NCBI GenBank assembly: GCA_944325315.1
Contig: CALVAA010000011.1
Coordinates: 1-55,593 of the forward strand
Length of the DNA stretch: 55,593 nt
DNA from: Candidatus Gastranaerophilales bacterium
Lineage (GTDB): Bacteria > Cyanobacteriota > Vampirovibrionia > Gastranaerophilales > Gastranaerophilaceae
Reading direction: 5' to 3'
Under the pieces are notes generated by a model. That model made no database searches, was not told where the DNA came from, and was given only the letters and a program-made list of their open reading frames with translations. Shown one piece after another: positions 1 to 55,593 of the stretch; positions within the stretch are counted from its first letter, which is position 1; each line of letters begins with the position of its first letter. Position numbers and translations under genes: made by a program.

Positions 1-69
1 CCTTAGTTCAGTTGGTAGAACGTCGGTCTCCAAAACCGGATGTCGAGGGTTCGAGTCCTTCAGGGCGCG
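1..69 (+). tRNA. tRNA-Trp (CCA), 5' end cut by window edge
   Basis: The D stem (GTTC/GAAC), the anticodon loop CTCCAAA with anticodon CCA, the T arm (GAGGG, TTCGAGT, CCTTC) and the 3' acceptor strand AGGGCGC are all visible. The 5' acceptor strand should read GCGCCCT and only its last three bases fall inside the window, so about four bases are missing. A CCA tail is not encoded. A tRNA-Trp just upstream of secE-nusG is a common bacterial arrangement, and co-transcription with secE is likely because only about 30 bases separate them. Confidence 0.93.
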
Positions 70-99
70 AATTTAATAAATAATTAGGAAAGTAATATA

Positions 100-318
100 A
101 TGACGGCAGAAAAAAATAAACAGCAAAATAACGATTTTAAACAAGCAGCAATAACATACTTTAAAGGCGTAAAAGCTGAATGGTCAAAAGTGTCTTGGCC
201 AACAAGAAAACAGGTGGTTGTTGAAACCGGTATTGTGCTTGCTGTTGTTATATTCTTTACTTTGGTTGTATATTTTATTGATATTATTTTTAAAGCTCTT
301 TTGGGTCTAATTAAGTAA
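100..318 (+). CDS. secE: Preprotein translocase subunit SecE
   Basis: This is the short, single-helix SecE of the SecYEG translocon in the inner membrane. The 72-residue protein has a basic N-terminus, the conserved segment EWSKVSWPTRKQ that precedes the membrane helix, and one hydrophobic helix at about residues 43-65. Length and motif are typical of one-helix bacterial SecE. AGGAAAG lies just before the ATG. It heads the secE-nusG-rplK-rplA cluster, with 10 bases to nusG. Confidence 0.95.
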   Translation: MTAEKNKQQNNDFKQAAITYFKGVKAEWSKVSWPTRKQVVVETGIVLAVVIFFTLVVYFIDIIFKALLGLIK

Positions 319-328
319 AGGTTGAAAA

Positions 329-958
329 ATGGCAGAAAAAGAAAACGAAAAGCAAGAACAAAATATAGATGAACAAGCTGTTGAAGAAAACATCTATATA
401 AGTAAAGAATCTAATCATGAAATAGAAAAAGCTCCAAAAAAAAGGTGGTATGTAGTACATACATATTCAGGATACGAAAACAAGGTTAAAGTAAACCTTG
501 AAAAACGTGTTGAATACATGAACATGGGCGAAAAAATATTTAGAATTGAAGTTCCTCAAAAGACTATTACTCAAGTTCGTTCAGGGAAAAAAACCAAAAA
601 AGAAGAAAAAATTTTCCCGGGCTATGTGCTTGTTGAAATGATTATGGATGATGATTCCTGGTATGTTGTAAGACATACGGCAGGCGTTACAAAATTCGTT
701 GGGACTGCTAAAAAACCGATTCCGGCCAAGGATTCGGAAATCAAAAAAATTATCCACAGAGGACAACAAACAGTTGCTAAAATTGAACTCGATGTTAAAG
801 TTGGCGATAAAGTTCGTATCATTTCAGGACCGTTTGCCGAGTTTATCGGAGATATAACAGAAGTTTATCCGGATAAATCAAAATTAAGAGCAATGGTGTC
901 TATATTTGGTCGTGAGACACCTGTTGAATTGGAATACAAACAAATCCAAAAAGTATAG
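329..958 (+). CDS. nusG: Transcription termination/antitermination factor NusG
   Basis: NusG binds the RNA polymerase clamp, supports processive elongation and couples transcription to Rho or ribosomes. The NGN domain (about residues 38-140) starts at RWYVVHTYSGYENKV. The C-terminal KOW domain follows, with VGDKVRIISGPFAEFIG at about residues 155-171. An acidic, low-complexity N-terminal extension of about 35 residues makes the protein (209 aa) somewhat longer than E. coli NusG. It sits in the usual place between secE and rplK. Confidence 0.96.
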   Translation: MAEKENEKQEQNIDEQAVEENIYISKESNHEIEKAPKKRWYVVHTYSGYENKVKVNLEKRVEYMNMGEKIFRIEVPQKTITQVRSGKKTKKEEKIFPGYVLVEMIMDDDSWYVVRHTAGVTKFVGTAKKPIPAKDSEIKKIIHRGQQTVAKIELDVKVGDKVRIISGPFAEFIGDITEVYPDKSKLRAMVSIFGRETPVELEYKQIQKV

Positions 959-968
959 TAAAGTGCAA

Positions 969-1004
969 GTGGAAGGATTTAAAAACTGAATCCGCAATTA
1001 CCAC
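969..1004 (+). promoter_or_regulatory. Structured leader before rplK, probable L1-binding hairpin
   Basis: GTGG (969-972) can pair with CCAC (1001-1004), and GGATT (975-979) with AATCC (989-993). This leaves an asymmetric internal loop of 2 nt on the 5' side and 7 nt on the 3' side. The hairpin ends just upstream of the rplK Shine-Dalgarno. A second hairpin with the same 2/7 loop precedes rplA. Protein L1 is known to repress its own operon by binding an rRNA-like hairpin in the mRNA; assigning that role here is inference from position and shape. Confidence 0.5.
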
Positions 1005-1018
1005 GAAAGGAGAAGAAA

Positions 1019-1456
1019 ATGGCACCAAAATCAAACAAAAAAATCACTGGCAAGATTAAACTTCAAATTGAAGCCGGAAAAGCTAATCCATCTCCACCGG
1101 TTGGCCCTGCATTAGGTCAAAAAGGTGTTAATATTATGGATTTTTGCAAACAGTTCAATGAAAGAACTGCTTCTCAGGCAGGTTATATAATCCCTGTTGT
1201 AATTGATGTATATGAAGACAGAAGTTTTGACTTCGTTGTTAAATCACCCCCTGCGGCCGTTTTAATTAAAAAAGAATTAAATTTGCCAAAAGGTTCTTCA
1301 GTTCCTAATAAAACAAAAGTTGGACAAATTACGCAAGAACAGCTTGAAAAAATTGCAAAAATTAAAATGAATGACCTTAATGCAACATCATTAGAAGCTG
1401 CTGTTGAAATGATTAAAGGGACAGCGAGAGCAATGGGTGTTACTGTTGCGCAATAG
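1019..1456 (+). CDS. rplK: 50S ribosomal protein L11
   Basis: L11 binds the GTPase-associated centre of 23S rRNA. The 145-residue protein has the N-terminal signature [20 protein letters not shown] and ends in the conserved GTARAMGV segment. Length is standard. A strong Shine-Dalgarno (AAAGGAG) precedes the ATG and lies immediately 3' of a hairpin leader. Confidence 0.97.
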
Positions 1457-1463
1457 TTAATCT

Positions 1464-1494
1464 TGGGAGGCAGTAAAAACTGCCGTTAATACCA
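1464..1494 (+). promoter_or_regulatory. Structured leader before rplA, probable L1-binding hairpin
   Basis: TGG (1464-1466) pairs with CCA (1492-1494), and GGCAGT (1469-1474) with ACTGCC (1479-1484). This gives a 2-nt versus 7-nt internal loop as in the element before rplK. Both elements are followed by the same ACCACGAAAGGAGAA segment, which includes the Shine-Dalgarno. Repeated architecture in front of two consecutive ribosomal protein genes suggests autoregulation by L1, though binding cannot be shown from sequence. Confidence 0.5.
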
Positions 1495-1508
1495 CGAAAG
1501 GAGAAAAA

Positions 1509-2234
1509 ATGGCAAAATTAACAAAAAGACAAAAAAAGATAAATGAAATGTTAGAAGGTTTCAATCAACCTACAAGCGCTCTTGAGGCAATTAAAAAGCT
1601 TCAGGAAGTTGCAAGTGCCACATCAAAATTCGATGAAACGCTTGAATGTCACATGCGCTTAGGTATTGATGTAAAACATGCTGATCAACAAATCAGATCA
1701 ACCACGGTTTTACCTGCCGGCTTAGGTAAAGAAGTTAGAGTTTGCGTTATTGCTAAAGCCGATTTGGTGGCTGCCGCAAAAGAAGCAGGTGCAAACGAAG
1801 CAGGAAGCGAAGAAATAATAGACAAAATTTCAGATGGTTGGTTTGAATTTGATACATTAATCGCAACTCCCGATATGATGCCAAAACTTGGTAAATTGGG
1901 TAGAGTTTTAGGACCTAAAGGGCTGATGCCAAACCCTAAAACCGGAACTGTTACGGTTGATGTTGCTAAAGCCGTTAAAGATGCTAAAGCAGGTAAAGTT
2001 GAATTCCGTGCAGATAAACAAGGAATGATTCATGTGCCTCTCGGTAAAATGAAATTTTCAACAGAGGATTTAATGAAAAACTTTGCAACGCTTGCAGATG
2101 CAGTTATTAAAGCAAAACCGTCCGCTGCTAAAGGGACATATTTAAAATCAATATATCTTTCAACAACAATGGGACCCGGTATTAAACTTGATGCTAAAAA
2201 TACCCCTGCTGAAGTTAAAGAGTATGTTGGCTAA
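1509..2234 (+). CDS. rplA: 50S ribosomal protein L1
   Basis: L1 forms the mobile stalk near the E site and represses its own operon in many bacteria. The 241-residue protein carries the family signature around [19 protein letters not shown] and the C-terminal [18 protein letters not shown]. Length is normal. Unlike the common order rplK-rplA-rplJ-rplL, no rplJ or rplL follows: a hairpin and a GtrA-like gene come next. Confidence 0.97.
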
Positions 2235-2700
2235 GATTGAAAATATAATATTAGAAAGCACAGCCTATAAAGCATTCAGGGCTGTGCTTTCTAATGTTTT
2301 TCATTACCTTCACAAAAAATTTTTGTGGGGTGCTTTTAAGATAATAGACGAAAAATTTTTCAAATTTTTATTTGTAGGCTTTATAAATACTCTTTTCAGC
2401 TACTTTATTTATGCTCTTTTTGTAAAATTTGGCCTCAAAGCGAATTTTGCTCTGTTTTTCCAATATATTATAGGTGTTGTGTGGAATTTTAAAACAACAG
2501 GGACAATCGTTTTCAAAAACAAAAAAAACAGTCTGATTTTTAAATTTATAATAAGCTATATTTTTACGTTCTTTTTAAACAGTTTTCTTTTATATACTTT
2601 AGTGCGCTTTTTAAATCCTTATATTTCCCAAGCAATTCTGGTTTTACCCATTGCAATAGTCTCATTTCTAATTTTTAAGTTTTGGGTCTTTAGGTCTTAA
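2224..2700 (+). CDS. GtrA-like membrane protein
   Basis: GtrA-family proteins are small membrane proteins, usually linked to transfer or flipping of polyprenyl-linked sugars for cell-surface glycans. The segment [17 protein letters not shown] is the typical first helix, and four hydrophobic helices follow, ending in IFKFWVFRS as in this family. The start is uncertain. An in-frame ATG at 2224 overlaps the end of rplA by 11 bases, but a 13-bp hairpin (2253-2292) lies inside the first codons. Translation from a later non-ATG codon before the first helix is possible. The sugar substrate is unknown. Confidence 0.7.
2253..2300 (+). terminator. Likely terminator or attenuator after rplA
   Basis: AGAAAGCACAGCC (2253-2265) is perfectly complementary to GGCTGTGCTTTCT (2280-2292), separated by a 14-nt loop and followed by a short T-rich stretch with five Ts. 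This looks like an intrinsic terminator ending the secE-rplA unit. It overlaps the beginning of the downstream open frame, so it could also act as an attenuator. Confidence 0.65.
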
Positions 2701-2715
2701 TAAAGTGTTAAGAAA

Positions 2716-2743
2716 TTGCAAAAATGCGATTTTAAGGTATTAT
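2716..2743 (+). promoter_or_regulatory. Sigma-70-type promoter for the CDF-CorC gene
   Basis: TTGCAA (2716-2721) and TATTAT (2738-2743) are separated by 16 bases. The gene's Shine-Dalgarno and ATG at 2775 lie about 30 bases downstream. The match to consensus is fair. Confidence 0.5.
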
Positions 2744-2774
2744 TAGTATATTAAAACAAATAATGAGGATTATA

Positions 2775-4634
2775 ATGTCATCTTCCGAAGAAAATTCTAT
2801 GCAACAAGGAATAGATATATCAGACAGTAAAAACACTATTGAAGCACTAAAAGACAGCAAAGCAAGGATAGATAATACAAAATTAAAAGCAGTAATAAGG
2901 GCTTTTATTGCAAATATTGCAATAGCACTTGTTAAATTTGTTTGTTTTTTATTTTCAAAAAGTTCTGCGATGTTGGCTGAAGCAATACACAGTGGCGTTG
3001 ATTCCTTTAACAGTATTTGTTTAATTGTGGGAATCAAAAGAGGTTCACGCTCAGCAGACAGCGAACACCCTTTTGGGTACGGGCTTGAAGCTAATATATG
3101 GGCCATGTTTGCAGCGCTTCTAATGCTTGTGGGTGCTTCTATTGCAATTTTTCACGGCTTTGATAAGTTTATAAACTGTCATGATATAAGTGACCTTTTA
3201 AAAAACTATAACTATATTGCAATTGCTCTATTAATAAGCATGTTCTTCGAAGCTTGGGCAGTTGCAAGTGCAACAAATGCAGTATTAGCAGAAGCGCAAA
3301 TAATTGAAAAAAATCCTTTTAAAAAGTTTTTCATATCACTCAAACAAATAAGGAAAATCAAATCTCCTACAACAAAATTCGTCTGGTATGAAGATACGGC
3401 GGCTTTTTCAGGAGTATTCATAGCGCTTTTGGCACTAACTATCGGTAAATTTCTTCTTCCTAAAGAATTTGCATACATACCTGATGCTGTCGCATCAATT
3501 TTAATTGGCGCAATACTATTGTGCTTGGCTATATACCTCATAAGAAACAATGTGAGCAGTCTTACTGTTCAATCGGCAGAGCCCAGAGTAGAAGAAATCA
3601 TACGGAATGTTGCCGCTTCAATTCATGGAATAAGCGAAGTAGTTGAATTAAAAACAATTGATCTCGGAACATCCGGACTTGTTATTAATATGACAATTGA
3701 AGTAAATCCTGAAACACAAATGAAAGATGCAGACGATATTGCACAAATGCTTGAAAGAAAAATAAAAAAACACATTAAAAACGTTAACCACGTTACAATT
3801 GAACTTCAAGCGCATGATGTTGAAGATAATTGGGAAGAAAAATTTGAAAAATTAATTAAAGAAGGTGAAAAAATTGGCGCTATAGACAATCACGAAGCCA
3901 CAATGCTTTCTAACTTCTTTTCTTTTGCAAATGCAGTAGTTAAAGAAATTATGATTCCAAGAACAGAAATAATATTTATAAATTCTACAAGCTCAATTGA
4001 AGACTTGGCTGAAGTTATAATAAACTCCGGTCACACAAGAATACCGCTATATGAAGACAACATAGATAATATTATAGGTGTAATTAACGCAAAAGATGTA
4101 TTAAAGGTTATCAAAAACAATAATATTGATAGCAGCTTTTCTATTAAAACGCTTGCCAGAGACTTGTTGATTGTACCTGAAAATAAATTTATAAGCGATT
4201 TATTGTCTGATTTTACTTCAAGCAAAAATCAAATTGCGGCAGTAGTTGACGAACACGGCGGAATAGCCGGTATTGTTACAATCGAAGATATTATTGAAGA
4301 AATAGTGGGGGAAATATATGATGAATTTGATAAAATTGAAACCCCTGAAATTGTTAAGTTGGATAAAAACACGCTTAGTGTTTCATCAAAAGCTTCAATA
4401 GATGACATAAACGAAACATACGATCTTGATATTCCAAACGAAGATTTTCAGACAATCGGAGGTTATGTATTCGGACTTTTAGGCAGAGAACCGGAAGTTG
4501 GAGATATTGTTGAAGACAAAAATATAACATACACAATTTTAGAACTTGAAGGAATAAAAATTACAAGAATAAAAATGCAAAAAAATACTCCCTTCAGTGA
4601 AAATGTTGAGATAGGTCAAAAGGAGCAGCAATGA
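2775..4634 (+). CDS. Cation diffusion facilitator fused to CBS pair and CorC domain
   Basis: Residue numbers count from an upstream in-frame ATG at 2763. The start at 2775 is preferred because GAGGA sits 5 bases before it. Residues about 40-350 form a cation diffusion facilitator: membrane helices, AEAIHSGVD with H76 and D80 in helix 2, EHPFGYG, and WYEDTAAF (E210, D211) in helix 5 instead of the usual H-x3-D. This resembles ZnT9-type members. Residues about 385-510 are a CBS pair (KEIMIPRTE, VVDEHGGIAGIVTIEDIIEE) and about 530-605 a CorC_HlyC domain, normally attached to the unrelated CNNM/DUF21 membrane domain. Probably a divalent-metal transporter with nucleotide-sensing control. The stop overlaps gpsA by 4 bases. 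Confidence 0.88.
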   Translation: MSSSEENSMQQGIDISDSKNTIEALKDSKARIDNTKLKAVIRAFIANIAIALVKFVCFLFSKSSAMLAEAIHSGVDSFNSICLIVGIKRGSRSADSEHPFGYGLEANIWAMFAALLMLVGASIAIFHGFDKFINCHDISDLLKNYNYIAIALLISMFFEAWAVASATNAVLAEAQIIEKNPFKKFFISLKQIRKIKSPTTKFVWYEDTAAFSGVFIALLALTIGKFLLPKEFAYIPDAVASILIGAILLCLAIYLIRNNVSSLTVQSAEPRVEEIIRNVAASIHGISEVVELKTIDLGTSGLVINMTIEVNPETQMKDADDIAQMLERKIKKHIKNVNHVTIELQAHDVEDNWEEKFEKLIKEGEKIGAIDNHEATMLSNFFSFANAVVKEIMIPRTEIIFINSTSSIEDLAEVIINSGHTRIPLYEDNIDNIIGVINAKDVLKVIKNNNIDSSFSIKTLARDLLIVPENKFISDLLSDFTSSKNQIAAVVDEHGGIAGIVTIEDIIEEIVGEIYDEFDKIETPEIVKLDKNTLSVSSKASIDDINETYDLDIPNEDFQTIGGYVFGLLGREPEVGDIVEDKNITYTILELEGIKITRIKMQKNTPFSENVEIGQKEQQ

Positions 4635-5623
4635 AATTAGCGGTATTAGGCCCCGGATGTTGGGGTTTAACTATAGCAAAACTTTTAAACAATAATTTTG
4701 ACGAAATTGTTGTCTGGGGAAGAAGTGAAGATTTATCTCCAACACTAATCAATGAAAAAAGAATTGAAAAACCGTTGAAAATCGAACTCGATAAAAAAGT
4801 AAAGATAATTTCTAATCTTTCTGAAGCACTTGAAAATGCCGAAATTATTTTATTGGTTGTATCAACATCCGGGATAAGAAGCGTTTGTGAACAAATTAAA
4901 AAAAACGGACTTAAAAAAGAACAAATTCTTGTTAATTTATCAAAAGGAATAGAGCTTCCCTCCCTGAAAAGAATGTCTGAGGTTATCTTGGAGGTTTTAC
5001 CCGATATAAAATTTGCCGTTTTATCCGGTCCTACTCTAGCTAGAGAAATTATAGAAGGGCATCCCACACTTGCAACAATAGCTTCAGACGATATGGAAGT
5101 TGCAAAAAAAGCTCAAAAACTTTTGAATGTTCCTTCTCTATTCAGACTCTACACAAACTCCGATTTAATAGGAGTAGAACTGGGCGGAAGTCTTAAAAAC
5201 GTCATTGCAATCGCTTCGGGGTTTGCAAGCTCAATGGGTCTTGGAGATAATTTAAGAGGCTCATTATTAACCCGTGGTATGGCTGAAATGGTAAGAGTGG
5301 GAGTTAAATTGGGCGCAAAAAGCCAAACTTTGTATGGTCTTTCAGGTATGGGCGATCTTATTGCAACAGCATCAAGCCCTTATTCAAGAAATTTTACCGT
5401 TGGTTCAATGATTGCTCAGGGCAAAAAAATAAATGATATCTTATCCGAACTTGGCTCAGTTGCTGAAGGCGTAAAAACTTCCAAAGCTTTAGTTGAACTT
5501 GCTAAAAAATTAAACATAGATCTTCCCGTTTCAAATGCTATATATGAAGCGGTTTATACAGATATAACTCCAAAAGAAATACTGGATAAATTAATGAATA
5601 GAAAACTAAAGGAAGAAGACTAA
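4631..5623 (+). CDS. gpsA: Glycerol-3-phosphate dehydrogenase [NAD(P)+]
   Basis: GpsA reduces dihydroxyacetone phosphate to sn-glycerol 3-phosphate for phospholipid synthesis in the cytosol. The N-terminal Rossmann motif reads GPGCWG where most homologues have GAGSWG. Other signatures are LSGPTLAREI, the catalytic-region lysine in GGSLKNVIAIASG, and YGLSGMGDLIATASS. The 330-residue length is normal. The start overlaps the end of the CDF-CorC gene (ATGA), so translation is coupled. Confidence 0.95.
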   Translation: MKLAVLGPGCWGLTIAKLLNNNFDEIVVWGRSEDLSPTLINEKRIEKPLKIELDKKVKIISNLSEALENAEIILLVVSTSGIRSVCEQIKKNGLKKEQILVNLSKGIELPSLKRMSEVILEVLPDIKFAVLSGPTLAREIIEGHPTLATIASDDMEVAKKAQKLLNVPSLFRLYTNSDLIGVELGGSLKNVIAIASGFASSMGLGDNLRGSLLTRGMAEMVRVGVKLGAKSQTLYGLSGMGDLIATASSPYSRNFTVGSMIAQGKKINDILSELGSVAEGVKTSKALVELAKKLNIDLPVSNAIYEAVYTDITPKEILDKLMNRKLKEED

Positions 5624-6039
5624 TGAGGAAAATTTTATCTGTTTTTTTATCTGTTTTTTTGCTTTCTTTAAGTGCTTTTGCAAAAGAAATAACTATAGAC
5701 AAAAGAACTTTAAATTATAGCGAAGATACTCTTAAATTCAGTGAAAACAACAAAGATTTGTCTTTAGATGATATAAAAAAAATTTTTCCCGGTTATGAAA
5801 TTATACTAATTTCCGATTTTGACAAAAACAGAAAATATACAATGAAAAATTCTCTGTTCAAAACAAGAAAAATGTTGCTTTTAAATGACAGGAAAAGAAC
5901 ATTCCACGGTTTTGAAATTTATCCTTTGACAAGCAGAGATAAAGAATACGGAATTAAATCACTAATTACTGTTTTTGGTAAGAAAAATGTAAGACTAAAA
6001 CACCCCGGCGGAGATGAGTTTGAAATTGTTGTAAAATAA
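5623..6039 (+). CDS. Small secreted protein of unknown function
   Basis: I do not recognise this 138-residue protein. An N-terminal signal peptide of about 20 residues ends in SLSAFA, with no lipoprotein cysteine. The mature part is charged, rich in Lys, Asp and Phe, and has no repeats or obvious motif. Its ATG overlaps the gpsA stop by one base, placing it last in the operon. It ends one base before a convergent gene. Periplasmic or surface location is inferred from the signal peptide only. Confidence 0.75.
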   Translation: MRKILSVFLSVFLLSLSAFAKEITIDKRTLNYSEDTLKFSENNKDLSLDDIKKIFPGYEIILISDFDKNRKYTMKNSLFKTRKMLLLNDRKRTFHGFEIYPLTSRDKEYGIKSLITVFGKKNVRLKHPGGDEFEIVVK

Positions 6040-6040
6040 A

Positions 6041-7567
6041 TCAAAGTTCCTTTTGTCTTAACTGTTTCAGATTTGAATTTCCGCAATCAATAAATCCCCA
6101 AGCAGGATTTTTAGATAATATATTTTGACTTTCTTCAAAACTTTCTAATAATCCTTTTTTGTAATATTCTCTCCAGGTCTGTTTAAATGCTCCCAGATTT
6201 CCTCCTTTATCTGATACTTCAATCAAAAACTCCGCCAATGTTTTAGGATATCCGGACAGAATGCTTTGAATAGTATCCCAGTCTATGCTGGAAGGTCTAA
6301 AAGTTACTCCTAATTTATGAAGATTTTTTTTAAGATAATTTATTCTCTTATTTAACACGGCTTTATCTTCCCTAAAAGCATTTTCAAAGGGTGTATGGGC
6401 TTTTGGAATAAAAGTCGATGTTGATATTGTAATTTCAAACGGAATTTTTAAATCTTTAATTAGTTTTTTAATTTTTTTAACAAGCTCTACTAAAGCCCTG
6501 ACATCTTCATCATCTTCTTTTGGCAAACCTATCATTGTGTATATCTTTAATCCTTTAAGACCGCCAAGCGCCGAAACTTTTATTGTATTTAAAATTTGTT
6601 CTTCCGATAAATCTTTTTTTATATAATCCCTTAATTTTTGACTTCCTGCTTCAAGTGCTATAGTTGCGGTTTTTTGTCCACATTTTACAAGTGTTTCAAC
6701 CAATTTTTTATCCGTTAAATCAGCTCTCAGGGAAGAAAGCGAAAGTTCAATTTCCCTTGTTTGGCTTATTTTACTGATGTATTCAATAATTCTGTCAAAG
6801 TCCGGATGCCCGGCAACATAAGCCCCTAAAAGAGCAAGCTTATTTGTATATTTTAAACCTAAATCAATTGCTTCTATAATTTTTTCATAAGGTGCAAACC
6901 TCACCGGTAAATTTAGCCAGCTTGCAAGGCAAAAATTACACATCTTAGGACAACCACGCTCAAGCTCTATTATAAAAGTATCTTTAAAATAGCTTTTATC
7001 TGATAATATCGGCGTATATACGATTTTTTTATCCAAATCGTCCCTTGTAATTTTTATCGGACTCTTTTTATATTTAGGAACATAAATTCCGTCAATATCA
7101 GACAATTCTTTTAGGGTATCCTCTCTTGCACTTTTTTTTGCAATCACAATAAAAGTTTCATTTAGGCAATCTTTTTCGCCTATAGAAATAAAATCGAAAA
7201 ATTCTTCATAAGGCAAAGGGTTACTCATCAAAACCGGACCGCCGGCAAAAACAATAGGGTCGTTCTTTTTTCTGTCAGACGCTTTCAAAGGAATATTATA
7301 TTTTTTTAACATTTTTATAATTGTTAAAATATCGGTTTCAAAACTAAACGAAAACCCTATGCAATCTGCTTTTTTTGGTTCATAGGGAAGGTTTTTTGTA
7401 TCAATATAAACTCTCTCAGGCAAAATATCCGGGTTTAAATCAAATGTCATAAATATATTTAAATATCCCAAAGAAGACATAGCAAAGCTTTCAGGGCCAG
7501 GATACATATAGCAAAGGTTGATTTTCGGGTTTTGTTTTTCAATTCTTTTGTATAAAAATTTTTCCAT
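6041..7567 (-). CDS. Radical SAM protein with N-terminal B12-binding-like region
   Basis: The 508-residue protein has the radical SAM cluster motif C-x3-C-x2-C in ERGCPKMCNFC at about residues 204-214. This is followed by the beta-strand pattern of the SAM barrel and the GLKIYTMIGLPKEDDED region. The first 150 residues resemble a cobalamin-binding Rossmann domain as in B12-dependent radical SAM enzymes (AFMSSLGYLN, IGFSFSFETD, FAGGPVL), but I see no clear DxHxxG motif. Substrate unknown. The start overlaps the stop of the upstream permease gene by one base, so the two form an operon. Confidence 0.85.
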   Translation of the reverse strand: MEKFLYKRIEKQNPKINLCYMYPGPESFAMSSLGYLNIFMTFDLNPDILPERVYIDTKNLPYEPKKADCIGFSFSFETDILTIIKMLKKYNIPLKASDRKKNDPIVFAGGPVLMSNPLPYEEFFDFISIGEKDCLNETFIVIAKKSAREDTLKELSDIDGIYVPKYKKSPIKITRDDLDKKIVYTPILSDKSYFKDTFIIELERGCPKMCNFCLASWLNLPVRFAPYEKIIEAIDLGLKYTNKLALLGAYVAGHPDFDRIIEYISKISQTREIELSLSSLRADLTDKKLVETLVKCGQKTATIALEAGSQKLRDYIKKDLSEEQILNTIKVSALGGLKGLKIYTMIGLPKEDDEDVRALVELVKKIKKLIKDLKIPFEITISTSTFIPKAHTPFENAFREDKAVLNKRINYLKKNLHKLGVTFRPSSIDWDTIQSILSGYPKTLAEFLIEVSDKGGNLGAFKQTWREYYKKGLLESFEESQNILSKNPAWGFIDCGNSNLKQLRQKEL

Positions 7568-8586
7568 TATTTTTTATTTATTTTATCCAAATATAACTCA
7601 TCGACTAAAACACAAATTACAGACGCAATCGCAGGAGAAAGTATTACACCCCAAAAACCTAAAAACTTTGCAGCAATTAAAAGGGCAACTATAATCATTA
7701 AAGGATGCATATTTAAAAGTCTTCCGAACACAATCGGTCTTAAAAGTTGATTTTGAGCCCATTGAGCTATCATATACACAACAAAAGTTAAAATAACATA
7801 CAAAAATCCGTCTGCTGCGCTGCTGATAAGACCTATGCCAACCGCCAAAGCCGGGCCTACAACGGGAATAATATCAAAAATACAAGTAATAAAACCCAAC
7901 AAAAAGGCATGTTGATTGTGTAAAAACAACAATCCAACAGTTGTAAGAGCCCCCACAAAAGCCATTGCTATACCCTGCGCAAAAACATAATTGCCTACTT
8001 TTGATGAAATGTTTTCAAGAATTTTTCTTGCCCGTTCTTTTTGTTTTTTTGGGAAAAATTCAATAAATTTTTCTTTTAGCCTTTTTTCATCATATGAGAA
8101 ATAGAAAACCATAATTGCAATTGCAAGGGTGGTTGTTAAAAAGTTTGCTATCCATTTGCCCGCAAGTATTGAGTTTTCTATTAATTTTTGAGCGCTTTGT
8201 GTTAACGGTTCTTTTAAAGCTTCAAAGGTTATGAAACTTGAAATAGATTTATTAAAAATTTGAAAATTTAAAAGTTTATCTATATTATCAATTAAATTCG
8301 GAAAATTGTTAATTAAATTCATAGCTTCTTTTATACTCAAAGAAATTAAAGGTATGAGTATTACAAAACTAGCCAGAATTAATGCCAGCAAAATAAGTAC
8401 AACAGCCCAAATTCTTGGCATATACTTTTCCATTTTTCCTATAATAGGATTAATGGCGCACGTTATAACAAAAGATGCAAAAAGCATCATTAAAATATCC
8501 ATGGAAAATATTGCCAAAGCTATGATTGACACCACTATTATAAAGACAAAGATGTTTTTTAAACTTAAAACTTTTATGCTGTCCAT
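7567..8586 (-). CDS. AI-2E family (PerM/YdiK-type) membrane permease
   Basis: This 339-residue polytopic inner-membrane protein has the hydrophobicity pattern of the AI-2E transporter family: two N-terminal helices, a central amphipathic section, then the conserved GFITCIFDIIPVVGPALA and LLRPIVFGRLLNMHPLMII segments. Members export diverse small solutes or act as antiporters, so the name does not fix the substrate. It is divergent from lysA and first in a two-gene operon with the radical SAM gene. Confidence 0.88.
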   Translation of the reverse strand: MDSIKVLSLKNIFVFIIVVSIIALAIFSMDILMMLFASFVITCAINPIIGKMEKYMPRIWAVVLILLALILASFVILIPLISLSIKEAMNLINNFPNLIDNIDKLLNFQIFNKSISSFITFEALKEPLTQSAQKLIENSILAGKWIANFLTTTLAIAIMVFYFSYDEKRLKEKFIEFFPKKQKERARKILENISSKVGNYVFAQGIAMAFVGALTTVGLLFLHNQHAFLLGFITCIFDIIPVVGPALAVGIGLISSAADGFLYVILTFVVYMIAQWAQNQLLRPIVFGRLLNMHPLMIIVALLIAAKFLGFWGVILSPAIASVICVLVDELYLDKINKK

Positions 8587-8620
8587 TTTTTTCTCCTACT
8601 TAAACGAGCGCTTATATTTA

Positions 8621-8629
8621 TGTTATAAT
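8621..8629 (+). promoter_or_regulatory. Extended -10 promoter for lysA
   Basis: TGTTATAAT (8621-8629) is an extended -10 element with a perfect TATAAT. A matching -35 is not evident at the expected distance. The lysA ATG lies 33 bases downstream with GGAAAGTGG before it. Confidence 0.5.
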
Positions 8630-8662
8630 TCTTTAAGAAAATAAGCAAGCGGAAAGTGGATT

Positions 8663-9988
8663 ATGTCTTTTATAAATCAAAATATTAAACCTTTAAACAC
8701 CAAAAGAAATCAAAAAGGGAATCTTGAAATATCAGGATGCGATATAGTTGACTTGGCAAATAAATATAAAACCCCGCTTTATGTCATAGATGAAGTCACT
8801 CTCAAAACAATGGCACTTGATTATAAAAAAGCTTTTAAAAGATATGAAAAAGCAAATATAATATTTGCTTCAAAAGCACTTATGACGGCAAGCATTGCAA
8901 AAATTCTTGCTAATTTAGATTTTGGATTTGATGTTGTGTCAATGGGAGAAATTTACACCCTTTTATATGCGGGGGTTGATTTATCCAAAACTTCATTCAA
9001 CGGAAACAATAAATCTAAAGAAGAAATTGAATTTGCAATTGAAAACAATATCGGACACTTTAGCGCAGATAATTTTTTAGAGCTTGAATACATAAACGAA
9101 ATTGCATTTCAAAAAAATAAAATTCAAAAAATTCACCTGAGAATCACCCCCGGAATCGAATGTCACACCCATGACTATATTAAAACAGGACAAATTGATT
9201 CAAAATTTGGTTTTGATTTAAAAACAATTGATAAAGCAGTCGATTTAATTATAAATAAATACAAAAACCTTAATTTGACAGGACTCCATGCCCATATCGG
9301 CTCTCAAATATTTGAAACAAAAGTATATTTTGACCTTGTTGAAGTTTTAGTGAAAGAAACAAAAAGAATAAAAGATAAATTTAATATTAATCTCAATGAA
9401 ATCAATCTCGGAGGTGGTCTTGGCATTACATATACAAATGAAGATAATCCTCCAAGTGTTTTCGAGATAGCAGATGTAATTATTGATTCCATTGAAATAA
9501 ATACTAAAAAATATAATATTGAAAAACCCTCTATATACATTGAACCGGGACGTTCTCTTGTTTGCAGTTCCGGCTTTAGCCTTTATACAATAGGGAGCAC
9601 AAAAGTAATTGAAGGTGTAAGAAAATATGTCGCAATAGACGGCGGAATGGCGGATAACCCGCGTCCTTCAATGTATCAGGCAAAGTATAGCGCAGAAATT
9701 GCAAACAAAAAAGAAGAAAATAAGCCTGAAACAGTAACGGTTGCAGGGAAATTTTGCGAATCCGGGGATATCTTAATAAAAGATATTTCATTAAACAATC
9801 CAAAACAAGGGGATATTCTTTGTGTTTATGACACCGGCGCATACTGTTATTCAATGGCATCAAATTATAACAGGGTATTAAAGCCTGCCATGGCTTTAAT
9901 AAATAACGGCAAATCGGATATTATAGTTAAAAGACAGACTCTTGAAGAATTAACGCAAAATGATGTTGTTTTGGATAGACTAAAATAG
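8663..9988 (+). CDS. lysA: Diaminopimelate decarboxylase
   Basis: LysA decarboxylates meso-diaminopimelate to L-lysine using PLP. Visible features are the PLP-lysine segment IIFASKAL, the substrate-loop HAHIGSQIF, GGGLGITY, YIEPGRSLV and the C-terminal FCESGDI and YDTGAYCYSMASNYN motifs. Length (441 aa) is usual. Only 10 bases separate it from cdaA, forming a lysA-cdaA-helicase operon. lysA followed by a diadenylate cyclase gene is, from memory, also found in several Cyanobacteria. Confidence 0.96.
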   Translation: MSFINQNIKPLNTKRNQKGNLEISGCDIVDLANKYKTPLYVIDEVTLKTMALDYKKAFKRYEKANIIFASKALMTASIAKILANLDFGFDVVSMGEIYTLLYAGVDLSKTSFNGNNKSKEEIEFAIENNIGHFSADNFLELEYINEIAFQKNKIQKIHLRITPGIECHTHDYIKTGQIDSKFGFDLKTIDKAVDLIINKYKNLNLTGLHAHIGSQIFETKVYFDLVEVLVKETKRIKDKFNINLNEINLGGGLGITYTNEDNPPSVFEIADVIIDSIEINTKKYNIEKPSIYIEPGRSLVCSSGFSLYTIGSTKVIEGVRKYVAIDGGMADNPRPSMYQAKYSAEIANKKEENKPETVTVAGKFCESGDILIKDISLNNPKQGDILCVYDTGAYCYSMASNYNRVLKPAMALINNGKSDIIVKRQTLEELTQNDVVLDRLK

Positions 9989-9998
9989 GAGCAATAAA

Positions 9999-10910
9999 GT
10001 GGATTTTATAAATTTTGATATCATAATCTCTCAAATACAAAACTTTATTCATGAAATGAAAATGAATAGAGTTGCTTTAATAATTAATATTTTTGAAATA
10101 TGTTCTTTAGCATTTATTCTTTATTATCTTTATCAAAGATTTATTAAAGGCACGCAAAGCGAAAATCTTGTAAGGGGCTCTTTGGCTTTGGTTGTAATGT
10201 GGGGAATATCCGAACTTTTGATAAGGATTAATTTAAATATTTACGGTGTATTTTTAAAAACCCTTGTTTCAATAGTTGCTTTTGCTTTAATAGTGATTTT
10301 TCAACCTGAATTAAGGCGTTTTTTAGGCTATATAGGCCAGGGGAATCTTTTTGAAAAGTTGTTTATGAACAATGGCGACCTTGGAAATACAAAAAAAACA
10401 GATGTAGCTAAAGAATTAATAGAAACCATAAAATATCTGTCAAAATCCAAAACGGGGGGGCTGATAGTTCTGCAAAAAGATGTAAATGCGCTCAGCCAAT
10501 CCGATATAGGAACAAAACTAAATGCAGATATTTCGCAAGAATTACTTTTAACAATATTTTTTCCAAAAACCCCCCTACACGATGGCGCTGTTGTCATCAG
10601 AGATAATAAGATAATTTCAGCAGGTGTGCTTTTGCCTCTAACCGAAGATCCTAAACTGTCGTGGAGATACGGAACACGCCACAGGGCAGCAATTGGAGCA
10701 ACGGAAGTTTATCCTGACTGTGCTTGCATAGTGGTATCTGAAGAAACAGGAGATGTTTCCATTGCAATTGACGGAATTTTAAAAAAATACGAAGATCTTG
10801 GAAAATTAAAAGCAGATTTGATAAGGATTTTAGGCTGCAAACAAGAAGAAAATAAGAGTTACGAAAAAAGCTTTATAAAATTTGACAATATTTTTGGCAA
10901 AAACGAATAG
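9999..10910 (+). CDS. cdaA: Diadenylate cyclase (c-di-AMP synthase), CdaA type
   Basis: CdaA condenses two ATP into the second messenger c-di-AMP, which controls potassium and osmotic balance and wall homeostasis. Three N-terminal membrane helices (about residues 20-100) precede the DAC domain with the catalytic DGA motif in PLHDGAVVI and the RHR motif in GTRHRAAIG. The start is GTG. It lies between lysA and a helicase rather than in the Firmicute cdaA-cdaR-glmM order, and no CdaR (YbbR) gene is present. Confidence 0.94.
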   Translation: MDFINFDIIISQIQNFIHEMKMNRVALIINIFEICSLAFILYYLYQRFIKGTQSENLVRGSLALVVMWGISELLIRINLNIYGVFLKTLVSIVAFALIVIFQPELRRFLGYIGQGNLFEKLFMNNGDLGNTKKTDVAKELIETIKYLSKSKTGGLIVLQKDVNALSQSDIGTKLNADISQELLLTIFFPKTPLHDGAVVIRDNKIISAGVLLPLTEDPKLSWRYGTRHRAAIGATEVYPDCACIVVSEETGDVSIAIDGILKKYEDLGKLKADLIRILGCKQEENKSYEKSFIKFDNIFGKNE

Positions 10911-10918
10911 GAATATTT

Positions 10919-12919
10919 ATGCCGTCAGACGAAATTGTTGAAAAATCACACAATACTTTGAATAGAAAAAAATTTGTCTTAAAGAAAAGAACATCATTAA
11001 CCAAGAATTATAAAATCGATTACGAAAAAGAATTAAACAAAGCCCAATTTGAAGCCGTTAAGCAAAAGGAAGGCGCTATTCTTGTTGTGGCAGGTGCAGG
11101 AAGCGGAAAAACAAAAACACTCACCTATAGAACGGCAAGACTGATTGAAGATGGGATTTTGCCAGAAAATATACTTCTTTTAACTTTTACCAAAAAAGCA
11201 GCTAAAGAAATGCTCAACCGTGCAGCCTTAATACTTGATGAACGCTGCGAGAGAGTGGCGGGCGGAACTTTTCACAGTTTTGCAAATTTGATTTTAAGAA
11301 AATACTCATCATTCTTAGGGTTAAAAAACAATTTTACAATAATGGATACGCCGGATAGCGAAGATGTTATAGCACATATTGTAAATACATTATTTTTAAA
11401 AAAAGAAAAAAGATTTCCCAAAAAGCAGACAATTCTTGAAATATATTCAAAATCCGTAAATAAAGAAACACCGGTCAAAGAAATTATTGAAAAGGAGTAT
11501 TTTAATTTTTCGGATTTGACGGACAAAATAATTGAAATACACAAAGGATATGTAAATTATAAAAGAGAAAATTCAATTCTCGATTACGATGATTTGCTTT
11601 TATATTTAAAATTTTTAATGAATGACAACGATAATATAAGAAAAAAATTGTCTAATCAATATAAATATATAATGGTGGACGAATACCAAGACACCAACAC
11701 ACTTCAGGCTGATATAGTTAAACTTTTGGCAAGCGAGCACAATAATATTATGGCAGTAGGTGACGATGCGCAAAGCATTTACGCCTTTAGGGGCGCTAAT
11801 TATAAAAATATTCTTGAATTTGAAAAAGAATTCCCAAACGTTAAAGTTATAAAACTTGAACAAAACTATAGAAGTAGTAAAAATATTTTAAATTTAACAA
11901 ATTCCATAATCAAAAAGGCCAAAACCGGATATAAAAAAGAGCTTTTTTCCAATATCGACTATCCGCAAAAACCTGCAATAATAAGGGCAATCAATTCCCA
12001 AATGGAAGCAGAATTTGTTTCACAAAAAGTTTTAGAACTTTTAGATGAAAATATTGAACTTTCGGATATCTGTATTTTGATACGAAACGCCAGAATGAGT
12101 TACAATCTTGAAGTTGAATTATCTAAATGTAATATTCCTTATCAAAAATTCGGCGGGCCAAAGTTTATGGAAGCAGCACACATCAAAGACATTATTGCTC
12201 ATTTAAGGGTAATTTTAAACCCCGATGATATTATAAGCTTAAATAGAATATTACTTTTATTAAAAGGCATTGGAGCAAAAACAGTGGGCACTATTGCACC
12301 TCTGTTCAAATCAAAAGACTATAATGCAAAGCTTTTACCCTCAAAATACACAGATTCAATAAGCCCTCTTTTCAAAATTTTTCAAAAATACGCAACGCAA
12401 GATTTGTCTTTACAAGAACTTACGGAAGAAATTATAGATTATTATAAACCCATACTTAAAGACAAATACGATGACAGTTCCAAAAGAGAAAAAGACCTTG
12501 AACATTTTCTGTATCTTTCATCACAGTATAAAAAACTTGATTCTTTTTTGTCAGACCTTGCTCTTGAGCCTCCCGACACTTCAATGGAAGGCGTCTACAA
12601 AAAAAACATCAAAGACGATTGCCTTACAATTTCAACCATACACAGCGCAAAAGGACTTGAATGGAACAGTGTTTTTATAATAGGGGCGGTGGACGGACGC
12701 TTTCCGAGTACATATTCTTTTAATTCTGCCGAAGAATTGGAAGAAGAATTAAGGCTTATGTATGTTGCACTTACCAGGGCAAAATTTAATCTTTTTATCA
12801 GTTATCCTGTAGATATGTATGATTATTCCACAAATATGATTCTTTCAAAACCGTCAAGATTTTTAAACGATATAGAAGAAAACTTGCTTGAATATTGGGA
12901 TATTGAACCGGAATACTAA
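10919..12919 (+). CDS. UvrD/Rep/PcrA-type ATP-dependent DNA helicase
   Basis: Superfamily 1A 3'-5' helicase of 666 residues. Walker A is GAGSGKT, followed by LLTFTKKAAKEM (Ia), Walker B DEYQDT (II), AVGDDAQSIYAFRGA (III), KLEQNYRSS (IV), TIHSAKGLEWNSVFI (V) and LMYVALTRAKFNL (VI). UvrD versus PcrA versus Rep cannot be assigned from sequence alone. An N-terminal basic extension of about 35 residues precedes the Q motif (NKAQFEAV). It starts 8 bases after cdaA and ends one base before a convergent gene. Confidence 0.93.
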   Translation: MPSDEIVEKSHNTLNRKKFVLKKRTSLTKNYKIDYEKELNKAQFEAVKQKEGAILVVAGAGSGKTKTLTYRTARLIEDGILPENILLLTFTKKAAKEMLNRAALILDERCERVAGGTFHSFANLILRKYSSFLGLKNNFTIMDTPDSEDVIAHIVNTLFLKKEKRFPKKQTILEIYSKSVNKETPVKEIIEKEYFNFSDLTDKIIEIHKGYVNYKRENSILDYDDLLLYLKFLMNDNDNIRKKLSNQYKYIMVDEYQDTNTLQADIVKLLASEHNNIMAVGDDAQSIYAFRGANYKNILEFEKEFPNVKVIKLEQNYRSSKNILNLTNSIIKKAKTGYKKELFSNIDYPQKPAIIRAINSQMEAEFVSQKVLELLDENIELSDICILIRNARMSYNLEVELSKCNIPYQKFGGPKFMEAAHIKDIIAHLRVILNPDDIISLNRILLLLKGIGAKTVGTIAPLFKSKDYNAKLLPSKYTDSISPLFKIFQKYATQDLSLQELTEEIIDYYKPILKDKYDDSSKREKDLEHFLYLSSQYKKLDSFLSDLALEPPDTSMEGVYKKNIKDDCLTISTIHSAKGLEWNSVFIIGAVDGRFPSTYSFNSAEELEEELRLMYVALTRAKFNLFISYPVDMYDYSTNMILSKPSRFLNDIEENLLEYWDIEPEY

Positions 12920-12920
12920 A

Positions 12921-13838
12921 CTATTTTTTTGTGTTTTTTATATAATAAAGTTCAACGTCAATATCGCCGCCGTCTTCTTGCGCCCCATAGAGCTTTGAAG
13001 GGCCAAGAGGAATAAAATCAAAATCTTTGTTGTTTTCTTCCAAATACCTTGAATAAATTTCTTTTGAAATTATTACCTTATTTAAAAGTTTTAATCCGTT
13101 GATTTTTAATAAAATTTTCAATGCAGACTTCGGATTTATCATCTTGCAAGTTGTCCAAAAACAAAGCAGCAATCCGGTTTGAATATATCTTTTTTTATCT
13201 ATATCAAACAAAACTTTATATAACCTAATTAAATCTTTTACCACAAAAGGAAATGTTGAAAAGTCATTTGTTGTAAGAAATATTTTATCGGAAAAAGCAA
13301 AACTTATTTGCGGATATTTTTCTTTAATTTTTTTTGCAACCATTTTTGAATATTCACATTTTAGTTTCATCAAATCATCTTGTGATTTATCAAGCCCGCT
13401 TATATATTCAAGTTTCAGTTCAAATAGCCCGTAGTATGTATTTATTTTTTTTATTTTAACTTGCTCTTTTTGCTTTTGTTTTTGTTTTTTTTCGTTTAAT
13501 TTTTTCTCTGCTTCTTTTTTTAGCTTCTCATCCTCTTTAATTTTTTGAATTTTATCTAAATGGTTATACATTTTTGCCGCAACAAACATTGTAATAACAC
13601 AAATACAAGCAGCATAAACATAGCCCATGGGAGCATCTTTTCCGAATAAATCAACTTCAACATACATTTTACTGTTTATGAAATTTGGAAAAATACCAAA
13701 AAATTTATCAAAAATCTTAAATAAATCTTCATTTAGAAACTGCATTAAATGCAAAATAAGATATATTAAAGCCAAAATAGGGCTAAAAAATTTCCAAAAT
13801 TGCAAAAAACATATTATAATTTTGAAGTTTATTCCCAT
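12921..13838 (-). CDS. Membrane-anchored protein of unknown function
   Basis: I do not recognise this 305-residue protein. Two N-terminal hydrophobic segments (about residues 5-30 and 72-92) precede a highly charged Lys/Glu/Gln coiled coil at about 95-128. A mixed soluble domain follows, containing KNRIIS-like basic patches and one hydrophobic stretch near TGLLLCFWTTC. The start overlaps the end of panC by 10 bases, so it is the last gene of a panB-panC-x operon, but nothing links it to pantothenate synthesis. Confidence 0.75.
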   Translation of the reverse strand: MGINFKIIICFLQFWKFFSPILALIYLILHLMQFLNEDLFKIFDKFFGIFPNFINSKMYVEVDLFGKDAPMGYVYAACICVITMFVAAKMYNHLDKIQKIKEDEKLKKEAEKKLNEKKQKQKQKEQVKIKKINTYYGLFELKLEYISGLDKSQDDLMKLKCEYSKMVAKKIKEKYPQISFAFSDKIFLTTNDFSTFPFVVKDLIRLYKVLFDIDKKRYIQTGLLLCFWTTCKMINPKSALKILLKINGLKLLNKVIISKEIYSRYLEENNKDFDFIPLGPSKLYGAQEDGGDIDVELYYIKNTKK

Positions 13839-14668
13839 AATAGTATATTATCGATAAGTCTTGTATTTGTGTCAGGAGTTCTCGCAGCTATCAGCATGAG
13901 AGTATTTTTATCAATTTCTTGCTGGAATTCAAATGTATTCTTATCCACAAATTCAATATATTCAACATCCAAATTCTGCATTATATTTAAAGAATTATCT
14001 ATTAAATTTCTCTTATTTGCCCCTTTTTTTACTTCTTCTTTTGCCGAAAACAATGCTTTAGAAATATTAAGAGCAACTTTTCTTTCGTTTGATGTTAAAT
14101 ATTTGTTCCTGCTTGAAAGCGCAAGATTGTCTTCTTCTCTTACAATCGGGCAGGAAATAATTTCAATATCAAAATTAAGGTCTTTTACCATTTTTTGTAT
14201 AATAAACAGTTGCTGGGCATCTTTTTGACCAAAATATGCCTTGTTTGCTTTTGAAAGATTGAACAACTTAGCCACAACGCTGCATACTCCGTCAAAATGC
14301 CCGGGGCGGCTCTTGCCGCATAATTTGTCCACAAGCTGATAAGGAGGACAAATTAAAGTTAGAGAATTTTTATCTCCCGAATACATCTCTTTTGGGCTTG
14401 GAGCAAAAACAATTGCAACGCCTGAGTTTCTGCATAATTCACAATCTTTTTCGAGTTGACGGGGATATTTATCCAAATCTTCGCCTATTGCAAATTGGAT
14501 AGGATTTACAAAAACAGAAACAATTACATTGTCATTTTCACCAACCGCTTTATCTATTAAAGATTTATGACCCAAATGCAATGCCCCCATTGTAGGAACA
14601 AGCCCTATTGAACCTTTTAAATGTTTAATTTCTTCTTTTAATTCTGAAATATTATCTATAATTTTCAA
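13829..14668 (-). CDS. panC: Pantothenate synthetase
   Basis: PanC ligates pantoate and beta-alanine with ATP to give pantothenate, the coenzyme A precursor. Key motifs are LVPTMGALHLGHKSLI with the HIGH-type ATP site, FVNPIQFAIGEDLDKYPR, FFGQKD-like AYFGQKDAQQ and SSRNKYLT. The most family-like start is a TTG at 14668 (protein begins MKIIDNISEL), 10 bases after GAGGAG. A longer open frame begins at a TTG at 14692. It overlaps the end of panB. Confidence 0.93.
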   Translation of the reverse strand: MKIIDNISELKEEIKHLKGSIGLVPTMGALHLGHKSLIDKAVGENDNVIVSVFVNPIQFAIGEDLDKYPRQLEKDCELCRNSGVAIVFAPSPKEMYSGDKNSLTLICPPYQLVDKLCGKSRPGHFDGVCSVVAKLFNLSKANKAYFGQKDAQQLFIIQKMVKDLNFDIEIISCPIVREEDNLALSSRNKYLTSNERKVALNISKALFSAKEEVKKGANKRNLIDNSLNIMQNLDVEYIEFVDKNTFEFQQEIDKNTLMLIAARTPDTNTRLIDNILLWE

Positions 14669-15488
14669 GTTTTTCAATCTCCTCTGCTTCAAGCATAAAT
14701 GACTCTTTTATGCTGGGAAATATACCATTTTCCACATCTGAACAATATGCTTTTGCAACATTAAAAATAATGTCTTTTAAACTTGAATATTGCTTTGCAA
14801 ATTTTGGTTTAAAACGATCATATTTTCCAAGCATATCATCAGAAACAAGCACTTGTCCGTCGCAAAATTTGCCTGCGCCGATTCCTATTGTGGGTATTCT
14901 CAATCTTTGCGATATAAACTGACTTGATTGCAACGGCATTAATTCAAGAACAATTGCAAAGCATCCTGCGCTTTGAAGCCTCAGTGCGTCTTTTAAAATA
15001 TCTATTGTTTTATCGGCATCTTTGCCTTGTATCTTGTGGCCGCCGAGACTGTTTGTACTCATCGGAGTAAAACCCAAATGCCCCATAACGGGAACACCGT
15101 TTTGCGTTAAGTGCTTAATATTTTCAACTACAAAATCGGAACTGCCTTCAAGTTTTATTGCATTTGCACCTGCTTTTATCAATTTGCAAGCATTTTTCAT
15201 GGTTTCTGTTTTATCTATTTGAAAACTCATAAAAGGCATATCTGCAATCAAAAAAGCATTCTCAACAGCTCTTGAAACGGCCTTTGTAAATACAAGCATC
15301 TCATCCATGCCTATATCGGTTGTATTATCATAGCCAAGCGCAACTTGCGCCAGAGAATCTCCGACAAGAATCATATCAACTCCGGCCTGGTCCAGATATT
15401 TTGCCGTAGAGTAATCATAAGCGGTCAAAACCGTTATTTTCTTGCCTTCTTTTTTATAATTTTGTATTTTTTGAATACTTTTTCTCAT
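14652..15488 (-). CDS. panB: 3-methyl-2-oxobutanoate hydroxymethyltransferase
   Basis: PanB transfers a hydroxymethyl group from methylene-tetrahydrofolate to alpha-ketoisovalerate, giving ketopantoate. Signatures include TAYDYSTAKYLDQAGVD, LVGDSLAQVALGYDNT (metal ligand region), ADMPFMSFQ, GHLGFTPMS and IGIGAGKFCDGQVLV. The 278 residues match the family. It is first in the panB-panC operon; a panE/ketopantoate reductase and panD are not in the window. Confidence 0.95.
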   Translation of the reverse strand: MRKSIQKIQNYKKEGKKITVLTAYDYSTAKYLDQAGVDMILVGDSLAQVALGYDNTTDIGMDEMLVFTKAVSRAVENAFLIADMPFMSFQIDKTETMKNACKLIKAGANAIKLEGSSDFVVENIKHLTQNGVPVMGHLGFTPMSTNSLGGHKIQGKDADKTIDILKDALRLQSAGCFAIVLELMPLQSSQFISQRLRIPTIGIGAGKFCDGQVLVSDDMLGKYDRFKPKFAKQYSSLKDIIFNVAKAYCSDVENGIFPSIKESFMLEAEEIEKLENYR

Positions 15489-15517
15489 CTATCCTAAAAA
15501 TTATTTAATATATTAAA

Positions 15518-16858
15518 TTATTTCTTGCTAACTCTTTTATACCAATAATATATGGCCTTTGCAACTTTTGAACAGTTATGCCTTACATATCCTTCTTTGT
15601 TGTCTTCAAGAAGACTTCTTTCTACAACTTCAATTCCTAATTTTCTTAATTCCGTAATATCTATCTCAACAGGCAAAGATCCTGCTTGTTCATATTTTTC
15701 CGCCAAATTTCCGGGCATTGTGTTATTCACAAGCACGGCATCAAAGAAATTTTTCTTTGAATCATCAACATCATCTAATCTCACATGGTCAAAAATTGTC
15801 TTAACATGATCCGAAACAGAATAATTATCAGTCTCGCCCACTTGCGTCATCGCATTACATACATATATCTTTTTGGCTTTGGCAGCCCAAATAGCACGTG
15901 TAATATCCTTAACTAAAAAGTTTGAAATTACTGAAGTATAAAGACTTCCCGGACCCAAAATAATTAAATCGGCATTTTTAATTGCATCAATAACATCAGG
16001 CCCCGGTTTACAGTTGGCAGGCTCACAGCACAACTGCATTATTCTTTTTCCGGCTTCAGGTATATTGCTTTCACCCCTTACAATTGAATCATCTTCCATT
16101 TTTGCATAAAGCTTCATATCATCGCAAGTCGCAGGTAAAACCCTGCCCCTTATCAAAAGAACTTTAGAGGATTCTTTGATAGCGCTCACCATATCACCGC
16201 AAATTGCCGTCATTGCCGTAATAAAAAGATTCCCAAAACTGTGACCTTCTAGCCCTTGACCCGTTTTAAAGCGATATTGAAAAAGTTTTGTAACAATATC
16301 ATCGTCATCTGCCAAAGCTGCAATGCAATTTCTTATATCACCCGGCGGCAAAACACCCATTTGTTCCCTTAAGCGTCCGGAAGAACCTCCGTCATCTCCT
16401 ACGGTTACTATTGCTGTTATGTTATTTGTAATTTTTTTAATACCCCTCAATAGCATAGAAAGACCTGTGCCGCCTCCTATTGCTACAATTTTAGGCCCAT
16501 GGTCAAGTTTCATTTTGCGGTATAAAACTTCGCCCATAGATTGTTTTCTTCTTAAATCATCAGTATTATCAGTATCAAGAGTGGAAAAATTTGTCTTTTT
16601 CCAAGCCAAAATAAAAAACACAGCACCTATAAATACACAAAGTACACCTACGGGTTCAGGCGGAACAACGTGGAACAATTCTTTTGCAGCTTTTACAATA
16701 TAGTACAAAGGCTCAAGTTTAAATATAAAAGTAACACCAATAGCCGCAAGAGTAGAGCCTACAATGCTCAAGGCAAACCAACGCTTGACTTTAATACCCG
16801 GCACAAGCCAAATTGCATCTTTTGGCACTTTTACTTTTTTATCAAAAATTTTCATCAT
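15518..16858 (-). CDS. YvcK/CofD-like protein (gluconeogenesis factor) with membrane anchor
   Basis: YvcK proteins bind UDP-GlcNAc in Bacillus and affect cell shape and growth on gluconeogenic carbon. The CofD-like fold starts at VAIGGGTGLSMLLRGIK and continues with VTVGDDGGSSGRLREQ and LPPGDIRNCIAALA. The family signature NAMTQVGETDNYSVSDHV lies near residue 345. Two hydrophobic helices within the first 90 residues anchor it in the membrane, a layout I associate with cyanobacterial homologues. The start has ATGATG; the second ATG (16855) has better spacing from AGGA. Confidence 0.9.
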   Translation of the reverse strand: MMKIFDKKVKVPKDAIWLVPGIKVKRWFALSIVGSTLAAIGVTFIFKLEPLYYIVKAAKELFHVVPPEPVGVLCVFIGAVFFILAWKKTNFSTLDTDNTDDLRRKQSMGEVLYRKMKLDHGPKIVAIGGGTGLSMLLRGIKKITNNITAIVTVGDDGGSSGRLREQMGVLPPGDIRNCIAALADDDDIVTKLFQYRFKTGQGLEGHSFGNLFITAMTAICGDMVSAIKESSKVLLIRGRVLPATCDDMKLYAKMEDDSIVRGESNIPEAGKRIMQLCCEPANCKPGPDVIDAIKNADLIILGPGSLYTSVISNFLVKDITRAIWAAKAKKIYVCNAMTQVGETDNYSVSDHVKTIFDHVRLDDVDDSKKNFFDAVLVNNTMPGNLAEKYEQAGSLPVEIDITELRKLGIEVVERSLLEDNKEGYVRHNCSKVAKAIYYWYKRVSKK

Positions 16859-16864
16859 TTTCCT

Positions 16865-17530
16865 CTATAGCTGATTTTCAACTCTGTTATAATTTATCGG
16901 GGCAGGTTTGATAATATCATATGCTCTTTTGATATCTTCCAATGTCCTAAAATGTATTGTATCAGGTTTTACTTCCATTTGTCTTATTTCTCTAATGGAA
17001 AGGTTTTCACTAAAATCCACTTCAAGCGCAGCTTTTAGACCTGTTGACTCAACAAGTGCTTTAGTGTTTGAATTTTGTACTATTAAATTAAGCCATGGAT
17101 TGATTTTTTTGATGGTTTCAGCTGCCGTCAGGGCTATTTCTTCGGAATCGTTAACAGCTTCCTTTAGTGCTCCGTGGCATCTTACCTGTTCTACTTGTAA
17201 ATCAAAAGTTTTGCTATAAGCTATAATTGCACCAATTTGGTACGTGATTATTGCTTCAAGTTCTTCTTTTTGAAATTCCATTTTTCTTTTACCAAAGCCT
17301 TGAATGTCAGGATAGCCAATGTGTGCACCTATTGCAATATTGCGCTCTTTTGCAAACAAAAGCGCTTTTCTGATATTTAAAGGGTCTCCGGAATGAAATC
17401 CTGCAGAAATATTGATTGAACTGGCATATTTTGCAATTTCAAATTCTGCTTCATTTTGGTATATTCCCCAACTTTGTGCTATATCACAATTAAAATCAAA
17501 CAATTTTTTTCTCCATTTTGTAGCTGTCAT
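16865..17530 (-). CDS. pxpA: LamB/YcsF family protein (5-oxoprolinase subunit A-like)
   Basis: PxpA works with PxpB and PxpC to open 5-oxoproline to glutamate using ATP. Family features visible are FDFNCDIAQSWG at the N-terminus, SINISAGFHSGDP, IGAHIGYPD and VRCHGALKEAV. At 221 residues it is shorter than the usual 250 or so. No pxpB or pxpC lies nearby, so the partner subunits are elsewhere or absent. A TATAAT lies exactly six bases before the ATG, suggesting a leaderless start. A TTG at 17503 with a GGAG upstream is an alternative that gives a start closer to the family consensus. Confidence 0.82.
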   Translation of the reverse strand: MTATKWRKKLFDFNCDIAQSWGIYQNEAEFEIAKYASSINISAGFHSGDPLNIRKALLFAKERNIAIGAHIGYPDIQGFGKRKMEFQKEELEAIITYQIGAIIAYSKTFDLQVEQVRCHGALKEAVNDSEEIALTAAETIKKINPWLNLIVQNSNTKALVESTGLKAALEVDFSENLSIREIRQMEVKPDTIHFRTLEDIKRAYDIIKPAPINYNRVENQL

Positions 17531-17536
17531 AAGCCT

Positions 17537-17542
17537 ATTATA
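17537..17542 (-). promoter_or_regulatory. -10 box six bases from the pxpA-like ATG
   Basis: On the minus strand TATAAT occupies 17542-17537 and the ATG is at 17530, leaving six bases between. Transcription would begin at or next to the A of the ATG. No convincing -35 is seen at 16-18 bases. Confidence 0.45.
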
Positions 17543-17685
17543 TAGAAATTATACAATGAATCTTCAAAAAAAGAGCGAGTAGTTAAAAAAAGTAACAAAA
17601 AATAATATAAAATAAATCATACAAAAACTCATTAAAATAATTTATGGTATATTTTAAATTATAAATTTTCCACAAAGAAGGCGGT

Positions 17686-18552
17686 ATGAATTCAATCAGG
17701 TTAATTTATCCTCAATGGCAGGGCGGTAATATTTCTTCCATCATTCCCGAGTTAAATGAAGTTGACTCATCTTTGGGATATTATTTGGGTTGTGAATTAT
17801 TAAATTTTTTAGCGCCAAAAACTGCCCAAAAAACAATAACCGTACCAATTTCAAAAGAATACAAAAGAATTGAAAAAGATGGCATTTTAGATAAAGATGT
17901 TATTTTAAAACAAACTAAAGATGCTATTAAGATTCTAAACAAAGAAAACCCCGAAAAAATTATTGTTTTAGGCGGCGAATGCTCGGTTAGTGTAGCACCT
18001 TTTACATATTTAGCAAATAAATACAAAAACGATACAGCACTCATTTGGATTGACGCCCATCCTGATATAACCCTTCCTTCCGATAAAACATATAACGGTT
18101 ATCATGCTATGGCAGCTTCAGCTATTATGGGAAGGGGAGACGATGAAATAATTTCAATTTTACAAGCTAAAATTCCCTCTGATAAAATTCTTTTTGTCGG
18201 TTTAAGAGACTGGGAAAGAAAAGAAATTAAAGACAGGCAAAAAGAGTACGGGATTAAACATATTGAGCCAAAAGAACTCAAGAAAAACAGCGATAAAATT
18301 ATAAATTGGATAAAACAAACCAAAGCAAAACATATTCTTATCCACTTTGATTTAGATGTTTTAGACCCAAGTGAAATTATTTGTGCCGCAGGCACTGTTG
18401 CAGACGGTATAAAAATCAATGAAGCAACAAGAGTTATAAATGATATTTCAAATAATTTTAACGTTGTAGGTCTTTCAATAGCAGAACATATGCCAAGAAT
18501 TATGATTAAATTAAAAAATATGTTAGAAAATTTAAATCTATTAAAACAATAA
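17686..18552 (+). CDS. Arginase/agmatinase-family ureohydrolase
   Basis: The 288-residue protein has the ureohydrolase fold signatures WIDAHPDIT (D123, H125, D127) and HFDLDVLDP (D222, D224), plus a conserved His at 140. The first metal-ligand motif is GGECS, with Cys99 where arginases and agmatinases have His (GGDHS). Metal binding may therefore be altered and the substrate need not be arginine or agmatine. A good Shine-Dalgarno (AAGGCGG) precedes the ATG. It is a single-gene unit ending in a bidirectional terminator. Confidence 0.85.
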   Translation: MNSIRLIYPQWQGGNISSIIPELNEVDSSLGYYLGCELLNFLAPKTAQKTITVPISKEYKRIEKDGILDKDVILKQTKDAIKILNKENPEKIIVLGGECSVSVAPFTYLANKYKNDTALIWIDAHPDITLPSDKTYNGYHAMAASAIMGRGDDEIISILQAKIPSDKILFVGLRDWERKEIKDRQKEYGIKHIEPKELKKNSDKIINWIKQTKAKHILIHFDLDVLDPSEIICAAGTVADGIKINEATRVINDISNNFNVVGLSIAEHMPRIMIKLKNMLENLNLLKQ

Positions 18553-18570
18553 ACCCGCTAAAGCGGGTTT
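18551..18570. terminator. Bidirectional intrinsic terminator
   Basis: AAACCCGC (18551-18558) pairs with GCGGGTTT (18563-18570) around a 4-base loop. It sits between the convergent arginase-family gene and the alcohol dehydrogenase gene and can serve both. Confidence 0.8.
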
Positions 18571-18572
18571 AT

Positions 18573-19631
18573 TTAATCTATTAAAACTAAAGGTTTAATT
18601 AAATCACGAGGTTTATTTTTCATAAGCATAAGTGCATCTTCAACTTTTTCAAGGCCATGGAATACGTGTGTCACCATTTTTTCAGGATGGATTCTACCCG
18701 TTTGGACAAGCCTTGCAAGTTTTTCAGACCTTAATCTTCCACCGGGCATCAAACCGCCCGAAATTTGCTTATGACCCATTCCGCAGCCCCATTCTACCCT
18801 TGGAATTTTAATATAGTCACCTTCTCCAAGATAATTTACATTTCCAATTTTTCCGCCGGGTTTTAAAATTTTTATCGCCTGCTCAAATGTATCATTGTCA
18901 CCGCCTGCAATAACAATTCTATCAATACCCTTGCCTTTTGTTTTATCCAAGATTTGTTCTGTTATATCGCCTTCTTTGTAATTGATAATATCTGTTGCAC
19001 CAAATTCTTTTGCAAGATTAATACAGTTTTGTCTTGAGCCGACTGCATAAATATTTGCAGCGCCCCGAATTGCAGCAGCCGCAACAGCCATTAAACCGAC
19101 AGGCCCTATTCCTATAACTGCAACATTGTCTCCAAAGTTAATATCCGCTAATTCAACACCGCAAAAACCGGTAGGGACCATATCAGATAACATACAGGCG
19201 GCAGCTAAATCCATACCTTCCGGCAAATGCGCAAGATTGCCGTCTGCGTCATTAACATGAAAATATTCAGCAAAAACACCGTCTTTAAAGTTTGAAAACT
19301 TCCAGCCGCCAAGCATTCCACCCGAATGCATAGCATATGATTCTTGAGCTGCAAGTGAATTCCAATCCGGAGTAATAGCCGAAATTAAAACTTTGTCTTT
19401 TGCTTTAAAATCTTTAACCAAACTTCCAACTTCAACAACCTCGCCGACTGCTTCATGCCCGAGTATCATATTGTGTCTTTCACCTATTGCGCCTGAATAA
19501 ACAGTATGTATATCAGATGTACAAGGCGCAAGCGCTATGGGCCTTATAAGCGCATCATTCGGCCCTATTTTGGGAATATCCTTTTCAATCCAACCGACAG
19601 AGCCGATGGATAACATAGCAAAACCTTTAAT
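18573..19631 (-). CDS. NADP-type secondary alcohol dehydrogenase, zinc family
   Basis: The protein closely resembles the Thermoanaerobacter brockii/Clostridium beijerinckii secondary alcohol dehydrogenase group, which interconvert ketones and secondary alcohols. Recognisable segments are IALAPCTSDIHTV (catalytic-zinc Cys), GERHNMILGHEAVGEVVEVG (His, Glu), AITPDWNS and the cofactor motif GIGPVGLM with the NADP-type GSR. The homologous N-terminus aligns with an ATT at 19631, 5 bases after AGGGGG, so an ATT start is proposed. The nearest upstream ATG (19676) has no Shine-Dalgarno and would add 15 non-homologous residues; the first internal ATG would remove four or five. Confidence 0.9.
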   Translation of the reverse strand: MKGFAMLSIGSVGWIEKDIPKIGPNDALIRPIALAPCTSDIHTVYSGAIGERHNMILGHEAVGEVVEVGSLVKDFKAKDKVLISAITPDWNSLAAQESYAMHSGGMLGGWKFSNFKDGVFAEYFHVNDADGNLAHLPEGMDLAAACMLSDMVPTGFCGVELADINFGDNVAVIGIGPVGLMAVAAAAIRGAANIYAVGSRQNCINLAKEFGATDIINYKEGDITEQILDKTKGKGIDRIVIAGGDNDTFEQAIKILKPGGKIGNVNYLGEGDYIKIPRVEWGCGMGHKQISGGLMPGGRLRSEKLARLVQTGRIHPEKMVTHVFHGLEKVEDALMLMKNKPRDLIKPLVLID

Positions 19632-19713
19632 AATAACCCCCTTTATATTATTTAACACTAACAACAGATAAAACATATCATATTTTATAATATTTTACAA
19701 TATTATATTTAGC

Positions 19714-21051
19714 TTATACAATATATTCACTATAAAATCTGAACGCTCTGAATGTCTTCGAAAAGTAATCTTGTTTTAGTCCCGCTTTTATTTTCAATGA
19801 ATTTAAAAATTGTTTTTTATCGTTTATATCATCCCAAACACTGGGAAGATAGACAGCCTGGTAAGCGCCGTCTTTTATAATTATGCCGTCTTTAAAAGGA
19901 ACAATTTTACAAAGGAGTTCTTCTTCACTTTCAAACTCTATTTCAACAGGCGAAGACAGTATTGAAACTTTGATTTCAATTTTATCGATTTCTTCTTTTT
20001 CTAAAGGATTAAATCTCGGGTCTTTATATGCGCTGTTGTATGCATTTTTGACCAAATTATCTATTAATGGTTCATATGCAATTATTGAACCGATACAGCC
20101 TCTTAAAAAACCGTTTATTTCAAGAGTCACAAAACAAGCGCCTAATTCATCAAACACACAATCATAATCTTCAGGGAAATAACTTCCTTTTTGCTCAATA
20201 CTTTTTTTGCAGATTTTTAAAATAAAATCACTAAAATATTTTTTTATAAATTCATTTTTGCTTCCTTCAAAAAGCCTCCAGGCGCCATAGCCTACAACTC
20301 TTGTTTTATCATTATTTGCTTTTGATGAATTTAATAAACCGATTCTAATTAGTGAGAAATTATTGTTTAGTGTAAATTCTTTTAAAGCAAGTATTCCTTC
20401 TAATCCGCATGCTCTTTTATTGTCAAATGTTAAAACATCATCCGTTTCTATCATTTGAGCAGTTCTTTCATCTGTTTTTTCGGCTTCGGTGTGATTTAAA
20501 AAATGACTTAAATCAGATGAAATTATAAATGAATTTTTTTCGTCTTTCCAATATTTTGATATTATTTTACTGATTTCTTTTGAAGAATTGGCACAAGTTA
20601 GTATCGAAACAATTTTAAAATCCTTATTTTTATAAAGATATTTTAATATTGGCAGCTGAACTTCAATTGAATGCTCCATATTAAAAGCATCGTTATTAAA
20701 TTCCAGATTGAATTCATATTTAATTTCATTTACAATTTTTAGATTCTGATATATTTCGCCAAAAGGCGTTAAAAAGCTATCATAATCACAAAGCCCCATA
20801 TTAAAAAGAGGAAAGTGGTGCGAAGGGGCAATAATAAAAACGTTTTCAGTATTATTATCAAGATTTTTCATAGCTTGATAAGCAAGTTTTCCTGAATAAA
20901 TATATCCGGCATGAGGTATAATTAGTGCTCTTGTTTTATTTATAAATTTTTCATTTAAATCTTTTTCAAAACCCGAAAAAAGATTTTCAAGTTCATTTTT
21001 ACTGTTGGGATAAAAAACATCTCCCACTGATTGTTGCTTAATTTTTTTCAT
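19714..21051 (-). CDS. AmmeMemoRadiSam fusion: Memo domain plus AMMECR1 domain
   Basis: Residues about 1-265 are a Memo-like domain (IIPHAGYIYSG, APSHHFP, FNMEHSIEVQLP, SSDLSHFL), related to extradiol dioxygenases but of unsettled activity. Residues about 270-445 are an AMMECR1 domain (CFVTLEINGFLRGCIGSI, AYNSAYKDPRFNPL). In bacteria these two are the B and A components of the AmmeMemoRadiSam set, whose biochemical role is not established. Here both are one 445-residue chain, divergent from the radical SAM component 22 bases away. A TATAAT box lies seven bases from the ATG and no Shine-Dalgarno is visible. Confidence 0.92.
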   Translation of the reverse strand: MKKIKQQSVGDVFYPNSKNELENLFSGFEKDLNEKFINKTRALIIPHAGYIYSGKLAYQAMKNLDNNTENVFIIAPSHHFPLFNMGLCDYDSFLTPFGEIYQNLKIVNEIKYEFNLEFNNDAFNMEHSIEVQLPILKYLYKNKDFKIVSILTCANSSKEISKIISKYWKDEKNSFIISSDLSHFLNHTEAEKTDERTAQMIETDDVLTFDNKRACGLEGILALKEFTLNNNFSLIRIGLLNSSKANNDKTRVVGYGAWRLFEGSKNEFIKKYFSDFILKICKKSIEQKGSYFPEDYDCVFDELGACFVTLEINGFLRGCIGSIIAYEPLIDNLVKNAYNSAYKDPRFNPLEKEEIDKIEIKVSILSSPVEIEFESEEELLCKIVPFKDGIIIKDGAYQAVYLPSVWDDINDKKQFLNSLKIKAGLKQDYFSKTFRAFRFYSEYIV

Positions 21052-21058
21052 ATAATTA

Positions 21059-21066
21059 ATTATAAT
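21059..21066. promoter_or_regulatory. Overlapping back-to-back -10 boxes of the AmmeMemoRadiSam genes
   Basis: ATTATAAT (21059-21066) contains TATAAT on the plus strand (21061-21066) and TATAAT on the minus strand (21064-21059). Each is seven bases from its gene's ATG. TTGATA on the minus strand (21085-21080) gives a -35 at 15 bases for the Memo-AMMECR1 gene. The plus-strand -35 is weak. Only one direction could be bound by polymerase at a time. Confidence 0.5.
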
Positions 21067-21073
21067 ATATTTT

Positions 21074-22078
21074 ATGAAATATCAAAGCAAAATCGAAAAT
21101 AACACACTAAGATGCGAAATTTGTCCCAGAATGTGCCATCTAAAAGAAGGACAAGTCGGCTATTGCAATACAAGAAAAAACATAAATTCAAACATTGAAC
21201 TTATAGTGTTTGCTAAATGTGCTTCTATTGCGCTTGATCCTATTGAAAAAAAACCGCTTTATCATTTTTTGCCAGCTTCAAACATACTGTCTTTTGGCAC
21301 TTTAGGGTGCAATATGGGCTGTTTATTTTGCCAGAATTGGAATATTACAAAAGTTAAACCAAATGAATACAAATATCCGCTTCAAAAAATCACCCCTTTT
21401 GAAATTGTTAATATTGCCCTTCAAAATAACTATAAAAGCATTGCTTTTACATACAATGACCCTGTTGCGTTTTTTGAATATGCACTTGAAACTGCTAAAT
21501 TAGCTAAAAAATCCGGAATTAAAACAGTTGCAGTTTCGGCAGGATATATCAATAAAGAACCTCTAAAAGAATTTCTTACATATGTCGATGCTATCAATAT
21601 TGATCTTAAGGCCTTTAGCGAAGAGTTTTACAAAAAATATTGCAATGCTTCACTAGATACCATTTTAGATAATTTAAAATACATCAAACACAATACAAAC
21701 ACCCATCTTGAAATTACAACACTTTTGATTGAAGGTCTAAACGATTCAGACGATATATTAAAAAAAGAATGCAGTTGGATATTAAACAACTTAGGTGAAA
21801 GCACGATTTTACACTTTAGCGCATTTCATCCCGACTACAAGCTTTTAAATTACCCGAAAACCTCTCTCAAAACTCTTTTGAAAGCATATAATATTGCAAA
21901 ATCCGAAGGATTAAAGTATGTTTACAGCGGAAACATTTTAAATAAAGAAACCTCAACTACATACTGTCCAAAATGTAATAAAGCGGTAATTGAAAGATAC
22001 GGATTTAAAGTTTTGAATTTTAATATTATTAATTCAAACTGCAAATACTGCGGCGCAAAAATAGATGGTGTTTTTTAA
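21074..22078 (+). CDS. amrS: AmmeMemoRadiSam system radical SAM enzyme
   Basis: The 334-residue protein has an N-terminal cysteine motif (LRCEICPRMCHLKEGQVGYC), then the radical SAM motif C-x3-C-x2-C in LGCNMGCLFCQNW. Typical family segments AFTYNDPVAFFEYALE and FHPDYKL follow. The C-terminus carries a CPKC and CKYC zinc-ribbon-like pair. It belongs to the PflA-like AmmeMemoRadiSam radical SAM family, with unknown substrate. It pairs with the divergent Memo-AMMECR1 fusion. The ATG follows a TATAAT by seven bases. Confidence 0.92.
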   Translation: MKYQSKIENNTLRCEICPRMCHLKEGQVGYCNTRKNINSNIELIVFAKCASIALDPIEKKPLYHFLPASNILSFGTLGCNMGCLFCQNWNITKVKPNEYKYPLQKITPFEIVNIALQNNYKSIAFTYNDPVAFFEYALETAKLAKKSGIKTVAVSAGYINKEPLKEFLTYVDAINIDLKAFSEEFYKKYCNASLDTILDNLKYIKHNTNTHLEITTLLIEGLNDSDDILKKECSWILNNLGESTILHFSAFHPDYKLLNYPKTSLKTLLKAYNIAKSEGLKYVYSGNILNKETSTTYCPKCNKAVIERYGFKVLNFNIINSNCKYCGAKIDGVF

Positions 22079-22209
22079 AAATAAGCAGAAAAAATAAAAT
22101 CAGTTAATTTAACATGACTTCAACGCTTTTTTACAAATTCTAAATGCTTGTTTTAATTTATTTTAAAAAACTTTGTATAGTATCATATACCAACATTATA
22201 ATAAAAATC

Positions 22210-22298
22210 CGGAGAACGAGGGATTCGAACCCTCGAGGCAGATTACTCCACCTAACACCTTAGCAGGGTGCCGCCTTCAGCCACTCGGCCAGTTCTCC
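22210..22298 (-). tRNA. tRNA-Ser (GCT)
   Basis: On the minus strand the acceptor strands GGAGAAC and GTTCTCC pair perfectly, followed by discriminator G. The anticodon loop contains GCT within CCCTGCTAAGG, and a long variable arm is present as in class II serine tRNAs. The T loop reads TTCGAAT. CCA is not encoded. It occupies most of the gap between the radical SAM gene and the glycosyltransferase-like gene. Nothing else is visible in 22079-22209. Confidence 0.95.
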
Positions 22299-22375
22299 AA
22301 GATTAAATGAATCTTTTTAAATTTTAACACAAGTACAAAAAAATTATCAAGAAGAAAAAACAGAAAGAAAATACG

Positions 22376-22403
22376 TTGAAAATTGCTTTAATTTTTGTAT
22401 AAT
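22376..22403 (+). promoter_or_regulatory. Promoter placing transcription start at the ATG
   Basis: TTGAAA (22376-22381), 16 bases, then a perfect TATAAT (22398-22403). The expected transcription start is about 7 bases downstream, which is the A of the ATG at 22410. No Shine-Dalgarno is present. Confidence 0.7.
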
Positions 22404-22409
22404 TGTCCT

Positions 22410-23450
22410 ATGAATAATGACAATGGAATCAAATATTCAATAATAACTTCTTTTAAAAAATGGTACAATTTGAAAGATTGGTTTTTATACTGCCTTAAAA
22501 CTATTGCACTTAAAACAAAGTTGAATTTGTACAGAATAATTAATCCTAAAAAACAGAATAAATACAAACTGTTTTTAAAAGCAATTAATCCTCCCGAGCA
22601 ATTTGAATTTGTTGATTCAAAAAAATATCCAATTGTTGGCCATAAACAACTTGAGCTTAGTTTAATCAGAGGGTTTAACGATTTAAAAATACCGTTTAAA
22701 GTTAACGAATTAAGTGATAATTTAATTATTCTATGGGCAGATAAAATTGATCTTGGTGTTATAAAAAGATTAAAAAAAGAAAAGAAAATAAAAAAGGCTT
22801 TAACTGTGCCTACCGCCTGCCAGTATGACTACAATTATCTGATGTGGGCTTTTCCGACATATACTCAAATAGATTATTCACTGGTAGGTTCAAATCAAGT
22901 TAAAGAAAAGAATAAAAAAATTATAGATGAAAAATTCCACGATAAAATAAAGCCCTGGCCTTCAGGAGTTAAAATTGAAGAAATTGATTTAAATAAAGAA
23001 CCAAAAAACGCTTGTATCTGCTCTTTTAAAAAAGTTCCCGTAAATTTTGATATAGTTAATTTTATAAAACAGCAAAATATTACCTGTTATGTTGTTGAGT
23101 ATGGAAATTATGATTTTAATTATTGGCAAAATTTATTAAAACAAGTTGACTTTGTAATTTTTTATCAGGATTATATTGAAACACAAGGCATTGCAATGGC
23201 GGAAGCCTGGGCAAATAATAGAATTACTTTAATTAAAAATGGAACTTCCCCTTATTTGACAAAACAAACAGGCCTGTCTTTCAATAATGTTGATGAATTA
23301 AAAAAACAAATTTTAGAATATAAAGATAATCCTAAAGAATTTCTTTCTCAATTTTCGCCTTATCAATGGACAAAAGAAAATATGTCTGATAAAGTAAGTG
23401 TTTTAAACTTGATTCAAATTATTGAAAATGGAAAAGAAAAAGAATATTAA
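22410..23450 (+). CDS. Glycosyltransferase-like protein
   Basis: The 346-residue protein looks like a GT-B-fold glycosyltransferase. The C-terminal half has VDFVIFYQDYIETQGIAMAEAW, analogous to the E-x7-E nucleotide-sugar region of GT4 enzymes, and GLSFNNVDELKKQI near the end. The N-terminal half is divergent, with no signal peptide or membrane helix. Acceptor and donor are unknown; a role in surface glycan synthesis is likely by family. An in-frame TTG at 22395 overlaps the -10 box and is not the start. Confidence 0.7.
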   Translation: MNNDNGIKYSIITSFKKWYNLKDWFLYCLKTIALKTKLNLYRIINPKKQNKYKLFLKAINPPEQFEFVDSKKYPIVGHKQLELSLIRGFNDLKIPFKVNELSDNLIILWADKIDLGVIKRLKKEKKIKKALTVPTACQYDYNYLMWAFPTYTQIDYSLVGSNQVKEKNKKIIDEKFHDKIKPWPSGVKIEEIDLNKEPKNACICSFKKVPVNFDIVNFIKQQNITCYVVEYGNYDFNYWQNLLKQVDFVIFYQDYIETQGIAMAEAWANNRITLIKNGTSPYLTKQTGLSFNNVDELKKQILEYKDNPKEFLSQFSPYQWTKENMSDKVSVLNLIQIIENGKEKEY

Positions 23451-23527
23451 ATATCCGTTTTCTATATTTGTAGCAAATTAAAATACAGTTACAGCAAGGG
23501 TTTTAGTCTACTCAAATTTGCCATGGG

Positions 23528-23556
23528 TTGCAAAAAATATTTTTTTGTGTTATATT
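23528..23556 (+). promoter_or_regulatory. Promoter of the lytic transglycosylase gene
   Basis: TTGCAA (23528-23533), 17 bases, TATATT (23551-23556). The resulting 5' untranslated region of about 80 bases is long for this genome. I see no recognisable riboswitch in it. Confidence 0.55.
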
Positions 23557-23643
23557 CCAAAGTGAACTTAGGGTGTGTTGCTCTTTTTAAAATATTTTAA
23601 GATGAGTTTTTTACCCGGTTAATACAAAAATGAGGATATTTTT

Positions 23644-24144
23644 ATGACGAAAAAGCTAGTCAAAACTTTGTTAGTCGCTTTTTGCATTGCAGTAATAGCT
23701 CCTAACACAGCATTTGCTTCCCAATCGCCACAAAATGTTAAAGCGTTGATTGTTCAATCAGCTCAAAAACTTGGTGTAGACCCCTATGCAGCTTTAAGCA
23801 TAGCAAAAATCGAATCTAATTTTAATGCAAATGTTAAAAGTCCGAAAGGCGCAATAGGATTGTTCCAATTAACTCCTTCAACAGCTAAAAAATTAGGCGT
23901 TAACCCTTATATTGTAAGCGAAAATATTGAAGGCGGACTAAAGTATTATCAAATGTTATACAAAAAATACGGTTCAATGGATTTAGCCCTTGCCGCCTAT
24001 AATGCAGGCCCGGGAAATGTCGCAAAATATAAAGGAATTCCTCCTTTTAGTGCAACAAAAAGTTTCATTAAAAATATTAAAAGAGAATATAATGCTTTTA
24101 AAACCGATGAATCAATACAAAACATATTATCAGATACATTATAG
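23644..24144 (+). CDS. Secreted lytic transglycosylase (SLT domain)
   Basis: SLT enzymes cleave the glycan strands of peptidoglycan to 1,6-anhydromuropeptides. A signal peptide of about 25 residues ends in NTAFA. The SLT core follows: AALSIAKIESNFNANVKSP with the catalytic Glu in the IESNFN motif, GAIGLFQLTPSTAKKLG, and ALAAYNAGPGNV. At 166 residues it is a minimal single-domain form without LysM. GAGGA lies seven bases before the ATG. Confidence 0.93.
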   Translation: MTKKLVKTLLVAFCIAVIAPNTAFASQSPQNVKALIVQSAQKLGVDPYAALSIAKIESNFNANVKSPKGAIGLFQLTPSTAKKLGVNPYIVSENIEGGLKYYQMLYKKYGSMDLALAAYNAGPGNVAKYKGIPPFSATKSFIKNIKREYNAFKTDESIQNILSDTL

Positions 24145-24168
24145 TAATCTTTTAGCATAAGAATTTTC

Positions 24169-24197
24169 TTGAAAAAAACTTTAAAAAAGTATAAAAT
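24169..24197 (+). promoter_or_regulatory. Promoter of the secreted coiled-coil gene
   Basis: TTGAAA (24169-24174), 17 bases, TAAAAT (24192-24197). The gene's AAAGGAG Shine-Dalgarno and ATG at 24225 follow. Confidence 0.55.
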
Positions 24198-24224
24198 GTT
24201 ATATACAACTTTAAAGGAGATGTT

Positions 24225-24587
24225 ATGAAAAAAATCTTAACTTTATCAATTGCACTTTTGATGACAACAACTATGAGTTTTGCTGCAAGTACATACGGCA
24301 ATGCATTAAAAAATGCAATAAAACAGGATATCCAAAACGCTAAACAAGAAACAAAAGAAGCAATCAAAAAGGATATTCAAAACAAAACACAAGCCCAAAA
24401 TAATGCTGCAGCACAAAAAAAGGCTGAAAAAATAAAACAAATTGACACTAAACTGACAAATTTAAATAAAGAGCTTAAAGAAGTAAAAAATTCTAAAAAC
24501 ATCACAGAAACAGAAAGAACTATAAAAGTTAGATCACTTGAACGCCAGATTGAATTTTGTGAAAAACAAAAAGCAGCTCTGCAATAA
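24225..24587 (+). CDS. Secreted coiled-coil protein of unknown function
   Basis: A 120-residue protein with a signal peptide of about 20 residues (ending MSFAA). The rest is almost entirely Lys/Gln/Ala/Glu-rich helix with heptad character (KIKQIDTKLTNLNKELKEVK). No enzymatic motif or lipobox is visible. It has its own promoter, a strong Shine-Dalgarno and a terminator, so it is a well-formed monocistronic gene, perhaps an abundant periplasmic protein. Confidence 0.75.
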   Translation: MKKILTLSIALLMTTTMSFAASTYGNALKNAIKQDIQNAKQETKEAIKKDIQNKTQAQNNAAAQKKAEKIKQIDTKLTNLNKELKEVKNSKNITETERTIKVRSLERQIEFCEKQKAALQ

Positions 24588-24600
24588 AAAAATATTAAAA

Positions 24601-24622
24601 AAGCTCTCATATGAGAGCTTTT
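24601..24622. terminator. Bidirectional intrinsic terminator
   Basis: AAGCTCTCAT and ATGAGAGCTT (24601-24620) form a perfect inverted repeat, flanked by A-rich and T-rich stretches. It lies between the convergent coiled-coil and porin genes. Confidence 0.8.
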
Positions 24623-24626
24623 AATT

Positions 24627-25793
24627 TTAAAGCAAAAATTGCCATCCTGCTATAATTTTATGGGAATCTTTTCCGGAATTGTTCTGCGCAAAAACATAAT
24701 TCAGCATTAACCTTGCAGTTTGTCCAAGAATAAAATAATTTATACCTGCCGTGTATTCTTTTTGATTATTATTTGCCCTTAATTTATCTGAATCGAAATC
24801 ATCATAACGCAGTAAAAATTCTAATTTTTTTGTTAGTCTGTAAGCAAGAGTAACATTATAGCCCCAGGCTTTTTTATCGGACAAACCCCCTGCGCCGTTA
24901 TAACCATCAGCGTTTGCATATTCCGCTCTTAGCCAAAAGTTTTTATAATCATATCTTAAAGCAGCACTTGCAACTAAAAAATCCTGTGAATTTCTGCCGC
25001 CTGCTTCAAGACCGCCTCCTATATTCAAATCTCCGTACTTTTCTTTAACATTTGCCAAAGGCTTAAAATTAACCCACAAATCCGTTTCAACACCGGGGAA
25101 AAATTCACTGTACCATGTGTCAGAACTAAAACCACCTATATCATAGTCAATATACTTATAGTCGCCTTTCAATCTGATGCCTGTTTTTCTTATATTACCA
25201 AATGTTCTTGCTGTTTGGCTTCTTGCTATAAAAGGCACTAAATATGGGCTCATTCCGCCTTCATATCCAACATTGGGCCTGGATGTACCAAACATTAAAG
25301 TATGATGAGGGATTCTTTTTGTTTCAACCCAAGCATCTAATACAAGTCTGTGAAAAAAATTCTCATGCATATTTGGAGTTAAATCAAAAAGCAGGTTGTA
25401 CCCGTCTTTTTCAGAGCGAAACTTCCCTTTTATTCCGACATTTATAAGCTGCGGATTAAATTTAAATTCGCTATCATCCCCTATTGTTTCGGTTAAATTA
25501 TTGATAAAATTAGCCTGCAGACCCACATCTTTAATTATGCCTTTTTTGAACTCCGCTCTCAGCTGATTATGAAACATCCCTTCAGGATTATTTAAATCAT
25601 ACTCTTTTTCAATTATTCCTTTGAGTGCTTCTTTGGTATAAGGACTAATTTTCTCTTCTTTAAATCTTTCTTCCGGTTCTAAAATTACAGGTTCGAGTTT
25701 TATTTCTGCCATATCAGAATCATCACTTTTGCCTGCAGCCCAAAGTGGTGTTATTGAAAGGAATATAAATAATAGGAATAGTATCTTTTTCAT
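24627..25793 (-). CDS. Outer-membrane porin-like beta-barrel
   Basis: The 388-residue protein has a signal peptide (ends PLWAAG), an acidic linker, then alternating amphipathic strands rich in Tyr, Phe and Asn. Examples are WLRAEYANADGYNG, LEFLLRYDDFDSDK and YTAGINYFILGQTARLMLNYVF. Strands near the end alternate as in porins of the OprO/OprP-like class, and the protein ends in WQFLL. It implies an outer membrane. Substrate is unknown. It lies downstream of the formate/nitrite channel gene but behind a terminator. Confidence 0.78.
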   Translation of the reverse strand: MKKILFLLFIFLSITPLWAAGKSDDSDMAEIKLEPVILEPEERFKEEKISPYTKEALKGIIEKEYDLNNPEGMFHNQLRAEFKKGIIKDVGLQANFINNLTETIGDDSEFKFNPQLINVGIKGKFRSEKDGYNLLFDLTPNMHENFFHRLVLDAWVETKRIPHHTLMFGTSRPNVGYEGGMSPYLVPFIARSQTARTFGNIRKTGIRLKGDYKYIDYDIGGFSSDTWYSEFFPGVETDLWVNFKPLANVKEKYGDLNIGGGLEAGGRNSQDFLVASAALRYDYKNFWLRAEYANADGYNGAGGLSDKKAWGYNVTLAYRLTKKLEFLLRYDDFDSDKLRANNNQKEYTAGINYFILGQTARLMLNYVFAQNNSGKDSHKIIAGWQFLL

Positions 25794-25805
25794 TTTTTTG
25801 ACAAA

Positions 25806-25833
25806 AAAGAACGGTTATATTTAACCGTTCTTT
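25806..25833 (-). terminator. Intrinsic terminator after the formate/nitrite channel gene
   Basis: AAAGAACGGTTA (25806-25817) and TAACCGTTCTTT (25822-25833) pair around a 4-base loop, and on the minus strand the stem is followed by a run of Ts. Confidence 0.85.
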
Positions 25834-25844
25834 ACATACTAATT

Positions 25845-26720
25845 TTACTTTTCTTCTTCTTGTTTTTTATCATCCCTTAAATATGCCATCCAGAACAATA
25901 AAACAACAAATACAAGTGCACCGGTAATATTGCCCAAAGTGACAGGAATTAAATTATGAACAAAAAAGCCCTTCCAGCTTAATTGCGCAAGCTGTTCAAC
26001 GGATAGACCCGAAGCAGCCACAACAGAAGGAATTGATTTCATCAAAATTCCGTTTGGAATAAAAAACATATTTGCAACACTGTGTTCATAGCCTGATGCG
26101 ACAAATGTCATGATTGGGAAAAATATTGCAAAAATTTTACCGATTACACGGCGGGAACTTGTTGCCATCCAAACTGCAAGACAAACCAGCCAGTTACATA
26201 AAATCCCTCTTGTAAATGCTTCCAGAAAACTTAAAGTAACCTTTCCGTAAGCTGTTGTTATCGCCATTACACCAAGCGCATCATGGTCGTTATGAGAAGC
26301 ACCTGAATAAAAGACAAGAGCGGCAAGAATAATTGAGCCTACAAAATTTCCTATATAAACTATTGTCCAACTTCTAAAAAGCTTAAACCAGCTGATTTTC
26401 TTTTCAATAACAGAAAACATCATCATAACATTCCCCGTAAAAAGTTCAGCTCCTGTTAAAACAACCATCATAAGCCCTGTAGCAAAAACCATCGCACCAA
26501 TTAATTTTGCAAGACCCCAGCTTAAATTTTCTGCAGTTCCTGTCATAACAGTTAAGCTAACTTGCGCACCGTATGCAATAAAAGCACCTGCTGCTATAGC
26601 CAAAACAAACATTTTAGATTTTCTATAACCTGCTTTTTGAGGCATAACATTTTCACTAAAGCCATGCGCAACTTCATTTGGCGCCAGGCAATCCTTATTA
26701 TCTGTTAGTTGGTTTACCAT
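25845..26720 (-). CDS. Formate/nitrite transporter family channel
   Basis: FNT proteins are pentameric inner-membrane channels for formate, nitrite or hydrosulfide. The 291 residues show six helices and the family signature LTGAELFTGNVMMM. FSLEAF-like TLSFLEAFTRGILCNWLVCLAVW and the NMFFIPNG loop are also present. The resemblance is strongest to FocA-type formate channels, though pyruvate formate-lyase genes are not nearby. A strong Shine-Dalgarno (AAGGAG) and a good promoter precede it. Confidence 0.92.
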   Translation of the reverse strand: MVNQLTDNKDCLAPNEVAHGFSENVMPQKAGYRKSKMFVLAIAAGAFIAYGAQVSLTVMTGTAENLSWGLAKLIGAMVFATGLMMVVLTGAELFTGNVMMMFSVIEKKISWFKLFRSWTIVYIGNFVGSIILAALVFYSGASHNDHDALGVMAITTAYGKVTLSFLEAFTRGILCNWLVCLAVWMATSSRRVIGKIFAIFFPIMTFVASGYEHSVANMFFIPNGILMKSIPSVVAASGLSVEQLAQLSWKGFFVHNLIPVTLGNITGALVFVVLLFWMAYLRDDKKQEEEK

Positions 26721-26760
26721 AATTTCTCCTTGTTAATACTTCTTTTTATGTCCGAAAAAA

Positions 26761-26788
26761 ATTGTATTCCTTTAAGCAAATTTTTCAA
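26761..26788 (-). promoter_or_regulatory. Promoter of the formate/nitrite channel gene
   Basis: On the minus strand TTGAAA (26788-26783), 16 bases, TACAAT (26766-26761), about 40 bases upstream of the ATG. Confidence 0.6.
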
Positions 26789-26819
26789 TAGAAAAACGTA
26801 AATTTTTAAAATTATTTTT

Positions 26820-29381
26820 TTAAATATTTTCTTTTATAAGTTTTTTAACATACTCGCTTTTAAAAAAGGGAAGCCGGTCTTTTTTTATAAAAACAATATT
26901 TTTTATTTTTTTTGATTCAAAATCAAAATGTTTAAAGACAAAATTATTTTTATCGTCTAAAATAATTTTTACAAAACCGTAATTTTTGCTTGATATTACT
27001 TTTGCTCCGATATTATAAAGCAATTCCAATGTTGAATAGTGCGGATGGTCAAAATGGTTTTGTCCTGCCGAAATCAAAGCATAATCAGGTCTTATTCTTT
27101 CCGTTAATTCGGCGTTTATAGTACCCTGTGCGCCATGGTGACCTACTTTTAAAATGTCAATTTTTGGAGGCAGCAAATTTTTAATACCCCTGAAAGATTG
27201 AATATCCGCATCCGCCATAAAAAGTATATTCTTGTCTTTATAGTTTAACAAAGACATTATTGATTCTAAGTTATCTTTTTTGCTTTCCTTTATTTTTTCA
27301 TCTCTGTATATAAACGTTTTTAAAATTAAATCTTTTTCCGAATAAACTGTTTCATTGTTTTTCCCGACTTTATAGGAAATTTTAGAATCATTAAGGTATT
27401 TATATATTTCTTTTGCGATGTTTGACTTATCTTGTTTATTTTGAATTATAACCTCGTTTACTTTAACATTCTTTAAAATATCAATAGCGCCTCCGCTATG
27501 GTCAATATCAAAGTGGGTTATAATCAAAAGCTCAATTTTTTTGATTCCTTCATTCCTAAAGTAAGGATTTATAATATTATGAGCACTTGTCGAGCCTTTA
27601 TAGGTTCTTTTTCCGGTATCAATCAAAATATATTTATTTTTTGGTGTTTTAATTAAAAAGCAATCCGCATCGCCGACATCAAACATTACAATTTCAAGAC
27701 CATGTTTAAAATTTTGAATCCTAATAAAACTTAAAATAAAAATGATGGTCGATATAATCATTATTAAAAACAATTTCTTATTTTTAAAGCTCTGTTTTAA
27801 ATTAATTGTAAAAAATATTATTATTATCCAAAAAAGAAAAACCTGTAATACCCCGACTCCTCCGACTGTAACAAGCGAATGCTTAAAAGAAGCAAAAGTT
27901 TCGCTGATTTTTAATAACAATATAAGCAGAGGATTTGCAACAAAATCAAACATATAAACAACAGGCTCATTTAAAAAAGGAATCAAGGCAATAATCGAGC
28001 TTACAAAACCAACAAAACTCAAAATCCCAATAAAAGGCACTACTAAAATATTCGCAAAGATGCTGTAAGGAGCAAAATTATTAAAGTAATGCATCTGCAA
28101 TGGCACAACCCAAAGCTGAGCAATCAAAGGAACGGTAATTAACGCTGCAATTGAAGAAGGAGAGGCAAGAAAGAAAAAATATTTTTTCAAACGAGGTAAA
28201 TTTTTGTGCCTTTCCAAAAACCTTTCATTAATTTTATCGAATTTTTTTATAAAAACATCACAACAAAAAATAAGCCCGAATGTAACTACGAATGATAATT
28301 GAAAACCAATATCAAAAATCATCCTGGGATTAAACAATAAAATCAAAAAAGCAACTAAAAATATCAAAGAAACCGAATTCGCTTTTCTGTCTATCAACTT
28401 TCCGAAAAGTATAAACAAAAGCATAATTGAAGCTCTTAAAATCGAAGGAGGGAAGCCTGTCATAAAAGTGTATAAAACTACAAAAAAAGCACCCAATAAT
28501 ATTGAAAAATTGTATGGAAAACGAATCAAATTTGCAATCCACCACCAAATTCCATATATTAAAGCAACATTTAACCCGCTTGCAGCAAGAAGATGAAGCA
28601 AGCCGGAATTTTTAAAATTTTCTTTTATCGTCTCATCCGGATTAATTGTCTCGCTTCCAAATACTATTCCTCCTAAAATTTCAAGCTTAGGGGATTTTAT
28701 GTTTTTTGAATGCACCAACAAGATTTTTTCTCTTGTTTCTTCAAATTTTCTTAAAATAAAATACCAGCTGTCTTTGGAAAAACCATCCCAAAAAGCTTCT
28801 TTTAAAACGGAAAAATCATTCGGCTTTGAATAGAAAATATTTTTACACCCATTATTCATTAGATACTGTCTATAATCGAACTGATACGGATTTGTCGAAT
28901 TGCCGGGCGGGAAAAGATTGCCTTTTAAGCTGATGTAGTTTCCTATTTTAATTTTTTTATCTATATCGTTTTTATTGTCTATATTGACAAGAATTTTCGC
29001 CTCTATATTATCATAATTTCGGTTGTAAATACGCATCTTATCAGCCCTCAGATAAAACTTAACTTTGTTATTCTTTTTATTTATATCCTTTGAGCTTATA
29101 ATTTGACCGAAAACCAAAACATCTTTTGCCCTGATATCATCTATGACACTTGTTGAATTTAAACTTAAGTCTGTTCTTATTATCCCCAGAAAAAAAATCA
29201 AATATAAGAATAATGATTTTTTAAAACCCAAATTAAAAAATAATACAAAAACAACCAAAAGAACCAAGGTAAATAAAGCTGTTTCAATTTTCAAATTATA
29301 AAAAACGCCAAAAATTGCCAATATATATGATATTGTCATTAAAACCGCAAATGCTTTATAATTTGAGATTTCTTCCTTCAT
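26820..29381 (-). CDS. comEC: ComEC/Rec2-type DNA uptake channel
   Basis: ComEC forms the inner-membrane channel for single-stranded DNA during natural transformation. The 853-residue protein has N-terminal helices and an OB-like region. The central competence domain includes GLLHLLAASGLNVALIYG and FMTGFPPSILRASIM. The C-terminal metallo-beta-lactamase-like domain has LLITHFDIDHSGG, KVGHHGAQGT and ISAGQNHFDHP. All parts are intact, so uptake competence is plausible. It overlaps ftsY by 4 bases as last gene of nusB-ftsY-comEC. Confidence 0.94.
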   Translation of the reverse strand: MKEEISNYKAFAVLMTISYILAIFGVFYNLKIETALFTLVLLVVFVLFFNLGFKKSLFLYLIFFLGIIRTDLSLNSTSVIDDIRAKDVLVFGQIISSKDINKKNNKVKFYLRADKMRIYNRNYDNIEAKILVNIDNKNDIDKKIKIGNYISLKGNLFPPGNSTNPYQFDYRQYLMNNGCKNIFYSKPNDFSVLKEAFWDGFSKDSWYFILRKFEETREKILLVHSKNIKSPKLEILGGIVFGSETINPDETIKENFKNSGLLHLLAASGLNVALIYGIWWWIANLIRFPYNFSILLGAFFVVLYTFMTGFPPSILRASIMLLFILFGKLIDRKANSVSLIFLVAFLILLFNPRMIFDIGFQLSFVVTFGLIFCCDVFIKKFDKINERFLERHKNLPRLKKYFFFLASPSSIAALITVPLIAQLWVVPLQMHYFNNFAPYSIFANILVVPFIGILSFVGFVSSIIALIPFLNEPVVYMFDFVANPLLILLLKISETFASFKHSLVTVGGVGVLQVFLFWIIIIFFTINLKQSFKNKKLFLIMIISTIIFILSFIRIQNFKHGLEIVMFDVGDADCFLIKTPKNKYILIDTGKRTYKGSTSAHNIINPYFRNEGIKKIELLIITHFDIDHSGGAIDILKNVKVNEVIIQNKQDKSNIAKEIYKYLNDSKISYKVGKNNETVYSEKDLILKTFIYRDEKIKESKKDNLESIMSLLNYKDKNILFMADADIQSFRGIKNLLPPKIDILKVGHHGAQGTINAELTERIRPDYALISAGQNHFDHPHYSTLELLYNIGAKVISSKNYGFVKIILDDKNNFVFKHFDFESKKIKNIVFIKKDRLPFFKSEYVKKLIKENI

Positions 29382-30310
29382 TCAAAAAGAGCTTCTATAA
29401 AATCTTCTTTTTTAAACTGAGTTATATCATCAATTCCTTCCCCTATACCTATAAGCTTAGTCGGAAGGTGAAGGTTTTTTGCAATAGAAAAAATTATTCC
29501 GCCCTTAGCGCATCCGTCCAATTTTGTAATTGCAACAGAAGATAAATCCAAAGCTTCATTAAAAACCATTGCCTGATTTAAACCATTTTGCCCTTGAGAA
29601 CCATCCAGAGTTAAAATTGTTTCTAAATTATCGTTTTGAATCTTTTTTGTTATTACATTTTTTATCTTTTTTAATTCTTCAATAAGGTTGAATTTATTCT
29701 GTAGTCTTCCTGCCGTATCTATAATTAAAACATTATAATTTTCACTTCTGGCCTTATCAATTCCCCGGTAAACCAAAGAAGCGCTGTCTGCTTTGTCTTG
29801 TCTTACTATATCAACACCAGCCCTTTTAGACCAAATGTCCAGCTGTTCTTCTGCGGCTGCTCTAAAGGTGTCACCTGCTACAAGAAGAACTTTTTGATTT
29901 TCTTTCTTAAATTTGTTTGCAAGTTTCCCGATTAAAGTTGTTTTACCTGCGCCATTTACACCAACAACAAGATATATATTTAATTTGTCTTTATCAAACT
30001 TTAATTCATTATCTTTTGTATTGTCTAAAATTTTGATAAATTCTTGTTTTAAAAAAGCTTTTAAATCTTTTGATTTGATTTTTTCGTCTTTTATTTTTTC
30101 ACTCAACTCAACTGCTAAATCCAGCCCTAAATCGGCTTTTATAAGCATTGATTCAATATCTTCAAGTTCATACTCATCGGGAACTTCATTTGATGAAATA
30201 CCGACAACGCTGTCTATTAAAGAATTTGCGGTTTTAGAAAGAGCTTTTTTTAAAAACCCAAAGCCTTCTTTTTTGTTTTCATCATTCTTTTTTTTAAAAA
30301 AATTAAACAT
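29378..30310 (-). CDS. ftsY: Signal recognition particle receptor FtsY
   Basis: FtsY is the GTPase receptor that docks SRP-ribosome complexes at the membrane. The N domain (about residues 20-100) is followed by the G domain with GVNGAGKTTLIGKLA (P loop), GDTFRAAAEEQL, DTAGR, and the TKLDG specificity motif. The acidic A domain is almost absent, giving a short 310-residue protein. The start overlaps the end of nusB by 8 bases. A nusB-ftsY neighbourhood also occurs in Cyanobacteria, as far as I recall. Confidence 0.95.
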   Translation of the reverse strand: MFNFFKKKNDENKKEGFGFLKKALSKTANSLIDSVVGISSNEVPDEYELEDIESMLIKADLGLDLAVELSEKIKDEKIKSKDLKAFLKQEFIKILDNTKDNELKFDKDKLNIYLVVGVNGAGKTTLIGKLANKFKKENQKVLLVAGDTFRAAAEEQLDIWSKRAGVDIVRQDKADSASLVYRGIDKARSENYNVLIIDTAGRLQNKFNLIEELKKIKNVITKKIQNDNLETILTLDGSQGQNGLNQAMVFNEALDLSSVAITKLDGCAKGGIIFSIAKNLHLPTKLIGIGEGIDDITQFKKEDFIEALFE

Positions 30311-30956
30311 ATTTATCTACAACTCTTGCTAAAATTCCATTAATAAATGAAGGTGAATCATCCGTTGAATATTTTTTTGCAAGCTCTAGCGCTTCGTCTA
30401 TAACAACTTTATGCGGGGCATCTTTTACAAAAACAAGTTCCGTTATTGCTATTCTTAAAATATCTTTATCTATTTTAAACAGCCGGTCTATGTCCCATCC
30501 GAAAGCAAATTCGCTTATTATTTTATCAATTTCGTCTTTATGTTCTTTAAACGCATTGCAAATAATAATTATATATTGCTGCACATCTTCTTTTGAAGAT
30601 AATGCACAAAGTTCTGCTATATCTAAAGCACTTAAAGCTTTTTCCGAAGCATTCAACAGAGTATCTATTTTCGCTTCAAAATCAGACGTTAAAGGTATTT
30701 TAACGGGAATATTTTCGCAGTCTATGGGGCGGGAAAGATTGTCCTCGTGGTTATTTTCGTATTCAATTATTTCATCTTTCAATTCTTTCAGGCCGGATAT
30801 GCTGTGAGAAACTTCATCAGCCGAAGATGAAATTAATGTTCTTACGGATTTCAAAACTATTGATGTGAAATCTTCATTTTTATATTTGTCTATATTTTTA
30901 TCTAATTGCGAAAATAGTATTAAAGCCAGTTCTCTGCTTGCTCGTCTTGCTTGCAT
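30303..30956 (-). CDS. nusB: Transcription antitermination factor NusB
   Basis: NusB with S10 promotes antitermination on rRNA operons. The N-terminus MQARRASRELALILFSQLD and the C-terminal half (KIDKDILRIAITELVF, HKVVIDEALELAKKYS, FINGILARVVD) are typical. An extra, poorly conserved middle section of about 70 residues makes it 217 aa instead of about 140, as in long cyanobacterial NusB. AAGGAATT precedes the ATG. Confidence 0.92.
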   Translation of the reverse strand: MQARRASRELALILFSQLDKNIDKYKNEDFTSIVLKSVRTLISSSADEVSHSISGLKELKDEIIEYENNHEDNLSRPIDCENIPVKIPLTSDFEAKIDTLLNASEKALSALDIAELCALSSKEDVQQYIIIICNAFKEHKDEIDKIISEFAFGWDIDRLFKIDKDILRIAITELVFVKDAPHKVVIDEALELAKKYSTDDSPSFINGILARVVDKYV

Positions 30957-31009
30957 TTTTAATTCCTTTATAGTATTACAATAAAATTATATTGAAAAAA
31001 AATCTATTT

Positions 31010-32101
31010 TCATAGAACTTTTTCAATAATTTCAAAATATTTTTTCATAATTTTTTCTTTTTCATAATCTCTGATTTTTAAAAGCGTATTTTTTATTAAT
31101 TTATCTCTGTCCGATATATCTATCCATCTCAAACAGTCATAAATCTGCTCAACATCCGCCTCAATTAAAAAACCGTTTTGATTGTTTTGTATAATGCCTT
31201 CCATGCCCTCACTTAAAGTTCCTATAGTGATTAATCCTCTCGCCATTGCTTCAAGATAAGAAATTCCAAATGTTTCTTTTGTTGAAGGAAGAATAAAAAT
31301 ATCGTTTTCATCTAGTTTTTTGTATATTAAATTGTGATCAACATAGTTATGAATTCTGACTTTATCTTCGAGTTCGTATTTATATATAAGCTCGTTTAGA
31401 GATTTTTTTTCTTCTCCAAAACCGTATATATCATAGTCAAAATCAAACTCTTTTGTTATTAAGGCTTTGGCAAGTGCTTTAATGACCAGGTCAATATTTT
31501 TTCTTTTGATTAATTTTGAAAGAGTAATCATTTTAAGCTTTTTTTTATTTACCGTTTTTTTATTATTTAAAATTACTTTTTTATCAACAAAAGAAGGCAA
31601 AGTAAAATCAGCTTTAAATTCTCTTTTTAAAAACTCGTTTCTTGCGCCGATTAAATTTGCGTTTTTTATTGACTTTTCAAGCCGCCTTTTAAAAGGCAGA
31701 TACTTAAATTCATTCATAATCCTATAATCACTATAGTGCACAATTGCAATCCTTGGAAGTTTTAATTTTTTATTTATCAAATCGGCATAAAGATGCCCTG
31801 AAGGCATATGAGAGATTATTACATTAAAATTTTGGCTTTTAATTTGTTCTATAAAGCTGTTTTCTTCCCATAAAAACGGGGCAAAAAAATTTCTGTTGTA
31901 AATATCGATACCGTTTTTTTTATAAAGTTTTTGTTTCCCTATTGTTCGGCTTCTTATTATTGCATTAAATAAAAAATTTGGTCTGATAACACAAATGCTT
32001 TTGTTGAATTCAACAAAAGCATTTGAAAAATCCTCCAATACAAAAGGAATTGTCCTGTCATCAAAAAGAGGGTATAAATCGCTTATTAAAAGAATTTTCA
32101 T
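31010..32101 (-). CDS. Glycosyltransferase family 4 protein
   Basis: GT-B fold retaining glycosyltransferase of 363 residues. The N-terminal half begins MKILLISDLYPLFDDR. The C-terminal domain has MITLSKLIKRKNIDLVIKAL and IFILPSTKETFGISYLEAMARGL with the E-x7-E nucleotide-sugar signature (Glu residues in KETFGISYLE). No membrane helix is visible. It lies 4 bases after apt on the same strand. A role in lipopolysaccharide, capsule or glycolipid synthesis is likely but unspecified. Confidence 0.9.
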   Translation of the reverse strand: MKILLISDLYPLFDDRTIPFVLEDFSNAFVEFNKSICVIRPNFLFNAIIRSRTIGKQKLYKKNGIDIYNRNFFAPFLWEENSFIEQIKSQNFNVIISHMPSGHLYADLINKKLKLPRIAIVHYSDYRIMNEFKYLPFKRRLEKSIKNANLIGARNEFLKREFKADFTLPSFVDKKVILNNKKTVNKKKLKMITLSKLIKRKNIDLVIKALAKALITKEFDFDYDIYGFGEEKKSLNELIYKYELEDKVRIHNYVDHNLIYKKLDENDIFILPSTKETFGISYLEAMARGLITIGTLSEGMEGIIQNNQNGFLIEADVEQIYDCLRWIDISDRDKLIKNTLLKIRDYEKEKIMKKYFEIIEKVL

Positions 32102-32105
32102 AGAA

Positions 32106-32633
32106 TTAATATTTTACCAATGATACTACTTTTAAATCATTAGGAAGTTTTTTTCTTCCTTTTAAATCTTCAAGCTCAATTACAAAAGCAACACCAACAG
32201 GATTTGCAACCTGTTTTATCAATTTAACCGCAGCAGCTGCCGTTCCGCCGGTTGCAAGTAAATCGTCAACAATTAAAACTTTATCTGTTGGTTTGAGCGC
32301 ATCTTTATGAATTTCAATTTTATCTTTTCCGTATTCAAGTTCATATTCAACAGAAATTACTTCACCGGGAAGCTTGTTTGGTTTTCTAATCGGAATAAAT
32401 CCGCAATTTAATTTATACGCCAAAGGCATGCCGTAAATAAAACCGCGTGATTCAATTCCTGCAATGTAATTTATTTTTTCGTCTTTGAATGCTTCATATA
32501 TTTCGTCGATTGTTAATTTCAAAGTCTCTGCATCTTTTAGTGCTGTTGTAATATCTCTAAAAAGTATTCCTTTTTTGGGAAAATCCGGAATGTCTCTTAT
32601 CATTGATTTAATCTTTTTAATATTGTCATTCAT
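32106..32633 (-). CDS. apt: Adenine phosphoribosyltransferase
   Basis: Apt salvages adenine with PRPP to AMP. Motifs are [33 protein letters not shown] and the PRPP-binding [17 protein letters not shown]. Counting from the ATG at 32633, 8 bases after GAGGA, gives 175 residues, a normal length. An upstream in-frame start at 32654 would add seven non-conserved residues. It is divergent from prfB. Confidence 0.95.
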
Positions 32634-32703
32634 TTTTAATTCCTCTAAGACCAAATATCTTTATTTATTCTAGCAAAAAATCATCACAAGGTAAATTTTG
32701 TAG

Positions 32704-32709
32704 TAAAAT
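32704..32709 (+). promoter_or_regulatory. -10 box six bases from the prfB ATG
   Basis: TAAAAT (32704-32709) lies exactly six bases upstream of the ATG at 32716. No Shine-Dalgarno separates them, suggesting leaderless expression. A clear -35 is not visible. Confidence 0.4.
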
Positions 32710-32715
32710 TGTTTT

Positions 32716-33829
32716 ATGGACAATAACTTAATAATTGATGAATTAAAACAAAAAATAAATACCCTTAGCCTTCGATTAAGTTCAATAGAAAGGTGTCTTT
32801 GACCCTGAAGGTTTAAAAATAAAATTAGATAAAATAAATGAGAATTTAAAAGACGAAAATATATGGTCTAATCCTTGTGAATCAAAAAAGCTTTTAGTTG
32901 AGCAAAAAGAAATTAAAAATCGCCTTAATGATTTATCCTGTTGGAAAGCAGCTATTGAAGATGCAAAGGTTGCCGTTGAACTTAAAGATTATAATTTGGT
33001 TGAAGAATCAATTGAAAGCCTTAATTTGCTTGAAACCAAACTAAACAAATTTGATTTAGAGAATCTTTTATCGTCTCCATACGATAAAAATGATGCAATT
33101 CTGACCGTAAATTCAGGTGCAGGCGGAACAGACGCTCAAGACTGGGCTGATATGCTTTTAAGGATGTATTTAAGATGGGCGCAAATTAAAGGCTACGAAA
33201 GCGAGCTTTTGGATAAATCCGAAGGAGATGAGGCCGGAATTAAATCAGCAACAATTAAAATATCAGGCCTTTATGCTTATGGATATATAAAAGCAGAAAA
33301 AGGGGTGCACAGATTAGTAAGAATCTCTCCTTTTAATGCCAACGGTAAAAGACAAACAAGTTTTGCTTCGGTTGAAGTTTCTCCCGTTCTTGAAAATTTT
33401 GAAAAAGAAATTGAAATTCGCCCTCAGGATATTGAAGTTGAAACAATGCGCTCAGGAGGTGCCGGAGGGCAAAATGTTAATAAGGTTGAAACGGCAGTGA
33501 GAATAAAACATCTTCCTACAGGAATCGTGGTAAAATGCCAACAACAACGCTCACAGCTTCAAAATAAAGAAACTGCAATGCAAATGCTTGCTTCTAAGCT
33601 TCTTATGATAAAACAAGCCCAATACGAAGAAAAACTCGGACAATTAAAGGGCGAAGCAATGGATGCCAATTTTGGCTCTCAAATAAGAAGTTATGTTTTT
33701 CATCCGTATAAAATGGTTAAAGACCACAGGACAAATTTTGAAACATCTGACACCGATAGTGTGATGAATGGCGAAATAAACGGCTTTATTGAAAGCTACT
33801 TAAGAAAAGAAAGTATAAAAGAACACTAA
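32716..33829 (+). CDS. prfB: Peptide chain release factor 2, with programmed +1 frameshift
   Basis: RF2 terminates at UGA and UAA. The first 28 codons from the ATG at 32716 end at an in-frame TGA (32800-32802). A +1 shift at CTT TGA continues in the frame starting GAC (32801), reading [13 protein letters not shown] and on to the stop at 33829. The GGQ motif is in [25 protein letters not shown] context and the C-terminal [13 protein letters not shown] are typical. The frameshift is the classical autoregulatory device of prfB: scarcity of RF2 promotes shifting. It is followed by hisS after 16 bases. Confidence 0.95.
32791..32803 (+). promoter_or_regulatory. prfB programmed frameshift site
   Basis: AGGTGTCTTTGAC carries an internal Shine-Dalgarno-like AGGTG, the slippery CTT codon and the in-frame TGA followed by C, matching the known RF2 recoding signal apart from a weaker Shine-Dalgarno (AGGTG rather than AGGGGG). 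Confidence 0.93.
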
Positions 33830-33845
33830 ATAAGGAAAATATAAA

Positions 33846-35078
33846 ATGGTTATAAAAGCTCAAAGAGGAACAAAGGATGTATTTGGCGATGAGATAAAAA
33901 CCTGGCAAAAAATTGAAAAAAATGCCCGTGAAGTTTTTTCAAAAGCCTGCTTTGAAGAAATAAAGACTCCGGTTTTTGAAGCAACCGAGCTTTTTTCAAG
34001 AGGTGTTGGAGAATCAAGCGATATTGTAAACAAGGAAATGTATACTTTTTATCCTAAGTTTGATAGTAAAGAAACAATCACGCTACGCCCGGAAAACACG
34101 GCAGGAGTCGTAAGAGCATATATTGAACACAATATGACAAGACAAAGCCCTCCTCAAAAATTCTTTTATTTTGGACCGATGTTTCGCTACGAAAGACCCC
34201 AAGCAGGAAGACAAAGACAATTTTATCAAGTCGGGATTGAAATGTTTGGAATAAAAGAAGCAAGTGCTGACGCTGAAGTAATTCTGGCTGCCGTCGAATT
34301 TTTAAAATCTCTCAATCTTAACAATCTGAAAGTGGAAATCAACTCTCTTGGCTGCCCAAAGTGTAAAGATGATTATAGGGCTTCAATAAAAGAAGTTTTA
34401 AAACCATATTTAAATGAGCTTTGTGATGAGTGCAAGGTGCGCTATATAAAAAATCCTCTTAGAATATTGGATTGCAAAAACGAAAACTGCAAAAAAATCC
34501 TTGAATCCAAAGAAATAAAAGAAGTTATTTATAAAGACTATATTTGTAATGAGTGCAAGGAACACTTTGATGCATTAAAAAAATATTTAGATGAACTAAA
34601 TATAAACTATTGTATAAATAAACTCCTTGTAAGAGGACTTGACTATTACTCCAGAACGGTTTTTGAAATTAAATCCGATGCTTTGGGTTCGCAAAACGCC
34701 ATCTGCGGCGGCGGAAGATATGACGGGCTCGTTGAAATGCTTGGAGGAAACCCGACTCCTGCCGTTGGATTTGCTATGGGAGTTGAAAGACTTTATAGCA
34801 TAATTAAAAAAGAGCAGCCCTCAAAAATAGACTATTTTATTGTTTCAAATAATACAAAAGAAGCCCTGAAACTTGCCCAAAAATTGAGACAAAAGGGTAA
34901 AATTGTTGATTTTGACTATCAAAATAGGAAATTTGCAAAACAATTTGAAAAAGCAGCAAAAGTAGCTAAAAATGCTATTGTATTAGGAGAAGATGAGATT
35001 AATCAAGAATACTACAGTATTAAAGACCTTAATAGTGGTCTCCAGACAAGAGTTAACAGTATTGATGATTTAATTTAA
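33846..35078 (+). CDS. hisS: Histidyl-tRNA synthetase
   Basis: Class II synthetase charging tRNA-His. Motif 1 region is near FSKACFEEIKTPVFE. Motif 2 is KFFYFGPMFRYERPQAGRQRQFYQVG. HisA/B signatures include VRGLDYYSRTVFEI and GGGRYDGLVEMLGG, then motif 3 AVGFAMGVERLY. The 410 residues end with a short anticodon-binding domain. The start lies 9 bases downstream of TAAGGA, in an operon with prfB. Confidence 0.96.
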   Translation: MVIKAQRGTKDVFGDEIKTWQKIEKNAREVFSKACFEEIKTPVFEATELFSRGVGESSDIVNKEMYTFYPKFDSKETITLRPENTAGVVRAYIEHNMTRQSPPQKFFYFGPMFRYERPQAGRQRQFYQVGIEMFGIKEASADAEVILAAVEFLKSLNLNNLKVEINSLGCPKCKDDYRASIKEVLKPYLNELCDECKVRYIKNPLRILDCKNENCKKILESKEIKEVIYKDYICNECKEHFDALKKYLDELNINYCINKLLVRGLDYYSRTVFEIKSDALGSQNAICGGGRYDGLVEMLGGNPTPAVGFAMGVERLYSIIKKEQPSKIDYFIVSNNTKEALKLAQKLRQKGKIVDFDYQNRKFAKQFEKAAKVAKNAIVLGEDEINQEYYSIKDLNSGLQTRVNSIDDLI

Positions 35079-35142
35079 ACAAATATAATAATTAATTTAT
35101 GGTTCATACAAATTATATTTATATAATATTCATTACCCTTTT

Positions 35143-35320
35143 GTCATGCTGAAGTTCCTAGAATTTGCGAGTCTTTGACGAGCTAAAATTCTGGACGCAG
35201 AGCGAGTTTCAGCATCTGAGTAATAGTAATCGGAAGAATAAAACTAAACACTATTAAAAGTATAAACTAACATTATTAATTCTACACCTGGTAAGACCCT
35301 GAAATAAATTCAGGGCAACA
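35143..35320. repeat. Dispersed palindromic repeat, copy A
   Basis: A composite of two palindromes. The first runs from GTCATGCTGAAGTTCC to TTTCAGCATCT and encloses TAGAATTT...AAAATTCT. The second is TAAGACCCTGAA with TTCAGGGCAACA. The spacer between them also shares ACACTATTAAA and GTATA with copy B at 53922-54100. It lies in the convergent gap between hisS and the GH13-like gene. It contains no reading frame and resembles a non-coding MITE/REP-like element. Confidence 0.8.
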
Positions 35321-35344
35321 AGGTAAATTAGATTCAATAATTAA

Positions 35345-37672
35345 TTATACCATTTTATAAACTTTAAACTCTCCGGGTCGAAGCTCTTTAAATGTTATTT
35401 CTTTTGAAATATCATTTTCAAGAGGTTTTTCAACAAACAAGCATTTATTTAGCTCATCATAGTCGAAATCAAAATAAGAAACCAGCTTTTTACCTCTTTT
35501 TAATTTAACGGTGTTGTCTCTTGTGATTGTTCCTCTAACGTTTTTCTTTTCAATATGCCCTAAATCATCTTGGACATCTTTAATTTCTGACGGAGAGAAA
35601 TAATTTGCAACAATAAGATAAGTTGCTTGTTTTGTTTTTTTGTCCTTTGTTTTTTCTTTATCAGGAACAACTTCCCAGCAAACAAAGCCGTTGTTTTCCT
35701 GACAGTGTAATACCGCTTTTCCTTGGTTAATTAATCCGTCATTCTGAACAAAGTAATTGATTGCATTAAACTTTTCAAAAAAGTCCCAATCATAGTTTCT
35801 AACCATTGAGGTTTCTTTTGATATAACTCTTTCAATTCCTACTTTAGTAAAGCTTTCATCGCCATCAACCAGAAGCGTCGGACGAGAAGCAAACTTTCCT
35901 CCCGGAATAAATTTCATTTTAAACCATTTAAACAAAGCTCCTTGAGCGCCCAATTGTCCCGGATAACTGTTTATATCTCTGAATTCGCCGTCTTGATTAT
36001 TGTAGGTTTTTAAAATAGACAAAGGGTTATTTTTTGCTTGTTTTTGATTATATGTTGACAATCTTAAGTTATCATTTATTATTTGTTCGGGAGTTTTTGT
36101 GCTCTGGGCCACAATATCATCTCCCCACAATAAATCAAATTTCATATCCTTATGATATTCCTTAAAATATCCATCCCAGAGCATATATTCAGCCAATGTA
36201 GCAAAATAAGGAATTTTCTTTTTAAGATTTGTATTCACCTTAGCTAAAACTTTCATCGGAATTCTGTAGCTTATAGGCTGCATTTTTTTATTTTGGGAAA
36301 CTTCATCCACAATATGGTCAATATGGTCTATTCTAAACCCGTCAAAGTTGTATTCTTTTTGAAGCTTCTGAGTATAATCCACATAAAAATCAATAACTTC
36401 TTTATTGTATTTATTTAATTCAAAATGATAGAAATAATAAGGAGTTTGGCAATCCAAATTTGCAAAATGAGAAACATCTTCCCCTTTAAAGTTGTAGTGT
36501 TTAAAAACAGGATATTGTTTGCCTTTGCTCATTTTATCAAATATAGGAACACCGGCTGAACACCAAGCTCCTCCGGGCATTGTCCACAATCCTTCTTTTA
36601 TAAGAGTGTCGGTTATTTTGTCCTGGTTTTTTATATCTTCTTCTTTTTTCGGATGGCACCCTTCAATTCTTTCAACAATTTCTTCCACTCTTTTTTGAAG
36701 TTCGTTTTGTTTTTGAATAAAGCTCATCTTATATGAAACAAGAATTTTATATTCTTTAATATCTTCTTCAATTTGGTTTACAATTTCTTGTTCTTTATTG
36801 TTATATTTTTTATAATTACCCTTTAAATTTTCAATGTATAATTTTTGAGCATTTAATACTTCTTCGTCTTTATATACTCTTTTTTGCATAATTTGAGCGC
36901 ATAGAGCATTCAAATAGCCAATTATGCTTGAAGTTAACTCATTAATGTCCATCCAGCGGGCAGTATAGGGTTTTGATAAAACAATTTTTGAAAACCTTGC
37001 CGTTTGGGGAAGAATATCATAAATCACAGGGTGGTTGCATAATTGCGCAAGCTCAATAAACAATTTAACCTGGGTTTGAGCATCTAAACCCAGAAACTTC
37101 AACAGGTTATCATCTTGAAGTTTATCAGAAACCTCAGAGGATTTCGGAAGATAGGCACAATCAAATTCACGCTTGAAAAAAGGGGTTAGATATATTGTCG
37201 CAGGCAAAATACCTAATTCTTCATTACCGGAATCAAGTGTAATTAAACACTTTAGCCAATCAAGAAAATGTCCGGGACAGTCTGTAGCATTGCCGTCTCC
37301 TAAAGCAGACAGGGATAGAAGCTTAATGTTGTGTCCTTCTTTTTTAAACCAATTTGAATTTTTAATATTTTTTCTTGCCAAAATTGAAGAATTATTAAAA
37401 TCAATAAATTTATTAACGACAAAAGTTTTGGCATAGATAAGTTTTTCTACAAGACAGTATATGGTTTCAGCCGGAGTTAATTCTTGCAAAACTTTAAATT
37501 GCGGATAAGGAAGATAGCCGAACTTTCTGATTGTTTTAGACAGATATTTTTTTCTATCCGGATTTATTTCTTCAATTCTATAAATTTGCGCAATTTTTTT
37601 TAGTAAAACATCCAGCTCTTTTGGAGAAAAAGATACTTCACATTTGTCTTTTTTTGATAATATTTTCAACAT
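35345..37672 (-). CDS. Divergent GH13 (alpha-amylase superfamily) protein
   Basis: A 775-residue cytosolic protein without a signal peptide. ELAQLCNHPVIYDILPQTAR resembles the beta-3 region. FDGFRIDHIDHIVDE fits the beta-4 nucleophile motif (D449), ATLAEYMLWDGYF the acid/base (E495), and TYNNQDGEF the beta-7 Asp (D561) with Gln where most have His. Between beta-3 and beta-4 lies a charged coiled-coil insert at about residues 255-345. Subfamily and substrate are unknown; a role in storage or maltodextrin metabolism is a guess. Its promoter region holds a 15-bp inverted repeat. Confidence 0.7.
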   Translation of the reverse strand: MLKILSKKDKCEVSFSPKELDVLLKKIAQIYRIEEINPDRKKYLSKTIRKFGYLPYPQFKVLQELTPAETIYCLVEKLIYAKTFVVNKFIDFNNSSILARKNIKNSNWFKKEGHNIKLLSLSALGDGNATDCPGHFLDWLKCLITLDSGNEELGILPATIYLTPFFKREFDCAYLPKSSEVSDKLQDDNLLKFLGLDAQTQVKLFIELAQLCNHPVIYDILPQTARFSKIVLSKPYTARWMDINELTSSIIGYLNALCAQIMQKRVYKDEEVLNAQKLYIENLKGNYKKYNNKEQEIVNQIEEDIKEYKILVSYKMSFIQKQNELQKRVEEIVERIEGCHPKKEEDIKNQDKITDTLIKEGLWTMPGGAWCSAGVPIFDKMSKGKQYPVFKHYNFKGEDVSHFANLDCQTPYYFYHFELNKYNKEVIDFYVDYTQKLQKEYNFDGFRIDHIDHIVDEVSQNKKMQPISYRIPMKVLAKVNTNLKKKIPYFATLAEYMLWDGYFKEYHKDMKFDLLWGDDIVAQSTKTPEQIINDNLRLSTYNQKQAKNNPLSILKTYNNQDGEFRDINSYPGQLGAQGALFKWFKMKFIPGGKFASRPTLLVDGDESFTKVGIERVISKETSMVRNYDWDFFEKFNAINYFVQNDGLINQGKAVLHCQENNGFVCWEVVPDKEKTKDKKTKQATYLIVANYFSPSEIKDVQDDLGHIEKKNVRGTITRDNTVKLKRGKKLVSYFDFDYDELNKCLFVEKPLENDISKEITFKELRPGEFKVYKMV

Positions 37673-37695
37673 AAATAACCTCTATCCTTAAATAA

Positions 37696-37745
37696 AAATA
37701 TTGTATCAAAAAACTTTTTAAAAAACTCTATTTGATACAATATTT
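37696..37745. repeat. 15-bp inverted repeat with TTGATACAA cores (terminator or operator)
   Basis: AAATATTGTATCAAA (37696-37710) and TTTGATACAATATTT (37731-37745) are perfect inverted copies with a 20-base spacer. On the minus strand the stem is followed by a T-rich tail, so it may terminate the hydrogenase-like operon. The same TTGTATCAAA motif occurs upstream of that operon at 45042-45051, which allows an operator role instead. Confidence 0.55.
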
Positions 37746-37768
37746 TACATAATTTTAAACGTTTTATT

Positions 37769-38527
37769 TTATTTTTTTCTTATGAAATCCAATATGGCAT
37801 TTATAAAAGTCAATGGATGAGTCGGACATCCCGGAATAAATAAATCGATATGGTACTTTTTAATAAATTCACGGTTTAACTCCATCGAATCCTTGAAGAC
37901 TCCGCCGGATAAAGCACAAGTTCCGCAAAGAACAACAACCTTAGGATTAGGAGTAGATTTATAACAATCTTCAAGAGCATACGCCATATTTTTTGAAATA
38001 GGACCCGTTACAACAATGCCATCAGCGTGTCTTGGTGAGGCAACAAAATCTATACCAAATCTTCCCATATCGAAATTAGCATTTCCTGCTGCATTCAACT
38101 CCATCTCGCAGCCGTTGCAACCGCCTGCCGAGACTTGTCTGAATTTAATTGAACGATTAAATATGCCGCATATTTCTTTTCTTACTTCAATTGCCTTTTT
38201 GTGGTAGTTTTCAGGGGTGATTTCCTGTGTAATTATGAGCTTTTCTAATGAATCAACGCCAAGTTTATAATAATTTGTAAATTCAATTGCCTTGTTTTTA
38301 CAAAATCTTTGACAAGCACCACAAAGACTGCATTTTGCCAAATCTATTTTTAAAGGATTAACGCTTAAAGCCCCCATAGGACAAACATTAGCGCAACCGC
38401 CGCATTTTTCGCACTTTGAATCATCCAATTTGGGCAATCCTCTAAATTGCTCTCTTATTGGAGCATTTTTTATATCCGGTATAAATTGATTTTTTTGCCA
38501 TAATTTCATTTTTAATGTGTCAAACAT
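37769..38527 (-). CDS. Fused ferredoxin + small (NuoB/HyfI-like) subunit of hydrogenase-type complex
   Basis: Residues about 36-85 form a two-cluster ferredoxin (CEKCGGCANVCP and CSLCGACQRFCKN), equivalent to HyfH/NuoI. Residues about 125-252 are the NuoB/HyfI-like subunit with the proximal cluster ligands in GGCNGCEME, VLCGTCALSGG and IPGCPTHP. All ligands appear intact. The two are normally separate genes. The protein would pass electrons from a soluble ferredoxin to the membrane complex. It is the last gene of the operon, 17 bases after the large subunit. Confidence 0.9.
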   Translation of the reverse strand: MFDTLKMKLWQKNQFIPDIKNAPIREQFRGLPKLDDSKCEKCGGCANVCPMGALSVNPLKIDLAKCSLCGACQRFCKNKAIEFTNYYKLGVDSLEKLIITQEITPENYHKKAIEVRKEICGIFNRSIKFRQVSAGGCNGCEMELNAAGNANFDMGRFGIDFVASPRHADGIVVTGPISKNMAYALEDCYKSTPNPKVVVLCGTCALSGGVFKDSMELNREFIKKYHIDLFIPGCPTHPLTFINAILDFIRKK

Positions 38528-38544
38528 ATTATTGTTCCTTTAAG

Positions 38545-39996
38545 TTATAAATCAAAACCACAATAAGAAAGGTCAAAACCTTTATTGCAAAGAGGAAAAT
38601 CAGATATTCCGTTATTTCTTACCGCCATTGAAAGGCCGTACCAATTATTAAAAGAAGGGTCTTTTATTTTATAACGGCTGATTTTTCCCGATTCATCGGT
38701 TGTTGCAATATGTACAATTTCACCCCTCCATCCTTCAACCACACTCAAAGTAAAGCTATTTGGAATAAATGCTTTAGGTTCTGTGTAAATTGGCTCATCT
38801 AAATGTTTTTCAAGTTCGGTCAAAAAATGTTTCACAAAGGAAATGGATTCTTTTATTTCTTTATATCTTATTAAAAATCTGGAATAAGCATCGTTTGTTG
38901 CACTAAACGGCCTGCGTTTCAATGCGGAATATATTTCATCACTAAAATCAAACCTGGAATCTATATTCAGACCGCACGATCTTCCGATTAAGCCAACTAA
39001 ATTAAGCTCTTGAGCAGTTTCTGTGCTTACTGTTCCTGTTTTTTCAAGACGGGACATAACAGTTGAGCTTTTAAGAGCAGCTTTTGTCATTTTATCAACG
39101 GTTTTTTCCACCGTTATCAAAGTGCTGATAATTTTATCCGACATTTTTTTATCGATATCAAAATTAACTCCGCCAACCGTTACAAGGCCACGGCCAAATC
39201 TGCTGCCTGATATTTCAAGCATAGTATTAATGACAAGAGTCCTGGTGACACCGTAAACCTCTTTTCCTACCAAATAAGCAATATCCCCTAAGATTGCGCC
39301 CATATCACCTATATGTATTGCAATTCTTTCCATTTCAAGTGCTATAGCACGAATTAATTTTGCTTTTGTTGAAATTTTAGTTTCACCTAATTGTTCAATT
39401 GTCTGAGAATAAGCATTGTTATAAGCAATTACGCTATCCCCGCAAATTGATTCAGCCAATTGGTTAGACGGATTTTTTACCATTAAATCTTCAACACCTC
39501 TGTGTTGGTATCCAAGCATAATTTCAAGATTATATATTTTCTCACCCTGACACATAAACCTAAAATGCCCCGGCTCAATTACTCCGGCATGGATTGGTCC
39601 TACTGCAACCTGATGAGTTTGTTCCCCTTCCATTTCAAAAAACTCATAATTATCCAAATTTTTTCTAACAGGTTTTAGCCACGGGTGACCCTCGGGTTTA
39701 ATTCCAAACTGTTCATAAAATTCTCTTTCAAACATATGATATTGGGAATTATCTTTTGTGATTGACTCATATCCCTTAACGCTTTTATCTATCAAAGAAG
39801 AACTTAATAAAATTTCTCCTCTTTCATCATCTGCTAAAGCAGTATAAAGTTTGATATTTTGACCCCAATCAGCTCCAAAAAAAGCAATCGGTCTAAGATT
39901 TGTTATTGCTAATTGGGCTTTTAAAGATTCGAATTCGATTGTAGGAATATCAAGAAGATTGATTCTTTGGTTATTTTTTATGACATAATAATTCAT
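38545..39996 (-). CDS. Large (NuoCD/HyfG-like) subunit lacking NiFe cysteine pairs
   Basis: Residues about 1-110 are a NuoC-like 30-kDa domain. Residues about 125-483 are the NuoD/HyfG-like catalytic subunit (GPIHAGVIEPGHFRF, GYQHRGVED, GFDLSYCGFDL end). NiFe hydrogenases need two CxxC pairs. Here the first site reads ESICGDS (C185 but Ser188 instead of Cys), and the C-terminus has only isolated Cys470 and Cys479 in SDFPLCNKGFDLSYCG. NiFe binding is therefore unlikely. The pattern fits energy-converting hydrogenase-related (Ehr) complexes rather than a hydrogenase. Confidence 0.88.
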   Translation of the reverse strand: MNYYVIKNNQRINLLDIPTIEFESLKAQLAITNLRPIAFFGADWGQNIKLYTALADDERGEILLSSSLIDKSVKGYESITKDNSQYHMFEREFYEQFGIKPEGHPWLKPVRKNLDNYEFFEMEGEQTHQVAVGPIHAGVIEPGHFRFMCQGEKIYNLEIMLGYQHRGVEDLMVKNPSNQLAESICGDSVIAYNNAYSQTIEQLGETKISTKAKLIRAIALEMERIAIHIGDMGAILGDIAYLVGKEVYGVTRTLVINTMLEISGSRFGRGLVTVGGVNFDIDKKMSDKIISTLITVEKTVDKMTKAALKSSTVMSRLEKTGTVSTETAQELNLVGLIGRSCGLNIDSRFDFSDEIYSALKRRPFSATNDAYSRFLIRYKEIKESISFVKHFLTELEKHLDEPIYTEPKAFIPNSFTLSVVEGWRGEIVHIATTDESGKISRYKIKDPSFNNWYGLSMAVRNNGISDFPLCNKGFDLSYCGFDL

Positions 39997-40006
39997 TTTC
40001 TTCTCC

Positions 40007-41446
40007 TTATCCTATAGTACATCTTATTACTACATCCAAAACCTTAGGTATATATATGCCTAATATAAATGTCATAGCTAAGAGAACAAACTGCGGCAAA
40101 TACATTATTGCGGTTATCTTCGAAAGATTTTGTTTTACAATTATTTCTTTTTCTTTATTTTTTTCACCAAATACCATATTTATTACAGCTTTTCCCATTC
40201 CAAACAGAATTACCGTTAAAAGGAATAAAAACAATGCACATAGTATAAAGTGTTTTTGTATTATAAATGCTTTAACAATTAAAAACTCACTTACAAAAAG
40301 AACGCTGGGAGGAAAAGCACATATTCCCAAAAAAGAAGCCGTCCAAAGCCATGCTGTTTTTTTATCGTATGAAATAATTGAGTGTACTGATTTAATTTTT
40401 TTAGTTTGAAAAAGTTCTAAAATATTTCCGCTTGTAAGGAAAAAAGAAGCTTTTGCAAAAGAATGGCCTATTAAATGCAGTATCAAAGCATAATATGCAA
40501 TTCCGCCAAGCGAAGCAGCTATAGCTAAAATACCCATGTTTTCAATCGATGAATAAGCAAGCATTCTTTTATAATTATTTGTATGGTACAAAAATACGCT
40601 TGTTATAAATAGCGATAAAAAGCCCATAGTTAAAAGCATTATTCTTGCAAAGGCAATGCAGTTTGCAGCAATCATAATCTTATAGACATTTAAAATAATT
40701 AAAAAAGCACAGTTTAATAAAGTAGCGCTAAGCAAAGCCGATATCGGACTCGGAGCTTCGGCGTGCGCATCCGGAAGCCAAAAATGCACAGGTGCAAGAC
40801 CCATTTTTGTACCTATTCCAAAAAGAATAAATACAAACGAAACATTCATCCAAAAATGGTTAAAATTAGCAGCGCTATTCATCAAATCAACGTAATTTAA
40901 ACTGTCTAAACTTCCTTCGGCTATTGTTAAAAGTATTATTCCGACGAAAGCCAAAGCAATACCGATAGAGCAGATAAATACATATTTCCAAGCCGCTTCA
41001 ATAGAATGTTTTGTTTTATCAAAATAAATTAAATAAGCACTAGCCAGGGTAGTTCCTTCAATAAATATCCATGATAAACCCAAATTATCCGATAAAACAG
41101 CTCCGGTCATTGAAAAAACAAAAGTCAAAATCATTATTGAATAAAGAGTCATTTTTCTTCTGTCAAATTTAAGACTTAGGTTTTTAGAATAACCGATGTT
41201 ATATAAGGCCGTTAAAATAAATACGATTGACAAAACAAGATAAAAGACAATGTTTGCGGCATTCAAACAAAAATATTGATTATTTTGTATTATGTCGGGC
41301 TTTATAAAATAACTCAGGCCCAAAATAAAATGTACAAAAGCATACGCCACAACAGCTATACTGTTTAAGGTATTATTTTTAAATAAAAACAATAAAATAC
41401 ATAAAACTACCGGTAATATTAAAACTAAACTAATCATTATATTCAC
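40007..41446 (-). CDS. HyfF-like proton-pumping membrane subunit
   Basis: The 479-residue antiporter-like (NuoL/M/N family) subunit has about 14 helices. The conserved core contains APVHFWLPDAHAEAPSPISALLSA and AYSSIENMGILAIAASLGG, with the lysine and histidine residues used in proton transfer. It overlaps the HyfE-like gene by 17 bases and lies 10 bases upstream of the large subunit gene. Coupled translation of the operon is likely. Confidence 0.9.
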   Translation of the reverse strand: MNIMISLVLILPVVLCILLFLFKNNTLNSIAVVAYAFVHFILGLSYFIKPDIIQNNQYFCLNAANIVFYLVLSIVFILTALYNIGYSKNLSLKFDRRKMTLYSIMILTFVFSMTGAVLSDNLGLSWIFIEGTTLASAYLIYFDKTKHSIEAAWKYVFICSIGIALAFVGIILLTIAEGSLDSLNYVDLMNSAANFNHFWMNVSFVFILFGIGTKMGLAPVHFWLPDAHAEAPSPISALLSATLLNCAFLIILNVYKIMIAANCIAFARIMLLTMGFLSLFITSVFLYHTNNYKRMLAYSSIENMGILAIAASLGGIAYYALILHLIGHSFAKASFFLTSGNILELFQTKKIKSVHSIISYDKKTAWLWTASFLGICAFPPSVLFVSEFLIVKAFIIQKHFILCALFLFLLTVILFGMGKAVINMVFGEKNKEKEIIVKQNLSKITAIMYLPQFVLLAMTFILGIYIPKVLDVVIRCTIG

Positions 41447-42092
41447 AGTCCTTTAAGTCAGATAAATGTGCTATTTCCATATCTCCCAATTCACTGTTAA
41501 TTTCGGAGACAAATAAACCTAAAATATAGATTGCAATAAATACATCTAATAAAACTCCGATATTAACCAATATCGGCATTTCTTTTGCAACCGATAAGGA
41601 TAAAAGAAAAATTCCGTTTTCCATTGTTATAAATTCAATAACATTTGAAAGAATATTACGCTTAATTGTAATTAACCAAAGACTGATTATTATTGTAGAA
41701 AGCGCTATTCCAAAGCAAAATGTATTAATCATTGCCAAAGAAGGGATATCCGCTATGCAAAACATAAAGCCTGCAAAAAGTATCAAGCTTGAAATGAAAA
41801 GACAATAAAAATGGGCAATATTAGCGTCTGTATCTCTATTTGAGCGAGTCTTTTTTAAAACTTTATTTAAAAACCATGGTATCAATATTGCTTTTACAAA
41901 TAATGTTTCAAATGTCAAAAAAACTATTGTTCCAACACTTGTACCATTGAAACCGAGGGCGCATATCAAAAATAATAAAAGTCCCTGAACAAAAAGGATT
42001 TTTACATGCGCAATCAGTCTGCTTGTTGCAGAAAGGTAAAGCATTGTTAAACCGAATAATATTACAAGTCCGTTAACCATTTTATACTCCAT
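41430..42092 (-). CDS. HyfE-like membrane subunit
   Basis: A 220-residue polytopic membrane protein with about six helices, in the position of HyfE within a hyfBCEFGI gene order. The C-terminal half resembles a NuoK-like segment (ENGIFLLSLSVAKEMPILVNIGVLLDVFIAIYILG broken by short loops) with conserved Glu and Asp in the membrane. It overlaps the HyfC-like gene by 11 bases. Confidence 0.82.
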   Translation of the reverse strand: MEYKMVNGLVILFGLTMLYLSATSRLIAHVKILFVQGLLLFLICALGFNGTSVGTIVFLTFETLFVKAILIPWFLNKVLKKTRSNRDTDANIAHFYCLFISSLILFAGFMFCIADIPSLAMINTFCFGIALSTIIISLWLITIKRNILSNVIEFITMENGIFLLSLSVAKEMPILVNIGVLLDVFIAIYILGLFVSEINSELGDMEIAHLSDLKDCEYND

Positions 42093-43011
42093 ATATTTTC
42101 ACGGCAGTTAAAGAGGCGATTACAAGGGCAAGAGAGCTCATTACGAATATAAATTCAAAAACATGGCTCATTCTCAATCTTGCAATAGCCGATTCTATTG
42201 TGCCTGTTAAAACTGCTAAAACAAATATTATCAAATAATATAAAAGAATATTTAAGCTGTTATTTAATCCCGAAGGAATAATAAAATTAGCAATAAGAGA
42301 CATTAAAATTACCATTTTTATTCCCGATGCCCAGCTCAAAAGCGCAAAGTCAAAACCGGAGTTATCAAGAATCATAACTTCGTGTATCATTGTAAGTTCA
42401 AGATGCGTACTTGGATCATCCACCGGAATTCTTGAACATTCTATTAAAAGCATAACTAAAAGGGAAATGGAAGCTAAAACAGCTATTAAAATACCGTAGC
42501 TTTGAAAATTAGATATTGTATTTGTTATGGAATTAAAGTTATAGTTCCCGCTCAAAACAACTGTTGAAGCCAAAATTATAAAAAACGCAGGCTCAACTAT
42601 TGTTGTAAAGCAAGCCTCTCTGCTTGCCCCCATGCCTTCAAAACTGCTGCCTGTATCCATTGCGCTTATTAATGCAAAGAATTTCCCAAGACCCAAAATA
42701 TATGAAAAAATAACAAATGCACCTGCTATATTAATAATTGAATAGCCATTTACCATGGGAGCAAAAAAAGCAGCAAATAAAGTTGTTGCAAATACCACAA
42801 CGGGAGCAAAGTTGAATATCCAAGATGTTGTGGTGCTTATAGTCTTGTCTTTTTTGAAAAGCTTTATAGTGTTATAAAAAGGTTGAAAAACACTTGCACC
42901 TTTTCTTCCTCCCCAAAAAGCTTTTGTTTTATTAATAATACCCAATACCAAAAAAGGTACGAATAAAACAGTTAAAATATTTATCATAATAATTGCAATA
43001 TTTTTATCCAT
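42082..43011 (-). CDS. HyfC-like (NuoH family) membrane subunit
   Basis: The 309-residue NuoH/HyfC-like subunit forms the heel that links the hydrophilic arm to the membrane arm. Typical features are FVPFLVLGIINKTKAFWGGRKG, FQPFYNTIKLFKK, the acidic cytosolic loop with MDTGSSFEGMGASREA, and ECSRIPVDDPSTHLELTMIHE. All are well preserved, indicating a functional complex. Confidence 0.93.
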   Translation of the reverse strand: MDKNIAIIMINILTVLFVPFLVLGIINKTKAFWGGRKGASVFQPFYNTIKLFKKDKTISTTTSWIFNFAPVVVFATTLFAAFFAPMVNGYSIINIAGAFVIFSYILGLGKFFALISAMDTGSSFEGMGASREACFTTIVEPAFFIILASTVVLSGNYNFNSITNTISNFQSYGILIAVLASISLLVMLLIECSRIPVDDPSTHLELTMIHEVMILDNSGFDFALLSWASGIKMVILMSLIANFIIPSGLNNSLNILLYYLIIFVLAVLTGTIESAIARLRMSHVFEFIFVMSSLALVIASLTAVKIYGV

Positions 43012-43017
43012 ATATTT

Positions 43018-44994
43018 TTACCCTAAAATAACTACACTTAATAAAGCTAACGCCAAAAATACAAGCCCGTATGCAATATACTGTTGTATATTTCCGTTTT
43101 GAATTTTTTCAAATTTAGCAAAAAACCTTTCTACCGTCTTGAAAAACGGTTCTAAGAAATATGCTTCTTCAACATCCTCCAAATGTTCTTCAAAATGGGC
43201 TTCAGCCGGAAAGAGTGCTCTTGGTTTTTTAATATCCGAAACTTTTTTAAACAAAGGAGTCAGGGTTTTTATAAAAGGCGATGCATACGAAGATGCACTA
43301 TACTGCATTTTAGCTGTAGGTTTATTATAACCGCAACCCCAGGTTGAATGTTTTTCGTGTTTGTTTTTAAACAAACATTTTAAAACAAATAACAATAAAA
43401 TAAAACCGCACAATCCAAAAGCACAATAAGATAATGTTTGCATTACGGTTATTGTCTGGCTTAAATTAACCGCATTGTTTCTTGTAAATATATTTACAAC
43501 AGACATCATAAAATTAAATACATATTGAGGGAAAACTCCGATTAAAAGAGTAAATAGGGCAAGAAGAATCATCGGAAATATAAATGAAATTGTCGTATCT
43601 TCTTTAACATCTTCTGCAGCAGCACTTCTTGGCTGTCCCAGAAAAACTATTGAGAATACTTTTGTAAAACAAAGTATTGCCATTGTCCCAACGAGTGCCA
43701 GAGCTGCAATCGAAAGTATTGAAGCAATAAAGAACGCAACATTATTTATCATAAGCCCTTTTAGCATTGAAAAATATATTAAAAATTCACTTACAAAACC
43801 ATTAAATGGGGGCAGACCACATATTGCAATTGAAGCAACTAAAAATAAAACCGCTGTTTTCGGCATTGGCTTAATCAGGCCGCCAAGAATTTCAATATCT
43901 CTTGTGTGCACTTTAGTGTAAATTGAACCGGCAGCTAAAAACAAAAGTTCTTTAAATATTGAATGATTAAAAATATGTAAAATTCCTCCCGCAAAACCCA
44001 GTATTGCAACCGGCATATAGTTATAAGTAAGTCCGAGCATACCTGTTGCTATGCCTATGCCAATTATTCCGATATTTTCAATACTGTGATATGCGAGTAA
44101 TCTTTTAATATCATGCTGACTAATTGCATATAAAACACCATATAGTGCAGATATAACGGATATTATTAAAACAAAATATCCGATTTGTGCCGAAGGATGT
44201 TGTATAAAAGAAAGTACTCTCAAAATTCCGTATATACCGGTTTTTATCATTACTCCGGACATTACTGCGCTAACATGGCTTGGAGCAGCCGGATGGGCAT
44301 CCGGAAGCCAGTTATGAAAAGGTGTAAAACCGGCTTTTATTCCAAAACCAATAAACCCCAGGACAAAAACAAGATTGCAAAGGGCACTGTTATTATTTAA
44401 AAGAATCTTAAATTGATCAAAATCAAGACTTGATGAGTTGATTGACAAAACAGCAAACATTAAAATTATAAACACGACACTAACATGCATATAAACAAGA
44501 TATTTAACACCTGCTTTGATAACTTCTTTTTTATCATTTTCAAATATAACAAGGAAAAACGAAGAAAGAGACATTATCTCCCATACAACCAAAAACCAAA
44601 GGGCATTTTTTGCACTTACCACAAGCAACATTGAAGCTATTAACAAATTAAAAAACAAACAATGAGCACTGATGTCTTTTTTATTGTCAATATATTTTTT
44701 TAAATATCCGTTAGCATATACTATAGCTAAAGCAGACATTAGCGAAATAAAAATTACAAAAAATGCGCTTAAATTGTCCAAACTTATTACAACATTTTGA
44801 AAAACAGGCCCTAAATAAAAACTGTATGCTTCTAAAGTTCCACTTAAGGCTTTTATTGCGCTTACAATAGTAAAAACAGCACCAATAACTGCAGATATTG
44901 AAGTGAGTTTAATTTTATGATTTTGATTCTTCAAAAATAAGCTTATAAACGCACCAAAAATTATAATTATAATTCCTGTAAAAAAATTTTCCAT
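43018..44994 (-). CDS. HyfB-like proton-pumping membrane subunit
   Basis: The 658-residue antiporter-like subunit is first in the operon. Conserved core segments are AGFTPFHNWLPDAHPAAPSHV and LLAYHSIENIGIIGIGIATG, with the glutamate at the head of helix 5 (VVWEIMSLSSFFLV) and lysines in the membrane. After the 14-helix core a charged stretch near LFPAEAHFEEHLEDVEEAYF precedes a final helix. No hydrogenase maturation genes (hypA-F, protease) flank the cluster. Confidence 0.92.
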   Translation of the reverse strand: MENFFTGIIIIIFGAFISLFLKNQNHKIKLTSISAVIGAVFTIVSAIKALSGTLEAYSFYLGPVFQNVVISLDNLSAFFVIFISLMSALAIVYANGYLKKYIDNKKDISAHCLFFNLLIASMLLVVSAKNALWFLVVWEIMSLSSFFLVIFENDKKEVIKAGVKYLVYMHVSVVFIILMFAVLSINSSSLDFDQFKILLNNNSALCNLVFVLGFIGFGIKAGFTPFHNWLPDAHPAAPSHVSAVMSGVMIKTGIYGILRVLSFIQHPSAQIGYFVLIISVISALYGVLYAISQHDIKRLLAYHSIENIGIIGIGIATGMLGLTYNYMPVAILGFAGGILHIFNHSIFKELLFLAAGSIYTKVHTRDIEILGGLIKPMPKTAVLFLVASIAICGLPPFNGFVSEFLIYFSMLKGLMINNVAFFIASILSIAALALVGTMAILCFTKVFSIVFLGQPRSAAAEDVKEDTTISFIFPMILLALFTLLIGVFPQYVFNFMMSVVNIFTRNNAVNLSQTITVMQTLSYCAFGLCGFILLLFVLKCLFKNKHEKHSTWGCGYNKPTAKMQYSASSYASPFIKTLTPLFKKVSDIKKPRALFPAEAHFEEHLEDVEEAYFLEPFFKTVERFFAKFEKIQNGNIQQYIAYGLVFLALALLSVVILG

Positions 44995-45041
44995 ATTTCC
45001 TCTTTTATTTGTTAATGATTCGTATGTCGACGAAATTAATT

Positions 45042-45051
45042 TTGTATCAAA
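45042..45051. promoter_or_regulatory. TTGATACAA motif upstream of the hydrogenase-like operon
   Basis: TTGTATCAAA lies about 50 bases upstream of the HyfB-like start. It matches both arms of the inverted repeat at 37696-37745 on the other side of the operon. It could be a regulator site or overlap a promoter; the promoter itself is not clear. Confidence 0.3.
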
Positions 45052-45138
45052 TAAAAATGAGAATCAAGGAAAAAATTGAATTAAGAATAATTATTTTTTT
45101 GAAGATATAATTTTTTAAAATATAATCAATAGCTTGAC

Positions 45139-45681
45139 TTAAAACATTAATTTTTCAATTCTCTCACATATAATATGTCCGAGCGCTATGTGCATTTCTT
45201 GGATTTCACAGGTAATTTTTGAAGGCGTATTTAACTCGATATCAACATCTAAAAGTGTTTTATTTTCGCCTGTCAAAAGGATAACCTTTAAGCCCGATTT
45301 TTTTGCAGTTTCAATTGCTTTTATAATGTTTTTGCTTTGAGCGCTCGTTGAAATTGCAAGCAAAATGTCACCTTTTTTGCCAAGCGCCTCTATTTGCCTT
45401 GAAAAAACATCTTCAAAAGAATAGTCATTTGAAATTGCCGTTATTATTGAATTATTAGAACACAAAGAAATTGCGGGCAAAGCTTTTCTTTCTTTTTGAA
45501 ATTTTGAAACAAATTCACACGCTATATGATTTGAATCACTTGCAGAGCCGCCATTTCCGCAAAAGAACAATTTATTTCCGTTTAAAAGAGTGTCTTTAAT
45601 AAGAAAAACAATATTTTCAATTTTATTATGTTCTTTTTTTAATTTTTCAAAGTTACTTATTCTTTTTTCAATTTCAAACAC
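45139..45681 (-). CDS. gmhA: SIS-domain sugar isomerase, phosphoheptose isomerase-like
   Basis: GmhA converts sedoheptulose 7-phosphate to glycero-manno-heptose 7-phosphate for lipopolysaccharide core. The 180 residues show the SIS signatures LFFCGNGGSASDSNHIACEF, LLAISTSAQSKNIIKAI and VILLTG, and the C-terminal EIQEMHIALGHIICERIE typical of the GmhA branch. It starts at the stop of the upstream methyltransferase with a one-base overlap. Related DiaA-type proteins are a possible alternative. Confidence 0.82.
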   Translation of the reverse strand: MFEIEKRISNFEKLKKEHNKIENIVFLIKDTLLNGNKLFFCGNGGSASDSNHIACEFVSKFQKERKALPAISLCSNNSIITAISNDYSFEDVFSRQIEALGKKGDILLAISTSAQSKNIIKAIETAKKSGLKVILLTGENKTLLDVDIELNTPSKITCEIQEMHIALGHIICERIEKLMF

Positions 45682-47045
45682 TATATTTGCCTTTCAAGTA
45701 CACAAACGGATTCAATATGATATGTATAAGGAAACAAGTCTACACCTTGGATAAATTTTACTTTAAAATTTTCTTTAATCAAATATTCAATATCCCTTTT
45801 TAGAGTTTGCGGATTACAGGATACATAAATAATCTTTTTAGATATCTTTGCTATTGACTCTAACCCTTCCTTTTCACATCCTGAACGGGGAGGGTCAAGA
45901 ATTGTACAGTCAAAAATTCTTTTTTCTTTTTGGAAATTCAAAAAATATTTTTTTGCATCTCCGGATAGAATTTCATAATTTGAAACTCTGTTAATTTCAA
46001 AATTTTCCTTTGCCATCTCAACGGCATTTTCATTTTGCTCAATTAGAGTAATTTTTTTAGCTTTATCACAAGCCCAAATTCCAATTGCGCCGACTCCTCC
46101 AAAAGCATCAAGTATATTGGAATTTTTTTGAATATTTTCTTTTACGATATTAAAAACTTTAACGGCACATAAAGGATTTATTTGAAAAAAGCTTGTTGCA
46201 CCAAGTTTGTAGCATTTATCCTCAAGATGCTCTAAAATATAATCACATCCTGCAACTTTTAAAGTAGAATCACTTAAAATTGTATTTGTGTTTTTTGGGT
46301 TAAAATTAACAAAAACACCTTTGATTTCCTTGAAATCATCCGCAAGGTTTAAACCAAACTTTTCAAAAGATTTTTTAAAAATTTTAAAGCCTTCTTTTTG
46401 AATATTTAAAACAAATACAATGGAAATTTCGCTTAAAGAAGAGTTGATTCTGAATAAAACATTTTTCAAAAGTCCTTTTGAAGTTTCTTCGCTGTAACAT
46501 TCAAAGGGGAAATTTTTCCTTATATATTCTGCAATTACATTTATAATATCAGGCTGAACGGGACAAAATTTAATGTTTGTAAGATTGTGCGATTTTTTTT
46601 TGAAATATCCCAATAGAATTCTCTTTGAGTTTTTGGTTTGCTTTGCCGGATATTGAATTTTATGACGATAACATTTAGTTTGAGGGCTTTTTATAACAGA
46701 ATAAATTTTTGACTCATCAACCAGATTTTTAAAAATATCTGTCAACACGTTTCTTTTTTGTTCCAATAAAAAATCGTAATCATACTCTTGCGCCTGACAG
46801 CTTCCGCAGGCATTATACAATGGACAAAACGGTTTTATACGATAAGGAGAAGGTTTTACGATTTCAATGATTTTTCCGCGGGCGAATCTTTTGTTTAATG
46901 AAACAATTTCAACCCTTAATTTATCCATTACAACACTGTTTTCAACAAAAACAACAAACTTATCATCACCAAAATAACAAAGCCCGTCACCGCCATAGAC
47001 TGCTTTTTCAACACAAACTTCAATTATATTGCCAACTTTAATCAA
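45681..47045 (-). CDS. RlmD-type 23S rRNA (uracil-5-)-methyltransferase
   Basis: SAM-dependent m5U methyltransferase of the RlmD/RlmCD/TrmA family, 454 residues. The N-terminal TRAM domain is followed by an iron-sulfur cysteine set (CPLYNACGSCQAQ and CPVQ). Then come a SAM-binding LDAFGGVGAIGIWA, DPPRSGCEKEGLE and the nucleophile Cys in YVSCNPQTL. Which uridine is modified cannot be told. It overlaps the small upstream gene by 4 bases. Confidence 0.92.
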   Translation of the reverse strand: MIKVGNIIEVCVEKAVYGGDGLCYFGDDKFVVFVENSVVMDKLRVEIVSLNKRFARGKIIEIVKPSPYRIKPFCPLYNACGSCQAQEYDYDFLLEQKRNVLTDIFKNLVDESKIYSVIKSPQTKCYRHKIQYPAKQTKNSKRILLGYFKKKSHNLTNIKFCPVQPDIINVIAEYIRKNFPFECYSEETSKGLLKNVLFRINSSLSEISIVFVLNIQKEGFKIFKKSFEKFGLNLADDFKEIKGVFVNFNPKNTNTILSDSTLKVAGCDYILEHLEDKCYKLGATSFFQINPLCAVKVFNIVKENIQKNSNILDAFGGVGAIGIWACDKAKKITLIEQNENAVEMAKENFEINRVSNYEILSGDAKKYFLNFQKEKRIFDCTILDPPRSGCEKEGLESIAKISKKIIYVSCNPQTLKRDIEYLIKENFKVKFIQGVDLFPYTYHIESVCVLERQI

Positions 47046-47365
47046 TATTTAAAATACCTGTCAAAATCTACGTCATCAAAAGAACATAAAAGCTGATATA
47101 TTTCGTCGTTTTCATCAAGTCTTTGATAATTATATTCATCAAAGCGCCAATACCTTGGATTAATTCCGCTACATCTTATTATAGAATGTTCATATAAAAC
47201 CTTCAGCTTTTTTTTTACAATATCAAGAGGAATATCAACCCTTTTTGAAAGCTCAACGGCCGTTATTCCCTGAGGGTTTGAATATTTTTCGGGGGTCAAA
47301 AACATAAGCTCTAAACCAACGAGCTTCATTTCTTTATCCTCATTTTCATAATCGTATTCAAACAT
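47042..47365 (-). CDS. Small winged-helix-like protein of unknown function
   Basis: A 107-residue acidic protein. The middle, ITAVELSKRVDIPLDIVKKK with LKVLYEHSIIRC, looks like a helix-turn-helix/winged-helix domain. The C-terminus is Asp-rich and aromatic (DDVDFDRYFKY). It is first in an operon with the rRNA methyltransferase and the SIS gene. Regulation or protein binding are both possible. A TATTAT lies exactly six bases before the ATG, with no Shine-Dalgarno. Confidence 0.7.
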   Translation of the reverse strand: MFEYDYENEDKEMKLVGLELMFLTPEKYSNPQGITAVELSKRVDIPLDIVKKKLKVLYEHSIIRCSGINPRYWRFDEYNYQRLDENDEIYQLLCSFDDVDFDRYFKY

Positions 47366-47371
47366 GATTTT

Positions 47372-47396
47372 ATAATACCTTAAACTGTGTTAATAT
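47372..47396. promoter_or_regulatory. Compact divergent -10 boxes
   Basis: Minus-strand TATTAT (47377-47372) is six bases from the ATG at 47365. Plus-strand TAATAT (47391-47396) is six bases from the ATG at 47403. A plus-strand TATAAT at 47371-47376 is an alternative giving a short leader without Shine-Dalgarno. Confidence 0.4.
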
Positions 47397-47402
47397 TTTA
47401 GT

Positions 47403-47681
47403 ATGAAAAAGATTTTGTTTATATCTTTTATACTAATGCTATGCCACTTGCAAGCTTTTGCAGTCAACTTTGGCTCATACAGGGCAGAAACCGACTACGG
47501 TTTAATAGACGGCTTTAAATGGAATTTCTTTAATCGAAAAGAAGGAGACCCTTTGGTGCAGATAAAATCTGAAACAGAGGAAGAAAAAATAAGAATCGAA
47601 AAAGAAAAAGACAAGCCAAAACCGGTTCAAGACGACGTTCAGCTTTATAGATTTATGCTTGATAATACCGTCGCTTTTTAA
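47403..47681 (+). CDS. Small secreted protein of unknown function
   Basis: A 92-residue protein with a signal peptide of about 20 residues (ends LQAFA). A mature part follows that becomes strongly charged (SETEEEKIRIEKEKDKPKP) before a short hydrophobic end. No cysteine after the signal peptide, so not a lipoprotein. I do not recognise it. It ends four bases before a convergent TPR gene. Confidence 0.6.
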   Translation: MKKILFISFILMLCHLQAFAVNFGSYRAETDYGLIDGFKWNFFNRKEGDPLVQIKSETEEEKIRIEKEKDKPKPVQDDVQLYRFMLDNTVAF

Positions 47682-47684
47682 TTT

Positions 47685-49565
47685 TTAAGAAAACATACTA
47701 TTCCCGCTATCATCGCTATTTAGTGGTTCTTCGGCTTCATCTTGCGATTTTAAAGAATTTTGTAAAGATTCTTTAACTTCATCATCATTTGCTTTTTCAA
47801 TATTTTCTTCTGCATTCAGGGATTCTTTTGGTATATCTTCTTTTGTATCTTGAATTTGTGCATTTTCTTCCGTGTTTTCTTCAGCTACAACATCGATATA
47901 TCCTTCTTCTTCACCCTGGTTGTATGGCTCTCCCAAAAGAAGTTCAAGATTGTGCTTTGCTTCTTTATGCTTTGGCTCTACTTCCAAAGCTTTTTTATAA
48001 TATTTAATTGCACGTTCAATATCCCCTACAAGCTCATAAGCTAAAGCAAGATTGTACAGAGTATCTGCATTGTCCGGTATATATTTTAAAACTTCGCTAA
48101 ACTGTTCTATGCTTTGAGCATATTCAAGCTCTTTTGTAAGCATAATAGCGTATGCGATTCTGGCACTTGTGTTCATCGGATCAATATTTATTGCATCATA
48201 AAAAGCAATTTTAGCATTCTTAATAGCGCCCATCTCATCATAAGCACAGCCCAGACCAAAATAATAACGTGATTCTTGCGGTTTTATTGCAATTGCTCTT
48301 TTAAAGTGGGCGATTGAATCTTGAAAGCTTTTTATATAGTAGTTGCATCGACCCAATTCATAATAAACTTCGTCATTTTCTTCATCGTATTTTAAAGCTT
48401 CGAAAAATTTATCAAACGCTTGATTGTACTCGCCTTTTTGAAACAAATTTTTAGCCCAGGCGCATATCAAATTTGAAATATATTTTATTATAATTTCACC
48501 ATGCTCAGGCGGAAGGTCTTCTAAAAGCTTGTTGTATAAATTAACCCCTATTTGAAACTCTCCAATCATGGTATATGCTTGGGCAAGAGTAAAGGCAAAA
48601 GAAGTTTCTTTAGGATTTTGGGCCAACAGATCTTTTAATAAATCAATAGCTTCTCTATACTGTTTGTTTTTTAACATTGCATTACAAAGTTCGTTTTGAT
48701 GATACAAATAATTCGAGCTTTGAGTGTCTTCAAGAGAAATTATTTTTTTATAAGTTACGATTGCCTCTTCCCAATCTTCAAGGGTGGTTTGCAGCTGGGC
48801 AATTTTTTCAAGCATTTCAAAGTCATCACCCACTATTGAGACAATTTGTTTATAATATTTCAGACAATCCTGCCAATATTTATTTTTATAGGCTAAATCC
48901 GCAAGCAAAATCAATATTTCAAGGTTTTCAGGGTCGGCTTTATGAATTTCATTATATGCATCGTATGCTTTTTCATAGTTATCCGTTTTTAAATATAAAT
49001 CCGCCAAAACATACTTTAATTCCGTTATTCTTGCCTCATCAACCTCGGCATCCAATATCATGTTGTACATTTCAATTGCTTTTTCATAATTTTGGTTTTG
49101 TTCATATAATTTGGAAAGCATTTCAACAGCATTAATGTTACCGCTATCATACATTAAAATTTGTTCATATAATTCGATAGCTCTTGCGGTTGGACCATTT
49201 GTAGAATAGTACTGAGCCAGCATTTCCTGAGTTTTAATATCGTATGGCGCAATATTTAAAATTGCTTCATAATGCATTATTGCCATCTGTTCGTTGCCGG
49301 AAGCCATTAACGATTGCGCCAAAATTCTTCTTAACTCAACATCCGAGTAGTTTTTTGACAATTCTCTTTGGGCATAGCGTTGAAGCTCAGCATGCAAACC
49401 TTGCTCAAAAAGTTTTTTACACCTATCAACCGGGTTATCCGGAATAGGTTCTTTTTGCGGCTCTTTTTTCTCGTTTTCATTTACTGTGCTCGTCACAAAA
49501 AGCACATATATCCAAGCGATAGTGCAGGTAAATAATACTAATCCTATTATAAGAAGAATGTTCAT
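47685..49565 (-). CDS. Membrane-anchored TPR-repeat protein
   Basis: The 626-residue protein begins with a single membrane helix (MNILLIIGLVLFTCTIAWIY). About 14 tetratricopeptide repeats follow from residue 45 to 545, with clear W/Y-G-Y-A-P patterns such as EIYYELGRCNYYIKSFQDSI and DTLYNLALAYELVGDIERAI. The C-terminal 80 residues are Glu/Asn/Ser-rich and disordered. TPR proteins are scaffolds; the partner is unknown. The ATG lies exactly six bases after a TATAAT on the minus strand. Confidence 0.88.
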   Translation of the reverse strand: MNILLIIGLVLFTCTIAWIYVLFVTSTVNENEKKEPQKEPIPDNPVDRCKKLFEQGLHAELQRYAQRELSKNYSDVELRRILAQSLMASGNEQMAIMHYEAILNIAPYDIKTQEMLAQYYSTNGPTARAIELYEQILMYDSGNINAVEMLSKLYEQNQNYEKAIEMYNMILDAEVDEARITELKYVLADLYLKTDNYEKAYDAYNEIHKADPENLEILILLADLAYKNKYWQDCLKYYKQIVSIVGDDFEMLEKIAQLQTTLEDWEEAIVTYKKIISLEDTQSSNYLYHQNELCNAMLKNKQYREAIDLLKDLLAQNPKETSFAFTLAQAYTMIGEFQIGVNLYNKLLEDLPPEHGEIIIKYISNLICAWAKNLFQKGEYNQAFDKFFEALKYDEENDEVYYELGRCNYYIKSFQDSIAHFKRAIAIKPQESRYYFGLGCAYDEMGAIKNAKIAFYDAINIDPMNTSARIAYAIMLTKELEYAQSIEQFSEVLKYIPDNADTLYNLALAYELVGDIERAIKYYKKALEVEPKHKEAKHNLELLLGEPYNQGEEEGYIDVVAEENTEENAQIQDTKEDIPKESLNAEENIEKANDDEVKESLQNSLKSQDEAEEPLNSDDSGNSMFS

Positions 49566-49571
49566 AATAAA

Positions 49572-49577
49572 ATTATA
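49572..49577 (-). promoter_or_regulatory. -10 box six bases from the TPR gene ATG
   Basis: Minus-strand TATAAT (49577-49572), six bases, ATG at 49565. A weak TTTACT is the best -35 candidate at 17 bases. Confidence 0.5.
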
Positions 49578-49609
49578 CTATCCGAAGCTTAAATAGTAAA
49601 TATTATAAG

Positions 49610-49870
49610 TTAGAATAAGCTTTTTAATACTTCGATTAAACGTAATACTTCTTCTTGAGGTGGGTTTTTAAGCGAAGTTTTATATTTTTTCTTTTTAATA
49701 AAATTTTCAATACAGTTTTTGTTATTGCAAATGTATGCACTTCTTCCGATTTCATTGCTTTTTGGATTAATTATTAAAGTATTATCTTTCAACTTTGTAA
49801 TTCTTAAAAGAAAGTTTCTGTCTTTTAATTGTCTGCAACTTTGGCAGATTCTTTTTATTTCCTTTTGCAT
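49610..49870 (-). CDS. YlxR family RNA-binding protein (RnpM-like)
   Basis: An 86-residue YlxR (DUF448) protein: KRICQSCRQLKDRNFLLRI at the start, the family motif GRSAYIC, a Cys-containing KNCIENFIKKKKYKTSLK and a basic surface. YlxR proteins bind RNA and, in Bacillus, modulate RNase P. They are normally encoded between nusA and infB; neither is here. TAAAAT lies exactly six bases before the ATG. Confidence 0.88.
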   Translation of the reverse strand: MQKEIKRICQSCRQLKDRNFLLRITKLKDNTLIINPKSNEIGRSAYICNNKNCIENFIKKKKYKTSLKNPPQEEVLRLIEVLKSLF

Positions 49871-49876
49871 AAAAAT

Positions 49877-49882
49877 ATTTTA
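49877..49882 (-). promoter_or_regulatory. -10 box six bases from the ylxR-type ATG
   Basis: Minus-strand TAAAAT (49882-49877), six bases, ATG at 49870. There is no Shine-Dalgarno. Confidence 0.4.
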
Positions 49883-49904
49883 AAACAAACATTCTAAAAA
49901 AAAA

Positions 49905-50432
49905 TTAGTCATAAATTATTGTAACACCTGCTTTTCCTGAGGAATTTCTAATATCTTTTATAAGTTCACCGTTTGTGTAATACATTTCGTTACCTGTTGG
50001 CGCTGAAAATAAATCGGTTTTGCAATTCGGTGAAGAATATTTCTGTTTTGGGTCTTGATTGTACGGAATAATTCCCGTATTAGTATAGGCATTTTTGTTG
50101 ATAGGCAAAGAATAACCGGTTAAAGTTCCCCTGTTATTTCTGTTAAACCAAGATAGGCAATTATTATAATATCCGTTTCTTATTGTGTTGTTCCATCTTC
50201 TTATTCTGTTTAGTCTTTGAATCCTTCTTATATCGTTATAACTCGGGTAGTATCTTCTGTTATAGTAGCGGTTATTCCAGGTATTATTTCTTATGCCCCA
50301 CGGGTTGTATACAGGACGATAAATTGCCCTGTTAAATGTGTTTGTCGGATAAGTTATATACGATTTTTTAACAGCGTAAGCTTGATTTGTAAAAAATAAA
50401 AGAACAGATAGTATTGTTAAATAAATTTTCAT
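49905..50432 (-). CDS. Secreted Asn/Arg/Tyr-rich protein of unknown function
   Basis: A 175-residue protein with a signal peptide (ends NQAYA). A mature half rich in Asn, Arg, Tyr and Trp follows (NNTWNNRYYNRRYYPSYND). The composition is unlike its neighbours. The C-terminal part (GNEMYYTNGELIKDIRNSSG) is more ordinary. No repeats longer than a few residues. Outer-surface or nucleic-acid/glycan binding by the basic aromatic patch is possible, not shown. Confidence 0.65.
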   Translation of the reverse strand: MKIYLTILSVLLFFTNQAYAVKKSYITYPTNTFNRAIYRPVYNPWGIRNNTWNNRYYNRRYYPSYNDIRRIQRLNRIRRWNNTIRNGYYNNCLSWFNRNNRGTLTGYSLPINKNAYTNTGIIPYNQDPKQKYSSPNCKTDLFSAPTGNEMYYTNGELIKDIRNSSGKAGVTIIYD

Positions 50433-50602
50433 ACAAAAAGGATATTTTAAACATATTTAGCACGCATTGCCGGGGTGAATAATATTAAAAGTATAATATT
50501 TAAATATTAAGTAATATTAAAAAAAAAAATTTAAAAACTAAAGTTTTTTGTTTTATTGCCGATATTAAATGTGTTAGACAATAAAGCTTAAGGAGAATGA
50601 CC

Positions 50603-51409
50603 ATGGGGCTTTCGGCAAGCCAGGCAAGATTTTTGCAATTAACAGCAAGGAGAAGCAATATTGAATATCAAGTTCAACAAATAAATTTTGAACGTCTTCA
50701 ATTAGCTGATAAAACTGCTGCGGCTTCTGAAAAATATCAGGATTTAACAAGCAACCGAAAAATTGTCTTTAACTTTAACGACGGAGCTGAAAAAACCGCT
50801 GTGGATTTGACTTATAACAACTATAAGACATATATGAATCAACAAGGCGCAAGCGGTGTTAATAAAAAATATTATCTCGTCTCATCAACCGGAAATAAAA
50901 TTGTGGTATCCTCCGAAAAAGAACGTGCAGAAATGATTGAAGCAAGTAAATATATTGTTGATACACAGGTTGAAGACGGGGTTGATGAAGAAGGAAATCC
51001 AAAATATAAAACCGAAACCACTGAAAAGTACCGTTTCACAATTGATGATTTTATGATTGTAGAAGAAGGTCTTGATGATGTAGACAACTTCCAACAGTCC
51101 ATCCAAGACGGAATTTACTACTTTGCAACACTCGAAGATAATGACGAAACAGGTGAAAAAGAATTAAAAACACAAAGTTGGGATACGCTTGACGGCGGTG
51201 TATTATCAGAAATTGCAGACGAATCCGACGATAAAGCGGCAGAGGCAGAATATGATGCAGCCCAAGATAAAATCCAAAGGGTAGATAAAAAACTTGAATT
51301 ACAGCTAGATCAGCTTGAATCTGAAAGAAGTGCCATCCAAACAGAAATAGAAAGCGTATCTAAAGTTATTGATGATAATATCGAAGGATCATTTAAAGTA
51401 TTCAGCTAA
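50603..51409 (+). CDS. Helical-ended acidic protein of unknown function
   Basis: A 268-residue protein without signal peptide or membrane helix. Both ends are amphipathic helices (start GLSASQARFLQLTARRSNIE, end RVDKKLELQLDQLESERSAI). They flank an acidic, strand-rich middle (residues about 50-195). This plan resembles filament or secreted-by-type-III-like proteins such as flagellin D0 helices, but no family is recognised. Start: GGAG is seven bases before the ATG at 50603; an ATG at 50597 is too close. It ends in a strong terminator. Confidence 0.75.
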   Translation: MGLSASQARFLQLTARRSNIEYQVQQINFERLQLADKTAAASEKYQDLTSNRKIVFNFNDGAEKTAVDLTYNNYKTYMNQQGASGVNKKYYLVSSTGNKIVVSSEKERAEMIEASKYIVDTQVEDGVDEEGNPKYKTETTEKYRFTIDDFMIVEEGLDDVDNFQQSIQDGIYYFATLEDNDETGEKELKTQSWDTLDGGVLSEIADESDDKAAEAEYDAAQDKIQRVDKKLELQLDQLESERSAIQTEIESVSKVIDDNIEGSFKVFS

Positions 51410-51430
51410 ATCAACTATTATAAACACGAA

Positions 51431-51460
51431 AAATGAGCTTATTAATAAGCTCATTTTTTT
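51431..51460 (+). terminator. Intrinsic terminator
   Basis: AAATGAGCTTAT (51431-51442) pairs with ATAAGCTCATTT (51445-51456), followed by a continuous T run to 51460. It follows the helical-ended protein gene. Confidence 0.9.
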
Positions 51461-51477
51461 ATAATTCCGCTATTGTT

Positions 51478-51855
51478 TTATGCCATATAAGCTTCCCAAG
51501 GACAGTTTTCAATTGAATCAACCCTGTCTGAAACATTTGGAATCAATTCGCCCGTTCCATTGTTTTCAGGAACATTAAAACCGTCGTATTGTGCCCCTTT
51601 AACATTCTTCGGAGTTGAAACCTGTCTTGGAGCAAATATATTTGTACTATTAACATTATAATTGCCTTCAGCTATCGCATTTGCAAGCTCTAAATCCTCT
51701 ACAGTGGGAGTGTATGCAGCAGGATTGATTTGCGATTGAGAATTTTTCCCGATATATGCCTGATGATAAGGCTCAATACCGCTGTATGAAGCATTAGACT
51801 GCTTAATATAGTGCGGAGATGTTGCTTGTAAAAAATTTAAACCATCAATTGCCAT
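51478..51855 (-). CDS. Small protein of unknown function
   Basis: A 125-residue protein, Asn/Pro/Ser-rich, no signal peptide, no membrane helix and no recognisable domain. It starts MAIDGLNFLQATSPHYIK and ends DSIENCPWEAYMA. It has normal codon use for the window and is convergent to the helical-ended protein gene. A TATATT lies four bases before the ATG, with AGG further upstream, so the mode of initiation is unclear. Confidence 0.6.
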   Translation of the reverse strand: MAIDGLNFLQATSPHYIKQSNASYSGIEPYHQAYIGKNSQSQINPAAYTPTVEDLELANAIAEGNYNVNSTNIFAPRQVSTPKNVKGAQYDGFNVPENNGTGELIPNVSDRVDSIENCPWEAYMA

Positions 51856-51950
51856 TTTGAATATACCTATACTAAATCTATATATTTAAAAAGTATATTT
51901 TTGTCCTAAAATTGCTAATTGATTGTTCAACTTTACAAAAATTTACAAAA

Positions 51951-52925
51951 TTAATCTCTTGAAAATACCTCCAGCAAATATGAATCTTCACATTTTATCG
52001 GATTAAAATAAGCACAACTTGCAATCATAGCCGCATTATCAGTACAATACTTTAATTTTGGAGCTATAGTTTTAAAACCTTCATCCTCAAGTGCTTTTAA
52101 TCTTCTTCTTAATTCCGAATTTGCCGCAACTCCGCCTGCTATTGTAATTTTATTGCAGTTTAATTTTTTTGCAAAATTTTTTGTTTTATTTATTAAAGTG
52201 TCGGCTATTCGATATTGAAAACTTGCAGCGATGTCTTTTAGCGGTAAATTTTCAGGTGTAAAATTTTTCGTTGCTCTTAAAACTGCTGTTTTTAGGCCAG
52301 AAAAAGAAAATTCGTCTTCTTTTACTTTTGCTTCAGGGAAATTAAAAGCATCTTTGTTTCCTTCATTTGCCATTTTATCAAGCATAATTCCGCCCGGATA
52401 AGGAATGGAACACAATCTTGCCACCTTATCATATACTTCACCTACGGCATCATCAATTGTTTGGGCAATAACTTCCTGGTTATCATAGTCTTTAATATAA
52501 ATTATTTGGCTGTGCCCGCCGGAAACCAAAAGACAAATAAAAGGAGGTTCTAAATCAGAATCGATAAAATTTGCACAGACATGCCCCTGCAAGTGGTTCA
52601 CTCCTATATAGGGCTTATTGTAAACCAAAGAAAGGGTTTTTGCTGCATTCAGACCCACAAGCAGACATCCCACAAGCCCCGGACCTACGGTAGAAGCAAA
52701 TGCATCAACTTTTTCAGGCGGAATATTTGCCTCTTTTAAGGCTTGTTCAATTACAAAATTAATCGAATTTAAATGCTCTCTTGCGGCAACTTCAGGCACA
52801 ACCCCGCCAAATTTTTCATGAATTTTTATCTGACTCGACACAACGTTTGATAAAACTTCTCTACCGTCTTTTACAATTGCACAGGCGGTTTCATCACAAC
52901 TTGATTCTATTGCTAAAATTATCAA
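51951..52925 (-). CDS. tsaD: tRNA N6-adenosine threonylcarbamoyltransferase
   Basis: TsaD transfers threonylcarbamoyl to A37 of ANN-decoding tRNAs with TsaB and TsaE. Signatures: ESSCDETACAIV, GVNHLQGHVCAN with the metal-binding HxxxH, LVSGGHSQIIYI, GGVAANSELRRRL and YCTDNAAMIA. The 324 residues are normal. The start is TTG at 52925 with AAAGG seven bases upstream. tsaB and tsaE are not in the window. Confidence 0.96.
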   Translation of the reverse strand: MIILAIESSCDETACAIVKDGREVLSNVVSSQIKIHEKFGGVVPEVAAREHLNSINFVIEQALKEANIPPEKVDAFASTVGPGLVGCLLVGLNAAKTLSLVYNKPYIGVNHLQGHVCANFIDSDLEPPFICLLVSGGHSQIIYIKDYDNQEVIAQTIDDAVGEVYDKVARLCSIPYPGGIMLDKMANEGNKDAFNFPEAKVKEDEFSFSGLKTAVLRATKNFTPENLPLKDIAASFQYRIADTLINKTKNFAKKLNCNKITIAGGVAANSELRRRLKALEDEGFKTIAPKLKYCTDNAAMIASCAYFNPIKCEDSYLLEVFSRD

Positions 52926-52944
52926 TTTTTTACCTTTATTTTTA

Positions 52945-52972
52945 TTGTAGTTTATTGAACTTTTGATATAAT
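52945..52972 (+). promoter_or_regulatory. Promoter placing transcription start at the ATG
   Basis: TTGTAG (52945-52950), 16 bases, TATAAT (52967-52972), then six bases to the ATG at 52979. This gives a predicted leaderless mRNA. Confidence 0.6.
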
Positions 52973-52978
52973 GATATC

Positions 52979-53836
52979 ATGAAAAAGAAACTTATAATTT
53001 CATTATTTCTTATTTTAATGATGATAACAACGCTATCATCATATTCTGACGATTTTGAAACTGCAACAATGTATTATAACGAAGCAGTTGATTTATATAA
53101 ACAAGACGATGTTGAAAAATCTATCGAATTTTTCAAAAAAGCCATAGAAATTAAACCGGACTTTTATGAAGCTCACTACAATCTTTCTCAGATTCTGATT
53201 TCTATAAACAGAAATGATGAAGCTATCAGTTCTCTTGAAGCAATGGCCAAAATTCAGCCAAATAATACCGAAAATATATACAATCTTGGAAGAATTCAAT
53301 ATAAAAGAGGTTATCTTGCAAAAGCACACGAGTATCTTTCCATGATTCAAGAGGGTGACAGCCAATATGAATCGGCAAAGATTTTACTTAATAAAATTGA
53401 AAAAAGACAAGAAGAACTTAATTTAGAAAACAAAATAAAAGATAGAGACAATATTGTTGATATTCAGGGAAAAGCAAAAGGCGTTGTTCTTTCTGAAATC
53501 AAAACTCCGTCAGGAGTAGCTTTAGACAGCAGAGGCAATATATATATTGCAAGTTTTTTGGAAAATTTGATTTATAAAATTTCAATATACGGTCAAAAAA
53601 CAATTTTTTCAAAATCTGCCTTGATTAAAGGTCCGATTGGTCTTGTTATAGATAAAAACGACAATATTTATGTTGCAAACTATACTACCGGAAATATAGT
53701 TAAAATTACCCCAAATAATCAAACAAATATTTTTGCAGATATCAAAAAACCGTACTGCATGACATACGACGAAGCCAACAATCGCATATATGTCAGCGAG
53801 CAAGAAACAAATAAGCTTATAAAGTTTGATTTGTAG
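52979..53836 (+). CDS. Secreted TPR protein with short beta-propeller-like C-terminus
   Basis: The 285-residue protein has a signal peptide, about three TPR units (residues 27-140, e.g. YNEAVDLYKQDDVEKSIEFF) and a short helix. From residue 170 about three NHL/SMP-30-like repeats follow (GVALDSRGNIYIASF, GLVIDKNDNIYVANY, CMTYDEANNRIYVSE). A complete propeller needs six or more blades, so this is a partial propeller or a truncated gene. The stop is followed 85 bases later by repeat copy B. Confidence 0.8.
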   Translation: MKKKLIISLFLILMMITTLSSYSDDFETATMYYNEAVDLYKQDDVEKSIEFFKKAIEIKPDFYEAHYNLSQILISINRNDEAISSLEAMAKIQPNNTENIYNLGRIQYKRGYLAKAHEYLSMIQEGDSQYESAKILLNKIEKRQEELNLENKIKDRDNIVDIQGKAKGVVLSEIKTPSGVALDSRGNIYIASFLENLIYKISIYGQKTIFSKSALIKGPIGLVIDKNDNIYVANYTTGNIVKITPNNQTNIFADIKKPYCMTYDEANNRIYVSEQETNKLIKFDL

Positions 53837-53921
53837 TTTTGTGTTTTTGTTATGGTTTTCTCTATAAAAGCACGCTTCGGAATCTTATCAGGCTTAATTA
53901 AAAGAATAAAATTATCAATCC

Positions 53922-54100
53922 GTCATGCTGAATTTCCTAGAATTTAAAGAGCTGGAAACGAGCTAAAATTCCGGACACAGAGCGCATTTCAACATCTTAG
54001 CGATGTTAGTTGATAGATTCCAATTAAACACTATTAAAGTATAGACTGAAATCATACAATTATATACTTTGTAAGACCCTGAAGGAAGTTCAGGGTGACA
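53922..54100. repeat. Dispersed palindromic repeat, copy B
   Basis: Same organisation as copy A: GTCATGCTGAATTTCC with the partner TTTCAACATCT, then a shared spacer with AAACACTATTAAA, then TAAGACCCTGAAGG paired with TTCAGGGTGACA. The second palindrome is perfect here. It follows the TPR/propeller gene. The rest of 53837-54100 holds no other gene. Confidence 0.85.
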
Positions 54101-54772
54101 GTATGTAATTAGATGCAAATCAATAAATAAACGCAAACTTGACAAAAACAATAAAACACAATCAAACAATCCACAAATACCACTACCTGGAAACAGCAAA
54201 CAAACAAACCTTCAAAAACAAAACAACAAAACAAAAGAATCTAAAACTAACCATTCGAACAAGAAAATAAAACTACTTGACAAAATTCCCATTGAAAAAA
54301 AAGAAGAACTTACTGTATCAGCAAGATTCGTACCAAATGACCGGGATAGGAATAAGGAAAATGAAATCAATATTTCAAACAAACAGGAAGAACAAACAAA
54401 GGAGTAACCCAAAAGGCATTTGATGCGTATAATAAAAAGAATGGATTGCCCTTAAAAGATGTCAAAGACATTACTGTAGAAGAAGCAACAGAATTTTACA
54501 AAAAAGAATACCGGATTGCTTCAGGTGCTGATAAAATCAAAGACAAAAATCTTGCATATATGCACTTTGATTCAGCAATCAACCATGGAGTTAGTGGAGC
54601 TAAAAAACTACTTGAAGAATCAGAAGGAGACTTTGACAAGTACTATGAAGCGAGGAAAGAACTATATAGTGACCTTGCTAAAAAACCAAAACAACAAAAA
54701 TATTATAACGGCCGGATTAATAGGATTAATAGGATTGATAAAATAAGGAAGGAAAATATTTTAGAAGATTAA
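54101..54772 (+). pseudogene. Broken GH108-like muramidase remnant
   Basis: One frame (54446-54772, open upstream to about 54380) reads GVTQKAFDAYNKKNG, ITVEEATEFYKKEY and FDSAINHGVSGAKKLLEES. This matches the middle of GH108/endolysin-type muramidases. The N-terminal EGGY catalytic segment is missing. A second open frame (54101-54407, no ATG, Asn/Lys-rich) runs straight up to it; losing one A at 54398-54400 would explain the break between frames. Whether the two frames were one protein is inference. It begins directly after repeat copy B. Possible prophage or toxin remnant. Confidence 0.5.
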
Positions 54773-54789
54773 CCGGACAGGAACTCAAA

Positions 54790-55208
54790 TTATTTCAATA
54801 GTCCTTCCATATACTTGTTTAAATACATAGCTCTGTTTTTAACATATTCGTATTCATCATCTACTGCAAATAGATAAGGTTGATATGGCGGAATTGATAT
54901 GCTCTCAACCTTATTTATATATTTTTTACAGACTTTTCCCATTTCTTTTGGTTGTTTAAAAATTGCTCATATTGTGCTTTTGAAAGATAATTCTTTGCTG
55001 CATTAACTGTTTTATTGATTTCAATATTGTATTTATTTATTCCGTTTATAACGCATTGCGCCATGGTGTAATCACTTGTAAAATTAGTATCAATACACTT
55101 TTGTACTTCGTCTTCAATTTTTTTAAGTTCTTGTTGAGTTGAATAATCCTTTGCAGAGCAAACTGTTGTAGATAAAAGAATTAATAATAAAAATATATTT
55201 TTCTTCAT
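54790..55208 (-). pseudogene. LprI-like secreted protein, frameshifted
   Basis: The first 97 codons encode a signal peptide (ends TVCSA) and a Cys-containing helical domain (YTMAQCVINGINKYNIEINK, FLNNQKKWEKSVK) like LprI/DUF1311 lysozyme-inhibitor proteins, stopping at 54915. Reading continues in another frame as KYINKVESISIPPYQPY and VKNRAMYLNKYMEGLLK to a stop at 54790. One extra A in the run of six (T run on the plus strand near 54932-54937) restores a 139-residue protein. Either a real mutation, slippage control or a sequencing error. Confidence 0.6.
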
Positions 55209-55302
55209 GAGTTAATTTTAACATGTTCAAATAAAAACATCTAAGGATACAAAAGCAAATATCATTAAAAGTTTAAAATGAAGTCATTCCGCCCTATACC
55301 CC

Positions 55303-55382
55303 TAAGACCCTGAAGGGCACGCTTGTAAAGAGAATTTTAACTCAGCCCAGCTTCGCAAAATTCTGGGAACTTCAGGGTGACG
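55303..55382. repeat. Dispersed palindromic repeat, variant copy C
   Basis: TAAGACCCTGAAG (from 55303) and CTTCAGGGTGACG (to about 55382) are the outer palindrome. The interior contains GAATTTTAACTCAG and AAAATTCTGGGAAC, resembling the inner part of copies A and B. The 3' flank (55432-55459) shares AAATTATATTTATAT and ATTCATTACC with the 5' flank of copy A (35110-35137). Confidence 0.7.
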
Positions 55383-55444
55383 ATTACAAATGTGAATGTA
55401 AGCAAGTAAAATTATTTTTAATAATTCAAGTAAATTATATTTAT

Positions 55445-55593
55445 ATGCCATTCATTACCAAACATCATTTTTAAACCTACTTTAGAATCTCAACAAATTC
55501 AACCGCAACAACAAAGATTAAGAAATGTAAAAAAAGTATATACTTTTGAAATAACCCTCCGAAAAAACACTTTATCTATATATAAAAAAAGGA
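55445..55593 (+). other. Possible start of a further gene, frame broken
   Basis: ATG at 55445 gives only MPFITKHHF before a stop. The frame continuing after the T5 run (55468-55472) is open to the window end and reads KPTLESQQIQPQQQRLRNVK. One T fewer would join them. It may be the 5' end of a real gene cut by the window, or chance. Apart from repeat copy C nothing else is visible in 55209-55593. Confidence 0.25.

Follow-up and report, generated by a model that had tools for sequence, protein, structure and literature searches.

The window analysed here is a whole stretch of 55,593 nucleotides (positions 1-55,593 of contig CALVAA010000011.1, assembly GCA_944325315.1) from a Candidatus Gastranaerophilales bacterium of the Vampirovibrionia, and it contains ten start codons that are preceded at a short distance by a hexamer resembling a promoter -10 element (Table 1). 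Throughout, d denotes the number of nucleotides between the end of the -10 hexamer and the start codon. An earlier note on this DNA had listed the ten promoter/start pairs with their spacings, all of which match the sequence letter for letter: eight have d=6, and spacing seven is found at 21051 on the minus strand and at 21074 on the plus strand. The same note held that no Shine-Dalgarno (SD) site precedes the spacing-six starts, and indeed none of the eight carries an SD motif. The gene at 22410, whose product has no Pfam or NCBIfam match, is a convincing leaderless case, as are the starts at 52979, 49565 and 32716, the last being that of prfB, which encodes release factor 2. Not all eight spacing-six examples stand up individually; the rnpM (ylxR) ATG at 49870 sits 34 nt behind a same-strand ORF, and a further TATAAT stands 17 nt before the ATG of the pxpA-like gene at 17530. 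The pxpA-like protein itself (16865-17530, minus strand) is short at 221 aa, with a Pfam LamB_YcsF match over positions 2-162 of 239; it is equally short in a few related genera, and the open frames are about 260-300 aa in most relatives. A tRNA-Ser(gct) gene (22209-22299, minus strand) lies between the AmmeMemoSam radical SAM gene and the 22410 gene, both of which are on the other strand.

Table 1. Genes with predicted leaderless starts and putative promoter elements in the window.
Feature	Coordinates	Strand	Remark
AmmeMemoSam B+A fusion gene	19714..21051	-	predicted leaderless start
AmmeMemoSam radical SAM gene	21074..22078	+	predicted leaderless start
Palindrome ATTATAAT	21059..21066	both	overlaps the -10 elements of both AmmeMemo genes, d=7 each
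-35-like TTGAAA of 22410 gene	22376..22381	+	16 bp before the -10
-10 TATAAT of 22410 gene	22398..22403	+	d=6 to ATG
Putative leaderless gene, 346 aa	22410..23450	+	ATG picked without any motif
prfB (release factor 2)	32716..33829	+	predicted leaderless start
-10 TAAAAT of prfB	32704..32709	+	d=6 to ATG 32716
-10 TATAAT of TPR/NHL-repeat protein gene	52967..52972	+	d=6 to ATG 52979
-10 TATAAT of TPR protein gene	49572..49577	-	d=6 to ATG 49565
-10 TATAAT of pxpA-like gene	17537..17542	-	d=6 to ATG 17530
TAAAAT before rnpM/ylxR	49877..49882	-	d=6 to ATG 49870; weak case
TATTAT	47372..47377	-	d=6 to ATG 47365
TAATAT	47391..47396	+	d=6 to ATG 47403; weak, 2 mismatches from consensus

The assembly comprises 1.81 Mb in 34 contigs at about 32% G+C and is 96.9% complete; a search of it for a 16S rRNA gene found none. 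Relatives retrieved with one of its proteins are likewise labelled Candidatus Gastranaerophilales, of the class Vampirovibrionia or Melainabacteria. We sampled the window together with forty 20-kb stretches, in all 855,593 bases or 47% of the genome, and scanned this sample in two ways. The motif-first scan, which used no gene calls, collected every TATAAT-d-ATG with d from 0 to 40 in which the ATG opens at least 60 codons. The gene-first scan started from 706 genes delivered by a simple gene finder whose start choice is blind to upstream motifs, accepted -10-like hexamers with at most one mismatch, and took 100 dinucleotide-preserving shuffles of the upstream regions as controls. The looser pattern TANNNT was tried as a -10 pattern and dropped as too unspecific in an AT-rich genome (1.2x). 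A distance-resolved count against shuffles was the check that the earlier note had proposed and, run genome-wide, it places d=6 above all other distances and above the shuffles. ORF-opening pairs number 37 at d=6 and 16 at d=7, with a mean of 7.3 at the other distances (Poisson p=5e-15 and 0.0035, respectively). Among called genes, the hexamer stands at d=6 in 61 of 706 versus 11.9 +/- 3.0 in the shuffles (maximum 20 in 100), and exact TATAAT in 25 versus 1.3; d=7 shows no enrichment on called genes (15 versus 12.3) and is seen in the ATG scan only.

The excess at d=6 over the shuffles amounts to about 49 genes, or 7% of genes, and it is found mainly at the head of operons, with 41 of 360 operon-first genes at this spacing versus about 8 at other spacings, and 8 of 230 operon-inner genes. 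The earlier description of the arrangement as widespread thus stands insofar as the signal is real and well above chance, but it concerns a minority: about 7% of all genes, or about 10% when only operon-first genes are considered, both figures being lower bounds because weaker -10 hexamers go uncounted. As about one fifth of the ORF-opening d=6 pairs is expected by chance, single genes are not callable with certainty. Homologues among the twenty strongest d=6 cases include dnaX, trmFO (GidA family), rnhA, maf and a nadD-type cytidylyltransferase, and further mlaE, a phosphoglucomutase/phosphomannomutase, a histidine kinase and an ArsR regulator. The suggestion that housekeeping genes such as prfB belong to the leaderless set is borne out by this list and by prfB itself, a conserved member of it.

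The sequences around the d=6 hexamer have the character of a promoter placed at the start codon. The SD motif, scored as any of AAGG, AGGA, GGAG or GAGG, is present in 0 of the 90 d=6 genes of this genome and ten other genera of the family, in 10-23% of genes with the same hexamer at d=9-11, where a similar space is occupied, and in 49-54% over all genes (49% in the genome itself, versus 4% in a control interval). A T occupies position -1 in 82% of the d=6 set versus 42% of other non-SD genes (p=2.5e-8), and in the other genera in 79% versus 39% (p=1e-4); initiators usually favour a pyrimidine followed by a purine at -1/+1. Furthermore, the extended -10 TG is found in 27-31% of the d=6 set versus 4-8%, and TTGACA-like -35 elements peak at spacings of 16 and 17, with 14 and 13 of 90 (4-5 expected for each, about 9 jointly). 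Taken together, the absence of SD, the T at -1, the TG extension and the -35 spacing are four independent properties that argue for a promoter placed at the start codon, which is ATG in 60 of the 61 d=6 genes of this genome. A free expectation-maximisation (EM) search recovered both AAGGAG and TATAAT, and in the family pool it assigned the d=6 position a mass of 9% over all genes and 12% over first genes; the same search drifted to poly-A on the set from this genome alone, from which no estimate was taken. SD sites are more frequent in operon-inner genes (60%) than in first genes (43%), which agrees with the earlier statement that genes inside operons and many first genes possess one. Since the d=6 genes are without SD while about half of all genes have it, two modes of initiation coexist in this genome, as had been suggested.

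Conservation of the spacing is clearest for prfB. Across 30 genomes from 17 genera, all within the family, a -10-like hexamer stands at exactly d=6 in 20 of the 30 orthologues (18 to 20 under the different start-picking rules) and at d=7 or 8 in 4 more, and an SD site is present in 3 of the remaining 6. Matches at other distances are mostly 0-2, the exceptions being d=3 (5), d=7 (3) and d=11 (8). Ungapped identity of the flank from -60 to -21 is 0.31-0.33, and so the spacing has been kept while the remainder has been randomised. The gene carries the programmed +1 frameshift site CTT-TGA-C of canonical RF2 type at 32797-32803, the CTTTGA site being found in 30 of the 30 family prfB genes examined; an SD-like AGG lies just upstream of the frameshift site, and the prfB start itself is without SD.

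The most compact arrangement in the window is the divergent AmmeMemo pair, in which the ATGs are 22 bp apart (intergenic region 21052-21073) and a single palindrome overlaps both -10 elements. In seven relatives (L034-L038, L041 and L042) the ATGs of the aligned starts are 21 bp apart, and ATTATAAT yields d=6 for one gene and d=7 for its partner; in L036 and L041 the 21 bp is counted from the MKYQ start, an upstream in-frame ATG existing in both. The predicted transcription starts of the pair would lie 22-23 bp apart. Over twelve relatives the B+A gene has d=6 in 10 (8 to 10 depending on the start rule); L031 and L033 have gained a longer leader with the same promoter, lengthened on one side only. 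Nine divergent pairs in the sampled genome are separated by less than 60 bp, and in 7 of them one start or both is predicted to be leaderless.

Other genes of the window show that the mode turns over, since pxpA, rnpM and the TPR gene appear leaderless here and in a small number of further genomes, and their orthologues elsewhere are often leadered or SD-led. The TPR gene (49565) also has d=6 in its orthologues in L189, L190, L198 and L199, rnpM has it in only 2 of 19 usable orthologues, and the leader is longer in most pxpA orthologues. On the scale of lineages, we divided the whole-genome count of TATAAT-N6-ATG by the mean of the counts at the same-frame spacings d=9 and d=12; a reversed-pattern control for these counts was dropped as it was not spacing-matched. 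This ratio is 1.76 in the genome itself and 2.44 (p=6e-87) across the family's ten other genera. Beyond the family it is 1.46 for the remaining families of the order and 1.51 for the remaining orders of the class; among Cyanobacteriia, the AT-rich family sampled gives 1.05 and the others give 1.12, a slight excess (p=0.009). The signal therefore spans the family and fades across order and class, and the sampled Cyanobacteriia essentially lack it. The ORF-filtered pooled count for other families of the order is 4 versus 1.9, from a small pool, and in the class outside the order (families f5-f7) TATAAT-N7-ATG outnumbers TATAAT-N6-ATG by 649 to 550; the preferred spacing may be broader, from d=6 to 8, in the class outside the family.

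The model that we consider very probable, judged from the DNA, is that this bacterium has a leaderless mode of expression serving at least about 7% of its genes through a -10 element ending 6, and sometimes 7, nt before the ATG, so that for roughly every fourteenth gene transcription appears to begin at the start codon itself. In this model a promoter of the housekeeping sigma factor would have its -10 hexamer exactly 6 nt (sometimes 7) ahead of the ATG, the first base transcribed by RNA polymerase would be the A of that ATG, and the predicted mRNA would be without a 5′ leader. The ribosome would then begin on the 5′-terminal AUG, presumably as a 70S particle by analogy with leaderless mRNAs elsewhere. 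The remaining first genes, and most operon-inner genes, would use leaders, mostly with SD sites.

Transcription might instead begin 1-5 nt before the AUG, giving very short leaders from which initiation proceeds without SD, a reading that we regard as unlikely but worth serious attention. RNA polymerase varies its start by one or two bases, variants with d=7 and d=8 do exist (the d=7 excess of the motif-first scan, and the four prfB genes with d=7 or 8), and our placement of the transcription start uses the average -10-to-start distance, by which a start placed 1-3 nt ahead of the ATG could not be told apart; a distribution peaking sharply at exactly 6, together with the T(-1)A(+1) pattern, nevertheless indicates the A of the ATG as +1. 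It is also conceivable, and in our judgement quite improbable, that other codons are the real starts or that the genes lie in longer operon transcripts with accessory internal promoters. The position of 49870 close behind a same-strand ORF and the few operon-inner d=6 genes would suit this; however, the starts were chosen without motifs, the N-termini align with those of relatives, and most members are operon-first. We give still less credence to a translational role of the AT-rich element, such as S1 binding or the provision of a low-structure region, in place of a promoter role. Although S1 sites can explain AT-rich bias upstream of non-SD starts (Nakagawa et al., PMC5397173), the motif here matches the -10 consensus, carries the TG extension, has a -35 element 16-17 bp away and prefers operon-first genes, and it coincides with the promoter of leadered orthologues, where TATAAT lies further upstream (pxpA, L031 and L033). 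Chance, finally, is barely credible and as a general explanation is refuted by the spacing-resolved counts. TATAAT-like hexamers are common at 32% G+C, and a certain number will accidentally stand 6 nt ahead of an ATG; this background is about 7 ORF-opening pairs in 855 kb for any given distance, and about 12 of the 706 genes after shuffling. The starts at 47403 and perhaps at 49870 and 17530 may belong to it. However, d=6 stands five-fold over the mean of the other distances and higher than in each of the 100 shuffles, no such signal is seen in Cyanobacteriia with the same G+C, and the spacing is kept while the flanks are randomised.

Returning to leaderless expression from the start codon, the mode is known from other bacteria and is new for this lineage as far as searched. 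A partial literature search found no report linking it to Melainabacteria or Vampirovibrio, and the single paper it gave for Gastranaerophilales together with Shine-Dalgarno deals with a different topic, in line with the earlier remark that no description was known for the lineage. Zheng et al. 2011 (PMC3160421) list the phyla with TA-led genes, Cyanobacteria not being one of them, and state that many Cyanobacteria use neither mode. Nakagawa et al. 2017 (PMC5397173) consider that AT-rich bias in Cyanobacteria may signal leaderless genes or S1 sites, a reading that differs from that of Zheng, and the literature on Cyanobacteria is therefore not unanimous. The StartLink paper (PMC9581028) gives, citing GeneMarkS-2, leaderless transcription in 21.6% of bacterial species, and reports Cyanobacteria as placed in a group with an unknown weak pattern or mechanism. 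We put at about even the broader proposition that Vampirovibrionia have leaderless expression as an established trait, either acquired in this class or lost by its sister Cyanobacteriia, and that it includes minimal pairs, conserved in several genomes, in which one 8-bp palindromic -10 would drive two divergent leaderless genes with start codons 21-22 bp apart.

If our model is correct, leaderless translation would extend to a class adjoining the cyanobacteria that is large, for the most part uncultured, native to the gut and other environments, and not listed in the surveys consulted, and gene finders trained on SD may misplace such starts in many metagenome-assembled genomes. Cyanobacteriia and Vampirovibrionia would form a natural pair for the gain or loss of leaderless initiation, and the pxpA, TPR and AmmeMemo genes would illustrate how a gene switches between having and lacking a leader while its promoter stays of one kind.

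The arrangement proposed here resembles the -10-adjacent ORFs of Deinococcus-Thermus, tested experimentally in Deinococcus at 6-7 bp spacing (Zhong et al. 2025, PMC12340547), and the TA-led genes of Actinobacteria and other groups (PMC3160421), in which the -10 also lies 6-7 nt before the start and SD is missing. It shares with both systems the coexistence with SD-led genes and with low-G+C genomes the described TG extension. It differs from them in its share of genes, about 7% rather than 20-40%, in the nearly full TATAAT consensus, and in belonging to a lineage that the published list of leaderless phyla does not include. It is likewise similar to the leaderless class of GeneMarkS-2, as reported in PMC9581028, in having a promoter-like pattern before part of the starts plus SD sites. 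Finally, the AmmeMemo pair has, from its predicted start sites, the form of a symmetric -10 bidirectional promoter of the kind described by Warman and Grainger (PMC12825309, PMC10268837), whose starts are 10, 18 or 23 bp apart. As in those promoters, one palindromic -10 would serve both strands, and the predicted separation of the starts matches their common 23-bp class; unlike them, both AmmeMemo transcripts would begin at start codons, and the whole intergenic region is 21-22 bp.
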